From assembly GCF_000787575.1 (NCBI RefSeq), contig NW_012236525.1, positions 1,193,686 to 1,257,685 of the forward strand: 64,000 bases of DNA, written 5' to 3'. The position numbers and the translations under genes were made by a program. Shown piece after piece: positions 1 to 64,000 of the stretch. Source of the stretch: Acytostelium subglobosum LB1. Taxonomy: Eukaryota; Evosea; Eumycetozoa; Acytosteliales; Acytosteliaceae. Each line of letters starts with the position of its first letter. The stretch's first letter is position 1. The notes below the pieces were generated by a model, which saw only the letters and a list, made by a program, of their open reading frames with translations, was not told the origin of the DNA and searched no databases.

Positions 1-466
1 AAACACTTGGGTCTCACTTCACTTGACTTCACAAACACCACCATTCATCCATCCTTCCATCCTTCAAAGTTCGAATTGTGTTTCACAAAGTTCGAATTGT
101 GTTACACAATTACTTTTGTAAACAAAGACACACGTGAAATGGAAAGAACAAAAAAAACTAAGTCAATCCAGTTCCTTCATTCTTCTCACAAGTTCAAAGT
201 TTCAATAAAAAACGATAACGTTACAAATGGTAGTCATCATCTATCACATTCCCGAAAAGGTTGTCAATGTCACCTTTGCATCACAACTAGTTTTATCCTT
301 TGAGTCCACTTTTTTATCCAATTCAACCAACACACCACCCTTCACTCACTTCACTTCCTTTGAAATTATTCAACAACACTTTGATAACAATCATCATTCA
401 ATTTAAACTTACTTCTTGTTATATACATACAACTATATAGTTATATATATATATTATATATTTATA
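1..466. other. Upstream spacer of AlaRS with an 18-bp direct repeat
   Basis: No convincing gene lies here. An open frame at 7-303 is low-complexity and has no recognisable domain. The stretch is AT-rich with many CTTCA/CATTCA runs. It holds a perfect 18-bp direct repeat (65-82 and 86-103) centred on TTCGAA. The last 60 bases before the AlaRS ATG are almost pure A/T, as expected for a dictyostelid promoter and 5' UTR. Confidence 0.6.
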
Positions 467-3431
467 ATGGATTCAACTAAAGTACCAACAGTCAATGAGA
501 TTAGGCAAACATTCATTGATTTCTTTGCCAAGAAATATGAACATACTTTTGTGCCATCGTCACAGGTGGTGCCACATGATGACCCAACGTTGTTGTTTGC
601 CAACGCTGGTATGAATCAGTTCAAGCCAATCTTCCTCGGACAGGCTGACCCCCGCAGCGAGCAGGCCAAGCTGAAGCGTGCCGCCAACAGTCAGAAGTGC
701 ATCCGTGCCGGTGGCAAGCACAACGACCTCGACGACGTCGGCAAGGACACCTACCATCACACATTCTTTGAGATGCTTGGTAACTGGTCGTTTGGCAACT
801 ACTTCAAGCGCGAGGCCATCACATGGGCCTGGGAGCTGCTGACCGAGGTCTACAAGCTTGACACTGCACGCATCTACGCCAGTTACTTTGGCGGTGCCCC
901 CGACAAGGGACTCGAGCCAGACAATGAGGCCAAGGCCATTTGGTGCGAGTTCTTGCCCGCTGACCGCGTGCTGCCCTTTGGCATGAAGGAGAACTTCTGG
1001 GAGATGGGCGACACTGGTCCCTGCGGTCCATGCTCAGAGATTCACTTTGACAAGATCGAGGGCAGGACTGGCTCGCAACACCTGGTCAACGCTGACGATC
1101 CCACCCTCATCGAGATTTGGAACTTGGTGTTCATCCAATACAACCGCGAGGCTGACAAGTCGCTGAGACAGCTGCCCGCCAAGCACGTCGACACTGGCAT
1201 GGGTCTCGAGCGTCTCACCTCGATCATTCAAAAGGTTGGCACCAACTATGACACCGATGTGTTCATGCCCATCTTTGCAGAGATTCAGCGCGTCACCAAA
1301 TTCTCCCAACCATACGGTGGCAAGGTCGGCAAGGACGACCCCAACCAGGTGGACATGGCCTATCGTGTCATTGCCGATCACATCCGTACATTGACATTCT
1401 CTTTGGCCGACGGTGCCGTACCCAGCAGCGATGGCAGAGGTTCAGTGTTGAGAAGAATCCTGCGTCGTGCCATCCGTTATGGCAAGCAGAAGCTCAATGC
1501 CCCATCGGGCTTCTTCCATTGTCTCGTGGACGTTGTGTTGCAGAACTTTGGCGACTTCTTCCCCGAGCTCAGAAAGCGTCCACAGCACATCATCTCAGTG
1601 ATCGAGACCGAAGAGAAGATGTTTGAGCGTACATTGGACAAGGGAATCATCGAGTTTGAGAACATCGCCAAGAAGTCCACCAACGGCGTCATCTCTGCCA
1701 ACCACGCTTGGTACCTCTCGTCGTCGTTTGGTTTCCCCATCGATTTGACCACACTGATGGCCGAGGAGAAGGGCATGAAGGTCGACATTCAGGGCTACGA
1801 AGCCCTGTCCGAGAAGTTGGCCGAGGAGAACCGCAAGCGTCAGAAGGAGAAGAAGAACGAGCTCACCTTGAACGCCGAGCCCATTTCTATCCTGCAAAAG
1901 ATGGACGTGCACCCAACCAAGGACCAGTACAAGTACGAGCAGAAGGAGGTTCAGACCGTGGTCAAGGCCATCTGGACAGGCAGCGAGTTTATCAACTCTC
2001 TGGTCAACGCCAACAAGAAGATGGTTGGTGTCGTGTTGGAGAGCACCAACTTCTATCCAGAGCAGGGTGGTCAGATCTTTGATATCGGTAACATCAACTT
2101 TACCGACACACAAAACACCGCCTTCCAGGTCACCGACTGCAAGGTGTTTGGTGGCTACGTGCTGCACATTGGTTACATCTCAGACGACTGCGCCGAGCTC
2201 AAGGTTGGTGATCGTGTCGAGACCACCGTCGACTACACCCGTCGCATCCCCATTATGTCCAACCACACCTCCACTCACATGGTCAACTTTGCCCTGCGCA
2301 AGGTCGTCGGCGAGAACGTCGACCAGAGAGGTTCATTGGTTGACCAGACCCGTCTCCGTTTCGACTTCTCAATCGACAAGTCGCTCAACAAGGACCAGCT
2401 GGTGCAGGTGGATGCCATCGTCAACGAGCTCATTGCCAAGCAACTGCCCGTCCACAGCAAGGAGGTCGAGCTGGACATGGCCAAGAAGATCTATGGCCTG
2501 CGCGCTGTCTTTGGTGAGGTCTACCCCAACCCAGTGCGTGTCGTGTCTGTTGGTGTCGACGTCAACGACCTGATCACCAACCCATCCAACCCAGACTGGG
2601 CCAACTACTCGATCGAGTTCTGTGGTGGCACTCACTTGACCAACTCCAAGGAGGCCGAGTTCTTCACCATCGTCTCTGAGGAGGCTGTCGCCGCCGGTGT
2701 CCGTCGTATCTTTGCCGTCACTGGATCAGATGCCTCGGTGGTCTTTGACAACAACAGGAAGTTGGAGGACCTGTTCAACGAGGCCAAGAAGCTCACTGGC
2801 AAGGACCTCAAGGACAGCGTGCCAAAACTGCTCGCTCTGCTCGAGTCACATCAGTTGTCCGCCTCCAAGAGGATCGAGCTCCAGGCCACTCTGAACGAGG
2901 TTCAGAACGAGGTCAAGAAGTGGTTCAAGGTGCAGGAGCAACAACAACTCACCGACGCCAAGAAGGTTGTCACCACCATTATCGAGCAACTCAAGGAGAG
3001 CAAGGCCCCAGTCTTTGCTGGTGAGATTTCTCGTAAGTTCATTCATTGCCTTCTTCCCACTCAATCAATGTGCCGGTGGTGATCATTATACTAACCTCAC
3101 CCATTCATCCACATTTACAGTTGGACTTAACAACTCTGCCATCACAGACTTGATCAAGGAGATCCAGACTGCTTGCCCAGACACTGCCGTGCTGTTTGTC
3201 AGCCCAGACGAGGAGAAGAAGAAGGTGTGTGTGCTCTCGATCGTCCCACCAAAGTCAACTGCCGCCACAAAGGGATTGACTGCCAACTCATGGGTGGTCA
3301 AAGTGTCTGAGGTGCTCGGTGGCAAGGGTGGAGGCAAGGTTGATGTTGCCCAGGGTGTTGGATCATCAATCGAGAAGGTCGACGAGGCCATCCAGCTTGC
3401 CAAGTCATTCGGTGAGAAGTTGCTGTTGTAA
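467..3431 (+). CDS. alaS: Alanyl-tRNA synthetase (cytosolic), 2 exons
   Basis: This enzyme charges tRNA-Ala with alanine and edits mischarged Ser/Gly. Exons are 467-3032 and 3121-3431; the 88-nt intron starts GTAAGT and ends CAG, and the product is 958 aa, normal for a eukaryotic AlaRS. The N-terminal class II core is clear: the FFEMLGNWSFG motif-2 region and GMGLERL of motif 3. The editing domain shows HTSTH near residue 600 and CGGTH near 720, the Zn-binding His/Cys set. Exon 2 supplies the C-terminal DHHA1-like region with its Gly-Gly-Lys stretch. The frame stays open 17 codons upstream, but ATG 467 (MDSTKVPTV) fits the family start. No mitochondrial leader is evident on this start; whether another form serves mitochondria cannot be seen. 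Confidence 0.97.
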
Positions 3432-4058
3432 TTGAACTGTCTTGGAACAACAACAACAAATATAATAATTAAATTAAATTCCCCAATTATCTTTGCAAAC
3501 TCCCAAACACATTGATTGACATGCATTCAGTTTGGTGGAGCTCATCGAACAGTCTGGTCTTTATTCTATTCGAATATCTATCTGTTTCCAAACACATAAT
3601 TGCCATAACCTTCAGCGCCAATAACATCAATAAGTTGACTATCGAACAAATGAAGAGATAGACTTCGTAGTCCTGTGTCATCAATGACCCTTTTGTTGTT
3701 GTTCTTGAACTGTTCTCGCGCCTTAATTGGAGTGGTAGTTCATCTACCCCCAAATGATTTAAAATGAATTAAAATTGAATTTTGAGCTTTGAACAACACA
3801 AAACACAGTGCTTGGGCGAGCGATGTGCACCAACTCACAACGAGCACTCTCGCGCACACACACATCTAGACACATACATCTTCTATCTCTTTGTTTCTAG
3901 CTATCTCTATCTCTTTGGTATGTGACGAATCTTCATCAAAAAGATGCATCCGTAACATCTGCGACATATAGATTACTAACATCAACATTCTAAACATTTC
4001 ATTATTTCATCATACAAATAATACTTATAGCTTTCAACAACACAACAACACATACACA
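3432..4058. other. Spacer between AlaRS and Ran
   Basis: Contains the AlaRS 3' UTR (AT-rich, about 3432-3490) and the Ran promoter/5' UTR. A minus-strand frame at 3487-3753 is open for 88 codons with a hydrophobic stretch, but it has no recognisable domain and no flanking exons. At 3800-3930 there are CACACA and CTATCTCT runs. Nothing else is supported. Confidence 0.5.
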
Positions 4059-4921
4059 ATGGCTCAAACTGCTACTGACCCAATTAAGCTCGTCTTGGTC
4101 GGAGACGGAGGTGTAGGAAAGACTACCTTTGTCAAGCGTCACGCAACTGGAGAGTTCGAGACTAGATATATTCGTATGTATTATTATTACTTATATTTGT
4201 TTTGAACAAGTACTAATAGTACATATTTCTATCATTCTCTCGAATAACTTTAGCAACCCTTGGTGTCAATGTTCATCCATTGCCATTCTACACCAACTAC
4301 GGAAAGATCATCTTCAACATCTGGGACACTGCTGGTCAGGAGAAGTTCGGAGGTTTGAGAGACGGTTATTAGTAAGTACTTCATCATTCATTATTATTTG
4401 ATACACTAGAAAGAGAAACAATGTCTAACACATCATTCAATCAATCAATCACAATCTATCAAACAATCGATCAATCAAACAAAACAAACCAATTACGCGA
4501 ATAATATAGTATTCAAGGACAATGCGCCATTATCATGTTTGATGTCACCTCGCGTGTCTCTTACAAGAACTGCCCCAACTGGTACGGAGATTTGGTCAGA
4601 GTTTGCGAGGGCATCCCCATCGTTCTCTGTGGAAACAAGGTCGACATCAAGGACCGTAAAGTCAAGCCATCACAAATCACTTTCCACCGCAAATACAACC
4701 TCTCCTACTACGACGTGTCGGCCAAGTCCAACTACAACTTTGAGAAGCCATTCATCTGGTTGACCTCCAAGCTCCTCGGCAACAAGAACGTCCAGCTGGT
4801 CCAACAGCCAAACATGCAGCCACCCGAGATCATCTTGGACCAGGCTTTGATGCAGCAGTACGAGAAAGAAATTCAAACCAGTCTCAGTGTCCCAATCCCA
4901 GCCGACGAGGATGATTTATAA
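4059..4921 (+). CDS. ranA: Ran GTPase, 3 exons
   Basis: Small GTPase that drives nuclear import/export and spindle assembly by binding importin-beta family carriers as Ran-GTP. Exons 4059-4173, 4254-4371 and 4510-4921 give 214 aa, the usual Ran length. G1 is [10 protein letters not shown], the switch I region follows with [11 protein letters not shown]3 is [18 protein letters not shown]4 is NKVD and G5 is SAK. The acidic tail ends in DEDDL, diagnostic of Ran (DEDDDL in animals), with no prenylation CAAX box. Intron 1 falls in switch I; intron 2 splits the second Tyr of DGYY. An importin-beta family gene starts 2.1 kb downstream. Confidence 0.98.
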
Positions 4922-5311
4922 ACGCGCGCATGCAACGAGGCTGGTCCCGCGACCCGCGTCGTCCAGAGGAAGAACAGAATACCCCCGACCAACCAACCCG
5001 ACCGACCGATCAACGCCGGCGTCGCCAACCATCTGCTCTGTTTGCCCATTGTCCAAACAATGGTCATTCTATACAACTTCAACAACAACAATAACACAAC
5101 ACCCATCATAATCACCAACAACCTCTGCAGCTCAGTCCCTTTCACCATCCCACCCATTATACCATACCATTAGTGCCTCCACCTTTCCCCTTGTGCCACC
5201 TTTGTTGGATACAACCAAAGAGAAAAGAATAACCATCTTTTTTATCCTATTATTACTCTATTCATCCATCACTTGCATGGTTGATGACTGCCTTTGTGTC
5301 TTTATTATGTC
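4922..5311. other. Convergent 3' region between Ran and Qri7, GC-rich at its left end
   Basis: Holds the 3' ends of two convergent genes. The first ~110 bases after the Ran stop (4922-5040) are unusually GC-rich for this genome (GCGCGCATGC, CCCGCGACCCGCG, CCGACCGACCG) and then give way to ordinary AT-rich sequence. No ORF with a recognisable product is present. Confidence 0.5.
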
Positions 5312-6770
5312 TTATGATGACGACGACGACGAGTTGTTTGTTGTTGGACCATACTTCTCGACTACATCCTTGTACCAACCCTCTCTGATCTTTATATCCT
5401 TGGGCTTTAGATTGGATTCAAACAGCGAGATTGGTGAAGGGTCCAGAGGCCACACTGGCAAATAGTAGGCGTCCTCTGGTGCCGTGAACATCTTATGTTT
5501 GTACATCTCGATGCCGGCCCATGCGATCATTGTTCCATTGTCTGTACATAGTGCTGGCTCGGGGAAGTAGCTCTGCACACCAACTTGTGTGCCCAACTCC
5601 TCGAATTGTTGTCTCAGCTTCTTGTTCTTGGACACGCCACCCGTCACTACGAGGCCACGCAATGGTTCAAACAACTTTCCATTGACAGTTGTGTTTAGTT
5701 TGCTGTTGTACCATGTGATGGCCTTGAGTGTCTTCTTCTCCAAATGCTTAAAGGCACAATATTGGAATGATGCTGCCAGGTCGAACCTATCCCGGTTTGA
5801 CAGCTCACCATTTGGTTTGTCCGCAGTCAGCTCACCAATCAATCGCTTGACCGATGACTTGAGTCCAGAGAATGAGAAATCACAATTCTTTGATCCAATC
5901 AATGGTATTGTGAATGGGAATCTCTTTGGATCACCTTTTCTAAATTGATTTGGTATGTCGAGTGATTGAGTGAGTGAGTGAGTGGAGTAATTCCATTGAT
6001 TGATTGATCGATATTGTTGGTTCATACCTGGATAAGATCTCGATTGCTTCACCTCCATGTATGTTGGTGTATTTCTTATCTCCATCATCAACTTCACCAA
6101 AGCCACAACCAAGCATTCGGGCAGTCTTGTCTAATGCCTCGCCAACAGAGTCGTCGAGAGTGTTGCCAAGCAGGGTATATGAGGAGACACCGTGACATAC
6201 GAGCAGTTGTGAGTGTCCACCACTGACCAGAAGTGTCATGAAGGGGAATTGGATGTCGGGACATGACAGTCGACACGCCAGACAATGTCCTTCGAGGTGA
6301 TTGACCGATATGAATGGCTTGTTGTACTGTTTTGCCAACTGACGACCCTTCTCCAATCCAACCTCCAGTGACAGCGCAATGCCAGGACCAGTTGTAACGG
6401 CAATGGCATCGATTGCATTGATATCTGTGTTTGCCATGGCCAATGCCTGTTCGACGGCTTCATCAATCACGGCCTTGTGTGCATCGGATGCCAACTTTGG
6501 CACGACACCATTAAACTTCTTATGTATATCCCATTGAGCCTTCCTATACTCTGATCTTATATTCCTATTACTATCTACAACGGCAACACTAGTATCATCA
6601 CAACTTGTTTCAATGCCCAGGATTGTAGTGATCGATGGATTGGTCCTTGTGGTGCAATATCTCCTCAAACCAACATTGTTAATCAGATATCCTCCTCCTC
6701 CTCCTGCTCCATAGATATTAAATATTTTAGAGAATAATAATCGATTATTATTTAATTGTTGTTGTAACAT
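5312..6770 (-). CDS. osgepl1: Mitochondrial tRNA t6A synthase subunit, Qri7/OSGEPL1 (TsaD family), 2 exons
   Basis: Transfers the threonylcarbamoyl group to A37 of ANN-decoding tRNAs (t6A) in mitochondria. Exons on the minus strand are 6770-6028 and 5939-5312, separated by an 88-nt intron (GTATGA...TTTAG); the product is 456 aa. The first ~45 residues are rich in Asn, Arg and hydrophobics with few acids, consistent with a mitochondrial presequence, which separates it from cytosolic Kae1. The ASKHA core starts with GIETSCDDTS. The metal-binding NHLEGH follows near residue 185, then SGGHS and VTGGVSKN. The C-terminus ends in a Ser run. It is transcribed divergently from the importin gene, with 289 bp between the two ATGs. 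Confidence 0.93.
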
Positions 6771-7059
6771 TGTATTATTCTTATTAATAAACCAAAGTGA
6801 TAAACTATTGACTTGTGAGCAGTAGGCTCGTCAATTCGACGTCAGTCCACGAAGTTTGCTTTTCAAACACACACTTTGGTTCAAACAAACGAGTCGACTC
6901 CAAACAAGAACCCCTTTGTCGTGTTCATGCTCTCGCACCACCTCACTCCCACTCATTCATTCATTCATTGATTACTTACTCTGTGTATCTTATTACTATT
7001 ACTATCTGTTACTATTATCAATATTACAACACTTATATATAGATAAACTTATCACAAGC

Positions 7060-10000
7060 ATGGATCAGATACCAAAGGAGTTCATTGAAATCATTCATGC
7101 ACTTGGTCAGAATGATACTGCCATCATCAAACAGGCAGAGGAGAGATTCAATGCATACAGAGCACATCCAGATCAGTTGGTTGGATGTCTAATAATAATA
7201 CTGTCAAGTTCTGACAATCAAATTGTAGGTGTCATTATCAATCATCAAGGAATACTCACTCACATTCATTCGTTCGTTCGTTCATTGATATCCGCACACA
7301 CAGCTCAAGGCGTATGCATCAGTGTTGGTAAGACCACTGCTCAGTGAGTCTGATCCAAAGTGTTTGTGGAACAGTCTATCTCCAGACACCAAGCAACACA
7401 CCAAAGTACAGTTGCTCCAATGCTTGCAGAATGAGAGTGTCAAGTCAACCAGACACAAGATTGCCAACATCATTGGTTCATTGGCTCCCAACCTCATCCA
7501 AAAGAGTATGTCACCAGTCTAGTATTAGTAGCATGTAGGAATAGCAGTCACACTTACAGACACAACAACAACAACAACAACAACAACAATAGATGAATGG
7601 AATGACTTGATTCCATACCTGTTTGGAGCCGCAAAGTCAGAGAATGCCAATCTCAGAGAGGCATCATTCATTGTGATCAAGCTGATCTTGTCTGAAATCT
7701 CTTCCGATTTGATCAAGCCATATATCATCCAATTTAGAGATCTGGTCAATGTTGGTTTGGTTGATACATCCATCGAAGTCCAAGTGGCCGCCCTTCAGAC
7801 CGTTTCCATGTTCCTCAACATCCGTGGTATTGACCTAAAGCCATTCCAGCCTCTTGTCTCACCCATGATAACAGTATGTTACCATCATTCAATCATTCAA
7901 TCATTCAATATCACTAACAACATTACACAAAAGACAATTGGAAAAGCGATTGCCAGTGGACATGAGAAGAGTGCTCATGATGGAATACTTGTATTCATTA
8001 TCATTGCCGATACCAAGCCAGCATGGTTCAGCACAGAGCCACAAAAGGTGATGGACCCATTCTTTGAGATACTAGTGTCAGATATGGTGGAGATGGAGGA
8101 GACCAGACACTTTGTCATGGAGTTCTTCCTGTGTGTCGCCGAGAAGAGACCAAGCATCTACAAGAAGAATGAGCTATACTTCCAGAAGCTCGTCCAGGTG
8201 CTCTACAAGTGGTCGGCATCAGTAGAGGAGATCGATTTCAACCAATGGAATACACAGATTGTAAGTTACATTTGATCAATCAATTCATTCATTCACTAAC
8301 TACGACCTTTAGGATCAATCTGATGATGGAGACAACAGTGATGATAAGGTGGCACAGAGCGCATTTGATCGTCTTTCAAAGGCAGTTCCAACACTCACTG
8401 TCAAGCATGTCTCGATGTTCTTGCCTCAACTGTTAAAGTCAAGCTTCTGGGGCGATCGCTACGCAGCGCTCATGAGCATCTCAATGATCTGTGAGGGTTG
8501 CAAGGATAACCTAATCAAGAATCAAGGTTCACTACTAGAGTATGTGTACACTTTTCAAGACAATGTCCATCAATCAATCAACTAACCATCCAATTAATCA
8601 ATAACAGTCTCATTCTTAGATTGGTCACTGATCCAAATCCACGTGTCCGTTGGACATTGTTCTTTGCATTGTCCCAAATGTCAAAGGACTTTGGAACTGC
8701 CCTGCATCCATTCTTTAAGGAGTTGTTTGCTGCAGTGGGCACTACCAAGGGAGAGAAATACCAAAGAAACCAAGGTATTGTCTGTATGTTCCTCAGCAGC
8801 TTCATTGAGGACATGGACAGAGAGATGCTTAGACCATTCACCGAGGAGTTATTTGCCTACCTTGAGCCACTGCTGGCTTCACAGAACCTCTATTCCGCTC
8901 AGCACGCTCTCTCTGCACTCTCAAGCATTGTTCAATGTATCGATGAGGACTTTGTTAAGGTATGTCAATCACCTCCATCACTCAATCAATCAATCAATCA
9001 ATCAATCAACCAATTCTAACCGTCTATCCTCCACAATCTGTGATCATAGTATTATGACAAGTTCATGCCATTCTTGATCAACATCATCCAGAATAACAAG
9101 TCCAAGGAGACACGTATGCTTAGAGGTACCGCAATGGAGACCATCAGTATCATTGGTCTAGCAGTCAAGAAGGAGAAGTTTGCGCCACATCTCCACCAGA
9201 TCATGACCTACATGGCACAGCAACCACCATTCGAATCCGATGATCCTCAGATTGATTTCTTCCTCAGAGCCTGCACTAGATTCCTCCAATGTCTGGACAC
9301 AGACTTCAAGCCATACCTCCAATTCTCCATGAAGCCCATCCTTGAGGCCATCCGCGCCAAAGTGGAAATCACAACCACCCGTAAGTCCGAGCCCCAAGAC
9401 AACAGAGACCTCATGCATCAATCACTAACCTCCCTACCCCATCATACAGAGTACGAGAACATCACACAAGACTCTATTAGTGATGCCAGTGAGATGACGG
9501 TCGAGAACAAGGCATTGGCATTGGAGCTGATTGTGTTCTACGCCAACATTCTTGGAGAGGAACTATTCCCATACATTGAGGAGTTGTCCAAGGAGTCACT
9601 CAAGTTAATCAACTATATCTACAACGAGGACATTAGAGTGGGCGCCGTACAGTTCCTACCATTCATCATCAAGATATCAAGGGCACACTTTGAAAAGGTG
9701 CTCAAGGTGCCCGATGGAACCAAGGTGGAGTTCACCATCAATCTCTTCAACTTCATCCTCGAGCAGCTGCTCAAGTCACTCGAAACAGAGTCACTACCAG
9801 AGATCATTGGTGAGAAGATGCGTAGCATTGCATCCGTATGTATTATTTATTATACACGACTCATACAACTTTAACAACATACTAACAATCTGTCAATGTA
9901 TAGTGCGTTGAGGCCATGGGAACCAACTTCCTTTCGGACATTCAATTGAAGGCAACTTTCAAGGCGTTCCAGAATGTATTGACATCATTGGATGAGGTCA

Positions 10001-10899
10001 GACAGGACATTGAGGACGACAAGGACGAGGAGGACGACGAGAACCATCTCTCCGAAGAGATGATGGTGTTGGAGCAGGCCTACGACAACACTGCAACAGC
10101 GATCTGTCAGGTGATCATCTCGAGCAATCAGACATCGGTTAACTACTTCAAGGAGTTCCTGCTCAGCGACATCCTGAGCCGCATCAACAGCGAGACTGAC
10201 TCGGAGGCGATCCAATCATCGATGATTTGTGTACTGGACGACCTTATCGACAATGGAGGCGAGCCAGTCACCCAACTCTATTCGCACATCATCCCATCAA
10301 TGATCACTGCCTGCGCCAGCAAGGACTCGGCAATCATTCAGGGTGCCAGCTTTGCACTGGGAATCGCCGCACAAAACGGCACCGTCGCGTTCAGACCATA
10401 TCTAGTGGAATCACTCAAGGCACTGGTAGCAATCATTCAGACACCGACGGCCAAATCATCAGAGTACAAGTCGTCCACAGAGAATGCCATCTCTGCCATT
10501 GGACGTGTGATCGGACACTGCTCCGCTCAGTTGGGAGACCATTTACAAACATTGATACCTCTCTGGATCTCAAATCTTCCAATCAGTGATGATGAGGAGC
10601 GCACTGCAGTCCTTAGACAACTTGTTGTCATTTTGAAACAGTAAGTGTTAAATTTGATCATCCCCAGACAACCTTGGTACTGACAACTGTTCATTCACAG
10701 ACATCCTCAATTCTTTACACAGACAGAGCTCTGTAGAACACTGGTAGTGTTTAGCGATGCATCTGAGAGAAATTATATCAGCGACGAGCTCAAGCCAGAC
10801 ATCAAGCAGCTCATCCTCACTCTTCACCAGCAGGCACCTGCCATCTTTGCACACATTGATGCAGACAAACAACAACATCTCTCCAAGATCGTCCAATAA
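7060..10899 (+). CDS. Importin-5 / Kap121-type karyopherin (RanBP5-like), 10 exons
   Basis: Nuclear transport receptor made of HEAT repeats that releases cargo on binding Ran-GTP. Exons: 7060-7224, 7304-7505, 7593-7873, 7934-8260, 8313-8539, 8608-8959, 9050-9380, 9450-9835, 9904-10640, 10701-10899. All junctions keep frame and give 1068 aa, near the ~1100 aa of importin-5/Kap121. The family-like middle segment reads LVTDPNPRVRW. An acidic insert (DDKDEEDDE, about residue 790) matches the acidic loop of this subfamily. Importin-4 is the main alternative. Exon 6 could instead begin at 8620, dropping four residues. Introns 7874-7933 and 9381-9449 are multiples of three without stops, so retained forms would stay in frame. 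Confidence 0.9.
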
Positions 10900-10994
10900 T
10901 AATAATAATAATAATAAAATAACCATATCAATCAATCGACCACGTAGGTAGTTAGTTAGTTAGATTTATTTAGTGTCAGACGACTGACTGCTGA

Positions 10995-13772
10995 CTAGTT
11001 GACAGTGTCATCAGATGCAGCAATCTTGAGGAAGACATCCTCAAGACTGGTCTGTTGGATGCCCCACTCTGTGACGTGGTTCGTTTCCTTGTTCTGCAGC
11101 ATAAAGGTGAAGAGATCAGAGATGAGTGTGTCCTTTGGCAGACGATACACAAAGCTGCCAGAGAACGATTCGATAAGGATGGCCTCTGGTGCAAACTTCT
11201 GGATCAGGCTGGTGGGATCGTACTCGGGGTGGGAGGGGTGGACGTTGAGTTTGAGCGAGTAGCCCTCGCCAAACTTGGACTTCAAGTGCTGTTGTGGGCC
11301 AACGCACTGCAGCTTGCCTTGTGACATGATGCCGATACGCGTGGACAGGACATCGGCTTCCTCCATGCTGTGTGTAGTCAAAATAATACACTTGCCATGC
11401 TTGAGCTTGTTGAGAATGGCCCAGAGCTCACGGCGAGTCTTTGGATCGAGTCCGGTGGTGGGCTCGTCGAGGAAGACGATCTTGGAGTTACCAGTGATCG
11501 ATACGGCCACACTGAGACGGCGCTTCATGCCACCGCTCAGCTCCTTGACCAGACGGTCCTTGAACTCATAGAGGGCAACGTCGCGCAGAGTGTCGTGCAC
11601 ATGCTCCAGCTCATCCTTGATTGGCACTCCCTTGAGTCTTGCGTAGAAGAGCAGCGTCTCAACGCAGGACAGGTCCTCCCAGAGTGTGTCAAACTGTGGA
11701 CATACTCCGACGATACGATGGATGTAGTCCATTTGAGTGGCAATGTCGAAGCCTCCCACACGCGCAAAGCCAGAGGATGGGCGGTACAGACCGGTGAGAA
11801 GGGAGATGGTTGTGGTCTTGCCGGCACCATTTGGACCAAGCAATCCAAAGCATTCACCACTGTCGATGGTCAGGTAGAGCTTGTCGAGGGCGGGCTTGGG
11901 TCTGCCATCGTAGTGCTTGGACAGGTTGGAGATGATGATGGGGGCAGACATGCTGATCTGGTGGTTGATGATTCGACTCTTTTCATTGGCGACGTCCTCG
12001 TCCTCGGCCTCATCGGGTACATCGGGTGAAGACTCGTTGATCAGGAACACCTGCTCCTCTGGTGTGGACACTTGGAGTTGACGCTTCTTCTTGATCCAGT
12101 CAAAGAGTGGCTGCATGAAGAACAGGGGTGGCTGGGGCACACCAAACTCACGTGGAAGCACCTGGTCAAGGTACAAGGCCAGCACCAGATAGAACAAGGA
12201 GTCCATGTACAACCAGAAGATTATACGAGATGGTTCAAAGCTCCAAGTGTAGGCCGACCATTGTGGGCACATGTTAAGACCACAGAGTGATGAGATCTCT
12301 GTAAGGCCACGGTAGAACGCAAACAGAGGGTACCAATAGTATGCCATTGGTGGTGGACTATTCTGCCATACTATATATGTCATGTGTTTGAGGTAATGGG
12401 TTAGAGAGGATGATGCACTTGGGATGGATAAGGTGATACATACACTCGGCAGAGAGCACAAGGTTGACAATGACACTGATGATCAAAAGGAAGTAACAGG
12501 TGACTGTGGCAGTTCTGGTCCTCTTGAATAGAGTGCTGAGGAAGAATGAGAAGGTGATCATGGCATTTCCCCATCCAAACAGCAACAGGAACATGGCAAA
12601 GCCAGAACCATCAGTGAACACTGAGAATCTAAATGCCATACTGATGCCAACTACAATCACCAATGCACAAAAGTACAACAAGAAGTTGAACAAATATGTA
12701 ACGATCCAATAGTTTCTCATCTTAAGTCCCATCTATAATTGTGTTGTTGGATAATGTGTTGGTTAGGTGTTGGTCTCACTTGTCCTAGGTCATTGGTGAT
12801 CACTTACCATTAGACACATGTCTCTCAAACGCTCTTGCTTCTCAAGGACGATGGAGAAGACAAACAAAGGCAAAAGGAAGGAGAGGGCGAATGGGTAGAA
12901 AAGACCACCGAGAAGACTGCCCACATCGATTGAGGGTGGATACTGCTCGAATGGTAGTGTAGTCAGCTCACTGAACACTGCGAACTTTTGGCCATATACA
13001 TAATTGACTGAGAGAGGATGGATGTTAGTATGATGAAGAAGTAGTACATAGTGAGTAATGTATACATACTATATGCACTCTCTAGTAGATTGCTCATAAA
13101 GACATAGATTAATGGATTGGAGAAGTTTGACAATTGGAAGAGTGGCTGGATGTCAATGGCAACGGTGTAGTCCAACACTTGTCCGTCAGCAGAGAAGTTG
13201 TTAAAGATTAGAGATGCAAATGGCATGTTGAACAATGAAGCTGGACTGAGCACCACGGTACTACGACGCTCGTTGACCAGTGATGTCTTTACATTGAGGA
13301 TGTCACGGTTCATTTGACTTGGTGTCTGGAAGTCTTGACTGTATGGTATGTACATTGATTTGTTGATATAAGGTATTGGTCCATAGATCTGAGGCATGTG
13401 TCCAAGGAATCCAGTACCATTTCCATCATTTCCAAGTGTTCCAATATCTGGTATACCATTTGGATTGGTGTCATCAAAGTGTCTATTTTGTTTGGATTGA
13501 TGGAGTGATTGAGTTAGTGAGGGCTTCGTGAGTGGGTGATGGAAGTAGGAGAGGACATACCCTATCTCAAGTATTGGGAATGTGGATGGTGGGATGAGTG
13601 TTGGCTTCAACATGTTCATCTCATGTCTAACGAATATTTGAATAAGACATAGGAGTACAACAAGCACTAGAGGTATGCTGACCTGCATGATAACGGCACA
13701 CTTTTGTCTCTTGAGGAATGTAGCACTCTTTAGGAACATAGCCCTAAATTGATTGGACTTTGGTGTCTCCAT
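10995..13772 (-). CDS. Half-size ABC transporter, ABCA subfamily (1), 5 exons
   Basis: Membrane ATPase expected to move lipids or other amphiphiles. Minus-strand exons: 13772-13561, 13482-13070, 13007-12808, 12732-12444, 12370-10995, giving 829 aa. One membrane domain comes first: an N-terminal helix after a basic stretch, a large extracytosolic loop, then a cluster of helices over residues ~270-450. A single ATPase domain follows (~520-760) with Walker A GPNGAGKTTT, signature LSGGMKRR and Walker B VFLDEPTTGLDP. So this is a half transporter, unlike two-half animal ABCAs. It faces a second ABCA gene head to head, 516 bp away, suggesting duplication with inversion. The 78-nt intron at 13483-13560 is in frame and lacks stops. 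The substrate cannot be read from sequence. Confidence 0.93.
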
Positions 13773-14288
13773 TGTTATCTCTCTCTTACAGTCAATCTCT
13801 GTCTGTCTGCTGGCTGTAGAAATAGATAGATAGTAGTTGGATAGATTGATTGATTGATCGGATTGTGAATGAGGTGATTGAGTGTGTGAGAGAGTAACTT
13901 TGCAATAATGGTTAGAAAGTATTAAACTTATTTAGTTCAAGTCAAACAGAGACGGAGAAGTATGCTGCAAAGGAGTGATGCAAACACTGGGCTCAAATGA
14001 CATGGACGAAAGGAATGGATGACCTTTCTGCAGCACCATCAAGCTTTAAAAGTTGAGAATGGCACTCGTGAGCCCAAAATATCGGTTTTCGTCATGGGGT
14101 GGGGGCACTGATGACAGACATTATTGTTGGTTTTGCCCCCATGGGAGAGTTCCGAGCACATTTCGGACTTTCATCATGGAGCTTGGTGAGAAGAAGGTCG
14201 AATGGGTACCATCCATAATCTAGTACTTTAATATTACCTATCTACCTTTATAGTAGTATTGTATATATAAATATAGATAAAGGATACA
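13773..14288. promoter_or_regulatory. Shared divergent promoter region of the two ABCA genes
   Basis: The 516 bp between the start codons of two divergent transporter genes must hold both promoters. The right end (14215-14288) is AT-rich, typical of a dictyostelid 5' leader. The centre (13960-14200) is less AT-rich and holds an 8-bp inverted repeat, TGGGGGCA at 14100-14107 and TGCCCCCA at 14134-14141, with a 26-bp loop. G-rich/C-rich boxes of this kind occur in dictyostelid promoters (G-box elements bound by GBF). That link is inference. Confidence 0.4.
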
Positions 14289-17200
14289 ATGTCAAAGGAC
14301 AACGATTATGGCTATTCACCTGTGGCTTCCGCAGGAGGTGCCTACGATGACGTTCATAGTGGTAGTCAACAACAAACATTGTCACAGAAAATAGTAGAGT
14401 CATTGTTGAGAAGTCTATTACAAACTAAACTTCTGTTGAAGAAGAACTTGGTCGTCTCACTCAGAGCATGGGTATCAACTGTCATTGAGTTACTCTCACC
14501 AGTACTCTTCATCTTGATCCTCTTGATCATCGCTCATTCTCCATCCCCAATGAATGGTATGTTTCCATCACCTTTAGCCCTCGCCCTAACCCCTCGCCCT
14601 AACCTTAAACAACTAGCCTTGATACCTAGACCAGTTGACACATACAACTCACATGAACTGCCATTGTGCACACCATATATTGAGGATCGTTGCTACACAT
14701 TGATGTATACACCATCGGATTCACCATTGATCAATGAGCTAATGTCGATTTTGGGCTCAACCAACATCCCTCCATTGGAAGTCAATGGCAACATGTCAAA
14801 CTACTATGGTATCATTGCAATGGACACTGTTGAGGACATCTATCAATTCGTCCAGGATCACCCTAACGTAACGATGGGTGGAATTGAGTTCAAGAGCATG
14901 CCACAGAACTTCTCGATCCACTACCCAACAGACCCAATCATCAACAAGTTCACCTATCAGAATGAGTCATTGATTCGCTACAACCATCTCTGGAACTCCA
15001 CCTGTCCAAACTACGTCGATCCATTCGCTTGCATCGACTACACCGTGCCCATCAACTTTGCCCTGCACCGTGCCATCAATACGTTCATGTCACGTGACCG
15101 CAACCTGACCACCATGCCCAAATTCACGATGACCACGTCCAGCTTCCCGCTGTTCAACCCGTCAGCCAACTCTGTGGGCACATACGGCTGTCTGTTCTTC
15201 TACTGTGGCGCCATGATCTCGTTCATCTTCCTCATGTACAAGATCTCCTATGAGAAGGAGAAGAAGCTCAAGCAGGGCATGATCATGATGGGTCTGAGTG
15301 GCAGTGTCTACTTCATCTCCTGGTTCATCTGGTGTATCCTGACCAACGTCCTACTCACCCTCATCACCATGGCCATGGGATGTGTAGTCCAATTCGAGTT
15401 CTTCCTCACCACCAACTTCTTTGTCAACTTCCTCACCTTCTTCCTCTTTGGAATTGCCATGAACCAAGTTGGTTTCTTCATTCTCTCATTCATCCAGACT
15501 ACAAAGGCTGCAAGTATGTTATGTCCAACATCATTAACATTATCAATCATATCAACTAACTCATTCACTCATTCACTCAATCTTTTAGTTGGAATTGGTA
15601 TGACAATATTCATCATTGGATCATTGTTGCAGATGATGTTCAACTCGATCATGGGTGTATTGGTGTTCCAGATCATTTATACGACCAACAGCAATTGGTC
15701 TTTGGCAGCAAGGATTGTGTTGTACATCCTGCCAATGTTCCATTTCTCAAAGGCCATCACTGATATCAACACGATCGCCATGACCAGCACCTACACCGGC
15801 ATCGGCTTCAAGTGGAAGGATTTGTATCTCGACTACAACACACCTCAGAACCCCAACGTCGACATCCCCGAGACCTACCATGCACTGCTCAATCTCATCA
15901 TCCTCTCTGTGGTGTACACAGTGTTGGCCTGGTACTTTGAGCACGTCATCCCTGGTAACGATGGTAACTCCTACCCACCCTGGTTCTTCCTCCTGCCCTC
16001 CTACTGGGGATTCACCGAGAAGCGTGCCACCTACATTGAGACTCCCCACTTTGATGATAGTGATGTACGTGATGCCATTGCCGCTGCCCATGATGAATCA
16101 AGTAAGTTAGTTCAGTACTGTCCATCACGATCGATCCAATACTAACCACTCACTCCACTCACATTCAGACCAAGCACCGATCAAGTTGGTTGGACTTTCC
16201 AAGACTTATAAGAACATATTCAACAGCAAGCGTGACGTAAAGGCTGTCAAGTATCTCAGCATGTCCATTGAGGACAGCTCAATTCTGTGTTTGTTGGGTC
16301 ATAATGGTGCTGGAAAGACAACTACCATTGGTATTCTTACTGGTCTAGTCAGTCCATCATCCGGAGATGCATTCGTCTATGGCAAGAGTATTGTACGTGA
16401 CCTGGCAGAGGTCAGGAAGCTTACGAGTGTATGTCCACAGCATGACATCCTCTGGAATGAGCTGACGGCTCGCGAACATCTCAACTTGTTTGCCGAACTC
16501 AAGGGTATCCCTGTTGAGGACAGACCAACTTCGATTGAGTCGGCACTCGAGTCGGTCAAGTTGACCAAGGTGGCCAACAACCATGTTAGCACCTACTCTG
16601 GTGGCATGAAGCGTAGACTGTCCGTGGCCATCTCGACTATTGGTGATCCCAAGATCATCTTCATGGATGAGCCAACCACTGGCATGGATCCACAGAGCAG
16701 AAGACACATTTGGAACCTCATCAAGACCATCAAGAGGGACAGAGTAATCGTTCTGACCACACATCTTATGGAGGAGGCTGATATCCTTGCTGATCGTATT
16801 GTAATTATGTGTAAGTATTTGTGGCAACAGGCCAAGCATGCAGGAAGTTAAGAGGCAGTCTTGTTAACAACGTATTATAATATCAATTATTTAGCACATG
16901 GAGCGATGGCATGCAATGGTAACTCACTTCAGTTGAAGCATAGATTTGGAGAGGGATACTCGATCAATGTGATTGCAAAGAAGCCTGAGCTATTGCCAGA
17001 AGTCAAGTCACTCATTGCCAATCTTTTACCAGGTATGTATTTGATTGACTACTGGATATATGTTCTTGAGATACTAACACTAATATTATTATAACAACAA
17101 TAACAACAGACAGCAAACTGTTGAATGAGGCAGCAGACTTTATGAACTTTGGATTCTCACTGGACACCGATCCAAACCTAGTGATCAACTTCTTCAAGAC

Positions 17201-17384
17201 ACTGGAGCGCATCAGCAAGGACAAGGAGAACTCACCAATTCGTGATTGGGGTGTATCACATACAAGTATGTATAGTTTATTCTTCTACCAACTTGTATAT
17301 TGTATTTGAAACTAACAATCAACGACCAACACTTTAGCACTTGATGATGTATTCTTGCAGGTCACCAAGCTCAAGCAGAACTAG
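14289..17384 (+). CDS. Half-size ABC transporter, ABCA subfamily (2), 7 exons
   Basis: Paralogue of the divergent neighbour with the same layout: an N-terminal helix, an extracytosolic loop, a membrane cluster, then one ATPase domain. Exons: 14289-14556, 14617-15513, 15589-16101, 16169-16810, 16895-17032, 17110-17265, 17338-17384, giving 886 aa. The ATPase domain (after residue ~560) has Walker A GHNGAGKTTT, signature YSGGMKRRLS and Walker B IFMDEPTTGMDP. The C-terminus closes with the ABCA-type RDWGVSHTTLDDVFL. Two introns (14557-14616 and 15514-15588) are multiples of three without stops. The first contains CTCGCCCTAACC-like tandem units. The last coding exon is only 47 nt. Substrate unknown. 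Confidence 0.92.
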
Positions 17385-17618
17385 AGACCTGGTCCATAGA
17401 ATACCCTAATGATGGACAAGGCCAGATAGGCCTTGTTGTTGATCTACCTTTAACTGATCCATTTAATAAATATAATTACATTATAACAATGGACTCATTC
17501 TGATTGCCAAATGATAATGAAGTAATGAATGTGTGAGATTTGATCAAAACATGTTGGAAACGAACGAATCAGATCCTTTTTCTATTTCACCAAAGATATA
17601 ACTAGAAGATAGATAGAT
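17385..17618. other. Spacer between ABCA (2) and Der-like GTPase
   Basis: AT-rich 3' UTR of the transporter (AATAAA-type motifs near 17466) and the leader of the next gene. A near-palindrome GGCCAGATAGGCC lies at about 17420. No ORF of note. Confidence 0.4.
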
Positions 17619-20025
17619 ATGCTCGCACATAGGTCATTGGCACGGGCATTCACCAAGGTGTCAATTGCACAGAGGTATCACAATAATGCCAATCATATTC
17701 ATCATCACTCTACTACATCAACACGTTCACTGGTTTGCCCTTTGCATATCTCAATGCCATCTGTTTTGACGTCCACTACTTGGAATAGTAGTGGATGGTT
17801 CACCAAGAGATCATACTCGAATGAATCAACTACACAACCAGATACAGTTGAGTCGGCAACACCTCAACCATCAGCATCATCAGGAGTAAGCAATACAGTG
17901 TTCCAACGAGCAAAGGTAAAGGGAACTGAGGGTAAACCATTGATTGCAATCGTTGGCAAACCAAATGTTGGCAAGTCTACTCTGTTCAATCGATTAGTGC
18001 AAGGATCGAGACAGGCATTGGTCGAGGATATACCAGGAACAACTCGAGACAGATTCTATGGTGAAGCTCTGTTGTATGGTCATCAGTTCCAGTTGGTGGA
18101 CACGGGTGGTCTCGTAGGTGAGGCTGCCGCTCACACTGATCATTTCGCAGAGGCAATTAAGACACAAGCAACCATCGCAATGGATGAAGCAGACTCTATT
18201 ATATTCCTGTTGGACGCAAAGACTGGTATCACTGGTGTCGATCGTGAGATTGCGAGAATGTTGCGAACCAAGTTTAATACACAGGGCAAGAAAGTGTTCC
18301 TTGGAATCAACAAGGCTGACAATGATGACTCTGTGGACAGACTACCTATGGATGAGCTTCGACGATTGGGTCTTGGCGATCCTTATCCCTTCTCTGCGAT
18401 CCATGGTGCTGGTGTGCTCACACTGTTGGACAAGGTGCTGAAGTCTCTCCCAGATAGCAAGTTGGCATTGGGCGATCCCTCTGAGCAGACCTCTATCAAG
18501 ATATCGATTGTTGGACAACCAAACGCTGGCAAGTCCAGTCTCTTGAATCAGATCATTGGAGAGGAGAGATCAATCGTCTCTGATATCTCTGGAACAACAC
18601 ATGATCCAGTCGACTGCAACTTCATTTGGCGAGACATTCATGACCTCACACTCATTGACACGGCAGGCATTCGAAGGAGGAGCACACACAAGATAGGTCT
18701 TGAGAAGTCATCAGTGCTGTGGGCTATGAAGGCTATTGAGCGATCACATGTAGTATTGATGATGATTGATTCCACAGTGGGATTGACCGATCAGGATCTC
18801 AAGATTGCAGACTTTATCACACAGAACAACAAGAGTGTAGTGTTGATCATCAACAAGTGGGACCTATATGCACAGAACAAGAAGAAGGCAGCCAAGCTCA
18901 TTGAGAAGAAGCAGTTCCATGATCTACAAGAGAGATACAGACCAAACCTATCTTTATTGGATGAGATATTGGATGACAACAATATCATTGGAGGTGGAAA
19001 AAAGAATAAGAGAGCAGTACAACTTGGAAATGTCAAGAATAATGAGGAAATGGACGAGGATGACAATGATGAAGATGATCAAGAGGAGGACGAGGAAGAA
19101 GATGAAGATAATGATGAGGAAGAAGAGTTGGAGAAGAAGCAGATTATGAAGAAGAATGGGTTGTCAAAGAAGGAGTTTTTGATACAGACAAGTTCATCAA
19201 AGCTAAGCTATGATAGCGACTTTTGGCCAAGCAAAGAAGCATCAGATAGAAGGACCAAGGAGCAGGATCTGTTGGAGGAGATCGAGCAAGAGTTGGATAA
19301 TATTAAGGAGGACGAGGTCGATGGTGACGTAGAGGGTGACAACGATGCAGTTGATTATCTCAAGGAGGAGGATAATAATGAGGAAGATCAAGAGGAAAAA
19401 GATGAGGAGGAGAGAGAGTACAACTTTATCAAGGCGTATTGGAAATATATGAAGAAGTTGGAGATTGCAGAGGCCGAGGGTAAGAAACAAAGACCTCCTC
19501 CACCAGAAGTGAAAATGCCAGTTCTTTCCAAGGAGCAGAAGGAGTACGAGAGGACACTGAGAGAGAAGTTGACCTTCCTTGACTATGCACCCGCCATATT
19601 CACATCGGCAAAGACTGGATTCTGTGTTCCAACAGCAATGGATTTGGCAATCAAGATATTCTTTGAAAGAGAGAAAAGGTAATATCTAGAATCCACTTCT
19701 TTCCAAACATGTTTGATATTAACATCATAACCATAGGCTGCGAGTCAAGGAATTGATGGCAATCATCAAGCAAGCTACATTCAAACACAAGATGCCAAAG
19801 AAGGGCAAGCGTAACCTTCGTATCAAATTTGCCATTCAATCCAAAGGTTACCCGCCAAGCTTTGTATTCTTTGTCAATGATCCAGACAAGGTACAACCAT
19901 CGATCAACAGATACCTGCTCAACTCTATTCGCGAGACCTATCCATTTGTAGGAACACCAATCAGTATCTTTTTCAGAAGGAACAAGCGTAGACCAACTTA
20001 CAAAAGAAAACAAACAAATTATTAA
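17619..20025 (+). CDS. EngA/Der-type double GTPase, organellar, with acidic insertion; 2 exons
   Basis: Tandem-GTPase protein of the bacterial Der/EngA family, which acts in assembly of the large ribosomal subunit; here probably mitochondrial. Exons 17619-19678 and 19737-20025 give 782 aa. The first ~100 residues are Ser/Thr/Arg/His-rich with almost no acids, a likely presequence. GTPase 1 starts with GKPNVGKST and has DTGG and NKAD. GTPase 2 has GQPNAGKSS, DTAGIRRRS, NKWD (residues 412-415) and SAK (663-665). Exon 2 encodes the KH-like C-terminal domain (GYPPSFVFFVND, then RYLLNSIRETY), proving that the two exons belong together. Bacterial Der is about 440-490 aa. Most of the excess is a Glu/Asp-rich insertion between NKWD and SAK of GTPase 2. 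Confidence 0.93.
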
Positions 20026-20324
20026 ACAATTTGATAGTATTTATAAAAATAGTTATTATTAATAAATTATTATTATTATTTGATATAGACTTCTTAGGTT
20101 TATATATTGTATGTGTATACTTTATTTGAATTAAATAACAAAACAATCAGATGTGTGGTTGCTACCCCTCCTGCGGTGTGGCAATACAATACATCCAATC
20201 ATCATACATCCAAAATGGACGTGTGTTCACAGATTTATCTGATCAATTGATTGTGTGACAGAGCGTTTACATAGATGTAGATAGCAAACAAGATGATATG
20301 TGTGTGTTGGTTAGAGGGAATGAT
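20026..20324. other. Convergent 3' spacer
   Basis: AT-rich DNA between two convergent genes, with AATAAATTATTATTATT and TATATA stretches that would serve as 3' ends. No gene seen. Confidence 0.5.
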
Positions 20325-23300
20325 CTAAAGGTCCTTGAATGGAAGTTTCAAACAGATCTTGAAGGTCTCTGCCAAGTTGTCCAAACTGTTGTCCAAAGAA
20401 TATGCCTCTACTGCATTGAATAAGGGCATGAAGAAAGTGAACGCCATTCTGCGCAACTTGTTGACTTCCTCACTGGAGAGCCTGTTGTTGAGTGCTCCAA
20501 TTAGAGCCAATGCCTTGGCAACCGAGGATGATTCTGCATATTGCTGGAATCCTGGACGAAGGAAATCAGGATAGTTGGCAGAGTTTGATGTTGGGATCTG
20601 GAGAGAATTGAAGTTATCGACCAACTTGTCAATTGATTGTTGTGCTCCAAAGAGTGGCAGAGTAGGGACTGTCGGTGATGCAAAGAGCGATTGGCTAAAG
20701 AAATGTTGTGGAGGTGTTCCAAAGAATGAGGGCTGTACATTGGATGTAGTTGGAGATCCAAAGAGTGATGGCAGGGGCACGCCCTCTGGAGTCAAAAACT
20801 TTGGTGGAGACTTTGGAGGAGAGGAGGACACTGGGGAGACAAAGGAAACATCACTTGAGAAGTTGTCATTGAATTTTCCTCCAACACCAAAGCTCGATTG
20901 AGTGGTTTGTGGTGTTGCAGCAGGGGCTGTGGAACTGGCTTTTTGGTGGTAGGATTGCATGAGGAACAATGCTGGGATCGGAGCAACGAACTGATTTGCA
21001 GAATCAACGAGTGGCAGCTGTGTGACAAGTGCCTCCAACTCCTTCAAGAGGTATCCCTTGCATAGTCCAAATGGTGCATCGTGGGAGCAGATTGGTTTGG
21101 TGGCACGCATTGCCAGTTGAGCAAAGTGTCTTGGGGACTGACCATACTTGTTGGTTGCTCCCTTGAGCGATTGGTTGACACCCTCAGAGTCCAATGTTTG
21201 AACCATCTCCTTTGGAATGGGCGACAGCACGGCGTAGTGATAGAGTGAGTGTCCGAGGAGGTCGACTCGAGGTGTCTGAGCAGACTTGAGGAGCTTCTTG
21301 ACTGCGGCAACATTACCATCAAGGATGGCCCTGAAGATGCTCTCTGACGTGTCGCCAGTTGGCCTCTGGAAGGGTTCTTCTTTGTAGTTCCTCCAAGATT
21401 GGAATGTTTTCCTGTCACGGAGACCACACTTTAGCTTCGCTAGATGCGGGTAGGTTCGTAGCAAATGTTGCTCGAGAGCATGGTGTCCATAGATCCTTGC
21501 CAAAATCAGACAGGACATCTTGAAGTAGTTCTTGGTCCTCAATTGAGGAAGGGCCCCCTTGGCCAGGAGGAACTTGACCACCTCGAGATTGCCTGCTATA
21601 CAAGCGTAGTGCAATGGATAGAGACCATTGGCGGTGGGGGTATTGAGCAGATCGGCATGCACTGGGAACAAGGACTCCAACGACTTCATATTGCCATATG
21701 CAGAGGCAATGGCCACAAGATGGTCAGTCTCACCAACAACGTTCTGGTACATATAGTACATGGACTTTTGTTGGGAGGGCTTCCAGGACATGTCGGTGAT
21801 TGGTTGGTTGTTGATCACTTTGTATCTCATCTGAGGAGTCAACAAAAGATCGTTGGTGAGGTTCTGAGGGTTGGTCGCACTGTTAGNCCCACTCTTGGTC
21901 GTTGACTGGATGGAAGGATCCAGTGAGCAGTTGTCTGCCAGGGTTTTGGGTGACCCATTGGACCTTGCCATGGACAAAATCACCTTGACCATCGTCTGAT
22001 GGGCTCTCACCATTCTGACACTTGCGACACCATGACGACTTGCCATCAAGCATCTGCTGATAGCCGGTGACCACTATATGGTGATGCTTAAAGTCATGTT
22101 TCTTGGCAAAGAACTGCGACTTGTCCTTGTAGTTGATGACGGTGACCATTGAGCTCTCGGTCCAGTACTGGCCAGAGGGGATCTCACACTCTGAGTAGTC
22201 TGACTTGTTCTCAACGCTCACATTGCCACTGTAGCTATTGACATAGCGATGCTCAAGGAGCAGCAGACGTGCTAGACCACTCGACTTCTCAAGGGGCAGT
22301 GAGAAGAGATTGGGATGGACCTGGTCGCGTCTCATATCGGGTACAACGATGGCAAATCCTCTAGCGGCGTACTTGAACAGTCTTGATTCGTAGGTGAGCG
22401 AGCGACGAGTCATAGAGACACAGTTGATTCCATTAACGATTGCTCTGCGTGCACGGGGCAGTGCGTACACTTGGTGGCCGTCGTAACCAATCGAACAGCT
22501 GTCAATATCAAAGCCCATGAGCACCTCTGCTGGTGAGCTGTAGATACGCAGCACAACTTGAATGTTGCGTGCAGGGTGGGCGTTGATGAATGTGACGGCG
22601 TACCTGGTTCTGGCTACCTCCATCTTGGGATTCTTCTGCTTGAAGAAATGGTAGAGTGCATCGAGTTTGGTGGAGGCCTGCTGCTCGCTGACACCATAGA
22701 AGAACAGATCAATGTCAGACTTGGACCACTCTGATTCAAACTTTTGAGGAATGTCCATGGCGCACTTGAGTACAGCGCCACCGGCAACAAATACGTTGCT
22801 CCAGTCGAATCCAGAGAACATGTTGTTGGAGAACTTGTTCCAATGTGCTACAAAGTCATTGTGGCTGTTCTGAACCTTTGGACCATGTAGACCAGACTTG
22901 TAGAATTGGTTGTGAACAAATGGCATCACGACAAACTCTGACGATAGGTCAATGTTGCTGACCTCGCGGTACGATGGAAGACTCTGACCAAACACTGGCT
23001 CCAAACCAGCGTATCTGTCCTTTGGTGGATTCTTGGCGGCGAATGCCTCTCTGTACGATGTCTCCTTGTCAAACTCTTTGAAGAAGTTGCTCGATACCTT
23101 GGTGGCGGCTGGCTGCTTGAAAGAGGTTGGTGCTGGTGCCGCAGCAACAGCAGCAGGCTGAGTGGTGTTGAAAGAGAATGCTGGTGCTACGCTAACTGCT
23201 GGTGGGGAGGGGGAGACCTTGCTAAAAGCATCCGAGTATGTCGGAGTTGGTGCAGGTTTGTAGGTGGAAGCAGGAACAGCAGCGGCGGGCTTTGAAGATG

Positions 23301-25469
23301 ACATAAGTGCTGGCAGATGTGTTGAGATGCCAGTTGGGTCGCAGGTGAACTCTACCAAATACATTTGCTTCTGTTGATTGGTGTTGTATATGACATATTC
23401 GTTGTCTTTGAAATCGGAGTTGTTTGAACCATTGTTGGCAACTCCAAGACAACTGTTGTAGCCAATGGGCGGCTTGGTGAGGGATGAGTCGATCTTGGTC
23501 ACTCTGTTTACCATTCCAACCGCAACCTCTGAGACCAGGATGAAGCGTGTTGCTGGTCTGCCCGGTGTGAGTGACGTCTCATGTGCATAGAGACAGCTGG
23601 TCGAGAACTTGTCGGCAAAGTAAATTCCGGCACCAAGGAATCCAAAATCTGTTCTTGAGCCACCAGTGTTGACAATGACCTTGGGCAGAAGCATGCCACG
23701 CGACAAGATACCGACAAAGTTGGCTGGTCTACTTCCGTGGAAGAGCAATTTGGTGGGAGTGACCGACTTGTTAAAGTCCTTGTCCTCGTTCTGTCTGGCC
23801 ACCTTGTAGATGTTCTTGATGGTAACGTTGCTCGAGGTGTCCATCACAAGCTTATGCACTGTCGAGTAGGGAGTTGAAAAGGGGTTGAGCGGCTCAATGT
23901 CAGACTTGAGCGCAGCGTACTTCATGTCGAGAGCGGATGCACCCAACGCGCCAGACTGGTTGATCCTGAGGAGATCGCGCATCAATTGAAGGAGCTCAAC
24001 CTTGCTCGAAAGAACGTCAAGGTTGCGGATGAGATTCTTCTGGACATCAGCCTTGGTTCTGCCCATTTTGTGTGGGATCGTAGTGTAGAACTCAGAGCTG
24101 TACTGTTCGATGCGAGAGTTGAGTGGCGTGGATGACTTGAGCTCGGCGTGCAGCTTGTCCAAGATTGCCTCTCCCTTCTCGACCTGAGACATTGACAGTA
24201 CACCCAATGGTGTCTCAATGCCGTTGGCAGTGATGCTGACAGAGGCCTGCATGGCAAGATGTGCAGTGGCCTCCTGGAAGAGGCAAGAGATCAGATCTTG
24301 GAGCTGTGGATGCAACTTTGATGGTGCTGCAGGTGCCAATTGACTGGCAGAGTCACTCTTTGAAGTGATCTTGGCTGCTGAAAGGCTCACTGGCTGATAA
24401 CCCTTCTTTGTCTTTTCATTGTAGACAGATGAGTAGAGGTTCAGCGCATCACTCAAATTGTTTGGATGTCTTGATTCCTTTGTTGCCTTGCCATCAGTAC
24501 GCTATTGTGAGGATCAACACGTTAGTGGATCGTCGAAGGTGGTGAAAGAGTGGATGGAGTAGTCATAATACTTACACCATAGTTTGTGTACAGACGGTAA
24601 ACATTCTGACCACTTGGAGAGACACCCTCGTGAAGCTCCAAGATGTAGTACTTGTTGTTGTTATCGCCAAGGCTGGTGAACTGGAGTGTATGCTCCATTA
24701 TCACCTCGTAGACTGCTGGGAAAGCAGGTGCATTGGCAGCGCCGAATGTGTAGAGAGTGCATTTGATTGCTGTTGGTCTGGCAATCAGTTGATGAGTCGA
24801 TTTGGTGGTGGATGTAGTACCAAGGCCCAATGAAGAGAATGGTTGGATGATTGACGAAGTTGAGTTGTCTGTGGTAAATGGACTATCACTTTCGTTAGAC
24901 TCGACGAGCGCAGGTCTTGGAAGCTTGCTCTGCACTGGCATTGGCTTGATGAGTGCTGAGGCTTTTGCCATTGGCTTCTTTGATGGGGAGGTGGAGCCAA
25001 AGGAGAATGCAGAAGTGGGTAAGGTTGTTGTGGCTGCGGTAGCTCCAAAGAGTCCCATTGATGGGGAGGTTGTGGTTGTTGATGTTGATGGTGATGATGC
25101 TGGTGGTGGAGAGGTAACAACCTTCTTTGGAGAGACAAGATTCTCGGCAAAGTTGGACGATGCAGCATCAAAGAATGATGAGGGGATGGTCTTTGGCAGG
25201 GTGAACCTATAGCGAGCAGGGTCCAACTTGAGGTTCTTCTCGATACAGTCCGAGACAAAGGTTTCACTGACAATGTGGACACCAAGCGATGTAGCTCTCT
25301 TGATGTTTGATGATTGATTGTGGAACTCCTTCTCCACGGTGATCATATGGGTCACCTGTTTGGCAATGAGAAAGTTGATAGCACCACCATTGTCCTTGAT
25401 GGTCTTGCTCAACTGGATCTTGCTCTTCACATCTGAAGATATATAGAATGTACAACCTTCGAATATCAT
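20325..25469 (-). CDS. Multidomain poly(ADP-ribose) polymerase: BRCT, WGR, PARP, nucleotidyltransferase-like domain, ankyrins
   Basis: Predicted nuclear ADP-ribosyltransferase. Exons 25469-24576 and 24501-20325, about 1690 aa. In order: BRCT (1-95); Ser/Pro-rich linker; WGR (about 220-330, WGR replaced by YGR, split by the intron); PARP helical regulatory domain (about 360-490, FYTTIPHKMGRTK); catalytic domain (about 510-690) with LFHGSR, GAGIYFADKFS and NEYVIY, so the H-Y-E triad is intact. A second linker leads to a domain with VAGGAVL and SDIDLFF (about 830-1020), the GG...DxD pattern of pol-beta-type nucleotidyltransferases. Ankyrin units follow (from ~1230, GLYPLHYACIAGNLEVVKFL), then a Phe-Gly/Ser-rich tail. 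The frame shifts by one at the N at 21887, probably an assembly fault. ATG 25469 starts right at BRCT; a further upstream exon is possible. Confidence 0.88.
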
Positions 25470-25908
25470 TTCTGTTGTTGATCTTGTAGCTCTGTGTATG
25501 AGTTTTTGTATATTGAGGGATGCAACTGGATTGTTAGGTTTCAAGTGTCAGAGAGAGAGAGAGTTCATTGAGCAACATACAAATGATGAGAGTAAAGTCA
25601 AATAGATCAATCAACAGATAATAATAAAATAATAATAAGATGAACTGAATACAGGGACATCTAGATTGATGATGTCAATAAAACAAAAAACTAGTAACTT
25701 ACAAGTAAATTTGATTTATTTTTGATTTTTTCTTCGAAGTCCTCTATTTTATTTTCAATTCCCACAGTTAATAAAAAAATCTGGATAACTATCTTGTTTC
25801 GAAAACGGAGGGATCGGTCCAATCGTGATGATCATCATTGTTACTACTATTACAACAAACACTTACTCACTCGTGTGTGTTTATTATTTACCTAGGTTCT
25901 TTTATGTA
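25470..25908. other. Upstream region of the PARP gene
   Basis: The PARP frame continues open to about 25550 but has no ATG, so a short upstream exon or 5' UTR intron may lie here (a GTATGT at about 25578 on the minus strand, followed by CCAG near 25525). The rest is AT-rich with poly-T and TTATTATTA runs and the 3' end of the aspartic protease gene. Nothing else is supported. Confidence 0.4.
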
Positions 25909-27710
25909 TTAACTACGACCAGCGTAATATAATGTGGAAATGGTGATGGAGAGGACAACGATTAACAAATGAACGGATGGTATCAGCAGGCGTGTTGATG
26001 ACGAGTTGTCAATGTTGTATCCTCCACCTACCGAAGCCATGTTGCCTCCCAATCCCTTGCCCAATGCGAATCCAACTCGGTTGTTGTCATTATCAAATAC
26101 TGTATAATATCCTAATGAATATTTGGTTATAATATGTTAGTCAGTCTGGTCACACAATACCATATCATTATTACCATCTAGATATACATACCTCTCATGA
26201 ATACATCACCTAGAATAGTAGTGTACTGATCACTACGATCGATCATCCAACAATAGGCAGACTGATGATTGCCCATCATTGTCTTGATAATGTAGTTTCT
26301 TGGTGGAATCGATACTTGAACGCCACCATCGAATGTTATGTTAATGTTTGGTAACTGATCGATAAATGATGCACTATTATAACATGTTGACTGGTTTTTG
26401 GATATACAATTAGTAACTGTGACTTATACTTATCCTACTCTTCTTCTTCTTTCAGAATGAATACATACTCCATCAATGATGTTACTCTTCTCACAGATAC
26501 CTGGTACGTGACAGTAGTGTGTCTTAAAGTATAGGACAATACTATCGTAAGCACCACTTGCCAATGATAGTGCACTGCTACCACTGTCCACAATGGTCTG
26601 TCCCAACAGTCTTGGACTGAACTCTTGATGGTCAATGCCCAGTCCAATTGGTCTAATCGAATAGAATGGTCCATTCTGTGAGATTGGTGTGTAGAGTATA
26701 TCACCTTCATAGTTGTCAGGGTTCAAGTCACCCAATGTAAGTTTACCTCCTCCTTGATAGTCCAATAACATTGCAAATATATCTAGATTGTTATGTGTTT
26801 AGATTGGATGTCAGCCCCTATAAGGTCACCACCTGATGTGTCCTGTGTCATTTGTCCTGGACAGATACATACTTTTCATTCCCTTTGACTTTACAATTGT
26901 TTCGAAAGCAGTTGGTATACACTTTGGACACTAAATTATAATAGGTTAGTTTACAATGTCAATGTGGATGAATATGATAATAATGTATAACTTACTCCTC
27001 TACCGAAACCAACGATACCATCAGCTCTTGGCCACTCGAAATCACCTCTCTCTATCTTGTTGGCACCAAACTGGACAAAGGCCGACAGACCAGAGATTGT
27101 CACCAGGTCTTGGTGTACATATCCAGACACTAGTGAACCATCACCGTACAGTATTTGATAGTCACACATTGAACCACTGGCTTGGAACTTGCATGGTGGT
27201 TGAGAACTGCCTGATCCAAGACATGTTGAATCACCACATCGAATAGGTGATGAGGTCTGCGAGGTACTTGGATCATAAGTTGGTCGCTTAACTCTACATG
27301 CTGTACAGTTAATCATGGGCACTGCCATCAATGAAGATCCAGTGTCCACTTGAAGTGTGAATGGCATTCCACCAATATACACCTTGGTGTTAACTTGATA
27401 GAAGTTACCAAATATACTTTCATCCTCAATATTAAGTACTATATTATTTGGTTAAGGACACGTGTTAGAGATATTGAATATTGTATATATATATGGATTG
27501 ACATTTACCATTTCTAGATATCTTTGGATTGTTTAAATTATCGATATGTACAAAGGTATCTGTGATTAGATTTGCTTTAATTGATCTGAGAGGTGTCACT
27601 TCTAAATCCAACTCATGGTATTGTAGTGATGTGGAAGCCAATATATAATTAGACCCCAGGGATATCACTACCAGAAATAGAAATGATATCTTGTATATAT
27701 TATTGATCAT
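25909..27710 (-). CDS. Pepsin-family aspartic protease, probably GPI- or membrane-anchored; 6 exons
   Basis: Secretory-pathway aspartyl protease. Minus-strand exons: 27710-27509, 27438-26996, 26930-26873, 26782-26469, 26390-26192, 26111-25909, giving 472 aa with all junctions in frame. A signal peptide (SFLFLVVISLG) opens the protein. Both catalytic motifs are present: DTGSS (about residue 95) and DSGSS (about 290). Several Cys pairs suggest disulfides. The final ~25 residues are hydrophobic (LIVVLSITISTLYY) after a Ser/Asn-rich spacer, which suggests a GPI signal or C-terminal anchor, as in yapsins. An unlinked propeptide of ~60 residues precedes the catalytic core. It is divergent from Pth2. 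Confidence 0.92.
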
Positions 27711-28189
27711 TATTATTATTAATATTATATTATTTTAGATGTAATTTTTTTGATGGTTTCCTGATTAACAATTTAAGATGTTCTTTTATATATCCATTGT
27801 GTCATACCCTAAGGTCATTGCATTTAAGTAGTGGACAAAGTATTGACACAATTCATTGCAAGTACTTAATTGTTGATAAGTATTTGTGGACAGTTGGACG
27901 AGTGTGTGTATGATTGTGTGTATGTGTATGTGAGGGAGGGTGTGGGTGATGTAAGTATCTTTAGTTGATTATTCTGCAGTTCATTATCTGTATGTGGTTT
28001 GGGGTGTGTGTGTGTGTGTGTATGTGTGTGATCATTAAGTTGTCCTGATAAGGTAATTATTACAGTTGATTTATTCAAAAGGACAACACACACAGGTGGA
28101 GAACAATTCTTAGCGAGTCACCCCCACTATTAACATTCTTTCATTATTACGACAATACTATTACTACAACAACAACGAAAAGACATAAC
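27711..28189. other. Divergent promoter region with (GT)n stretch
   Basis: Lies between the protease (minus) and Pth2 (plus). Contains a GT-rich tract, 27897-28030, including an uninterrupted GTGTGTGTGTGTGTGTG at about 28003-28020. The remainder is AT-rich. No ORF with a recognisable product; a 75-codon minus frame here is only the translated repeat. Confidence 0.5.
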
Positions 28190-28912
28190 ATGGTTGAACT
28201 AGAGGTTGTATTGGCACTGTCTTCGCTGATATCATTCGTATCAGGTGTGCTGGTCGGTAAATACCTCGTTGGCAATCAGCAGCAACAACAACATCAAAAC
28301 GATAAGAAGACATCGCAAACTAGCACTAGTGATGATGAAGAGGAAACAGACAGTGATAGCGACAATGACAACATTGAATACAATGAGAAGATTGGTCCTT
28401 GCAAGATGGTCTTGGTCGTCAGGACAGACTTGGAGATGACCAAGGGCAAAATAGCTGCTCAATGCTGTCACGGTACACTTGGTGCTTACAAGAGGTATGT
28501 GTCGTCATTCAACTACTAGTGCAAACACAGCAGACATTAACACCTTTGTCTATATATACACAACAGAGCAACAAGGAGTGCTCAACTCAAGCCACTGGTT
28601 GATCAGTGGGAGCTAAATGGTCAAGCAAAGGTCACTGTCAAGGTGAACAATGAGAAGGAATTGTAAGACATATCGATTCAAACAATGTACATCACAGGCC
28701 AAAGACAACACTGCTAACATCAATCATCACAATGTACTTTACAATCTAGGTTGGATTTGGAATCATTGGCAAAGCAGATGAAGGTACCTCACTACTTGGT
28801 GGTGGATGCAGGTAGAACACAGATTGCTAGTGGATCATGTACAGTGTTGGCTATTGGACCAGCTCCACTCGCTGTGTTTGAAAAGCTGACGGGTCATTTG
28901 AAGCTTCTCTGA
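28190..28912 (+). CDS. pth2: Peptidyl-tRNA hydrolase 2 (Pth2/Bit1), membrane-anchored; 3 exons
   Basis: Cleaves peptidyl-tRNA released from stalled ribosomes. Exons 28190-28494, 28567-28662 and 28750-28912 give 187 aa, as in human PTRH2. An N-terminal helix (residues 5-27, [20 protein letters not shown]) should anchor it in the mitochondrial outer membrane, as in PTRH2. An acidic, Gln/Ser-rich linker follows. The Pth2 domain begins at [16 protein letters not shown] with AAQCCHG, and ends with [17 protein letters not shown] and the conserved TVLAIGPAP. The stop lies 20 bp from the stop of the convergent asparaginase gene. Confidence 0.96.
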
Positions 28913-28932
28913 GAAGTAGTCGACCACCTCCT

Positions 28933-29922
28933 TTATTCCTTATATATATAAACATGTGCCTCTTCCTTGGCTCTAGCGTATCCCCTGTACATTCCCTCTG
29001 TGTTGAATGGCATTGTGAAGTTGCCCTGCTTGTCCACTGCGATCAGACCACCACTGCCATCGACTGATGGCAATCGCTCAAACACTACGATCTTGCCTGC
29101 CTCCTCCACTGATTTGTTGGCATAGTCCATAAGTGCTGACAGGTCAAATGCTGCAACAGTACGCATGAATGACTCACCAACACCAGTCGTCGATACAGCC
29201 ACAGTCTTGTTGTTGGCGTAGCATCCTGCACCAATCACTGGTGAATCACCCACTCTACCAGGCATCTTATTGGTCATGCCACCAGTGGACGTTGCAGATG
29301 CAAGGTTTCCATGTACGTCAAGTGCCACTGCACCCACAGTTCCAAACTTGCGATCAGGATCCAATGGTTCAACTGCCACTTGTTGTTGTTGTTTGTCCTC
29401 TGCTATCTTATTTGCACCATCATGATCCAATACAACCTCTGACTTGCTCTGTGCTCTCTTTAGTTCATTCATTCTTCTTTCCGTGAAGAAGAATGATGGG
29501 TCGACAAGTTCTATGCGATCAGAGTTTGACTTGGCAAATCTCTCTGCACCTTCACCGATCAACATGACATGACGGGTGCGATCCATGACTGTGCGAGCGG
29601 CGAGTATTGGATTACGGATGCGTTGAACACCACCCACTGCACCAGCCTTGAGTGTACTGCCATCCATGATTGATGCATCCATTTCATAGGTGCCATCTGC
29701 GGTCATCACACTGCCACGTCCAGCGTTGAATAGTGGGCTTTCCTCCATTAGACGAACAGCCTCCTCAACAGCATCCAAAGCTGATCCTCCACCCTCCAAT
29801 ATGGTGCGAGCCGACTCTAGTACCGTTTGAAGAATACTGCGGTACTGCTCCTCCATTTCTATTGTAAGTTTGTCTCTGGTGATGGTTCCAGCTCCACCAT
29901 GTATCACAATGATTGGTTTCAT
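28933..29922 (-). CDS. asrgl1: Isoaspartyl peptidase / L-asparaginase (plant-type Ntn-hydrolase)
   Basis: N-terminal-nucleophile hydrolase that removes beta-aspartyl (isoAsp) residues from peptides and hydrolyses asparagine. Single exon, 329 aa, the usual length. It opens with PIIVIHGGAGTI, the family start. NAGRGSVMTADG and the autocleavage site GTVGAVALD follow; the Thr of GTVGAV is the nucleophile after Gly-Thr cleavage. TSTGGMTNKMPGRVGDSP and GESFMR also fit. The pro-segment before the cleavage Thr holds a Gln run and is slightly long. Confidence 0.96.
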   Translation of the reverse strand: MKPIIVIHGGAGTITRDKLTIEMEEQYRSILQTVLESARTILEGGGSALDAVEEAVRLMEESPLFNAGRGSVMTADGTYEMDASIMDGSTLKAGAVGGVQRIRNPILAARTVMDRTRHVMLIGEGAERFAKSNSDRIELVDPSFFFTERRMNELKRAQSKSEVVLDHDGANKIAEDKQQQQVAVEPLDPDRKFGTVGAVALDVHGNLASATSTGGMTNKMPGRVGDSPVIGAGCYANNKTVAVSTTGVGESFMRTVAAFDLSALMDYANKSVEEAGKIVVFERLPSVDGSGGLIAVDKQGNFTMPFNTEGMYRGYARAKEEAHVYIYKE

Positions 29923-30133
29923 TTCAGAATGAATGGATATTGATATGCCTATGTCTATATATTGTCAGTTGGAATGAATGGATACAGGAATGTATTTGTT
30001 TGAATGATGAAACAATGATCTTTGAATGAATGAATCTGAACTCTAACCACACCGAGACCTGACCCTTACTATTATGAAGACCCCTTTGACGATGATGGAT
30101 TCAACATCTATTTATGGTTATCAATTCAATGGT
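29923..30133. other. Short spacer upstream of asparaginase
   Basis: About 210 bases between the asparaginase ATG and the last exon of the next minus-strand gene. AT-rich with GAATGAATG repeats. Nothing else seen. Confidence 0.4.
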
Positions 30134-31411
30134 TTAGAGTGTATCATATACCTGTTGTATATCGATGGTCTATTGGTTATAAGTTAGTTAGTTGGTGAGG
30201 AATGGTCCCAGACATATTTCAAGTAAACTTACATTAATGAATGTCTTCAATATCTTTGAAGGTATATATACAGAGTTCAAATTGATTCTATTATAGTATT
30301 CTCTCGTTGCTTCGTTCACTGTCGATGTGCCAGGTGATAGAACTCTTGGGTCCAACTTGACTAGGCCCTCGATCATACCAACCACCTCGTTGTTGCTATT
30401 GATGGCTGGTCCTCCACATACACCCATTGGCGAAGGATTGACTGTGGACACAAAGTGTCTATTCGACTCAACCACATTGAGTTGATACTCTGTCTCCAGT
30501 GGTCTCATTATATCTGCCTTCTCATCCACCAATTGATATCCAAATAGTTTACCCTAATGTTTGATGTGTAGTTAGTGAGTGAGTGGATTGTTGTCCCTTG
30601 TTGTCTCTGATGTCAATGGATGACATACAATTTGATTGTGTTGACTATCGTTGTTGTTGTTGTTGTTGTCTGTAAGCTCTAGAATTGATGCATTGTAGGG
30701 TAGTCCTTTGCGGGTAAAGTCATCGAGACTCAGAGGGAAGCATACCAAGTCCAAGGTGGAATGCAGATGGAATGGTTTGTCCAAGTGTACAGAATGTAGT
30801 ATTCTACCAGTGTTATTATCGCGATACTCTAGTTGCACTCTAATGTTTGATTCGTCCAGAGCAAATATCCATTGCTGACTTGGATCCTTGTACAGTTGTG
30901 GGAAGTTGAATGGATGGGTGATGTGTGCGCTGCTTATGCCGTAAATGGGTCTGTTTTGTGAAGCACCCGGTGTCTTTACCAAGAATGCTGTACCTCGTGA
31001 CAGTACAACATAGTCTTGTACTCCATAGTCGGGAAACCTGAGTTATGTGGTCGAATGAATTAGCTAAGAATGATACAACATTGTTTGATGATAATGAGTC
31101 TATTCTTACTTGAAGTATGAACTGACAGTCAAGAGCATAGGTGTGTGTATTTCATTTGGTGAACTGTTGTTGTTTGTTGATGTTATGCTCCTTTTACTAA
31201 TGTCAGTAGTGTCTCTAGTAGTGGCGTAACATCTTATTGACTGTTGTTGCTTTGATGCATCAACAACAATATGATTCGATATTGAACTATTGGTGGCCAC
31301 ACCTATAGCAGAACTGATTATGGATGACGTCCAACCTCTACCACAGCTAATCCTACAACTTCTATTATGATACAGTCCAACGAAGAAGCGTTGTCTAACT
31401 ACACCTATCAT
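30134..31411 (-). CDS. Chymotrypsin-fold protease with Cys in the nucleophile motif, probably mitochondrial; 4 exons
   Basis: Minus-strand exons 31411-31110, 31037-30629, 30553-30233 and 30169-30134 give 355 aa. The first ~75 residues are rich in Arg/Ser with a hydrophobic start, like a presequence. The core looks like an S1/Deg-type protease: RGTAFLVKT then ISSAHITHP (candidate catalytic His), LDLVCFPL (candidate Asp), and GVCGGPAINSNNEVVGMIEG where GxSGGP is expected. The nucleophile position is Cys, so it would be a trypsin-fold cysteine protease, or inactive. I do not know a named orthologue. The last exon is short; without that splice, translation would end at 30188. Confidence 0.7.
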
Positions 31412-31860
31412 CTTTCAAAGTAAGTAACAAGCGAAGGCAACACTAATGATCAGATTTTTTCACTCAACAAGTTAATCATCTGAAGCCAAACGCCCTTCAG
31501 CGCAACAGTCATTATCCCGATGAGATTCATTGGACACCACAATTTTAAAGATTGGTCATACAATGATTGAAGAGATAGAGGTAGAGATTAGTCATCAATC
31601 TTCAGATAGACTAAACTGAGATAAACACTTTACTAAAGTTCCCAATTTTATATTAGTATTATTATGCCGACACTATCCAAATTGAATTTTAAATATTTTT
31701 TCTTTCCTACTTTGAACTGTGATGGTGTCAAATCCATGATGACCTGGTGTGGGTGTGTGTTCAGAACACGACAACAACGATAAGTAAGCATCAACAACAG
31801 GATCTATAAGTACAATATATATTTACATATATATATAACAAGAACATATAGTATAACAAG
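31412..31860. promoter_or_regulatory. Divergent promoter region, protease / OGDH E2
   Basis: The 449 bp between two divergent ATGs. Strongly AT-rich near the right end (TATATATTTACATATATATATAAC), the leader of the E2 gene. No ORF of note. Confidence 0.4.
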
Positions 31861-33461
31861 ATGAGATCTTCACTTTTGAAACAATTGAGAACATCTTCTC
31901 AATCCACTTCCACAAAGGTTGGTTATCACATCACTATCATTTGTGTCGTTCAGGTTTCAAAAGACAGTAATTGCTAATACACAAGACATTATATATATCT
32001 CTCAGGGATTCACCTCAAGATCATTTGGCAGTCTTTCATCCTCATCATTGAGGACCTCTGTCAAGTCTTCTGTCTCAGTGTCAACCCCATACAGCTTCAC
32101 TGCCTCGACATCAACCATCAACAACGACCAGCAGTCATGTCTGTTCAACAACAACAACACCATTCAGAAGCGTTCTTATAGCTCAGGTAAGTGGATCGAC
32201 ACATCGAAACAGATATCTCGTACATACTAACTAGTAATGTTAAACACAACAATCTAGCTGAGGGTGATATCATCAAGGTTCCATCAATGGGTGACTCCAT
32301 CTCTGAGGGTACCATTGTCTCATGGGCAAAGAGTAAGTTACCATTGACCATATCACTATGGATGATGACTTAACAAACTAACACACTCTTTACATCTGTT
32401 ATCAATCAAATTCAGATGTCGGAGATTCAGTCAAGGTCGATGATGTCCTCTGCAGCATTGAGACAGACAAGGTCACAATCGATATCAACGCTCAGGACAG
32501 CGGAGTCTTGACCGAGCAGTTTGCTTCCAATGGTCAGAACGTCTTGGTCGGCACACCACTGTACAGAATCAAGAAGGGTGCTGTTGCCGCCGAGGCTCCA
32601 AAGGCCGCTGCCCCAGCTCCAAAGGCTGCCGAGGCTCCAAAGGCCGCCGCTCCAGCTCCAAAGGCTGCTGAGGCTCCAAAGGCTGCCCCCGCTGCTGCCC
32701 CAGCCCCAAAGGCTGCCCCCGTCGAGGCACCAAAGACCGTTGCTCCAAAGACAGGTGACGCCCCAAGCGAGCGTAGAGTCAAGATGACACGTATTAGACA
32801 GAGAACAGCTCAGCGTTTGAAGGACTCTCAGAACACAGCCGCTATGTTGACCACTTTCAACGAGGTTGACATGTCATCTCTGATGGAGTTGAGAACAAAG
32901 TACAAGGATGAGTTCAACGAGAAGCACGGCGTCAAGCTCGGATTCATGAGCGCTTTCGTTAAGGCCTCCACGATTGCCCTCAGGGATCAACCCATCGTCA
33001 ACGCCTCTATTGACGACTCCGACATTGTCTACCACGACAACATTAACATCAACGTTGCCGTTGCTGCCCCACGTGGACTGCAGGTGCCAGTGATCAAGAA
33101 CTGTCAGAACATGGGCTTTGCCGATATCGAGAAGGAGATTGGCCGTCTTGGTGGTCTCGCCAGAAACGACCAGTTGGCCATTGAGGACTCTATGGGAGGC
33201 ACGTTCACCATCTCCAACGGAGGTGTCTACGGATCCATGTTTGGTACACCAATCATCAACCCACCACAATCAGCCATTCTTGGAATGCACGCCGTCAAGG
33301 ACCGTCCAACCGTTGTCAACGGACAGGTGGTCATCAGACCAATCATGTACTTGGCCCTCACCTACGACCACAGAATCATCGATGGTAGAGAGGCTGTCAC
33401 CTTCCTCAAGAAGATCAAGGACGTCATCGAGGATCCACAGAGATTATTGTTGGATATCTAA
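31861..33461 (+). CDS. odhB: Dihydrolipoyllysine succinyltransferase (E2 of 2-oxoglutarate dehydrogenase), 4 exons
   Basis: Mitochondrial TCA-cycle enzyme that passes the succinyl group to CoA. Exons 31861-31917, 32006-32186, 32258-32332 and 32416-33461 give 452 aa. The leader is Ser/Arg-rich. One lipoyl domain follows, with the lipoyl Lys in IETDKVTID. Next is an Ala/Pro/Lys linker made of repeated [13 protein letters not shown] units. The catalytic domain holds [13 protein letters not shown] and [11 protein letters not shown]. There is no E3-binding domain, as is usual for eukaryotic OGDH E2. Intron 1 uses GTTGGT as donor; an alternative donor at 31954 would add 12 residues to the leader. 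Strong GCC/GTC/AAG codon preference suggests high expression. Confidence 0.95.
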
Positions 33462-33559
33462 ACTTACATTTACAAACAACCCTAGTTCTCTACTAATCTT
33501 GTCGTCAACAACTGGACAATAAACGATTATCATAATTATAATTAACAATCATCCATCGT

Positions 33560-35974
33560 TTATTTAGTGTAGATTATAGTCTCTGATCGTTTCTGTCGCT
33601 CAGTCACTGAACCAGGCTTGATCTGAGAGGCTGGATGCCTCATCAACTCGTTGGGCACAGTGTTGTGGGTGGTTGACAGCATGTTCTTCAGGTCATACAT
33701 GATCTCTGTGTCCTTGTCGGTGAGGAACGACGATGCCATACCCTCCAAACCAGCACGTCCTGTACGACCAATACGATGAGTGTAGTCTTGGATGTTGTTT
33801 GGCATGTCGTAGTTGATGACGTGTGTGACACCCTCAACGTGAATACCACGACTGGCGACATCGGTGGCAATAAGGACGTTGAATCTTCGTTTCTTGAAAC
33901 CTTCCAATGCCATCTCACGCTGCTCTTGTGTACGACTGCTGTGCAATGCTGTCGAGGTCATGTTGCACTCTTCGATAATCGATGAGATGGTCTCACAGTG
34001 CTTCTTCTTGTTGACGAATACAATGATTGGAGGAGGTGGACCATTTGTGAGCAGTTCAATGAGTTGATTGCGCTTATCGTTATCATTCTTGACAAAGACA
34101 ACGTTCTGTTTGATGCGGTCCACTGCCTTTCCTGCCTCTCCAATGATGACATGAACTGCTCTACGCAGGTACTTCCTTGAAAGTCTCTCCACCTTGGGTG
34201 GCATCGTGGCAGAGTAGAGGATAGTTGTCCTGTAGATTCGATTCGAGTCATTCTCTTGCTTCTCTGCCTCCTCCTCATTCTCTGACTTGAGGAATGATGA
34301 TGGCATAGAGTCAAGGACGGATGTGACCTGTTGCTCAAAGCCAAGATCGATCATCATATCAGCCTCGTCCAGCACGACATAGTTGCATTGATTGAGTACC
34401 AAATATCGCTTGTCCAAACAATCATTGAGACGACCAGGTGTGGCAATGACAATCTCGCAACCTTTTGACAGCTGGGTGACCTGGTCCTCAATGGGTAGAC
34501 CACCAACCAAGGCAACAGTGCGGAAGCCAAAGAAGTTGGCAAAGTTCCTCGTTTCCTTCTCGATCTGTTGTGCCAGCTCTCTTGTGGGTGCCATCACCAG
34601 TGCGTAGGGACCCTCTGCCTCTGATTCTTTGGTCATGCGTGGTTGCTTGGAGATGTATGTGAGCATTGGAATAACAAATGCAGCGGTCTTTCCAGATCCA
34701 GTCTCTGCAATACCAAGGATATCTCTGCCCGACAAGGCAATCGGGATGGCCTGCATCTGAATCGGTGTGGGCTTTTCATAGCCAAGCTTGGCGATTGCCT
34801 CCAATATCTCACCTGGCAGAACAGACTCTCTCCATCTTCGCATAGGGTTTGGTATTGCACTGCCCTTGGTTGTGATGTTAAAGTCCTCCCTGAATATCCT
34901 CCAGTCTCTCTCGTTCATTGTCTTTAGCTCCTTCTTTGACCAGTGAGTTGGAGGAAGGTCTCTCTCCCTCTCGCTGTTGGTCCTCGAGGCATCGTTATCG
35001 AATCCAGCCAGCACACCTCTACCAAACTGTGGTTTAGCCTCTTGCTTCTTGGAGTAGAGTGAGTTGTAGTCATTGCTTGTGTCCTCGTTGGTGTCCCACT
35101 CAAATACGAATCGAGTTCTCTCACTCTTCTTTGGTTTCTTCTTCCTATCCTTCTTTTCGCCATAGTACTCCTTCTTGATGTCATTGATTTCGCTCTCCTC
35201 TTCTCTTGTCCTTTTTTCACCAACTTCACTTTGTCCAACTGTTGGTCCTCCTCCTACTCTCTTATCATCAATATCCTTCCTATTGTTATCTTCTCTCCTA
35301 CTATCTAAATCTCTATAGTCTCTCCTGTCTCTATTATTATTATCTCTATTATCTCTATTATCTCTCCTATCCCTATTATTATTGTTATCTCTATCATCTC
35401 TCCTATTATTATTATTATTATTTCTATCATATCTATTATCTCTGTTGTCTCTTCTATCACCTCCTCCAGCACCACCACCACGCCTATCATCTCTTCTGTT
35501 GTCTCTGTTGTCTCGATCATCTCTTCTGTCATCTCTCCTGCCATCTCTCCTGTCATCTCCTCTCTGTGATGGCCACCTGCCATCTCTGCCTCTGTCTCTG
35601 TCATTGTCCTTTGAAGAGGAGACACTACTACTCTTTTGTTGTTGTTGAGCAAAGTACTCATTTGGATTGACATTGATGAGCTTCTCTTGTGCAGCAGCGA
35701 CGTGATCCACCTCTCCATCTAGGTCGTCATCATCTGCAAACAGATTATGTAATCTGATTTGTGATTGTTTCTGTGATTCCTTCTGCTTGGCATCAGCCTC
35801 ATCTTGTCTCTTCTTTAGAGCAGCGGCACGCCTCTCTGCCAATGATGTGAACGTTGGCTTTGGTACGCCATTGCCAGTGACACCATTGCCTGTCGTAACA
35901 ACTTCCTTTGGTCGCAGTGATTCAATTGAAGTTGGCTTTAATGTGAGAGAGGTAAATTCATCAATGGGATTCAT
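33560..35974 (-). CDS. ddx23: DEAD-box spliceosomal helicase Prp28/DDX23
   Basis: RNA-dependent ATPase that exchanges U1 for U6 at the 5' splice site. Single exon, 804 aa from ATG 35974 (MNPIDEF). The N-terminal third is a low-complexity Arg/Asp region (RDDRDNR-type repeats, residues ~120-250), the counterpart of the RS/RD domain of DDX23. The pre-helicase signature PNPMRRWRES is specific to the Prp28 group. Helicase motifs: AETGSGKT, PTRELA, DEAD, SAT, and HRIGRTGRAG. The frame is open 42 codons further upstream but only from a TTG, so I use the ATG. It is convergent with the E2 gene, whose stop lies 98 bp away. Confidence 0.96.
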   Translation of the reverse strand: MNPIDEFTSLTLKPTSIESLRPKEVVTTGNGVTGNGVPKPTFTSLAERRAAALKKRQDEADAKQKESQKQSQIRLHNLFADDDDLDGEVDHVAAAQEKLINVNPNEYFAQQQQKSSSVSSSKDNDRDRGRDGRWPSQRGDDRRDGRRDDRRDDRDNRDNRRDDRRGGGAGGGDRRDNRDNRYDRNNNNNNRRDDRDNNNNRDRRDNRDNRDNNNRDRRDYRDLDSRREDNNRKDIDDKRVGGGPTVGQSEVGEKRTREEESEINDIKKEYYGEKKDRKKKPKKSERTRFVFEWDTNEDTSNDYNSLYSKKQEAKPQFGRGVLAGFDNDASRTNSERERDLPPTHWSKKELKTMNERDWRIFREDFNITTKGSAIPNPMRRWRESVLPGEILEAIAKLGYEKPTPIQMQAIPIALSGRDILGIAETGSGKTAAFVIPMLTYISKQPRMTKESEAEGPYALVMAPTRELAQQIEKETRNFANFFGFRTVALVGGLPIEDQVTQLSKGCEIVIATPGRLNDCLDKRYLVLNQCNYVVLDEADMMIDLGFEQQVTSVLDSMPSSFLKSENEEEAEKQENDSNRIYRTTILYSATMPPKVERLSRKYLRRAVHVIIGEAGKAVDRIKQNVVFVKNDNDKRNQLIELLTNGPPPPIIVFVNKKKHCETISSIIEECNMTSTALHSSRTQEQREMALEGFKKRRFNVLIATDVASRGIHVEGVTHVINYDMPNNIQDYTHRIGRTGRAGLEGMASSFLTDKDTEIMYDLKNMLSTTHNTVPNELMRHPASQIKPGSVTERQKRSETIIYTK

Positions 35975-36547
35975 TGTATTAGTTGTATGTATGTATGTAA
36001 AGTAAGTTAATGATGAGATCATGATGGATGGTATTGCATTATACATACCTCTGACTTGTTCATCACTATTCAACAATGTATTATCTCTTTCTTCAGACAA
36101 AGTTGTAACAATACAACCACAATATTAATTTTTTTTTATCAAACCAAGTGACACAATTCCAGTTCACTTGTCATGGTGTTGTTCAACAACGATGGAATCA
36201 ATCCATTGATATTCCCATATATATATTGACTCCAAGTCCATACAACTTATTTTGCGATATAGAAAGCAATATATTGCAAAGTATGAACATCGTCAATCTT
36301 ATACACTTCTTTTGATGAATCAAAAAAACTATGAGTAAAGAAACACTCGAAAACAAAAACGTCGTCGAAAGACACAAAGACGAAAGAATAAAACAATAAT
36401 GACGAGGTGATTGTGTGGTCACTCTTCAAAGTCCTTGTTATCACTCTGTAACTCCATTATCTGTATCTACATGTATGTATCTGTAGTGTACATGTCAATT
36501 TAATGACTCTGACTAATTAGTAATCAATTAGCAGCTGCATCACAAGA
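35975..36547. other. Divergent promoter region, Prp28 / DnaJ
   Basis: 573 bp, AT-rich, between divergent genes. At about 36054 on the minus strand there is a GTATGT, so a 5' UTR intron for the helicase gene is possible. Minus-strand open frames near 36198-36444 are low-complexity, hydrophobic and without homology I can recognise. No gene supported. Confidence 0.4.
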
Positions 36548-38061
36548 ATGTTAGCCAGAAGTACTCAATATGCAAGAAGCAGCAGTAAAGCATTGATTGG
36601 CGATCTGTGTTGCAACTTGGCTTCATCATCGAGATACTTCTCGTCACAATCAAGCGGTATCAAGAATTCAACATTGGTATCCTCATTTCTCTTTGTCCAA
36701 AACAACAACAACAACAACAACAATGGACAACAACATACAAGGACATTCAGATCCTCAACACCACTGCTAGAGGAGAAGCGTGATCTTTATGAGGTGTTGG
36801 GTGTACCAAAGACTGCCACAAAGCAAGAGGTCAAAAAGGCATTCTACGACGTAAGTAGTTCACTACTTTCAAAGTCAGACAAGTAGTCATCTGGTCAACA
36901 ACTTACAATCAATCATTATGCAGCTGGCAAAGAAATTCCATCCGGACCAGAACAAAGACGATCCCAATGCACACAGGAAATTCTCAGAGATAAGCAATGC
37001 CTACGACGTTTTGTCCAATGAGAACAAGCGTGCCATGTATGACGCACAGGGTCACCAGGGCGCCACAGCTCAGGACTATGGAGATTTCAATCCAAACGAT
37101 ATGAACTATGAGGAGATCTTCCAGCACTTCAACCTCAGCGATCTGTTTGGTGAGGGCTTTGGCGGCGGCGGTGGCAAGTCACAACACGGCTCCGACATCC
37201 AGGTCAAGCTGACACTGGACTTTATGGAGGCAGTCAATGGTTGCAACAAGGACATTTCTTTTTATGGCGCTTCAACATGTTCGCCTTGCGATGGCACTGG
37301 TGCCAAACCAGGCACAAAGATGACCAACTGTTCCACTTGTCGCGGAACTGGTCGTGTGACCAAGTCCAACGGTCTGTTCCAAGTTGCAACCACCTGCAAG
37401 TCTTGCAAAGGTCAAGGAAAGATTATCAAGGAGCCATGCACCAGCTGCAGTGGTAAGGGCAAGACGCAGGGCAACAGAACGCTCAACATCAAGATCCCTC
37501 AAGGTGTCAACAGTGGAATGAACATTAGAATCACTGGTCAAGGAGAACCAGGTGATAAGGGTGGAAGAAGAGGCAACCTCTATGTACAGGTTACTGTAAG
37601 TTACCTCTCTCTGACATTTCAATATTAATGCAGCAACTCTCTAACGTCAATCAACAATATAGGTTAAAGAACACGAGTTATTTAAGAGAGAGGGAACAGA
37701 TATTCACTTGAACGTACCAATCTCTATTGGACAGGCCATCATGGGCGATACCATTTCAATTCCAACGCTGACAGGCGAGGTTGACCTCAAGGTGGCATCG
37801 GGCACACAGCCAAACGACAAGGTTGTCTTGCGAAACAAGGGCATCCGATCGGTCAACGACATGACCTATGGCAACCAATATGTGCACTTCACCGTCAACA
37901 TCCCCAAGTCGGTCAACGAGAAGCAGAGACAGTTGATCAACGAGTTTGACCTGGAGGAGAAGAACAAGAACGGACCTCTCGACAGTCTCACTCATCCAGT
38001 CATGTCATTCTGGAACTCGGCAATGAAGCGATGGAGAGATTACTCAAAGAAGTTCAAATAA
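36548..38061 (+). CDS. Mitochondrial DnaJ (Hsp40 type A; Mdj1/Tid1-like), 3 exons
   Basis: Co-chaperone of mitochondrial Hsp70. Exons 36548-36850, 36924-37595 and 37663-38061 give 457 aa. A Ser/Arg-rich presequence with an Asn run precedes the J domain (from ~78, [12 protein letters not shown]); the HPD motif is in [12 protein letters not shown]. Intron 1 splits the J domain just before the HPD helix. A Gly/Phe-rich segment follows ([10 protein letters not shown]), then four zinc-binding repeats: [36 protein letters not shown]. The C-terminal substrate-binding part has [12 protein letters not shown]. All are standard for DnaJ type A. Confidence 0.96.
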
Positions 38062-38272
38062 ACATATAATAATATATAAATACAGTGATAGGATAGACAT
38101 TGACATTATTGGTTGGTAATCAATTGTATCCCTCATTTTGAAGATTATTGATACATAAACATCCTTATATTGCCAGGAGTTGTTGTGGTTTAATGATTGG
38201 GTATATATATATATATGGATTGGGGAAGTTTGGTGTAACTTTGTAATTGTAAAGGTACATAGGATTGGATTA

Positions 38273-39597
38273 TTACAACAACAAGGCAACGGCCAAGGCA
38301 ACAAACACGGTGATGGTTGGGACCAGGACAGCGGCAGAGTTGGCACGACCTCCAAAGGTTGGGTCCCATACAATCAAGTTGGGTCTGACAGCATCAAAGC
38401 TCTGAACCAGAACCTGGGCGTTGACGTTGGCAAAGACGTTGAAGGCTCCAGTGAAGGAGACATCGAAGGCATCCTTGTTGTTGTCATAGACGTTGACCTG
38501 GGTGATAACGTTGGCGGTGGCACCGGTGCCGTTGATATCGACGGTGGTGACCCAGCTGAGGGCGGCGGTGATGTCACCTCCGACGGTGTGGACAGAGGTG
38601 CTGGAAGAGACCTCAACGTCGGCCTCGGCGGCAGCGGCGGCAACAAAGGAGATCAAAGCCAAACGAGAGTTGGCATTGTTGGATGGACCAGTCGAGCCAC
38701 AGGTGAATGGGATCACACTGCCAGCGTTACAGAGACCAGAGGACTTCTTGTTGACAGAGGCGTCAAAGTAGTTACGGATCTCAATGTCGATCTTGGTCTG
38801 CTCACCAGTGAGGGAAACACCGTTGACGTTGACTGGGGCACCTGGGATGGCGAAACGGAAGGTGACCAATCCTCTTGGGGAGGTGGCGTTGGCCAGAATG
38901 ACGTTGAATGGGTATGTCTTTCCGTTGGGGGCAGAAGTGTTGAAATCCTTCTGGACGTATTTGATATCCCATGGGTTGAGGAGATCTCCGAGTCTGTCCA
39001 AACGAGTCCATCCAACGATGGTGTCGGTGCCGTTCTGGAAACCAGCCTGTCCGTTGCTCTCGACGTACTCTACCAAGATGGTTGGGAAGTAGGCAGCGCT
39101 GAAAGAGGTGGCGTTGATGTTGATTCCACTGCCAATGCTAGCGGCAATTGCGTTGTATGACATGGCGTAGAAACAGTTGTTACCACCCTGGAAGGTGAAG
39201 GTGTTGGCATCGGCAGCAGCATTAACGCTAGAATTGGTGATTGACTAAGAGAAAGGAAAGAATTATTATTGTTAGGGTGGTTTATGATGATTAGAGTAGA
39301 CGCATGGCTTTACATACACCATAGATAGCAGTTCCGACAGCATTGAAGGAGCTCAGGATGGATGAGACGGCGTAAGCACGGATGGCATCCTTTCCGACAG
39401 AGGCAACAACAACTCCGGCTAAACAAAAAAAAATAATGACAAAGACGAATGATGTTAGGAGACTCGTGTTGATCGAAAAATAATTATTATTTGCAGGTGT
39501 AAAATGTGAACATACAGAACTCATCGACGTTCTCAGTGTTGGCAGAGACTAGGGCAACCAAGAGGATGGCGGCCAAAATTATTGATGTCTTAATCAT
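38273..39597 (-). CDS. Secreted/GPI-anchored protein of unknown family, 3 exons
   Basis: Minus-strand exons 39597-39516, 39418-39318 and 39244-38273 give 384 aa. A clean signal peptide (SIILAAILLVALVSA) opens it. The C-terminus is a 17-residue hydrophobic tail (VLVPTITVFVALAVALLL) directly before the stop, as in GPI-anchored proteins. The mature part has few Cys, many Val/Ala/Asn/Thr and NxS/T sites, and looks beta-rich. I recognise no catalytic motif or named domain. Codon use is very biased (GCC, GTC, AAC, ACC nearly throughout), unlike most neighbours, so the protein is probably very abundant: a surface or sheath/spore-matrix component is an inference. Confidence 0.85.
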
Positions 39598-40123
39598 TCT
39601 TTGTTTTTATATATTATTGATTTAGTTTGTAATGAACTTGTATGTGTGACACACACTGTTTAAATAGTAGATGATCCAACCAAGGAAATTAATTATTATT
39701 TGATCACATTTTGTTACCCTAAGATTAGGCCACTAGCCGGTTGTATCCCCCCTCGTTCACCTTATATGGATGAGTGTGATGCCGGGTGTGATCCTAGACC
39801 CGAGGTGGACCACTTGGTGCACAACTGCATCAAAAACCAAAGGCACAATGGTGTGGGTGAGTCTTTAGAAAGTGATCGGGGGTTAGAATTAATGACTGAA
39901 ATGAGTGCATGACTTAAGTCATGAAAGGACCTGCCTACCTTAGTGGTCATTCATTGAACCAAACAATTGTTGTTATAATAACACAGTGCGACTGTTGGTG
40001 TTGGATTCGTACGAGGTTACCCGACAAGAGGTGGACACAATGTTGACCACGCTCGTTGATATTATTTAATGCACGCCCCTTAACTCTTATTATGACGCAT
40101 GATGGCGAATCACGAACATCTCA
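39598..40123. other. Spacer with odd composition and a 16-bp palindrome
   Basis: AT-rich promoter of the secreted-protein gene up to ~39715, then a clearly less AT-rich stretch (39720-40110) without a convincing gene. A plus-strand frame at 39700-39912 (70 codons, several Cys) matches nothing I know. The stretch holds a perfect 16-bp palindrome CATGACTTAAGTCATG at 39908-39923. It may be a decayed insertion, a non-coding RNA or a regulatory block; the sequence alone does not decide. Confidence 0.4.
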
Positions 40124-41532
40124 CTATTGCAGAGAGTGCTTCTTGGTTAGAACTACCAACTCATTAGCAATCAGCTTGTCCACCTTAAAGCCAGCACTTT
40201 CAGCTAAATCCCTCCATTCTGCTTCTGAACGTTCCTTGCCATCAATCAACTGCATCATATCTATAGTATTGGTTATTGTTGTTGTTGTTGTTGATTACAG
40301 TAGTTTGACATTGAATGAATAGTCAGAAGACTCTTATGTTAGTTCACTTCGTTCACCCACTCTCACTCACTCACTGACCTCGATGATGATCCATCCGTCA
40401 GTATTGTCTGACCGGTCAAAGGCTTGGACCAAGTTAAAAATAACACTTACGTAGATCAACCCAGCAGGCCTGTCCATAGACTGGACTTTCTCTCTCGACG
40501 ATACTATCATAAATACATATTTGTCCGTAGGGACGAAGTGATCGATAAAGACATTGGAGGATATCTCTACAGCATTGGTCATTCCAATCGTGAAGGATCT
40601 GCTTCAACACGAAGCAATCGGCTTCTGGGACATGTTCAAAGAAATCGCCACCAACGTCATGATAGCGTTCATCATCAGAGTGTCGAAGTCCCCTTCTCTT
40701 GTTGTTGGAAATGACTGTTGGGGTGTCAAAGTTAATGCCCTTCTTAATGTTGGGATATCTCCTTAGTAACTCTGCCATTAATCTAAAAGGGTGGTTGATC
40801 AATTATTATTCATTCAGTTGTTATACAGCCGTCACACCAACCATCACAACAACTATCAACTTACATTCCCTCTGATCCACCTATATCCACAACGGTATCA
40901 AACTTTGAGTAGTCATAGAGACCAGCCAGGTGAGGTACTTTGAAGTTGGTCAAGGCAGTCATTGACTTTTTAAAGTCCTCCTCATACTTTGGATCGGCCT
41001 GCATTGCCATCCACATCGTTGGCACACCAAACACTCTTTCCACACTGTTTGTCTTGCCACTCTTTACCGTATCACAGAATGACTCCCAAAGTCTATATCA
41101 AATCATATATATGCCTTGAGTAAGATGATTATTCTAGTGATGTATCTCCAATATATAAACATACCTATAGTTGTTGTCGTTGCCCTCTGAAACTATCACT
41201 GCGTGGATGTCACGATTGACTGCCAAGTGATGCGAAATTGGCGTGTTGGCAAACACACGTGGAGATACTTGTTCAAAGATGTCGATGGTGGATAGTGCTC
41301 TCATCAGACGGAAGAGTGACTCCTTATTGGCTCCGACCAACTCTGCCAGTACCTCCACTGACTTGCTTCCGTCTAAAAGATGAACAGCTAGATCTAACTT
41401 GGCAGCAACAAACAGAGATCTTGATTTCCAGAATGAAACACACAACTCAATCAGAAGACCTCCAATCTCAAACTGTGCATGATGCTTTCCTACACCACTG
41501 TTATGATCTAAAGAGTCTGATGAGCTATCCAT
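40124..41532 (-). CDS. SAM-dependent O-methyltransferase (plant-type, DmtA/Omt-like), 4 exons
   Basis: Methylates small phenolic or polyketide-type hydroxyls; in dictyostelids, family member DmtA makes DIF-1. Minus-strand exons 41532-41165, 41092-40865, 40782-40451 and 40260-40124 give 354 aa, typical. An N-terminal dimerisation region is followed by the SAM motif VVDIGGSEGI (about 199), split by intron 2. Next come KQILHDWND (catalytic-base His) and the C-terminal LHMMQLIDGKERSEAEW. Intron 3 (190 nt) is much longer than its neighbours and contains a CAACAA repeat. A link to a polyketide pathway is inference; no PKS is in the window. Confidence 0.93.
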
Positions 41533-41837
41533 TATTGATTGTATTGATTGGAGTAATATAATATTATTTATAAATAAAGAAAATAGTACACTTGTTGACT
41601 TGAGAGAGGGGAGAGAGAAAGAATGATTGATCAATCAAGTCTATGTAGGTGATGATGCTGATCAGGCAGGTGCTGGCAACGCCTCTCTAGATAGTTTGGA
41701 TAGTTGGTGGGCGTCTGTAGTGTGTGTGTCCAGCCGTAGGATCATTGCCTTATTAGGACCCATGTTTCCCGAATGGTTTTTTTCTTTTTGTTCATTTTTG
41801 GTCCATTGCAACGGACGTTGATTCCGAACTCCCAGCA
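41533..41837. other. Spacer between two methyltransferase genes
   Basis: About 300 bases holding the O-methyltransferase promoter and the 3' end of its upstream neighbour. Includes a less AT-rich stretch around 41640-41780. No gene seen. Confidence 0.4.
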
Positions 41838-42718
41838 TCATGATGATTGTTGTTGCTTGTTGCTGGATCGCTTGAACACAATAAATCTCATAACAGAAAG
41901 CTGGTATTCATCGTACGATTGGAGTCCCAGAGACGACGTCGTTGATTGGATGATTGCCGATGGATCTAGAGGCTCAAATGCAAAGCCATACTTGATGGCC
42001 ATCTCGAGGAGATACTCGTCGGTCTGTGTCGATCGTGATTGGTAGCAGAGAATGAATTGAGCATGGTCCCGATGTGACAATAGCTGATTGATCGTGTTGA
42101 ACAATGGATCGATGCTGGTGCGCCAGTAGACAACATCAGAGCCAATGATGGTGTCGTATCCATCACCACCTGTCGAAGCTTGCTTGAGCGTAGCAATGTC
42201 CTCCTGGTTGCCCCAATCAAGCTTTAGCATCTCGATTGGATAGCCGTCATCATTGGATTGCTGTACATTCTTTTCGAGCAACTCGAGCACAACATCATGA
42301 TAGTCGCTCATCACGCACTGTTTGCCCAGACGGGCGAGGAACATTCCACATATGCCTACGCCTGATCCAACCTCCAACACCTTGTTGTCATTGCTATATC
42401 GATCGACGTCATTGACAATATAATGTGTTAACATTGATGCTGCTGGCCATATTACTTGTCCTGTAAGATCATAGTCAGCTAAAGTGATGATGAGTAGTAG
42501 TAGTAGTTGTAAGTAGCGTGTATGAAGACCATTTCAACAGACAGACAGACAGACAAATAGATAGACTATGACATACTTGCAGCCGAGTTTAGTAAATATA
42601 CATTTATATCAATGTTATTGACGACTATCTTCTTCTTTACATAGTCTCTGTTGACAAACATATCACTGTTAAACATAGTGTCATCATCATCATCATTGTT
42701 ATTTGTAGTAGAGTTCAT
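41838..42718 (-). CDS. METTL21-type protein (lysine) methyltransferase, 2 exons
   Basis: Class I SAM methyltransferase of the family that methylates lysines on chaperones and elongation factors. Exons 42718-42577 and 42478-41838 (minus) give 260 aa. An Asn/Asp-rich N-terminus is followed by LTGQVIWPAASMLT, the family hallmark before the fold (GxxVWPA). The SAM motif is VLEVGSGVGICGM, then LKLDWGN, and the motif IV position GSDVVYW. The C-terminus is a Gln/Ser tail. Which protein it methylates is not visible. It ends 65 bp past the stop-to-start spacing of the next minus-strand gene. Confidence 0.88.
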
Positions 42719-42783
42719 TACTTGGTTTGTTGATGCAATGAACAACTGTGTTTACAGTCGATAAATTCGTTCGTGTTTATTAA

Positions 42784-44882
42784 TTACAAATCCTCCTCCT
42801 TGCTGGTCATCTTGACAGACTTGCTTGCATAGGACTTCTTCATCATCAGTCTGATCTTTGTTCGATAGATCATACCCAATGTTATCAGTGTCGCCAGTGC
42901 CACAACACCAACGACGATACCAATGATTGCACCTATTGGGAATGAATCACTTTGGTTGTTGCTGGCTCCGACACACTTGTCGTTGGGTGCCACCAAAACA
43001 GAGATTGACCGTCCACTCATCGATGTTTTGTATCGACAGTCGTCACTGGCCACCGTTGTCACCTTGCCAGTGTTTGGATCGAACGTGGACACCTTAAAGT
43101 TGGGTACACTTCCGACGAACGATCCAAATGTCATTATATCCACTGTGGTGTTCTCGGATATCGACTGACTGATGAATATGTTGACGTTGGTGTCAGTAGC
43201 ATTGAACTGGTTGGCAACTGCTACCTGTGAATGCGTGTCGTTGGTGTGGATGTTGAATGTAATCTCTCCCTTCAATTGGCCAAGATCACCGTGGATTGTT
43301 ATGTTATCGGTGGCACTGATATTGTTGATGTTGCCCATACTGCCTTGATTGTTGATACTGCCATAGACCTCTCCCTTTCCAATGATTGATCCAGCATACA
43401 GTTCAATCGTGTTGTTGGCATATAACTTTCCACCGGCCAGTGTGATTGATCCATTGGTCTGATGTAGGCGATTGAATGTTACATTTCCTCTTGTAAATTC
43501 CAACGAACCAGTGTTGAGGAATGGTGTCTAGACGTAAATGTAGAATGATCAAAGATGTTAATGCTTGATCCACATTGTGATTGCGCGATCTATTTGGATA
43601 CAAACGCTCAACAAGTTATGCATTGGTGTGTTACATAACCAACGACCAGTGTTGGTGATGATATTGTCATCATTTGGACCAACGGTGTTGTTGTGTGCAT
43701 CGATAAAGATATCGGCACAGTAGTCAAGTGTACCAGTGTTGATTATCTTGTTGCCAAATGGAATGAGCATCTTGGCGGCAATAAACACATTGGCATTGTT
43801 GTAGATGACACTGTTGGTGATGTTGGCCTTGGAGAATAGGTTGAACCTAAACAATCCCTTGCCCTTGATTGTTATGGTACAGTTGTCACACTCAAATGTT
43901 CCAACTGACTTGGCAAAGTACATATTGCCTTCAAGGTTCAATGTCAATCTCTTTCCCCTTAGGATATTGTTTATCTAGATATATCAAACTGGTTAGTTAT
44001 TGATTCACATATGATGATGATGATATACATACAGTGATGTTGGTTGTAGGATAAACATTTAGAGTGGTGTCCACAAGTTCAAGTACTGCCTGTGAACCAA
44101 AGAGGTGATTTCCATGAAGTTCAATAGTGGTGTTGGTGATGGTGGCCGATGAGTTGAAGGTACTCTTTCCATCCAATGAGAGGATCGAGTTGGTCACTTT
44201 GAGCGTGGACTGATCAGTGGTCTGAATTGATGACAATGATGTGAATGTCGTCTGTGAGTTGTTGATTGAAATGTTGGAGTTTCCAATTGATGTTATGTTG
44301 GCACTGATTGTTTGATATCCATTGTCTGGTGTGGTATAAATATAAATAATAGTGAAGGAGGAGGAGGAGGAGGAGTAGGAAAGAGAGATGTTAGTCCTGG
44401 AACTAATAAAGGCAATTGTTGTTTCAGTGATACATACCAACGATAAACGATCCATTGAGTGTGATAATTGAAGAAATGACTGAACTCTGGCCGAGAAGTG
44501 ATATTGACCCTTGTATGTTAAGGGATTTAGAGTTCAATTGAGCATTGTCGGTGATTCCAATCGATGATCCAAAGGCAACGAATGTAGATCCTTGCTCCAC
44601 CACCAAAGATCCATTCTGAATGATATCCAATGTGGCCTGGACAGTGTTTGAGGTATCAGAAGAGCCAATTGAAATGTTTAGAATGGTGCATGGAGCGTTG
44701 AGTGTTACTACTGAGGTGCTATTGATGACCAACATCGAGGTCGATTGTGGTGCTGTGTCGTCGGACCAGTTTGTAGAGTTGGTGAATAATCCATCTGTTG
44801 AGGGACCATCCCAGTATTGAAACTGTTGTCCACAGATGAGTTGGAGAGATAAAAATATTATTAAAACTCTAAGTGTAAACAT
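42784..44882 (-). CDS. Large single-pass membrane protein with repetitive beta-rich ectodomain, 4 exons
   Basis: Minus-strand exons 44882-44438, 44325-44033, 43974-43606 and 43527-42784 give 616 aa. There is a signal peptide (VLIIFLSLQLICG) and one C-terminal transmembrane helix (about 565-588, IGAIIGIVVGVVALATLITL) followed by a ~28-residue basic tail. The ectodomain repeats short beta units such as INTGTLDY and LNTGSLEF with many N-glycosylation sites, resembling right-handed beta-helix surface proteins. Donor 3 is the atypical GTTTGT, chosen because it alone restores frame. No enzymatic motif is recognised; an adhesion or recognition role is only a guess. Confidence 0.82.
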
Positions 44883-45645
44883 TCTATAATGTAACTCTAT
44901 CTATCTATGTGCCTTCAAGATGAATGAGGTGATTGATAGAGTGACAACATGATCGTTCTACAATAACAATCAGGTGATTTTTTGATATTTTGTTTAATCA
45001 AAAAAAAAAAAAAACGACAAAAATAGATCTATTAGTGTTCTTTGCACGATTCCCCCGATCCCTCCTCCCACTCTATCCCATTTGAATGATCAATCATCAG
45101 AATATCTGACCGATTTTAAGGTTCATCGCTAGTCGTAAAATGGATTGGTGTCCAATAATAATTATTAATTAGGCTTGTACAACTTAATGGGTTACAAATA
45201 ACAATACAAAAAAAATCTGTGACTTGATCTAAGAATAATAATACAATCGATACCTTGATCCATTCTTGAGAACACTTCGAAGTTAGTTTTCTTATTGACA
45301 AGACAGACGACCGCCAAGAATATGGAGTGTAAATGATGGATTGATTGATTGAACAACTTACATCATTGGATGGGTGGAGAGTGGTCTCTTCTCAACCTGA
45401 TGTTGCTGTGTTGTGTCACAACAACATATACAATATATATATGTATATTTACAAGGTAAGTAAGTAAGTAAATTGGTTAAGAACCATGGTTACTTATTGG
45501 TCAATATTGTTTGATTGAAATATTCACCAGTAGTTCAATTTTGATGAACTTCCGTTCTATTATTTTTTATTTTCGAAACCCAATGTTCACAAAACAAACA
45601 AACAACATTCATTGTTTAATCAATTATAACAACAACAATAACACA
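44883..45645. other. Divergent promoter region, membrane protein / IleRS
   Basis: 763 bp with a poly-A tract (45000-45014), several AT-rich stretches (45425-45465 TATATATATG, GTAAGTAAGTAAGTAAA at ~45455-45472) and no credible ORF. It must hold two promoters. The bases before the IleRS ATG are CAA/AAC-rich leader. Confidence 0.5.
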
Positions 45646-48600
45646 ATGCAATCAGGTAAGGTGAATAACAGTGTTGTTGTTGTGGTTGGGCCTGATATAC
45701 GACCATTCAATTAACAACGACGTATATATCCTTTCATCAACAAACAGTTCCACAGAACATTGCATTCGCAAAGGAAGAGGAAAACACTCTCAAGTACTGG
45801 GATGAAATCGACGCCTTCCAGACATCGCTAAAGATGTCCGAGGGAAAACCAGAGTTCAACTTCTACGATGGTCCACCCTTTGCCACTGGTCTACCTCATT
45901 ATGGTCACATTCTTGCTGGAACCATCAAGGACACCGTCACTAGATACGCTCATCAGACTGGTCATCACGTCGAGCGTCGCTTTGGTTGGGACTGTCATGG
46001 TCTGCCCATTGAGTACGAGATCGACAAACTGTGCGGAGTCAAGACCAAGGACGACGTCATGAAGATGGGAATCCCCAAGTACAACCAGGAGTGCAGGAAC
46101 ATCGTCATGAAGTACAGCACTGAGTGGGAGGTCGTCGTCAAGCGACTCGGACGTTGGATCGACATGAAGAACAACTACAAGACAATGAACCCAACCTACA
46201 TGGAGTCTGTCTGGTGGGTGTTCAAGCAGCTGCACGAGAAGGGTCTCGTCTATCAAGGTTTCAAGGTGATGCCCTACTCGATCCCTTGCACAACGCCTCT
46301 CTCTAACTTTGAGGCCGGCTCCAACTACAAGGATGTCAGTGACCCCGCCGTTGTCGTTGCCTTCCCATTGGTTGGTCAGGAGGATGTTCAACTACTGGCC
46401 TGGACCACCACCCCATGGACACTTCCTTGCAACTTGGCCCTCGTCGTCAATCCAAAGATGGACTACGTCAAGATCTCGGATTTGGTGCGCAAGAAGACAT
46501 TCGTGTTGGCCGAGAAGCGACTCAGCGTTCTTTACAAGGACCTGAAGCCAGAGAACAAGGAGTTCAAGATCTTGGAGAAGCTCAAGGGTGCTCAGCTCGT
46601 CGGAAACCAATACGTCCCAGTATTCAACTACTTTGAGTCGGACTCACAGTTGGGCGCCTTCAAGGTGATCGCCGGTGACTACGTCACAGAGGAGAGTGGT
46701 ACTGGTATTGTCCACGCTGCTCCAGCCTATGGTGAGGAGGATTTCAACGTGTGTCTGGCCAACGGCATCATCAGACGTGACGACTTTAAGCGTGCTTCTC
46801 TGAACGCTGTCGATGTCAATGGTTGCTACACTTCGGACATCAAGGACTTTGTTGGACGCTACGTGAAGGATGCCGACAAGGACATCATCAAGATGCTCAA
46901 GGACAATGGACGTCTCGTCAACACTGGAACAATCGTTCACAGCTATCCATTCTGTTGGCGTTCAGACACACCTTTGATCTACAAGGCCGTCGGCAGTTGG
47001 TTCGTCAGAGTGGAGCAGATGAGAGACAGACTGTTGAAGAACAACGACCTCACCTATTGGGTGCCAGACTTTGTCAAGGAGAAGCGATTCGCCAACTGGC
47101 TCAAGTCCGCCACCGATTGGGCCGTCTCACGTAATCGTTACTGGGGCACTCCAATTCCACTGTGGGTCAGTGAGGATGGAGAGGAGGTCGTCGCAATTGG
47201 CTCAATCGACGAGCTTGCCGAGTTGTCTGGTGTCCGTGTCACTGATCTGCACAGAGAGTCCATCGATCACATCACCATCCCATCGAAGCAAGGCAAGGGA
47301 ACACTCAAGCGTATCGAAGAGGTGTTTGACTGTTGGTTCGAGTCTGGCTCAATGCCATACGCCCAACAACACTATCCATTCGAGAACAAGGATCGTTTCG
47401 AGAGGATCTTCCCAGCACAGTTCATTGCCGAAGGAATCGATCAGACCAGAGGATGGTTCTACACATTGTTGGTCCTGTCCACCGCACTCTTTGACAAGCC
47501 ACCCTTCCAGAACTTGATCGCCAACGGAATGGTGCTCGCTGCCGATGGCAAGAAGATGTCCAAGCGTTTGAAGAACTACCCCGACCCAATGGACATTATC
47601 GAGAAGTATGGCTCTGATGCTCTCAGACTCTACCTCATCAGCTCGCCAGTGGTCCGTGGTGACACACTCAAGTTCCAAGAGAAGGGTGTCAGTGACATAC
47701 TGAAGGATGTCTTTTTGCCATGGTACAACGCCTACCGTTTCATGGTGCAGAATGCTATGCGCCACGAGAAGGTTGCCGGAAAGCCATTCGTTCCAGACAT
47801 TAACAATGCCTTGGCCTCCACAAACATCATGGATCGCTGGATACTTGCCAGTTGCCAATCGTTGATCATGTTTGTTCGTGAGGAGATGGCTGCCTACCGA
47901 CTGTACACTGTGGTACCCCGTCTCACCAAGTTCATCGAGGAGTTGACCAACTGGTACGTCCGTTTGAACCGTAAGAGATTCAAGGGCGCACAGGGAGAGG
48001 AGGACGCACTGCACTCTATAAACATCCTCTATGAGATCTTGCTCAAGGTGTCCATTGCAATGGCTCCATTCACACCATTCCTGTCGGAGCACATGTACCA
48101 GAACCTCAAGATGTCTCAGCCAGCAGACAAGCAAATGGGCTCTGTCCACTTTGAGATGTACCCAGAACCAATCAAGGAAGCCTTCAACCCAAGAATCGAG
48201 GAGGCTGTGTCCAGAATGCAAATGGTCATTGAGTTGGGTCGTGCCTCTCGCGACCGTCGCACCAAGCCAATCAAGAACCCATTGAAGGACTTTATCATCA
48301 TCTCGGAGAACAAGCAGTACCTTGACGACCTCGAGAACCTCAAGCAGTATATCATCGACGAGTTGAACGTCGAGCGCGTTGTGCCCACCAACGACGAGAA
48401 GCTTGTCACGATCATTGCTGAGCCCGACCGCAAGCGTTTGGGTCAGCGTCTCAAGACTGCCATCAAGGAGGTTTCTGAGAAGATCGCCAAGCTCACTCAT
48501 GACGAGCTGCGTTCCTTCCAAAAGACTGGTGAGATCACGATCAGTGGACACCTACTCACATCAGAGGACATCAAGATCATCAGAAAGTACAACGGCCCAA

Positions 48601-48938
48601 CCGACCAATTTGAGCCATCAGGAAACGATGAGGTGCTCACTGTTCTCGACTTGACCATCGATCAGGATTTGATCAATCGTGGAATCGCCCGTGAGGTGAT
48701 CAACCGTGTTCAGCGTCTGAGAAAGAAGGCAGGACTCTCGCCAGACGATCCCATCAAGATGGTGTACAACACCAAGGACAAGGCGATCCAAACAGCAATC
48801 GACTCTAACCAAGAGTACATCCTCAGTGCAATCATTTACCCATTGATCGCCACAGAGGAGGCACCCGCTGACTCTTTTGCCAACGAGGTGGCATCTGTCT
48901 CTAATGAGAATGACTTCCAACTCTGGTTCTCCAAGTAG
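45646..48938 (+). CDS. ileS: Isoleucyl-tRNA synthetase (cytosolic), 2 exons with a 10-nt first coding exon
   Basis: Charges tRNA-Ile; class Ia. Exon 1 codes only ten bases (45646-45655, Met-Gln-Ser plus one base); exon 2 is 45748-48938. The 92-nt intron begins GTAAGG and ends CAG. The joined start MQSVPQNIAFAKEE matches eukaryotic IleRS, which supports the tiny exon; without it the first ATG would be 45834, losing ~32 residues. The product is 1066 aa. It shows PHYGHI (HIGH motif), the CP1 editing domain, KKMSKR near residue 600, the anticodon-binding region and a C-terminal extension. No targeting peptide is visible. Confidence 0.96.
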
Positions 48939-49056
48939 ATGATTGAAAAGTCCAACAACACGATAATAACAACCTTATCCATAAAAGGAATGTTTCAACA
49001 ACTTTGGGTTTGGTGTGGGGTGTGTGTAGTTTGGCAGACAAACAGTGCATTGTTGC

Positions 49057-49113
<57 letters not shown>

Positions 49114-49261
49114 CGACAACAAGTAATGGATAGATATATAATTGCTTGATTGTTACATTTTAGATAGCTTTTGATATATACAGAATCAATCAACAAACCT
49201 ATTTGAGATTGATCAAAAAGACTATTGTGTCTACTTGAAAGAAGTCAACAAACACACAACC
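48939..49261. repeat. Spacer with (CAA)n microsatellite
   Basis: Downstream of IleRS, positions ~49057-49122 are an almost pure CAA/AAC trinucleotide tract (about 20 units, one CGA interruption near the end). It is outside any CDS model, although the same triplet codes the Gln and Asn runs of nearby genes. The rest is the NF-YA 5' leader. Confidence 0.8.
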
Positions 49262-49548
49262 ATGTCATATATAGCACATTCCCCGTCAACATTACCACAA
49301 CAACAGCAGCAGCAGCAGCAACAGTTCAATGATAAATCATTGCTCCATAACGTTGGTACATATAAGATCCTTTTGATGAGTAGAGTAGAGTGTGTTGACC
49401 GTTTTGACCAACATTAGCTTCACTCTCCACATCATCATTGTTAACAGGCACAGATATAATGGTTCCATTGTATAGTTATTCACCTGATAATCTTGTGTCT
49501 ACTGAAGAGGACAGGAGGATGTCATTTGTAAAGATAGTGAGTGATCAT

Positions 49549-49611
<63 letters not shown>

Positions 49612-49967
49612 TTCACCCACATTGTTGTTGTTGTTGTTGTCTTACTGATCACCTATCGATCCAATCTTTATAGCCACAACAACAGCTGCTCCAGCAACAA
49701 CAGTTTAATGATGTCGAAGAGCCTTTGTTTGTAAATGCCAAGCAATACCCGAGAATAATGAAGAGACGAGAAGCTAGGGCAAAGATAGAGGCAGAGAGCA
49801 AAGTGTCCAAAGTAAGAAAACCATACCAACATGAGAGTAGGCATCAACATGCAATGAGGAGACAGAGAGGCAATGGTGGAAGATTCCTCACAGCCAAAGA
49901 GAAGGAAAATGGAAGTAATGATGAGAAGAAAGAACAACTTGTTTCTGACGGAAACAAACTCCGTTAG
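49262..49967 (+). CDS. NF-YA / HAP2 subunit of CCAAT-binding factor, 3 exons
   Basis: Sequence-specific subunit of the trimeric NF-Y factor. Exons 49262-49355, 49448-49527 and 49674-49967 give a compact 155-aa protein. Exon 1 has a Gln run. Exon 3 carries the whole conserved core: [18 protein letters not shown] (NF-YB/C-binding helix) and [21 protein letters not shown] (DNA-binding segment), with a linker of family length. Intron 2 (49528-49673) contains a ~58-bp (AT)n microsatellite. The TAG stop at 49965-49967 is followed in the same frame by open sequence to 50249, so the true C-terminus may be longer. Confidence 0.9.
49552..49609. repeat. (AT)n microsatellite in NF-YA intron 2
   Basis: About 29 uninterrupted TA units lie inside the second intron of the NF-YA gene. 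Such tracts are length-unstable and may vary between strains. Confidence 0.9.
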
Positions 49968-50249
49968 AGATCAGACTCCACACAATGCAAATTAAATAAT
50001 ATTAACTGGAATAACTCCTTCCGTGTGGAATCAATATTATACAAACAAGTTCTGGATATGAAGACCAAAAAGAGAGACTTTCATTCATCATCATCGCTAT
50101 CAAGTAGATCCAAGTCGCTAAACACACCATCTGAAATGATTAGTGAGTTGTCGTTTGAGAAGACCAAAGTAGAATCCTTTACAGATGATTCCGCTAAAAG
50201 TCCAAAAGGATGTAATATTAGCATGGATTATTGTTGTCAACAGAGCTAA
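49968..50249 (+). other. In-frame open stretch after the NF-YA stop
   Basis: Ninety-three sense codons follow the NF-YA TAG in the same frame, ending at TAA 50247-50249. The translation is Ser/Lys/Thr-rich (SLSSRSKSLNTPSEMIS) and looks like protein rather than 3' UTR. The final codon overlaps the stop of the convergent gene. It could be a stop-readthrough extension, a missed splice that skips the TAG, a sequencing error, or chance. Confidence 0.35.
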
Positions 50250-50824
50250 TTTGAAGCATATACTTTACCCAAGAATGCCAGTGCCTCAGTGATAGTCACT
50301 GGTGACTTGAACTTGTGTTGCTTGGATGTCGAAATGAGTTTGGCACCCTTTGTGATAAAGGCAAACTTTACAGTCCATTGTTGAATCTTGCACCAGATAT
50401 CATCGGGAATAGAAGATCTGATACTCTCTTGGGTGATGTTTGAAGTCTGTTGCAGTTGTTTCTTACGGTCGAGGGGACTGGATCGGGTGATACCACCACC
50501 GTTTGTCTTTGGACTACCATACTCGGCGGTGGTTCCATTCTCGACGCTTAGTTGTACACTGCTATTAATACATATATCGTTGTTTACGCCGCCAGTGGAT
50601 TTAGTTGGCGTCGTGACAGAGTCACTCGCATTGCTCGTTGTATCCTCTGATGATTGATCATCATCATTGTCGTCGTCGTCGTCGACGTAGTCATTGCTAT
50701 AGTTGTTATGCTCATCATTGTCGTCGTTGTCCACACTGATTGAGAAAGTAGCCCTTTTTGGACTCTTTTCTTTCTCAATAATCGAAGCAGAGTTGGTTTG
50801 TACTATTACATCATCGGATGACAT
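50246..50824 (-). CDS. Uncharacterised acidic/Ser-rich protein
   Basis: Single exon, 192 aa, start ATG 50824. The first ~125 residues are low-complexity and acidic (DDDDDNDDDQSSED) with Ser/Thr/Asn stretches. The last ~55 residues (PDDIWCKIQQWTVKFAFI, then SPVTITEALAFLGKVYA) look folded and are probably the functional part. I recognise no family. It is convergent with NF-YA; the stops of the two open frames overlap. Confidence 0.6.
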   Translation of the reverse strand: MSSDDVIVQTNSASIIEKEKSPKRATFSISVDNDDNDEHNNYSNDYVDDDDDNDDDQSSEDTTSNASDSVTTPTKSTGGVNNDICINSSVQLSVENGTTAEYGSPKTNGGGITRSSPLDRKKQLQQTSNITQESIRSSIPDDIWCKIQQWTVKFAFITKGAKLISTSKQHKFKSPVTITEALAFLGKVYASN

Positions 50825-51207
50825 CGTATGAGCTGTTGTTGTTGTATTTGTTTGTATCTTTGTTTGACTGATTCTAGAGTGTTGTGGACTAGTGATGATT
50901 TTTTTTGTTCAACAGTCTTGAAAAAGACAAAATCAAAATCAAAAATATCTTTTTTTCAATGAAATTGAAGTCTAGAGACATAGTAATAATATAACAAACT
51001 ATTCATATGATCCTTTATTAATGAAAGAGATATATCTATATATGTTTGTAAGTTAATAATAATTATTATATAATTTTTTTTAATTAATTTCATAAGTTTG
51101 AAGTTCAATTAATCAAAATTAAGGTTTGTTTTGGAAGAATGAACACACACACACAAACAATGATCCGAAGGTGAAACAACAGTTAGATACATGAATACAG
51201 ATAATCG
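50825..51207. promoter_or_regulatory. Divergent promoter region upstream of Med13
   Basis: 383 bp, extremely AT-rich (TTAATAATAATTATTATATAATTTTTTTTAATTAATTTC near 51050-51090), between the divergent unknown gene and Med13. No ORF. Confidence 0.5.
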
Positions 51208-54200
51208 ATGGCGACTTCATCAGACACTAGTGCACCACTTCTAGGTGACATACCAACAAAGTCGTTGGCTTCAAGCTCCCTATACTCAAACATATTCAAT
51301 ACTGTAATTATCGCCATCATTAGCATTATCAATCAGATATGTATGCTAACAACTTGTAACAGGGCATACAAGAAGTGGAATGGAGACGATATAGGACACC
51401 AGTAAATAGCATCAACAACAGCAACAACAACAGCAACACGATCATAGATGAGCCAATCTTTAGCTCATATTTGAAGTTGATAGAGGCAAAGATACCTTGT
51501 GTCTGGGTAAAGACAACCGCACCCCAGAGTCAATCAGCAGCAGCAGCAGCAATAGTGTCACATCAGAATGGTCGATCAAACCTCAATCTATCGACAGCGT
51601 CAATCTCGTCAATGTCCTCTTCCCCGCCACTCAACTCATCCTCTTCAAAGATCCCATCAACAACGACGACGACGACGAGTACAGGTTCTCCAACAACAAC
51701 AACATTAAGTGGAGTCACAACAAGCAACAAATCTGTTCCTATGACCATGGCAAAGAGCATTAAGTCTGGCAATGGAGTGCCCTCCTCACCATCACATTCA
51801 CCAATCATCGTATCATCATCGACTTCATCGTCCAACATCCAATATATCCAACAACAACAACCATCATCGCCACTCATAGATATGAGTATTGCATCGGGAT
51901 CATCATCAATGATGATTGACTCAACGACATCAGGATCACCTGCAGCTACAGACACCATTGATCTGTGGATATTCGATATCAACAACAACCTTCATTTACA
52001 CATCAACAACAATGTATTCTTGCAAACACAGAGTAGGTGATTAACTCAACTCAATCATTAGTGATGTACAGCCAAACATTCTAATATCAAGATGAACCTC
52101 ATAACTCTAGAGTTTGATACTGGTCGATGGGAGACATCTGATCCCAACCAAAGTCCAGCGGTGACCACCATGTTGCTTAGATCATTGTTCAATTTGGTCG
52201 AGCAGTAAGTAGTCGTCATCGCTGTCGTCATCATCAACACAGATATATCAATCTAACCAACAAAATAATACTCCCAGCCAACTAGTGCAGTCCAATGCAT
52301 TTCTAAGATTAGGAAACTCATTCATCAGCAAGAAGTCAGAGAGAAAGATGCCAACCGATCATTTCTTTGAGGATCTAAAGAGCTCGTATGTAACAAACTA
52401 ATGTCTACGATCATCCTACTACTACTACTTGCTGACACACCTTCTTCAGAAACAATGATGAGCTGAGCGAGCCTTCGTACACATTTACATTCTTCTTTTC
52501 CAACAGATCCATATTGTTCCATATGTTTGTAGAGAGAAAAAGAGTCCAGTGTATCCACCACCACCATGACTCTAGGCAGATTGACCTTACAAACATCCCC
52601 AGTAAGTCTAAACAGACGACTATGTCTTTGGTCCCTTACTCTAACAAAAAAAATCCTTTTCAAGTCATTACATCACCAAACTGTTTCATTGCGTACACAA
52701 AGGAGAGAGAGAGTGTGGCATTGAGGGACGTTCCTCCTCCTCAGAGAGGAGTGGCCCTGTCAATTGATCCCTTTGTGTTGCCCACACATCAATGGAAACA
52801 ATTGTTCAATGACAACGGTCCTCTTCGTACCAGGACACCATTCTCAAATCCAAAATATTTGGAGCTGTTTGGTATCACCACTCATAGGTCTAACATCGAG
52901 GGCATTCTTGTTTCTTTGCCCGCACTTTCAAAGAATGGTATCCGCTTCTCCACAGACCTTCTTTATCTATACTGTCCCTACACTTCCGACAGCGATGCCA
53001 AGTACCTCCATGATAAACTGAAGGAGCATGGACTGGAGTGTGATGATCAAAGTGCACTATCTCTACTGGAGCACGGATTGAATCTATTCAGAAAGCAGTC
53101 ACCTCAACTTTCTCACAACACCAAGGACACATCTGGGCGGGCAGTCGACTATTGGTCCTACCAACACCCATTCATCTTCTCAAAGGAACCAACGGCCCAG
53201 TTAAGCATCTCTGAGAGCAGACCCATGTTCTCACCCTCGAACTCACCTTTCCCATCTTCCCCTGGTCAGAGTGTTGCCGGTGGTGGACTCCACTCACCAT
53301 TTGTCAACTCTCCCAAGTCACCAGCCACATCTCCCATGGTGCACACTGATGAACAGTCGTCACCTACACCCACTGTTGAGTCAAACGACACCAAGGGCAA
53401 ACGATCATCAAAGCCATCTCAAAGCAAGAAACAAACCAGCAGAAGCACAAAGAGAAAGAAAGAGGATGAGGAAATCTTGATGAGTGGCACAAGCAAGCCT
53501 GTCGCATCCACACTTATCAACACCACAACCACTTCCACTGCGACAACAGCAACGACGACAACAGAGATCCGACAACATCAAGCTCAACCGACTCAACAAC
53601 ATCCCCCCATGAACCAACACCAACAACAACAACAACAACAACAACAACAACGCTCATTTTTGGGATCCGGTTCAATTGACCTCTTTGGTTCCGATGCTCT
53701 TGGTGATATCAACTCATTATCTTTCACAAAGAAGGACGATGATCTCATGCATCTCTCTGACACTGATATCGACCTAGAATCATGGACCAAACACTACTCC
53801 CCAAACTCTGGCCATAGAGTGGGCTCACAGGTCAACAATCAGTCACATCTGGTACCCAGCGATGCATTTGTTCCAGGTCTCAATCACATATCTACTAAGC
53901 AAGGACAGCCAGTTCAAGCTCAGATGGGACCACCACCACCATCAATGTTCACAACAGCTCCAATCAATTCAGACAATCCACGTTTACAACCATTCTCTGC
54001 AGTTGTGAACAAGCAGGGTATTGTACAAGATCAACCGAATCCCGATTTTTCATCCCTACCAAAAGGACAACAAATGCCACCGCAACAAAACCAACATCAA
54101 CATCAGCAGCAACAACAACAACAACAACAACAACCAATGACAAGTTTAAACAAATCGAATCCATCAATAGCGACAACAAACCACTCGAATCCAATCAATA

Positions 54201-54886
54201 TACCTTCGACAACAGGCCAGGTACCTACCATGATGGGCAGTGCATTCTCTTTGGATCAGAACATCCAGCTGAACCCGGCATTTCTTGTTCCCTACAAGGC
54301 ACCTTCACTTAGCCAGAGCAACATTCCCACGATGCCCGACATTCCGACCGATCTGTATGGAAGTGGTGGTACCCATAGTTTACATCATGTGCACAATGAC
54401 AGAGATACTATCATTGGGAGTGGCAGCGAGAACTCAGCATCACAAATGCTCATGTCTGGTGGGAGCAATCCCAAATCGATCTCGTCGATTCAGTTCACAC
54501 CCGAGGGTACATCTTCTTCGTCCCTGTCACAGTACATGCAACAAATCAATCACAGCAGCGATCTACTCCACAACTCTATCGATGAGAGCATGGAGGGTCT
54601 GGCATCAGTGTACAGTGCACTCACTGTGTCCAAAATCAGCGATCAACAGTCAAACTCCAACCTCTTTGGGAAAAGCAAGGTGCCATATTATTGTCCTCCG
54701 TCGTACAAACCATTCGACGAGACATCCCATCCATATCAAACCAAGTTTGAATATTCCTACGTTCCCATTTCACGTTCACTCCCTTCCAATATGCAGAATG
54801 TTCGATACACTCCATATGTCCACACCTCCACTGGATCAGGTATCACCAACGCCAAGTTACTCCATACAAACAATCAACAAAAACAA

Positions 54887-54918
<32 letters not shown>

Positions 54919-57492
54919 ACAACAACTACAAGAACAGCAACAACATCAAAACCCAACAAACATTCAATCATCAACAAATGATATTTCCACTGGAATACTA
55001 CAATCAAAGACCCCAACACTGGCGTCATCATCCACGACACCAAATGTCACCGTCGCTATCGAGGGTATGAATGGCGATCACATGCTTGTGGATACTCCTG
55101 TTGAGACTGGGCCAGTCTCCTACATGGACACACTTGGCAACCAGCAGCCCTCCAGAATGGTACCCTTCAGCTTTGAAAAGTCTCTAAACTCTGATGATTG
55201 TCAAGACTTTGCCTACGTTGTCCAACAATTTGCTCTAACAAACTATGACAGTCATCTTGGTCAGTCAATTGAACACTCTCCCTTGGTCAAACAAACAGCA
55301 GAGACACTATTTCAAGAGTGGACCAGGTCATTCATTTCTTCTGGTGGAGGCATTTTCAACACAGCACCACAACACCTTCAGTTGACCGAGGAGATCATTT
55401 CAGAGTCAGTGTATACAGCCCTTTACCCAATGTCCCAACCAGCCCTCGTTGACTTTGCAGCCCGTTGCCTGTTCAGCTTCTCATCAATCGTTTCCCAACT
55501 ATTCTCCAAAACCACCCGTCACAACTCGCTGCAACTGAATGATAGAGATGTGTTCTCTGAGGTCGAATGGTTGCCCGCACCCAAGTTGGTTGTTGGATTT
55601 AAGGACGAGTGGATGGAGTCACCAACCACAATCATCAAACATTGGGACAAGGCCCTGATAGAACCTTACTCACCAAAGAAGAATATCACCTACTATGTAT
55701 TATGCCCCGACACACAGGTTCTGCGGCTCAGTGTCCCGTCCTTCTTCTCAGACATCAGTTGTATATACGAGGTCAATCATCTTGGCCATCACCAACACTT
55801 CACAACAACACAGCAGGTACCAGTTACACTACCTCCACCCCAACAGTACCCAAACAAACCTCAACAACAACAACAACAACAACAGACTATTACCCCAACA
55901 AACATCCAGATCAACTGCACATCCAACTCCTCCCTTTTCCCACAAGGTGTTTATTATATACCTCAACCGACCAGTGCTGCCAATTCCAAACCAAACGACG
56001 TCATCCAACAGACAATGGCCAGTTATCTTGGTGCATGCTCTAAGCTCTGTAAGTACTTGGTGGACAAAGCCACAAAGACATAACAGTACTGACCTTTGGA
56101 TTGTTCAATTATTATTATTTTGTTTAGGTGATCATCTTAAAGAACTGGCGTTGCAGTATAACGAGAACAACAGCATTGTTTTGTACATTGTCAATCCATT
56201 TACAGACAGCTCTCAGTTTGATCAGACTACCAATGACAACAGTAGCACATTAACCAGTCAACGAGAGTCACTCTTGTTTATTCAATCTTGTTTCAAGGCC
56301 ATCATGAGGGAAACATTCAACAATGAAGCGTTGAACATCACCATCCAGTCAGTGCCCATCGAACAATTGTTTCTGGACGATTCACAAACTACCCCCATCA
56401 CAAAGGAGATTGCTTTCTCTGTCTTTAGCAAGTGCCGCCGTGTCTCGACCATCTCATCCATGCTCCACTCGGCACCTCTTGGCTCTGGACTCACGTCGAT
56501 CTTTTGCAACTGGAGCATGCGATTTGCCGATAAGGTCTACGAGCCATTGTTCATCCTGTCCCAACAGAAGCAGCAACAAAAGCTTCAACAGGACTCTCTG
56601 AACACCATTCATGTGTCCTATATGCTATCGGATAGCAATAGGTGGCTAGCTTGCACGATAACTGATGAGCGAGGCGAATTGCTCGAGAACAAGTTGTTGC
56701 AAACAATGATGTCCAACAACGAAGAACTAATGGTGCGAGAAACTTTATCCTCTGCTTGGACCTTCATCAGCAATGTCATCAATCTCCTATTGGTACCTGG
56801 TGGTATGACATCCAAGCTGGTCATTGCAAAGTTTGGCATAATATCAAAGGATGAGCTAAACGATTGGCAACGTCTGACATCATCAATACTAAGTGATCGA
56901 CTTTTAATTGAGCACGTACTATTGGTGAACCTCACAATGCATCCTCATCTACAAGTGTTCTCATCGGATCAACTACAAGGTAAATATTTGTTAGTCAGAC
57001 AGACAAAGATCTGGGTGTAACACAGAAACTAATCACATAATCCACACTTTAGATACTCATGTGACATTTGACAATCTGGTTGCACCAGTCAACTCGATCA
57101 AGGGACAGTCCTACGCAATCTTTCCAAGGTCTCCATTCATCTATTCCTACCATCTGAATAACCCTCTACCATTGGCCTCCTCTTTCATTGTTACATCTCC
57201 ACCCCAATCGCTCTCTGCCTTTGAGAAGAAGAATGAGTGGCCCACCGTCTACATGCTCTCAATTGTATCCAACTTGGCCACCAAGTCATCACTAGATCCA
57301 TTGAATCCCAATGATTTCATTCGCACTCTCTCAAGAAGCTACAATTCCTTGTCTTACCTTACCGTTTCGCCAAGATATCCCAATCGATGCTCAGTTCTGC
57401 CCATTCATTTTACAATTACCAAGAGAATGAGTAGACTCTCTAGTTTTGTTATACCAAAGTCAACAACAAATGGCGTACAACAACAACAATAA
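51208..57492 (+). CDS. med13: Mediator kinase-module subunit Med13 (AmiB-type), 8 exons
   Basis: Links the CDK8/cyclin C module to core Mediator in RNA polymerase II regulation; in D. discoideum this is AmiB, needed for aggregation. Exons: 51208-51303, 51363-52032, 52072-52204, 52278-52385, 52450-52601, 52665-56048, 56128-56979, 57053-57492; 1944 aa. The N-terminal MED13 domain shows GIQEVEWRRYR and the FTFFFSNRS region. The middle is disordered, with Ser/Pro stretches and four Gln runs. The C-terminal MED13 domain has LVVGFKDEWMESP, KHWDKALIEPYSPKKNITYYVLCP and FFSDISCIYEVNHLG, matching metazoan MED13. The 63-nt intron 52602-52664 is stop-free and in frame, so it may be exonic. Confidence 0.93.
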
Positions 57493-57520
57493 AGATGTAC
57501 ATGAGGTTTAGGAGTTTTAT

Positions 57521-58534
57521 TTATCTAAGAGTCGAGATTGTTAGAGGAGATGCTGGAGTTAATGGTGACTTGCACATAGTTGATAACTTTGAGCGGCTTT
57601 TGGGTGTTATGTTGTTGCTACTGTTTGTAATGTCCTTGAGTGGAGTTGATTTCTTTGCAGGAGAGTGCTTCTTTGGAGTCATTCCTTGTTTGCTCGGTGA
57701 CTTGATATCTGTGGATCTCAACAAGGTAGAGTTGGTCTTGCGAAGCTTTACTCCGGTAATGTCAGCCACTGACACCTGCAACTGTGCTGCACCAACAGTG
57801 GACTTCTTCTTTGATACCAAAAGAGAGGAGGAAGGTGATACCACTTGGGGAGCTACCTTTGTTAGTGGAGGAGGGGGAGGAGGAGGTGGTGGTGGGGGAG
57901 GAGGGGCTGGCGCTTGAACAGTCGATCCTGTGTGAAGTTAACTTTATGATTAGTTGTTTGGAGTATGTAAATGCATTCTCAAAGTGAACGACATACCTTG
58001 GACATGATCCTGTACGATTTGCGATGCTTTGATCACCTGTTTCAATAACTCATTGTACTGAACCAAGTTGTTCCTATACAATTGGTTCTGTTCAGTCTTG
58101 ATGCGAAGCAACTCCTTTTCCAATTGGCCAATCTTGGTCTCTAGTCTTCTGATTGCAGTCACATCATGATTGTGTATAATAATTGATGGTGTTTGTGTTG
58201 GCAAATGAATGGTATGTTGTTGTTCAGAGGGGAGATCATCATCTTGGAATCCATAACCATAGCACAGAGACTTGAAGAATGTTAACAGCTAGTAATAACA
58301 TTGTATGTTAACGGATGTTACGAAGATATTGTCGACACTTTGTTGGATACATACATTCTCCCATGCAGCCTTTTGGAACGGTATTTGTACAATACTCTTA
58401 CATTGATCAAGGAAAGAACATACACTGATTGGGAACAATGGTTTGTAGGTAATGTTAATCTGTTGTATGTCTCTCTTCCTTTTCTTTAATTGCTTGTTAT
58501 ATTTTGACTTCTTTCTCTTTTCTCCTATCTTCAT
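57521..58534 (-). CDS. PRR11-like proline-rich coiled-coil protein, 3 exons
   Basis: Minus-strand exons 58534-58355, 58288-57997 and 57927-57521 give 292 aa. Order: a basic start (KRKKSKYNKQLKKRKRD), a helical segment (FQKAAWENLLTFFKSL), a coiled coil (about 108-150, RRLETKIGQLEKELLRI), a run of 12 prolines, then VSVADITGVKLRKTNS and a Lys/Ser/Pro tail with TPLKDITN. Vertebrate PRR11 has the same order, including a TVKDLLTVKLKKT-like segment after its polyproline. I therefore call it PRR11-like from memory of that protein; a formin- or WASP-like actin regulator is the alternative, as the post-proline motif resembles a WH2. It is convergent with Med13, 28 bp apart. Confidence 0.6.
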
Positions 58535-58721
58535 TTTGAATATTTATTTGTATGTTGTTGTAATAGTATTGGAGAATTAATGATTGTTCACTCTAAACTC
58601 AAAGTTGGATAACAACACTCTATTTATTTATCTGTTGAACAATCCAGGCGGGAGAAATTCAAATTTGAATGTGCTTCCAAAAAAAAAACAAATCAATCAA
58701 AAGAGTATGTATTGGTTCAAC
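58535..58721. other. Short spacer
   Basis: AT-rich 187 bases between the PRR11-like ATG and the SDR stop, with a poly-A tract at ~58679-58688. Nothing else seen. Confidence 0.4.
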
Positions 58722-59744
58722 CTACAACCAAGAACCAGATGGTGACAATGGATTGCAATTGGATGGCAGACGAGTAGAGATGAGTTCTATTGTCCTTTGG
58801 AACAATTGGGATGAGACAGCAGTATCATAGGAGGCACGTGATGACTTGGTTTGACGGCCATGATCAAAGTACCTCCCTCCAATTCCTTGAAGCTGTTGGG
58901 AGACGAGACATTCTACAATGTACTCTGAGCAGTAGGCCGCCGACTTGAAGACGGTATGGTAGAGTCCTTTGAGGGGCCAAGGGAGACTGACGATTTCACT
59001 GGCAAAGATTCCAGGATGCACTGCGTTCACTACACACTTGGGCTCTTCTGGATGATCGGCGCTGTACTGATCAATGCGTCTCTGAAGCTCGTATGTGTTG
59101 TAGATTTGGCAAAGCTTGCTCTGGCAGTAAGTAATGAAGGTCTGAGAGTGATTTCCAGTGAGGTTGTCGAGGTTGAGTGATGACAGGTTGTGAACTGAAC
59201 TTGAAACATTAAGAATGCTCGATGACGACTTCATTAGGATGTCAAACAAGGACAGCGTGAGTAGTAAGTGTCCGATGTAGTTTGCTAAGAACTGGGTGTT
59301 GAATACAGAGTTGTCGGGCTGTGTTGTGAGAGGTGGTTGGTTCACAGAGTCCTCTGTGAGCCACATTATTCCTGCATTGTTTACAAGGATGTGACATGGA
59401 AGTGATCTCTGTCTAAAAGCAGCGGCAAAGGACACAACAGAATCGAGCGAGAGCAGGTCTAGCTGCATAAACTCTATCTTTGTGTTGCCTGTAGCTTTGA
59501 TCAGCTCCTGTATGGCTTGGTTTGCTTTGGACTCTGTTCGACAAGCCATTATGATGTGCGCACCTCGTCGCGCCAATCTTAAAGCGATCTCCTTGCCAAG
59601 ACCAGCATTGGCTCCAGTGATGATCACTACTCTCTCACTAAGATCGATCTCTTTGACAGTGTCACTCTTTCGCTTCATTTCATTGCCAAAATACAATTTG
59701 AAGGCTACTACTGCTACAATAAAGAATAAATAAAAGACATACAT
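58722..59744 (-). CDS. Membrane-anchored short-chain dehydrogenase/reductase (RDH/WWOX-like)
   Basis: NAD(P)-dependent oxidoreductase, probably of retinoid-, steroid- or lipid-like substrates. Single exon, 340 aa. An N-terminal hydrophobic helix (YVFYLFFIVAVVAFKLYFG) suggests ER or lipid-droplet anchoring. The Rossmann fold shows TGANAGLGKEIA (cofactor), CRTESK after strand 2 (the Arg favours NADPH), NNAGIM, catalytic Ser in NVSSSVH, and the YCQSK catalytic Tyr/Lys. VHPGIFAS follows. All active-site residues are present. The nearest family is retinol dehydrogenase 11-14; the substrate is not determinable. Confidence 0.93.
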   Translation of the reverse strand: MYVFYLFFIVAVVAFKLYFGNEMKRKSDTVKEIDLSERVVIITGANAGLGKEIALRLARRGAHIIMACRTESKANQAIQELIKATGNTKIEFMQLDLLSLDSVVSFAAAFRQRSLPCHILVNNAGIMWLTEDSVNQPPLTTQPDNSVFNTQFLANYIGHLLLTLSLFDILMKSSSSILNVSSSVHNLSSLNLDNLTGNHSQTFITYCQSKLCQIYNTYELQRRIDQYSADHPEEPKCVVNAVHPGIFASEIVSLPWPLKGLYHTVFKSAAYCSEYIVECLVSQQLQGIGGRYFDHGRQTKSSRASYDTAVSSQLFQRTIELISTRLPSNCNPLSPSGSWL

Positions 59745-59937
59745 CTACTTATACTTATACTTATAATTACTTATAATTGACAATAAGAACAACTATTTTG
59801 AAAATAAGGGACAACACCAAACACAACATTTTCCTGCCCATCTCACTTTCTGCAACGATTCTGGACTACAAAACAACCCAAATGAACTATCCTGCAACCC
59901 AGCCATCCAGACCAGCACACTACACACCGAAAAATAA
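59745..59937. other. Promoter of SDR and start of accessory region
   Basis: AT-rich at 59745-59800. The plus strand is then open over 59777-59962 (61 codons, no known domain). Nothing firm; base composition changes from about 59870 onward. Confidence 0.3.
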
Positions 59938-60301
59938 ACTCATGACAGAGCAGTCAGAGTAGCGACTGAGAATGACGAAGAAGACGCATCACTGCGGCCA
60001 GATGGTTGCAGATTTAAGGGCAGGCACGACAACTTGGTGAGGCACGAGAAAACAGTACATCGCGGTTGCAAGAACATTGAACACTGCAAGGAGCATGTGC
60101 AAGTGCCAATCAGTGACTTGAAACACTCAGTAGGAGGAGCACGTCGATACAGATGCGATGATTGCAATACTTCACCATCTCCAGGCATGGTTCCCCTACA
60201 AAGAAGGCAGACAACTCCAATTGGCAAACAACCAACCCACCCAGTCAATGGACAATCTCCTCGCCAAAGTCCGTGACACCCTTGCCTATGCCAGACAGTA
60301 G
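59938..60301 (+). pseudogene. Zinc-finger-like protein remnant
   Basis: Plus-strand frame 59938-60276 reads as protein with a C2H2-like unit (GRHDNLVRHEKTVHRGC) and further Cys/His pairs (CKNIEHCKEH, RYRCDDC). After about 60165 the more protein-like frame changes by one (HLQAWFPYKEGRQLQLANN ... TLAYARQ, stop 60299-60301). There is no start codon in the first frame and no clear splice signal at the change. I read it as a decayed or fragmentary zinc-finger gene, less likely an exon set of a live one. Confidence 0.45.
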
Positions 60302-60870
60302 TATTATTCTCACATCAATTTAAAGTGTCTCATTATACAGATACAGAGTTTAAACAAGTTATAATGTAATATCAAGTGTAATGGTATGCATCATTCAATG
60401 ATCAAACTCATCAACATCATCAATATGGAGGATGAGATTTACATCATTGGTTTATCAATCGATAGTAGTGACAATGAAGACATCTCAGCTCAGTTCATGG
60501 TCTTCAAGCGTACACAGGTGGTGCGCAGGTCTACCTCACCTCATTGAGGACAGATGATCGACAGGTATAATTGTTCAGAACTTGCTTGGGACCCTAGACA
60601 GATCGATCAAACAATGTTCACGAGCTATCAATTAAATCATCAAGTCTGTTTCAGACATGTATGTTTTCAACATCAATCAATCAATCAATCAATCGACCAA
60701 CAAGCGTATAGAAGTGAGCACATCGATGCAATAACAGTGACATTGAAGACACATGACACTATATCTCACTTATGTTGGCAGCATCAACCAGTTGTGTTGT
60801 TGTTATAAACAGAGGTTGTTGGATTTATTGATGATTGCGAGCTATCCTCTCTGACTGCTGATGCTTCTGA
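60302..60870. other. Gene-poor accessory stretch with a possible 53-aa ORF
   Basis: A short plus ORF at 60386-60547 (53 aa, with EDEIYIIGLSIDSSDNED) is too short to assign. The following ~300 bases include (ATCA)n at 60676-60693 and no further open frame that looks coding. Likely remnants. Confidence 0.3.
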
Positions 60871-61480
60871 TCATCGATGTTGTTTGGTTGTCAAGTTGAA
60901 TGGCATGTTGGATGGCGAAGATGTGGTTGTTGTCTTGTGCTTCTTGGTCTTAGCAGTTGTTGTTGTTGTTGTTGTTGTTGTCGTTGATGTCTTGTGCTTC
61001 TTGGTCTGTGCAACAGCAGTTGTCGTTGTGGTCGTTGTCTTGGGCTTCTTGTTCTGTGTAGCAGTTGTTGTTGTTGTTGTTGTCGTTGATGGCAATGATG
61101 CCTTTCTTTTGGTTGCTGACTGATGCTGCTTCAGTTCACTCACGCTGCTCTTTGATCTACAGGTGGAGTTGTCTCTGGTGTGTTGGATTTGGTTGTCAAC
61201 CGAACTTCTTGTTATTCGCCTGCTGCGTTCTCTTTGTGGAGGACGGAGCCATCCTCTTCTTCGTTGGTCGGTGTGTATCAACTCTTGCTGGTGTGTCATA
61301 AATGGAGCCATTGTTAATGTGGTTGTCCAAGAAGGTCGTCAGGTGTCTGTCCACAACTGTATTGATTATGTGACTTGGTTGAGCATCCTCCAGTTCGCTG
61401 ATGATTGCATCCACTTGTTTGCTGCTTGTTCTGCTGCTACTTGATGTCCTGTNCCAATGCTCGAGCAACATACTGGGCAA
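60871..61480 (-). CDS. Putative Thr/Lys low-complexity protein (frame uncertain)
   Basis: Minus-strand frame 61311-60871 gives 146 codons whose C-terminal half is four imperfect units of a Thr run followed by KKHKT or KKPKT (AKTKKHKT, AQTKKHKT, TQNKKPKT). The upstream part overlaps a second minus frame (61480-61196, with VDAIISELEDAQPSHII) that also looks like protein; an N at 61453 sits in it. Either an intron or an indel connects the two frames, or this is a decayed gene. Basic, Thr-rich; no known domain. Confidence 0.4.
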
Positions 61481-61635
61481 AGTAAATGGTCATCAGTCCA
61501 CAACTCCAGTTGTCAGTTTGGATCGGCTTCGAGTTGTGATGTAGCTCCAATGCCTGCTGCTGCTGGCGCCTTCGTTGTCAATAGCATTGTTGAATTGGTT
61601 AAGACGCCAAAAAGTGGTAGTTGCAATCGTCAGGA

Positions 61636-61690
61636 CATGGTCGTTGTCATGGTCATGGTCATAGTCAAGGTCATGGTCATGGTTATGGTC
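61636..61690. repeat. GGTCAT hexamer tandem repeat
   Basis: Imperfect tandem copies of GGTCAT (variants GGTTAT, AGTCAA) spanning about 55 bp. On either strand it would encode a dipeptide repeat (such as Gly-His or Thr-Met), but no supported gene includes it. Confidence 0.7.
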
Positions 61691-62218
61691 AGGTCGTGAT
61701 CGTCGTGTTCATGGACTATGACTCATACCCGTCGTGGGTCGTAACCATCATGCACGTTCAGCGACGTCTGTAGTCGCATGGAGGGTCGCGATGTCGTCGT
61801 ACTTGTTGGTTGCCACCGACTATTGTTGCTGTTGTCTGTCGCTGCCAGGCCTGCACCGTTACCACGTTACAATGACGATTGAACTGTGTTGGTTGTGGTA
61901 TGATTGTTAGATGATACAGGGACTGTGTAAGTCGATTGTCAGTATTGTGACGATCGTCGCCGACTAGTTGTGTTGATTGAGTGGATGCTGGTGTGGGTAA
62001 TTTCTCTGTGGGGAATGTTTGTGCATGAATAATGAAAGTTACAGGTCTGAGATAGTTGTAGAGGTGATTCATTAATTTAAATTCCCAATCTAATTAACCA
62101 ACAGATAATATTGTTGTTCTATAGATCATATACTATCTAATTAACCAACAATTAATCAAACATCAATCAATCATTCAAACAAATTTTACTACAACTACAA
62201 CAACAATTACAAGAATAC
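61691..62218. other. Spacer before the right-edge gene
   Basis: Left half is GC-richer with many CGTCGT/TCGTCG words; a 104-codon minus frame (62072-61758) has no recognisable motif. From 62070 on it is AT-rich with ATTAACCAACA repeated twice and (ATCA)n, the leader of the gene starting at 62219. Confidence 0.4.
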
Positions 62219-64000
62219 ATGATGAACGAGTTGTTTAAGTCAGTTCTACACAACACATATCTGTTTGGACAAGTAAAGGGACACCTGCACATACATTGTA
62301 CTTATGATTGTGTGTCAAAAGATGGCGACAAGGCAAGATACATCCTATCAAAGCCATACAAACAATGGATATCTGTCGAGGACATCTGTCGCAATGGTCA
62401 TCAATCATTGCTCTATTACAAGCTACGCCAACAACAATACCAACAACATTCAACCAACAATCCATTAATTCAAATGAGAAGTTACAAGGATATAGTTGTA
62501 GTGTGTCAATACGTGACTGATGAAACCATCTTCTCATCAGTGTATCGACGATGGCAACATATGTTCATCAGCCCCTCGCTGCTTCAACACGCTGTCATTG
62601 GTGCCAACTATAATGCCTTGCGAATACTCATCTCTCAGACCTCACCCGTCACACTCCCGGTAACCATCAAGACTCTCTTTCTATGGACCAAGAATCGCTT
62701 CAGAAGTGACATCGATCAAAGCGTGTGGCGCGAGATTATGGTTGGTCTACTTGAGGTCCGTTGCAATACAGAGCACTTATCAAGAAAGGTGGACAACGGC
62801 AATCAAGTCAGAAGTCATTGGAGAGCATTGATTGATATACTGGTGATTGTTGCGTATTCTGAAGATGAGCTACTCTGGAACAAATTGCAACAACTGAGAA
62901 AGGTGCTCAACAAAACCATGGTCGTGCCGTTTGATAAGTTTGATCAGATCACTTTGAAAGATGGTGCATTGCAGACGGCCGACCCAACCAAGGCCATTGG
63001 CTACCTGAATGACCACCTGGAATATCAAGTTGATTGGTCGACCTCGCTCACTTCGCACATCGAGAGCACTGTGATACTGGCAAGACGAGCTGGTTTGGAT
63101 ATCGATATTATGATGGACAAGATCACTCTAGTGGTTGATGCTCTGTCGCCAGCTCCACAATGCCATGCACAGGACAGGAAACAGATCATTGACACACTAT
63201 TGTTGGCTCAGATCATCACCCATCAATTCTCATCAAAGGAAGAATATTATGTCGAGCTCTTCATGTACGTCACCAAACTCTTTGTACAGTTGAAGCGAGT
63301 GGATCTCATTGAATACTTCATGTACGAGATTGGTCTTTATATCGGTGAGCAGTTCGAGGCATTGGCAACACATGGCTCTCTCGAGCTGATCCTCGCCGCC
63401 ACCCAATCTATTCTATCAACACCCAAGGAGGACTCGAGAAAGGCACTCACGATGGGACTTATTGCTGCACTTCGTAGAGATGATCAAGATAGTGATGCCA
63501 TTGTCCGTCACCTTTCTGCCCTTGTCAGTGTGGAAGGTTTCGGGAAGGAAGACGAAATCATTATTGTCTCATCTGGCGATAAGCTTCTGGCCCTCAGCAA
63601 GGTACTGAATCATGTCAAGCCTGCTGTGATTACGCTCCAGCAGTTCAAGGGCCTCTGCTCTTTGGACACTGGTGGCACCATTCATTCCAAACGATTTGTT
63701 CAAGAGACACTGGACACCGCAGTCCGATTGGGCGACATCCCACTCATCGATCACCTGATCGGTCACATCAAAAATGAGCCAGAAATGATTATCCGATTGG
63801 TTGGCATGGCATGGCAATGTGGACAAGTGTCAGTTGCCAACAAACTGCTGAACGGTCCCATTTCATCTCAGACATCATTGAGATATATTATCAAGTTGGA
63901 CTGGCNNGTGGTGACCAATAATAGTCCAGCCATTATATTCTTGGATGGCATCTTCACACACCACAATGACANGCAGATCAGGGAAATNGCNATGACAATG
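62219..64000 (+). CDS. Large family protein of unknown function, 3'-truncated by the window
   Basis: An uninterrupted frame runs from ATG 62219 (a second ATG follows directly) to the window end: 594 codons without a stop. It opens MMNELFKSVLHNTYLFGQVKGHLH, the type of start I associate with a large dictyostelid-specific multi-copy family (ankyrin-like helical repeats, often near contig ends). The body is made of helical pairs such as GSLELILAATQSIL and AVRLGDIPLIDHLIGHI, reminiscent of ankyrin/HEAT units but degenerate. Five N bases lie in the last 100 bases (63906, 63907, 63972, 63988, 63991). Function unknown. Confidence 0.75.
   Translation, partial: MMNELFKSVLHNTYLFGQVKGHLHIHCTYDCVSKDGDKARYILSKPYKQWISVEDICRNGHQSLLYYKLRQQQYQQHSTNNPLIQMRSYKDIVVVCQYVTDETIFSSVYRRWQHMFISPSLLQHAVIGANYNALRILISQTSPVTLPVTIKTLFLWTKNRFRSDIDQSVWREIMVGLLEVRCNTEHLSRKVDNGNQVRSHWRALIDILVIVAYSEDELLWNKLQQLRKVLNKTMVVPFDKFDQITLKDGALQTADPTKAIGYLNDHLEYQVDWSTSLTSHIESTVILARRAGLDIDIMMDKITLVVDALSPAPQCHAQDRKQIIDTLLLAQIITHQFSSKEEYYVELFMYVTKLFVQLKRVDLIEYFMYEIGLYIGEQFEALATHGSLELILAATQSILSTPKEDSRKALTMGLIAALRRDDQDSDAIVRHLSALVSVEGFGKEDEIIIVSSGDKLLALSKVLNHVKPAVITLQQFKGLCSLDTGGTIHSKRFVQETLDTAVRLGDIPLIDHLIGHIKNEPEMIIRLVGMAWQCGQVSVANKLLNGPISSQTSLRYIIKLDWXVVTNNSPAIIFLDGIFTHHNDXQIREXXMTM

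Follow-up and report, generated by a model that had tools for sequence, protein, structure and literature searches.

In Acytostelium subglobosum LB1, the product of one minus-strand gene begins with BRCT and WGR domains, goes on with the PARP regulatory and catalytic domains and a nucleotidyltransferase (NTase) domain, and ends with ankyrin repeats and an unassigned tail. We think that the product is a vault-associated ADP-ribosyltransferase (ART) of the PARP4 type to which a CCA-like NTase, probably active, has been added, and we give this reading a probability of about one half. Sequence comparison and structure prediction establish its predicted framework, in which a Clade 5 ART comes first, a class II CCA/poly(A)-polymerase-like NTase (Gad2/phrog_4400) next, within that same exon, and the ankyrins last. 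The gene lies in the window, that is, the whole stretch of 64,000 nucleotides that was analysed, and has the following features.

20325..25469, minus strand: whole gene for a PARP4-like ART, NTase and ankyrin protein (ORFs and translations)
24576..25469, minus strand: exon 1, 298 codons (ORF, start codon ATG at 25469)
25209..25466, minus strand: BRCT domain (PF16589, BRCT_2, E = 2.5e-12; PF00533, 2.2e-11)
24502..24575, minus strand: predicted intron, 74 bp, GTAAGT...AATAG (sequence; WGR joined across it)
24388..24698, minus strand: WGR domain, split by the intron (PF05406, E = 2.4e-11 when spliced; 0.016 for exon 1 alone, short of the cut-off)
21888..24501, minus strand: exon 2, 871 open codons, with PARP and NTase in the same frame (ORF)
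23971..24321, minus strand: PARP regulatory domain (PF02877, E = 1.9e-20)
23347..23868, minus strand: PARP catalytic domain, PARP4-like, H-Y-E intact (PF00644, E = 2.9e-26; human PARP4 8sx1, E = 1.3e-48)
22951..23336, minus strand: linker, its first part rich in Pro, Ala and Ser (sequence; 0 Pfam matches)
22222..22950, minus strand: NTase-fold domain, Gad2/phrog_4400 family (profile and structure searches; G57, G58, D79, D81, Q131, D148, R190, K193)
21889..22221, minus strand: region between NTase and ankyrins (a 103-residue query matched itself alone at E ≤ 10)
21887, minus strand: uncalled base N, site of the frame change (sequence)
21459..21710, minus strand: ankyrin repeats (PF12796, Ank_2, E = 1.8e-12)
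20325..20940, minus strand: FG/Pro/Ser-rich linker, C-terminal tail and stop codon (sequence)

The initial annotation had described a single gene with BRCT, WGR, PARP regulatory and catalytic domains, and the Pfam matches and the shared 871-codon exon 2 bear this out. The intron is supported by the WGR domain, whose E-value falls from 0.016 to 2.4e-11 once exon 1 is spliced to the start of exon 2. The gene is more than a chance arrangement, since it combines 871 open codons, significant domain matches and an NTase that is common to five paralogues in its own genome. The ankyrins were correctly placed after the NTase, as the PF12796 match indicates, but they do not continue in the same frame: at the lone N the frame shifts by +1 and leaves the ankyrin half in another one. 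A miscalled base would fit this change and so would a small intron, for which 24 GT-AG pairs separated by 40–200 bases could join both frames. As PARP and NTase occupy one exon-2 frame, their join is independent of this question. The frame change at an uncalled base could also be taken as a sign of two separate genes, or of an assembly join, instead of one protein. We consider this very improbable, because a single 871-codon frame holds both PARP and NTase, because 7 of the 50 viral-library matches listed for the NTase model are giant-virus proteins named for ankyrins, and because there is no AT-rich gap at the frame change, where windows spanning the junction have a GC content of 0.43–0.54 (0.31 and 0.30 in the two flanks). 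The region between NTase and ankyrins has no other copies in this genome at E ≤ 10 with the 103-residue query. The idea that the C-terminal tail is a vault-binding domain was dropped: the last 114 residues gave one PDB match, to an unrelated hydrolase (E = 1.4), and revealed no known domain of that kind.

By sequence, the PARP half is PARP4/vault-PARP-like and belongs to Clade 5 (BRCT-WGR-PRD-ART). It has an N-terminal BRCT domain, a catalytic domain in the middle of the protein and the H-Y-E residues, which had been reported as intact and which indeed align, as H255, Y294 and E368 in exon-2 numbering, with those of human PARP4. Judged by sequence E-values, the catalytic domain is nearer to PARP4 (1.3e-48) than to PARP1, PARP2 and PARP3 (4.2e-27, 4.5e-23 and 5e-22, respectively). 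Human PARP4, or vault PARP (Clade 5A), thus shares the BRCT, regulatory and catalytic domains with the window protein, but it carries VIT and vWA domains where the latter has NTase and ankyrins; no Pfam match to VIT or vWA, the animal-type feature of Clade 5A, was found in the protein. A separate PARP4 with VIT, vWA and 14-3-3 domains is present in the same genome (L059/L166). The combination of ankyrins and PARP in one protein might also recall a tankyrase or an ankyrin-type Clade 1 PARP, a reading to which we give hardly any credence and which was rejected: the ankyrins are C-terminal, SAM gives no Pfam match and PARP4 is the nearest match of the catalytic domain, whereas protozoan Clade 1A PARPs bear their ankyrins at the N-terminus, according to the available portion of PMC2964712.

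The PARP4-type half fits the dictyostelid Clade 5B by its sequence features. In the part of PMC2964712 at hand, this clade comprises D. discoideum Q54HY5 and Q55GU8, with BRCT, a mid-protein PARP domain and a long C-terminal extension devoid of VIT/vWA, the same layout as in the window protein. The likeness is one of published description, and NTase and ankyrins are not named there for the Clade 5B extensions. Proximity labelling has associated the D. discoideum Clade 5B proteins with vaults, in a TurboID set that is broad (529 proteins, including 69 of the 79 ribosomal proteins), as given in the accessible text of PMC13100048, which still calls vault function elusive. By analogy within the clade, the window protein may be recruited to vaults as well. 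No description of a PARP–NTase fusion, or of an NTase in dictyostelid PARPs, was found in the available parts of PMC2964712, PMC4245714, PMC13100048, PMC8529158, PMC12904381, PMC4334915, PMC9503650 and PMC7824862.

The NTase assignment had been put forward from the GGAVL and SDIDLFF motifs, both of which are present (first residues 574 and 595 of exon 2; domain numbering plus 517 gives exon-2 numbering), and it is supported by sequence profiles and by the predicted structure. The profile-profile probability is 96% against the phage family that contains the anti-Gabija protein Gad2, with shuffled controls at 1.1% or below, and the value against PHROG 4400 is 3.7e-5; this significant likeness extends from the GG through the RG motif. 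No Pfam family matches the domain. This includes the PolyA_pol head domain (PF01743), which weakly matches 4 of 44 NTase family members (best E = 0.0028), so the likeness to CCA enzymes is one of fold. A sequence-only PDB search with the A2 profile returned no NTase, and hhalign gave 1.6% against the CCA-like enzyme of the same genome, a single-sequence exon fragment lacking the GG motif; no relatives of the CCA enzyme were confirmed in the genome contigs. The phrog_4400 profile had 0 matches in the organism's own genome, where control sequences were unmatched too, so this negative carries no information.

Structure prediction, proposed earlier as a check, did recover an NTase fold. At pLDDT 62.8, a first AlphaFold model matched nothing in the PDB at E ≤ 0.001; a second one, with core pLDDT of 78–97, matches NTases in the PDB with modest TM-scores, and human CCA-adding enzyme is among its top matches with a probability of 1.00. 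The predicted fold and the hG[GS] and DxD motifs are those of the pol-beta-type superfamily. The head domain of class II CCA-adding enzymes and bacterial poly(A) polymerase has the same fold as the modelled domain, judging from the top PDB matches, but the latter differs in lacking the PolyA_pol match and in having Gln at the position expected for the third acid.

The family signature (GG, DxD, Gln, Asp, R..K) is kept in the window domain, and among 96 sequences the conservation is 95/96 for G57, D79 and D148 and 93/96 for D81. Thus, both Asp of SDID are family-conserved, as anticipated, while the third acid is less straightforward: on the strand that we take to be the place of the classical one, it appears to be replaced by a conserved Gln (Q131, Gln in 91 of the 96), and the nearby D148 is an available acidic residue. 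This Gln, together with a paralogue (L014) that has DxN and GS at the places of DxD and GG and so indicates that some family members have drifted, gives some room to a non-enzymatic domain that binds nucleotide or RNA as a sensor or scaffold regulating the ADP-ribosyltransferase. We regard that possibility as unlikely, though worth keeping in view, as the near-invariance of G57, D79 and D148 and the complete DxD are as expected of a working metal site. On its signature residues, the NTase is probably catalytic.

The genome holds six members of this NTase family, the PARP fusion and five stand-alone frames, none of which matches Pfam. Taken singly, the five paralogues gave 0.12–1.2 against the phage profile. 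Three degenerate DNA patterns returned mostly unrelated matches, in which L032 and L156 alone were recognised as family members, besides a weak L160 (E = 0.0033). No close copies of the amoebal NTase were confirmed in viral contigs (window protein and A2), phages (tblastn) or genome contigs. The phage NTases, Gad2 and those of phrog_4400 and phrog_1614, have a homologous domain with common signature residues, but those examined are without the PARP fusion; Gad2 itself is an anti-Gabija protein of unelucidated mechanism in the available portion of PMC12904381.

Bacillus phage PJN02 has its NTase-family gene overlapping one for a macro domain; a NADAR gene lies upstream, with one gene between NADAR and macro. 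This clustering, together with the one-exon arrangement of PARP and NTase, could suggest, in line with the initial annotation, that the NTase acts on a protein or on the ADP-ribose mark itself, with both domains working in turn on one substrate. We find this improbable, and the idea of an ADP-ribose operon was dropped, as the PJN02 neighbourhood is not general: in 50 phage records drawn from 75 loci, a few of the records being near-duplicates, macro genes were found in 6 and NADAR in 4, and none of them lies closer than 4 kb to the NTase gene.

Against a viral-only fold library (BFVD), the best of the matches listed for the first model were giant-virus ankyrin/BTB/VWFA proteins (Fadolivirus A0A7D3QUG1 and others; E = 4.8e-16, 38% identity, 193 columns). 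The ankyrin-named ones suggest that an NTase–ankyrin pairing exists elsewhere; compared by name only, the listed matches include no PARP. The initial annotation stood in part, having overlooked the PARP4/vault type, the phage and giant-virus NTase family that includes Gad2, and the frame change. It is tempting, if quite speculative, to imagine a two-chemistry vault enzyme made of a vault PARP and a giant-virus-derived NTase–ankyrin module, with which the vault would both ADP-ribosylate and nucleotidylate (tail or seal) RNA or ADP-ribosylated ends; such a device might serve antiviral defence or RNA repair.

Returning to the vault-associated PARP4-type enzyme that we favour, its ART would be active, with H-Y-E kept, and most likely a mono-ADP-ribosyltransferase like PARP4. 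Like its Dictyostelium relatives of Clade 5B, which seem to be drawn to vault particles, the protein would be recruited to them, and there the NTase may move a nucleotide from an NTP to a nearby acceptor; a guess from the fold would make this an RNA 3' end. BRCT/WGR and the ankyrins might select location and partners.

The architecture of PARP4-type ART, NTase and ankyrins is a new arrangement within a familiar type of protein. It suggests two chemistries in one protein, ADP-ribosylation and nucleotidyl transfer, and extends to eukaryotes, with six members in this genome, the NTase family to which Gad2, an anti-defence protein of phages, belongs. In our opinion, a vault-type PARP with a second, probably catalytic, nucleotide-transfer domain gives vault research something definite to test by biochemistry, in a group that is amenable to genetics.

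The gene on the minus strand of the window is formed by the following parts, up to an uncalled base at 21887 where the coding frame shifts by one:

25469-24576, minus strand: exon 1, with the ATG at 25469
24575-24502, minus strand: intron of 74 bp, with ends GTAAGT and AATAG
from the end of the intron to 21889, minus strand: exon 2, an open frame of 871 codons

The splice was checked by joining the exons, which improves the Pfam E-value of the WGR domain from 0.016 for exon 1 alone to 2.4e-11 for the spliced stretch. The BRCT, PARP regulatory and PARP catalytic domains are all above the Pfam cut-offs. The initial annotation considered 20325..25469 to be a single gene, and we read it likewise. 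The PARP and nucleotidyltransferase (NTase) domains share one frame; the ankyrins are found in another, within the 519 codons that follow the frame change. Since GC remains at 0.43-0.54 through this point, compared to 0.31 and 0.30 in the gene flanks, we read the change as a base-call error or a small intron within one gene. The PARP-NTase fusion does not depend on it, because both domains lie inside exon 2. More uncalled bases occur toward the window end (61453 and 63906-63991). The window has a GC content of about 44%, and the own-genome assembly searched comprises 30.7 Mb in 56 contigs; PMC4334915 reports 31 Mb with 55.0% A+T for this genome.

In a phmmer search of exon 2 against the PDB, human PARP4 was the top match (1.3e-48), followed by PARP1 (4.2e-27), PARP2 (4.5e-23) and PARP3 (5e-22). 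The H-Y-E triad had been described as intact, and H255, Y294 and E368 (exon-2 numbering) indeed align with the H, Y and E of human PARP4. Among the loci compared by BLAST, the closest PARPs of the same genome are L016, whose frame encodes BRCT, PARP regulatory and PARP catalytic domains and lacks an extension, and L059/L166 (C40:384500-394000), a PARP4 with VIT, vWA and 14-3-3 that coexists with the NTase-fused PARP. A 2010 survey assigns to Clade 5B the D. discoideum proteins Q54HY5 and Q55GU8, which have BRCT, PARP mid-protein and long C-terminal extensions, without VIT/vWA (PMC2964712); according to a survey of 2014, amoebae also have the VIT-vWA-14-3-3 type (PMC4245714).

The NTase assignment had been deduced from motifs, and structure prediction supports it with modest TM-scores. 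A first AlphaFold model, from six amoebal sequences, had a mean pLDDT of 62.8; none of its PDB matches reached an E-value of 0.001, although NTases headed the list. Adding 38 IMG/VR relatives gave a second model with a mean of 75.0, in which the ten-residue blocks of residues 31-170 reach 78-97 (9 of 14 at ≥90) and both ends are of low confidence. For this model two PDB entries passed that threshold, each with probability 1.00: 3aqm (E 2.3e-4; 'bacterial protein', which we take to be E. coli poly(A) polymerase) and 1ou5 (E 3.0e-4), the human CCA-adding enzyme. The best 50 of 517 PDB matches are NTases as far as their titles indicate, and the TM-scores by query length are 0.37, 0.37 and 0.46 for the top three. 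PolyA_pol is the sole Pfam family matching more than one of 44 members of this NTase family (4/44, best E 0.0028), which is that of the phage anti-Gabija protein Gad2 (phrog_4400). For the window gene, the NTase fold and the PARP4 type taken together, we estimate a probability of about 0.9. The NTase of an IMG/VR phage contig (L156) has GGGAIRD at its GG motif, presumably resembling the GG..RD motif of CCA enzymes, and it is possibly an intermediate between the Gad2/phrog_4400 family and CCA-adding enzymes.

Conservation was counted over an alignment of 96 sequences, some near-identical or truncated, of which 6 are amoebal, 15 are the phage-type proteins found first and 75 are further relatives. 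Both Asp of SDID, already pointed out in the initial annotation, are kept (D79 in 95, D81 in 93; domain numbering, add 517 for exon 2), as are G57 (95), G58 (92), Q131 (91), D148 (95), R190 (94) and K193 (91), and the window domain has all eight. In the CCA-enzyme register as we read it, Q131 would lie on the strand usually bearing the third acid, and D148 would be the RRD-motif Asp. Neither G58 nor D81 is retained in paralogue L014. That the NTase-fold domain is a non-catalytic sensor seems to us rather unlikely.

Five loci of the same genome (L010-L014) encode NTase-family proteins that stand alone, in frames that span 440-547 codons between stops and that no Pfam family matched; L011 and L013 are about 9 kb apart on C55. 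When the first model was searched with Foldseek in BFVD, a library restricted to viral proteins, 74 matches had an E-value of at most 0.001; by name, the best 50 include 7 ankyrin, 4 BTB and 3 VWFA proteins. The top one, the Fadolivirus 'ankyrin repeat domain-containing protein' A0A7D3QUG1 (4.8e-16), is 38% identical over 193 columns, compared to 24-29% for the own paralogues by BLAST. The identities were computed by different programs, but they may indicate that giant-virus proteins are closer relatives of the NTase-ankyrin half than the copies elsewhere in the amoeba's genome, and gene exchange between giant virus and amoeba is possible.

Regarding novelty, no description of a PARP-NTase fusion was found in the accessible parts of the literature searched. 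Clade 5B PARPs are already described in PMC2964712; within the literature searched, the NTase in the C-terminal extension, its Gad2-family link and the eukaryotic paralogues appear to be new.

Architecture, homology and residue conservation are shown, and they leave several roles for the NTase to be weighed. We tentatively favour RNA tailing, as a possible activity, since the nearest solved folds (best 50 of 517) are mostly RNA-tailing enzymes, judged in part by their titles, and since phage template-independent NTases are described as restorers of RNA ends (PMC7824862, PMC9503650). Action on protein or ADP-ribose is, in our opinion, improbable. In Bacillus phage PJN02 (L077:1-1863) NADAR, macro-domain and NTase-family genes are clustered, the last two overlapping by 4 bases, which was a hint of ADP-ribose as substrate, but this neighbourhood is not general, with a macro or NADAR gene within 4 kb of the NTase gene in 0 of 50 phage records.

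A link to vaults comes from a 2026 MVPA-TurboID proximity labelling in D. discoideum, in which both Clade 5B proteins were enriched, together with two further PARPs and a TEP1 orthologue (PMC13100048). The enriched set is broad, with 529 members, and 69 of 79 ribosomal proteins are among them. The own genome has 22 vault-repeat matches, spread over several loci. Given these kin and repeats, we think that association of the window protein with vaults is a fair inference. One 709-aa open frame on C52 (L057:1660-3786, minus strand) is an MVP-PARP fusion, with major vault protein repeats (PF01505, 1.6e-11), PARP catalytic (3.1e-7) and WWE (1.3e-9) domains. In our preferred reading, the whole protein would be an ADP-ribosyltransferase recruited to vaults, carrying an appended CCA-like NTase that is probably active, judging from its residues, and whose acceptor would most likely be RNA 3' ends.
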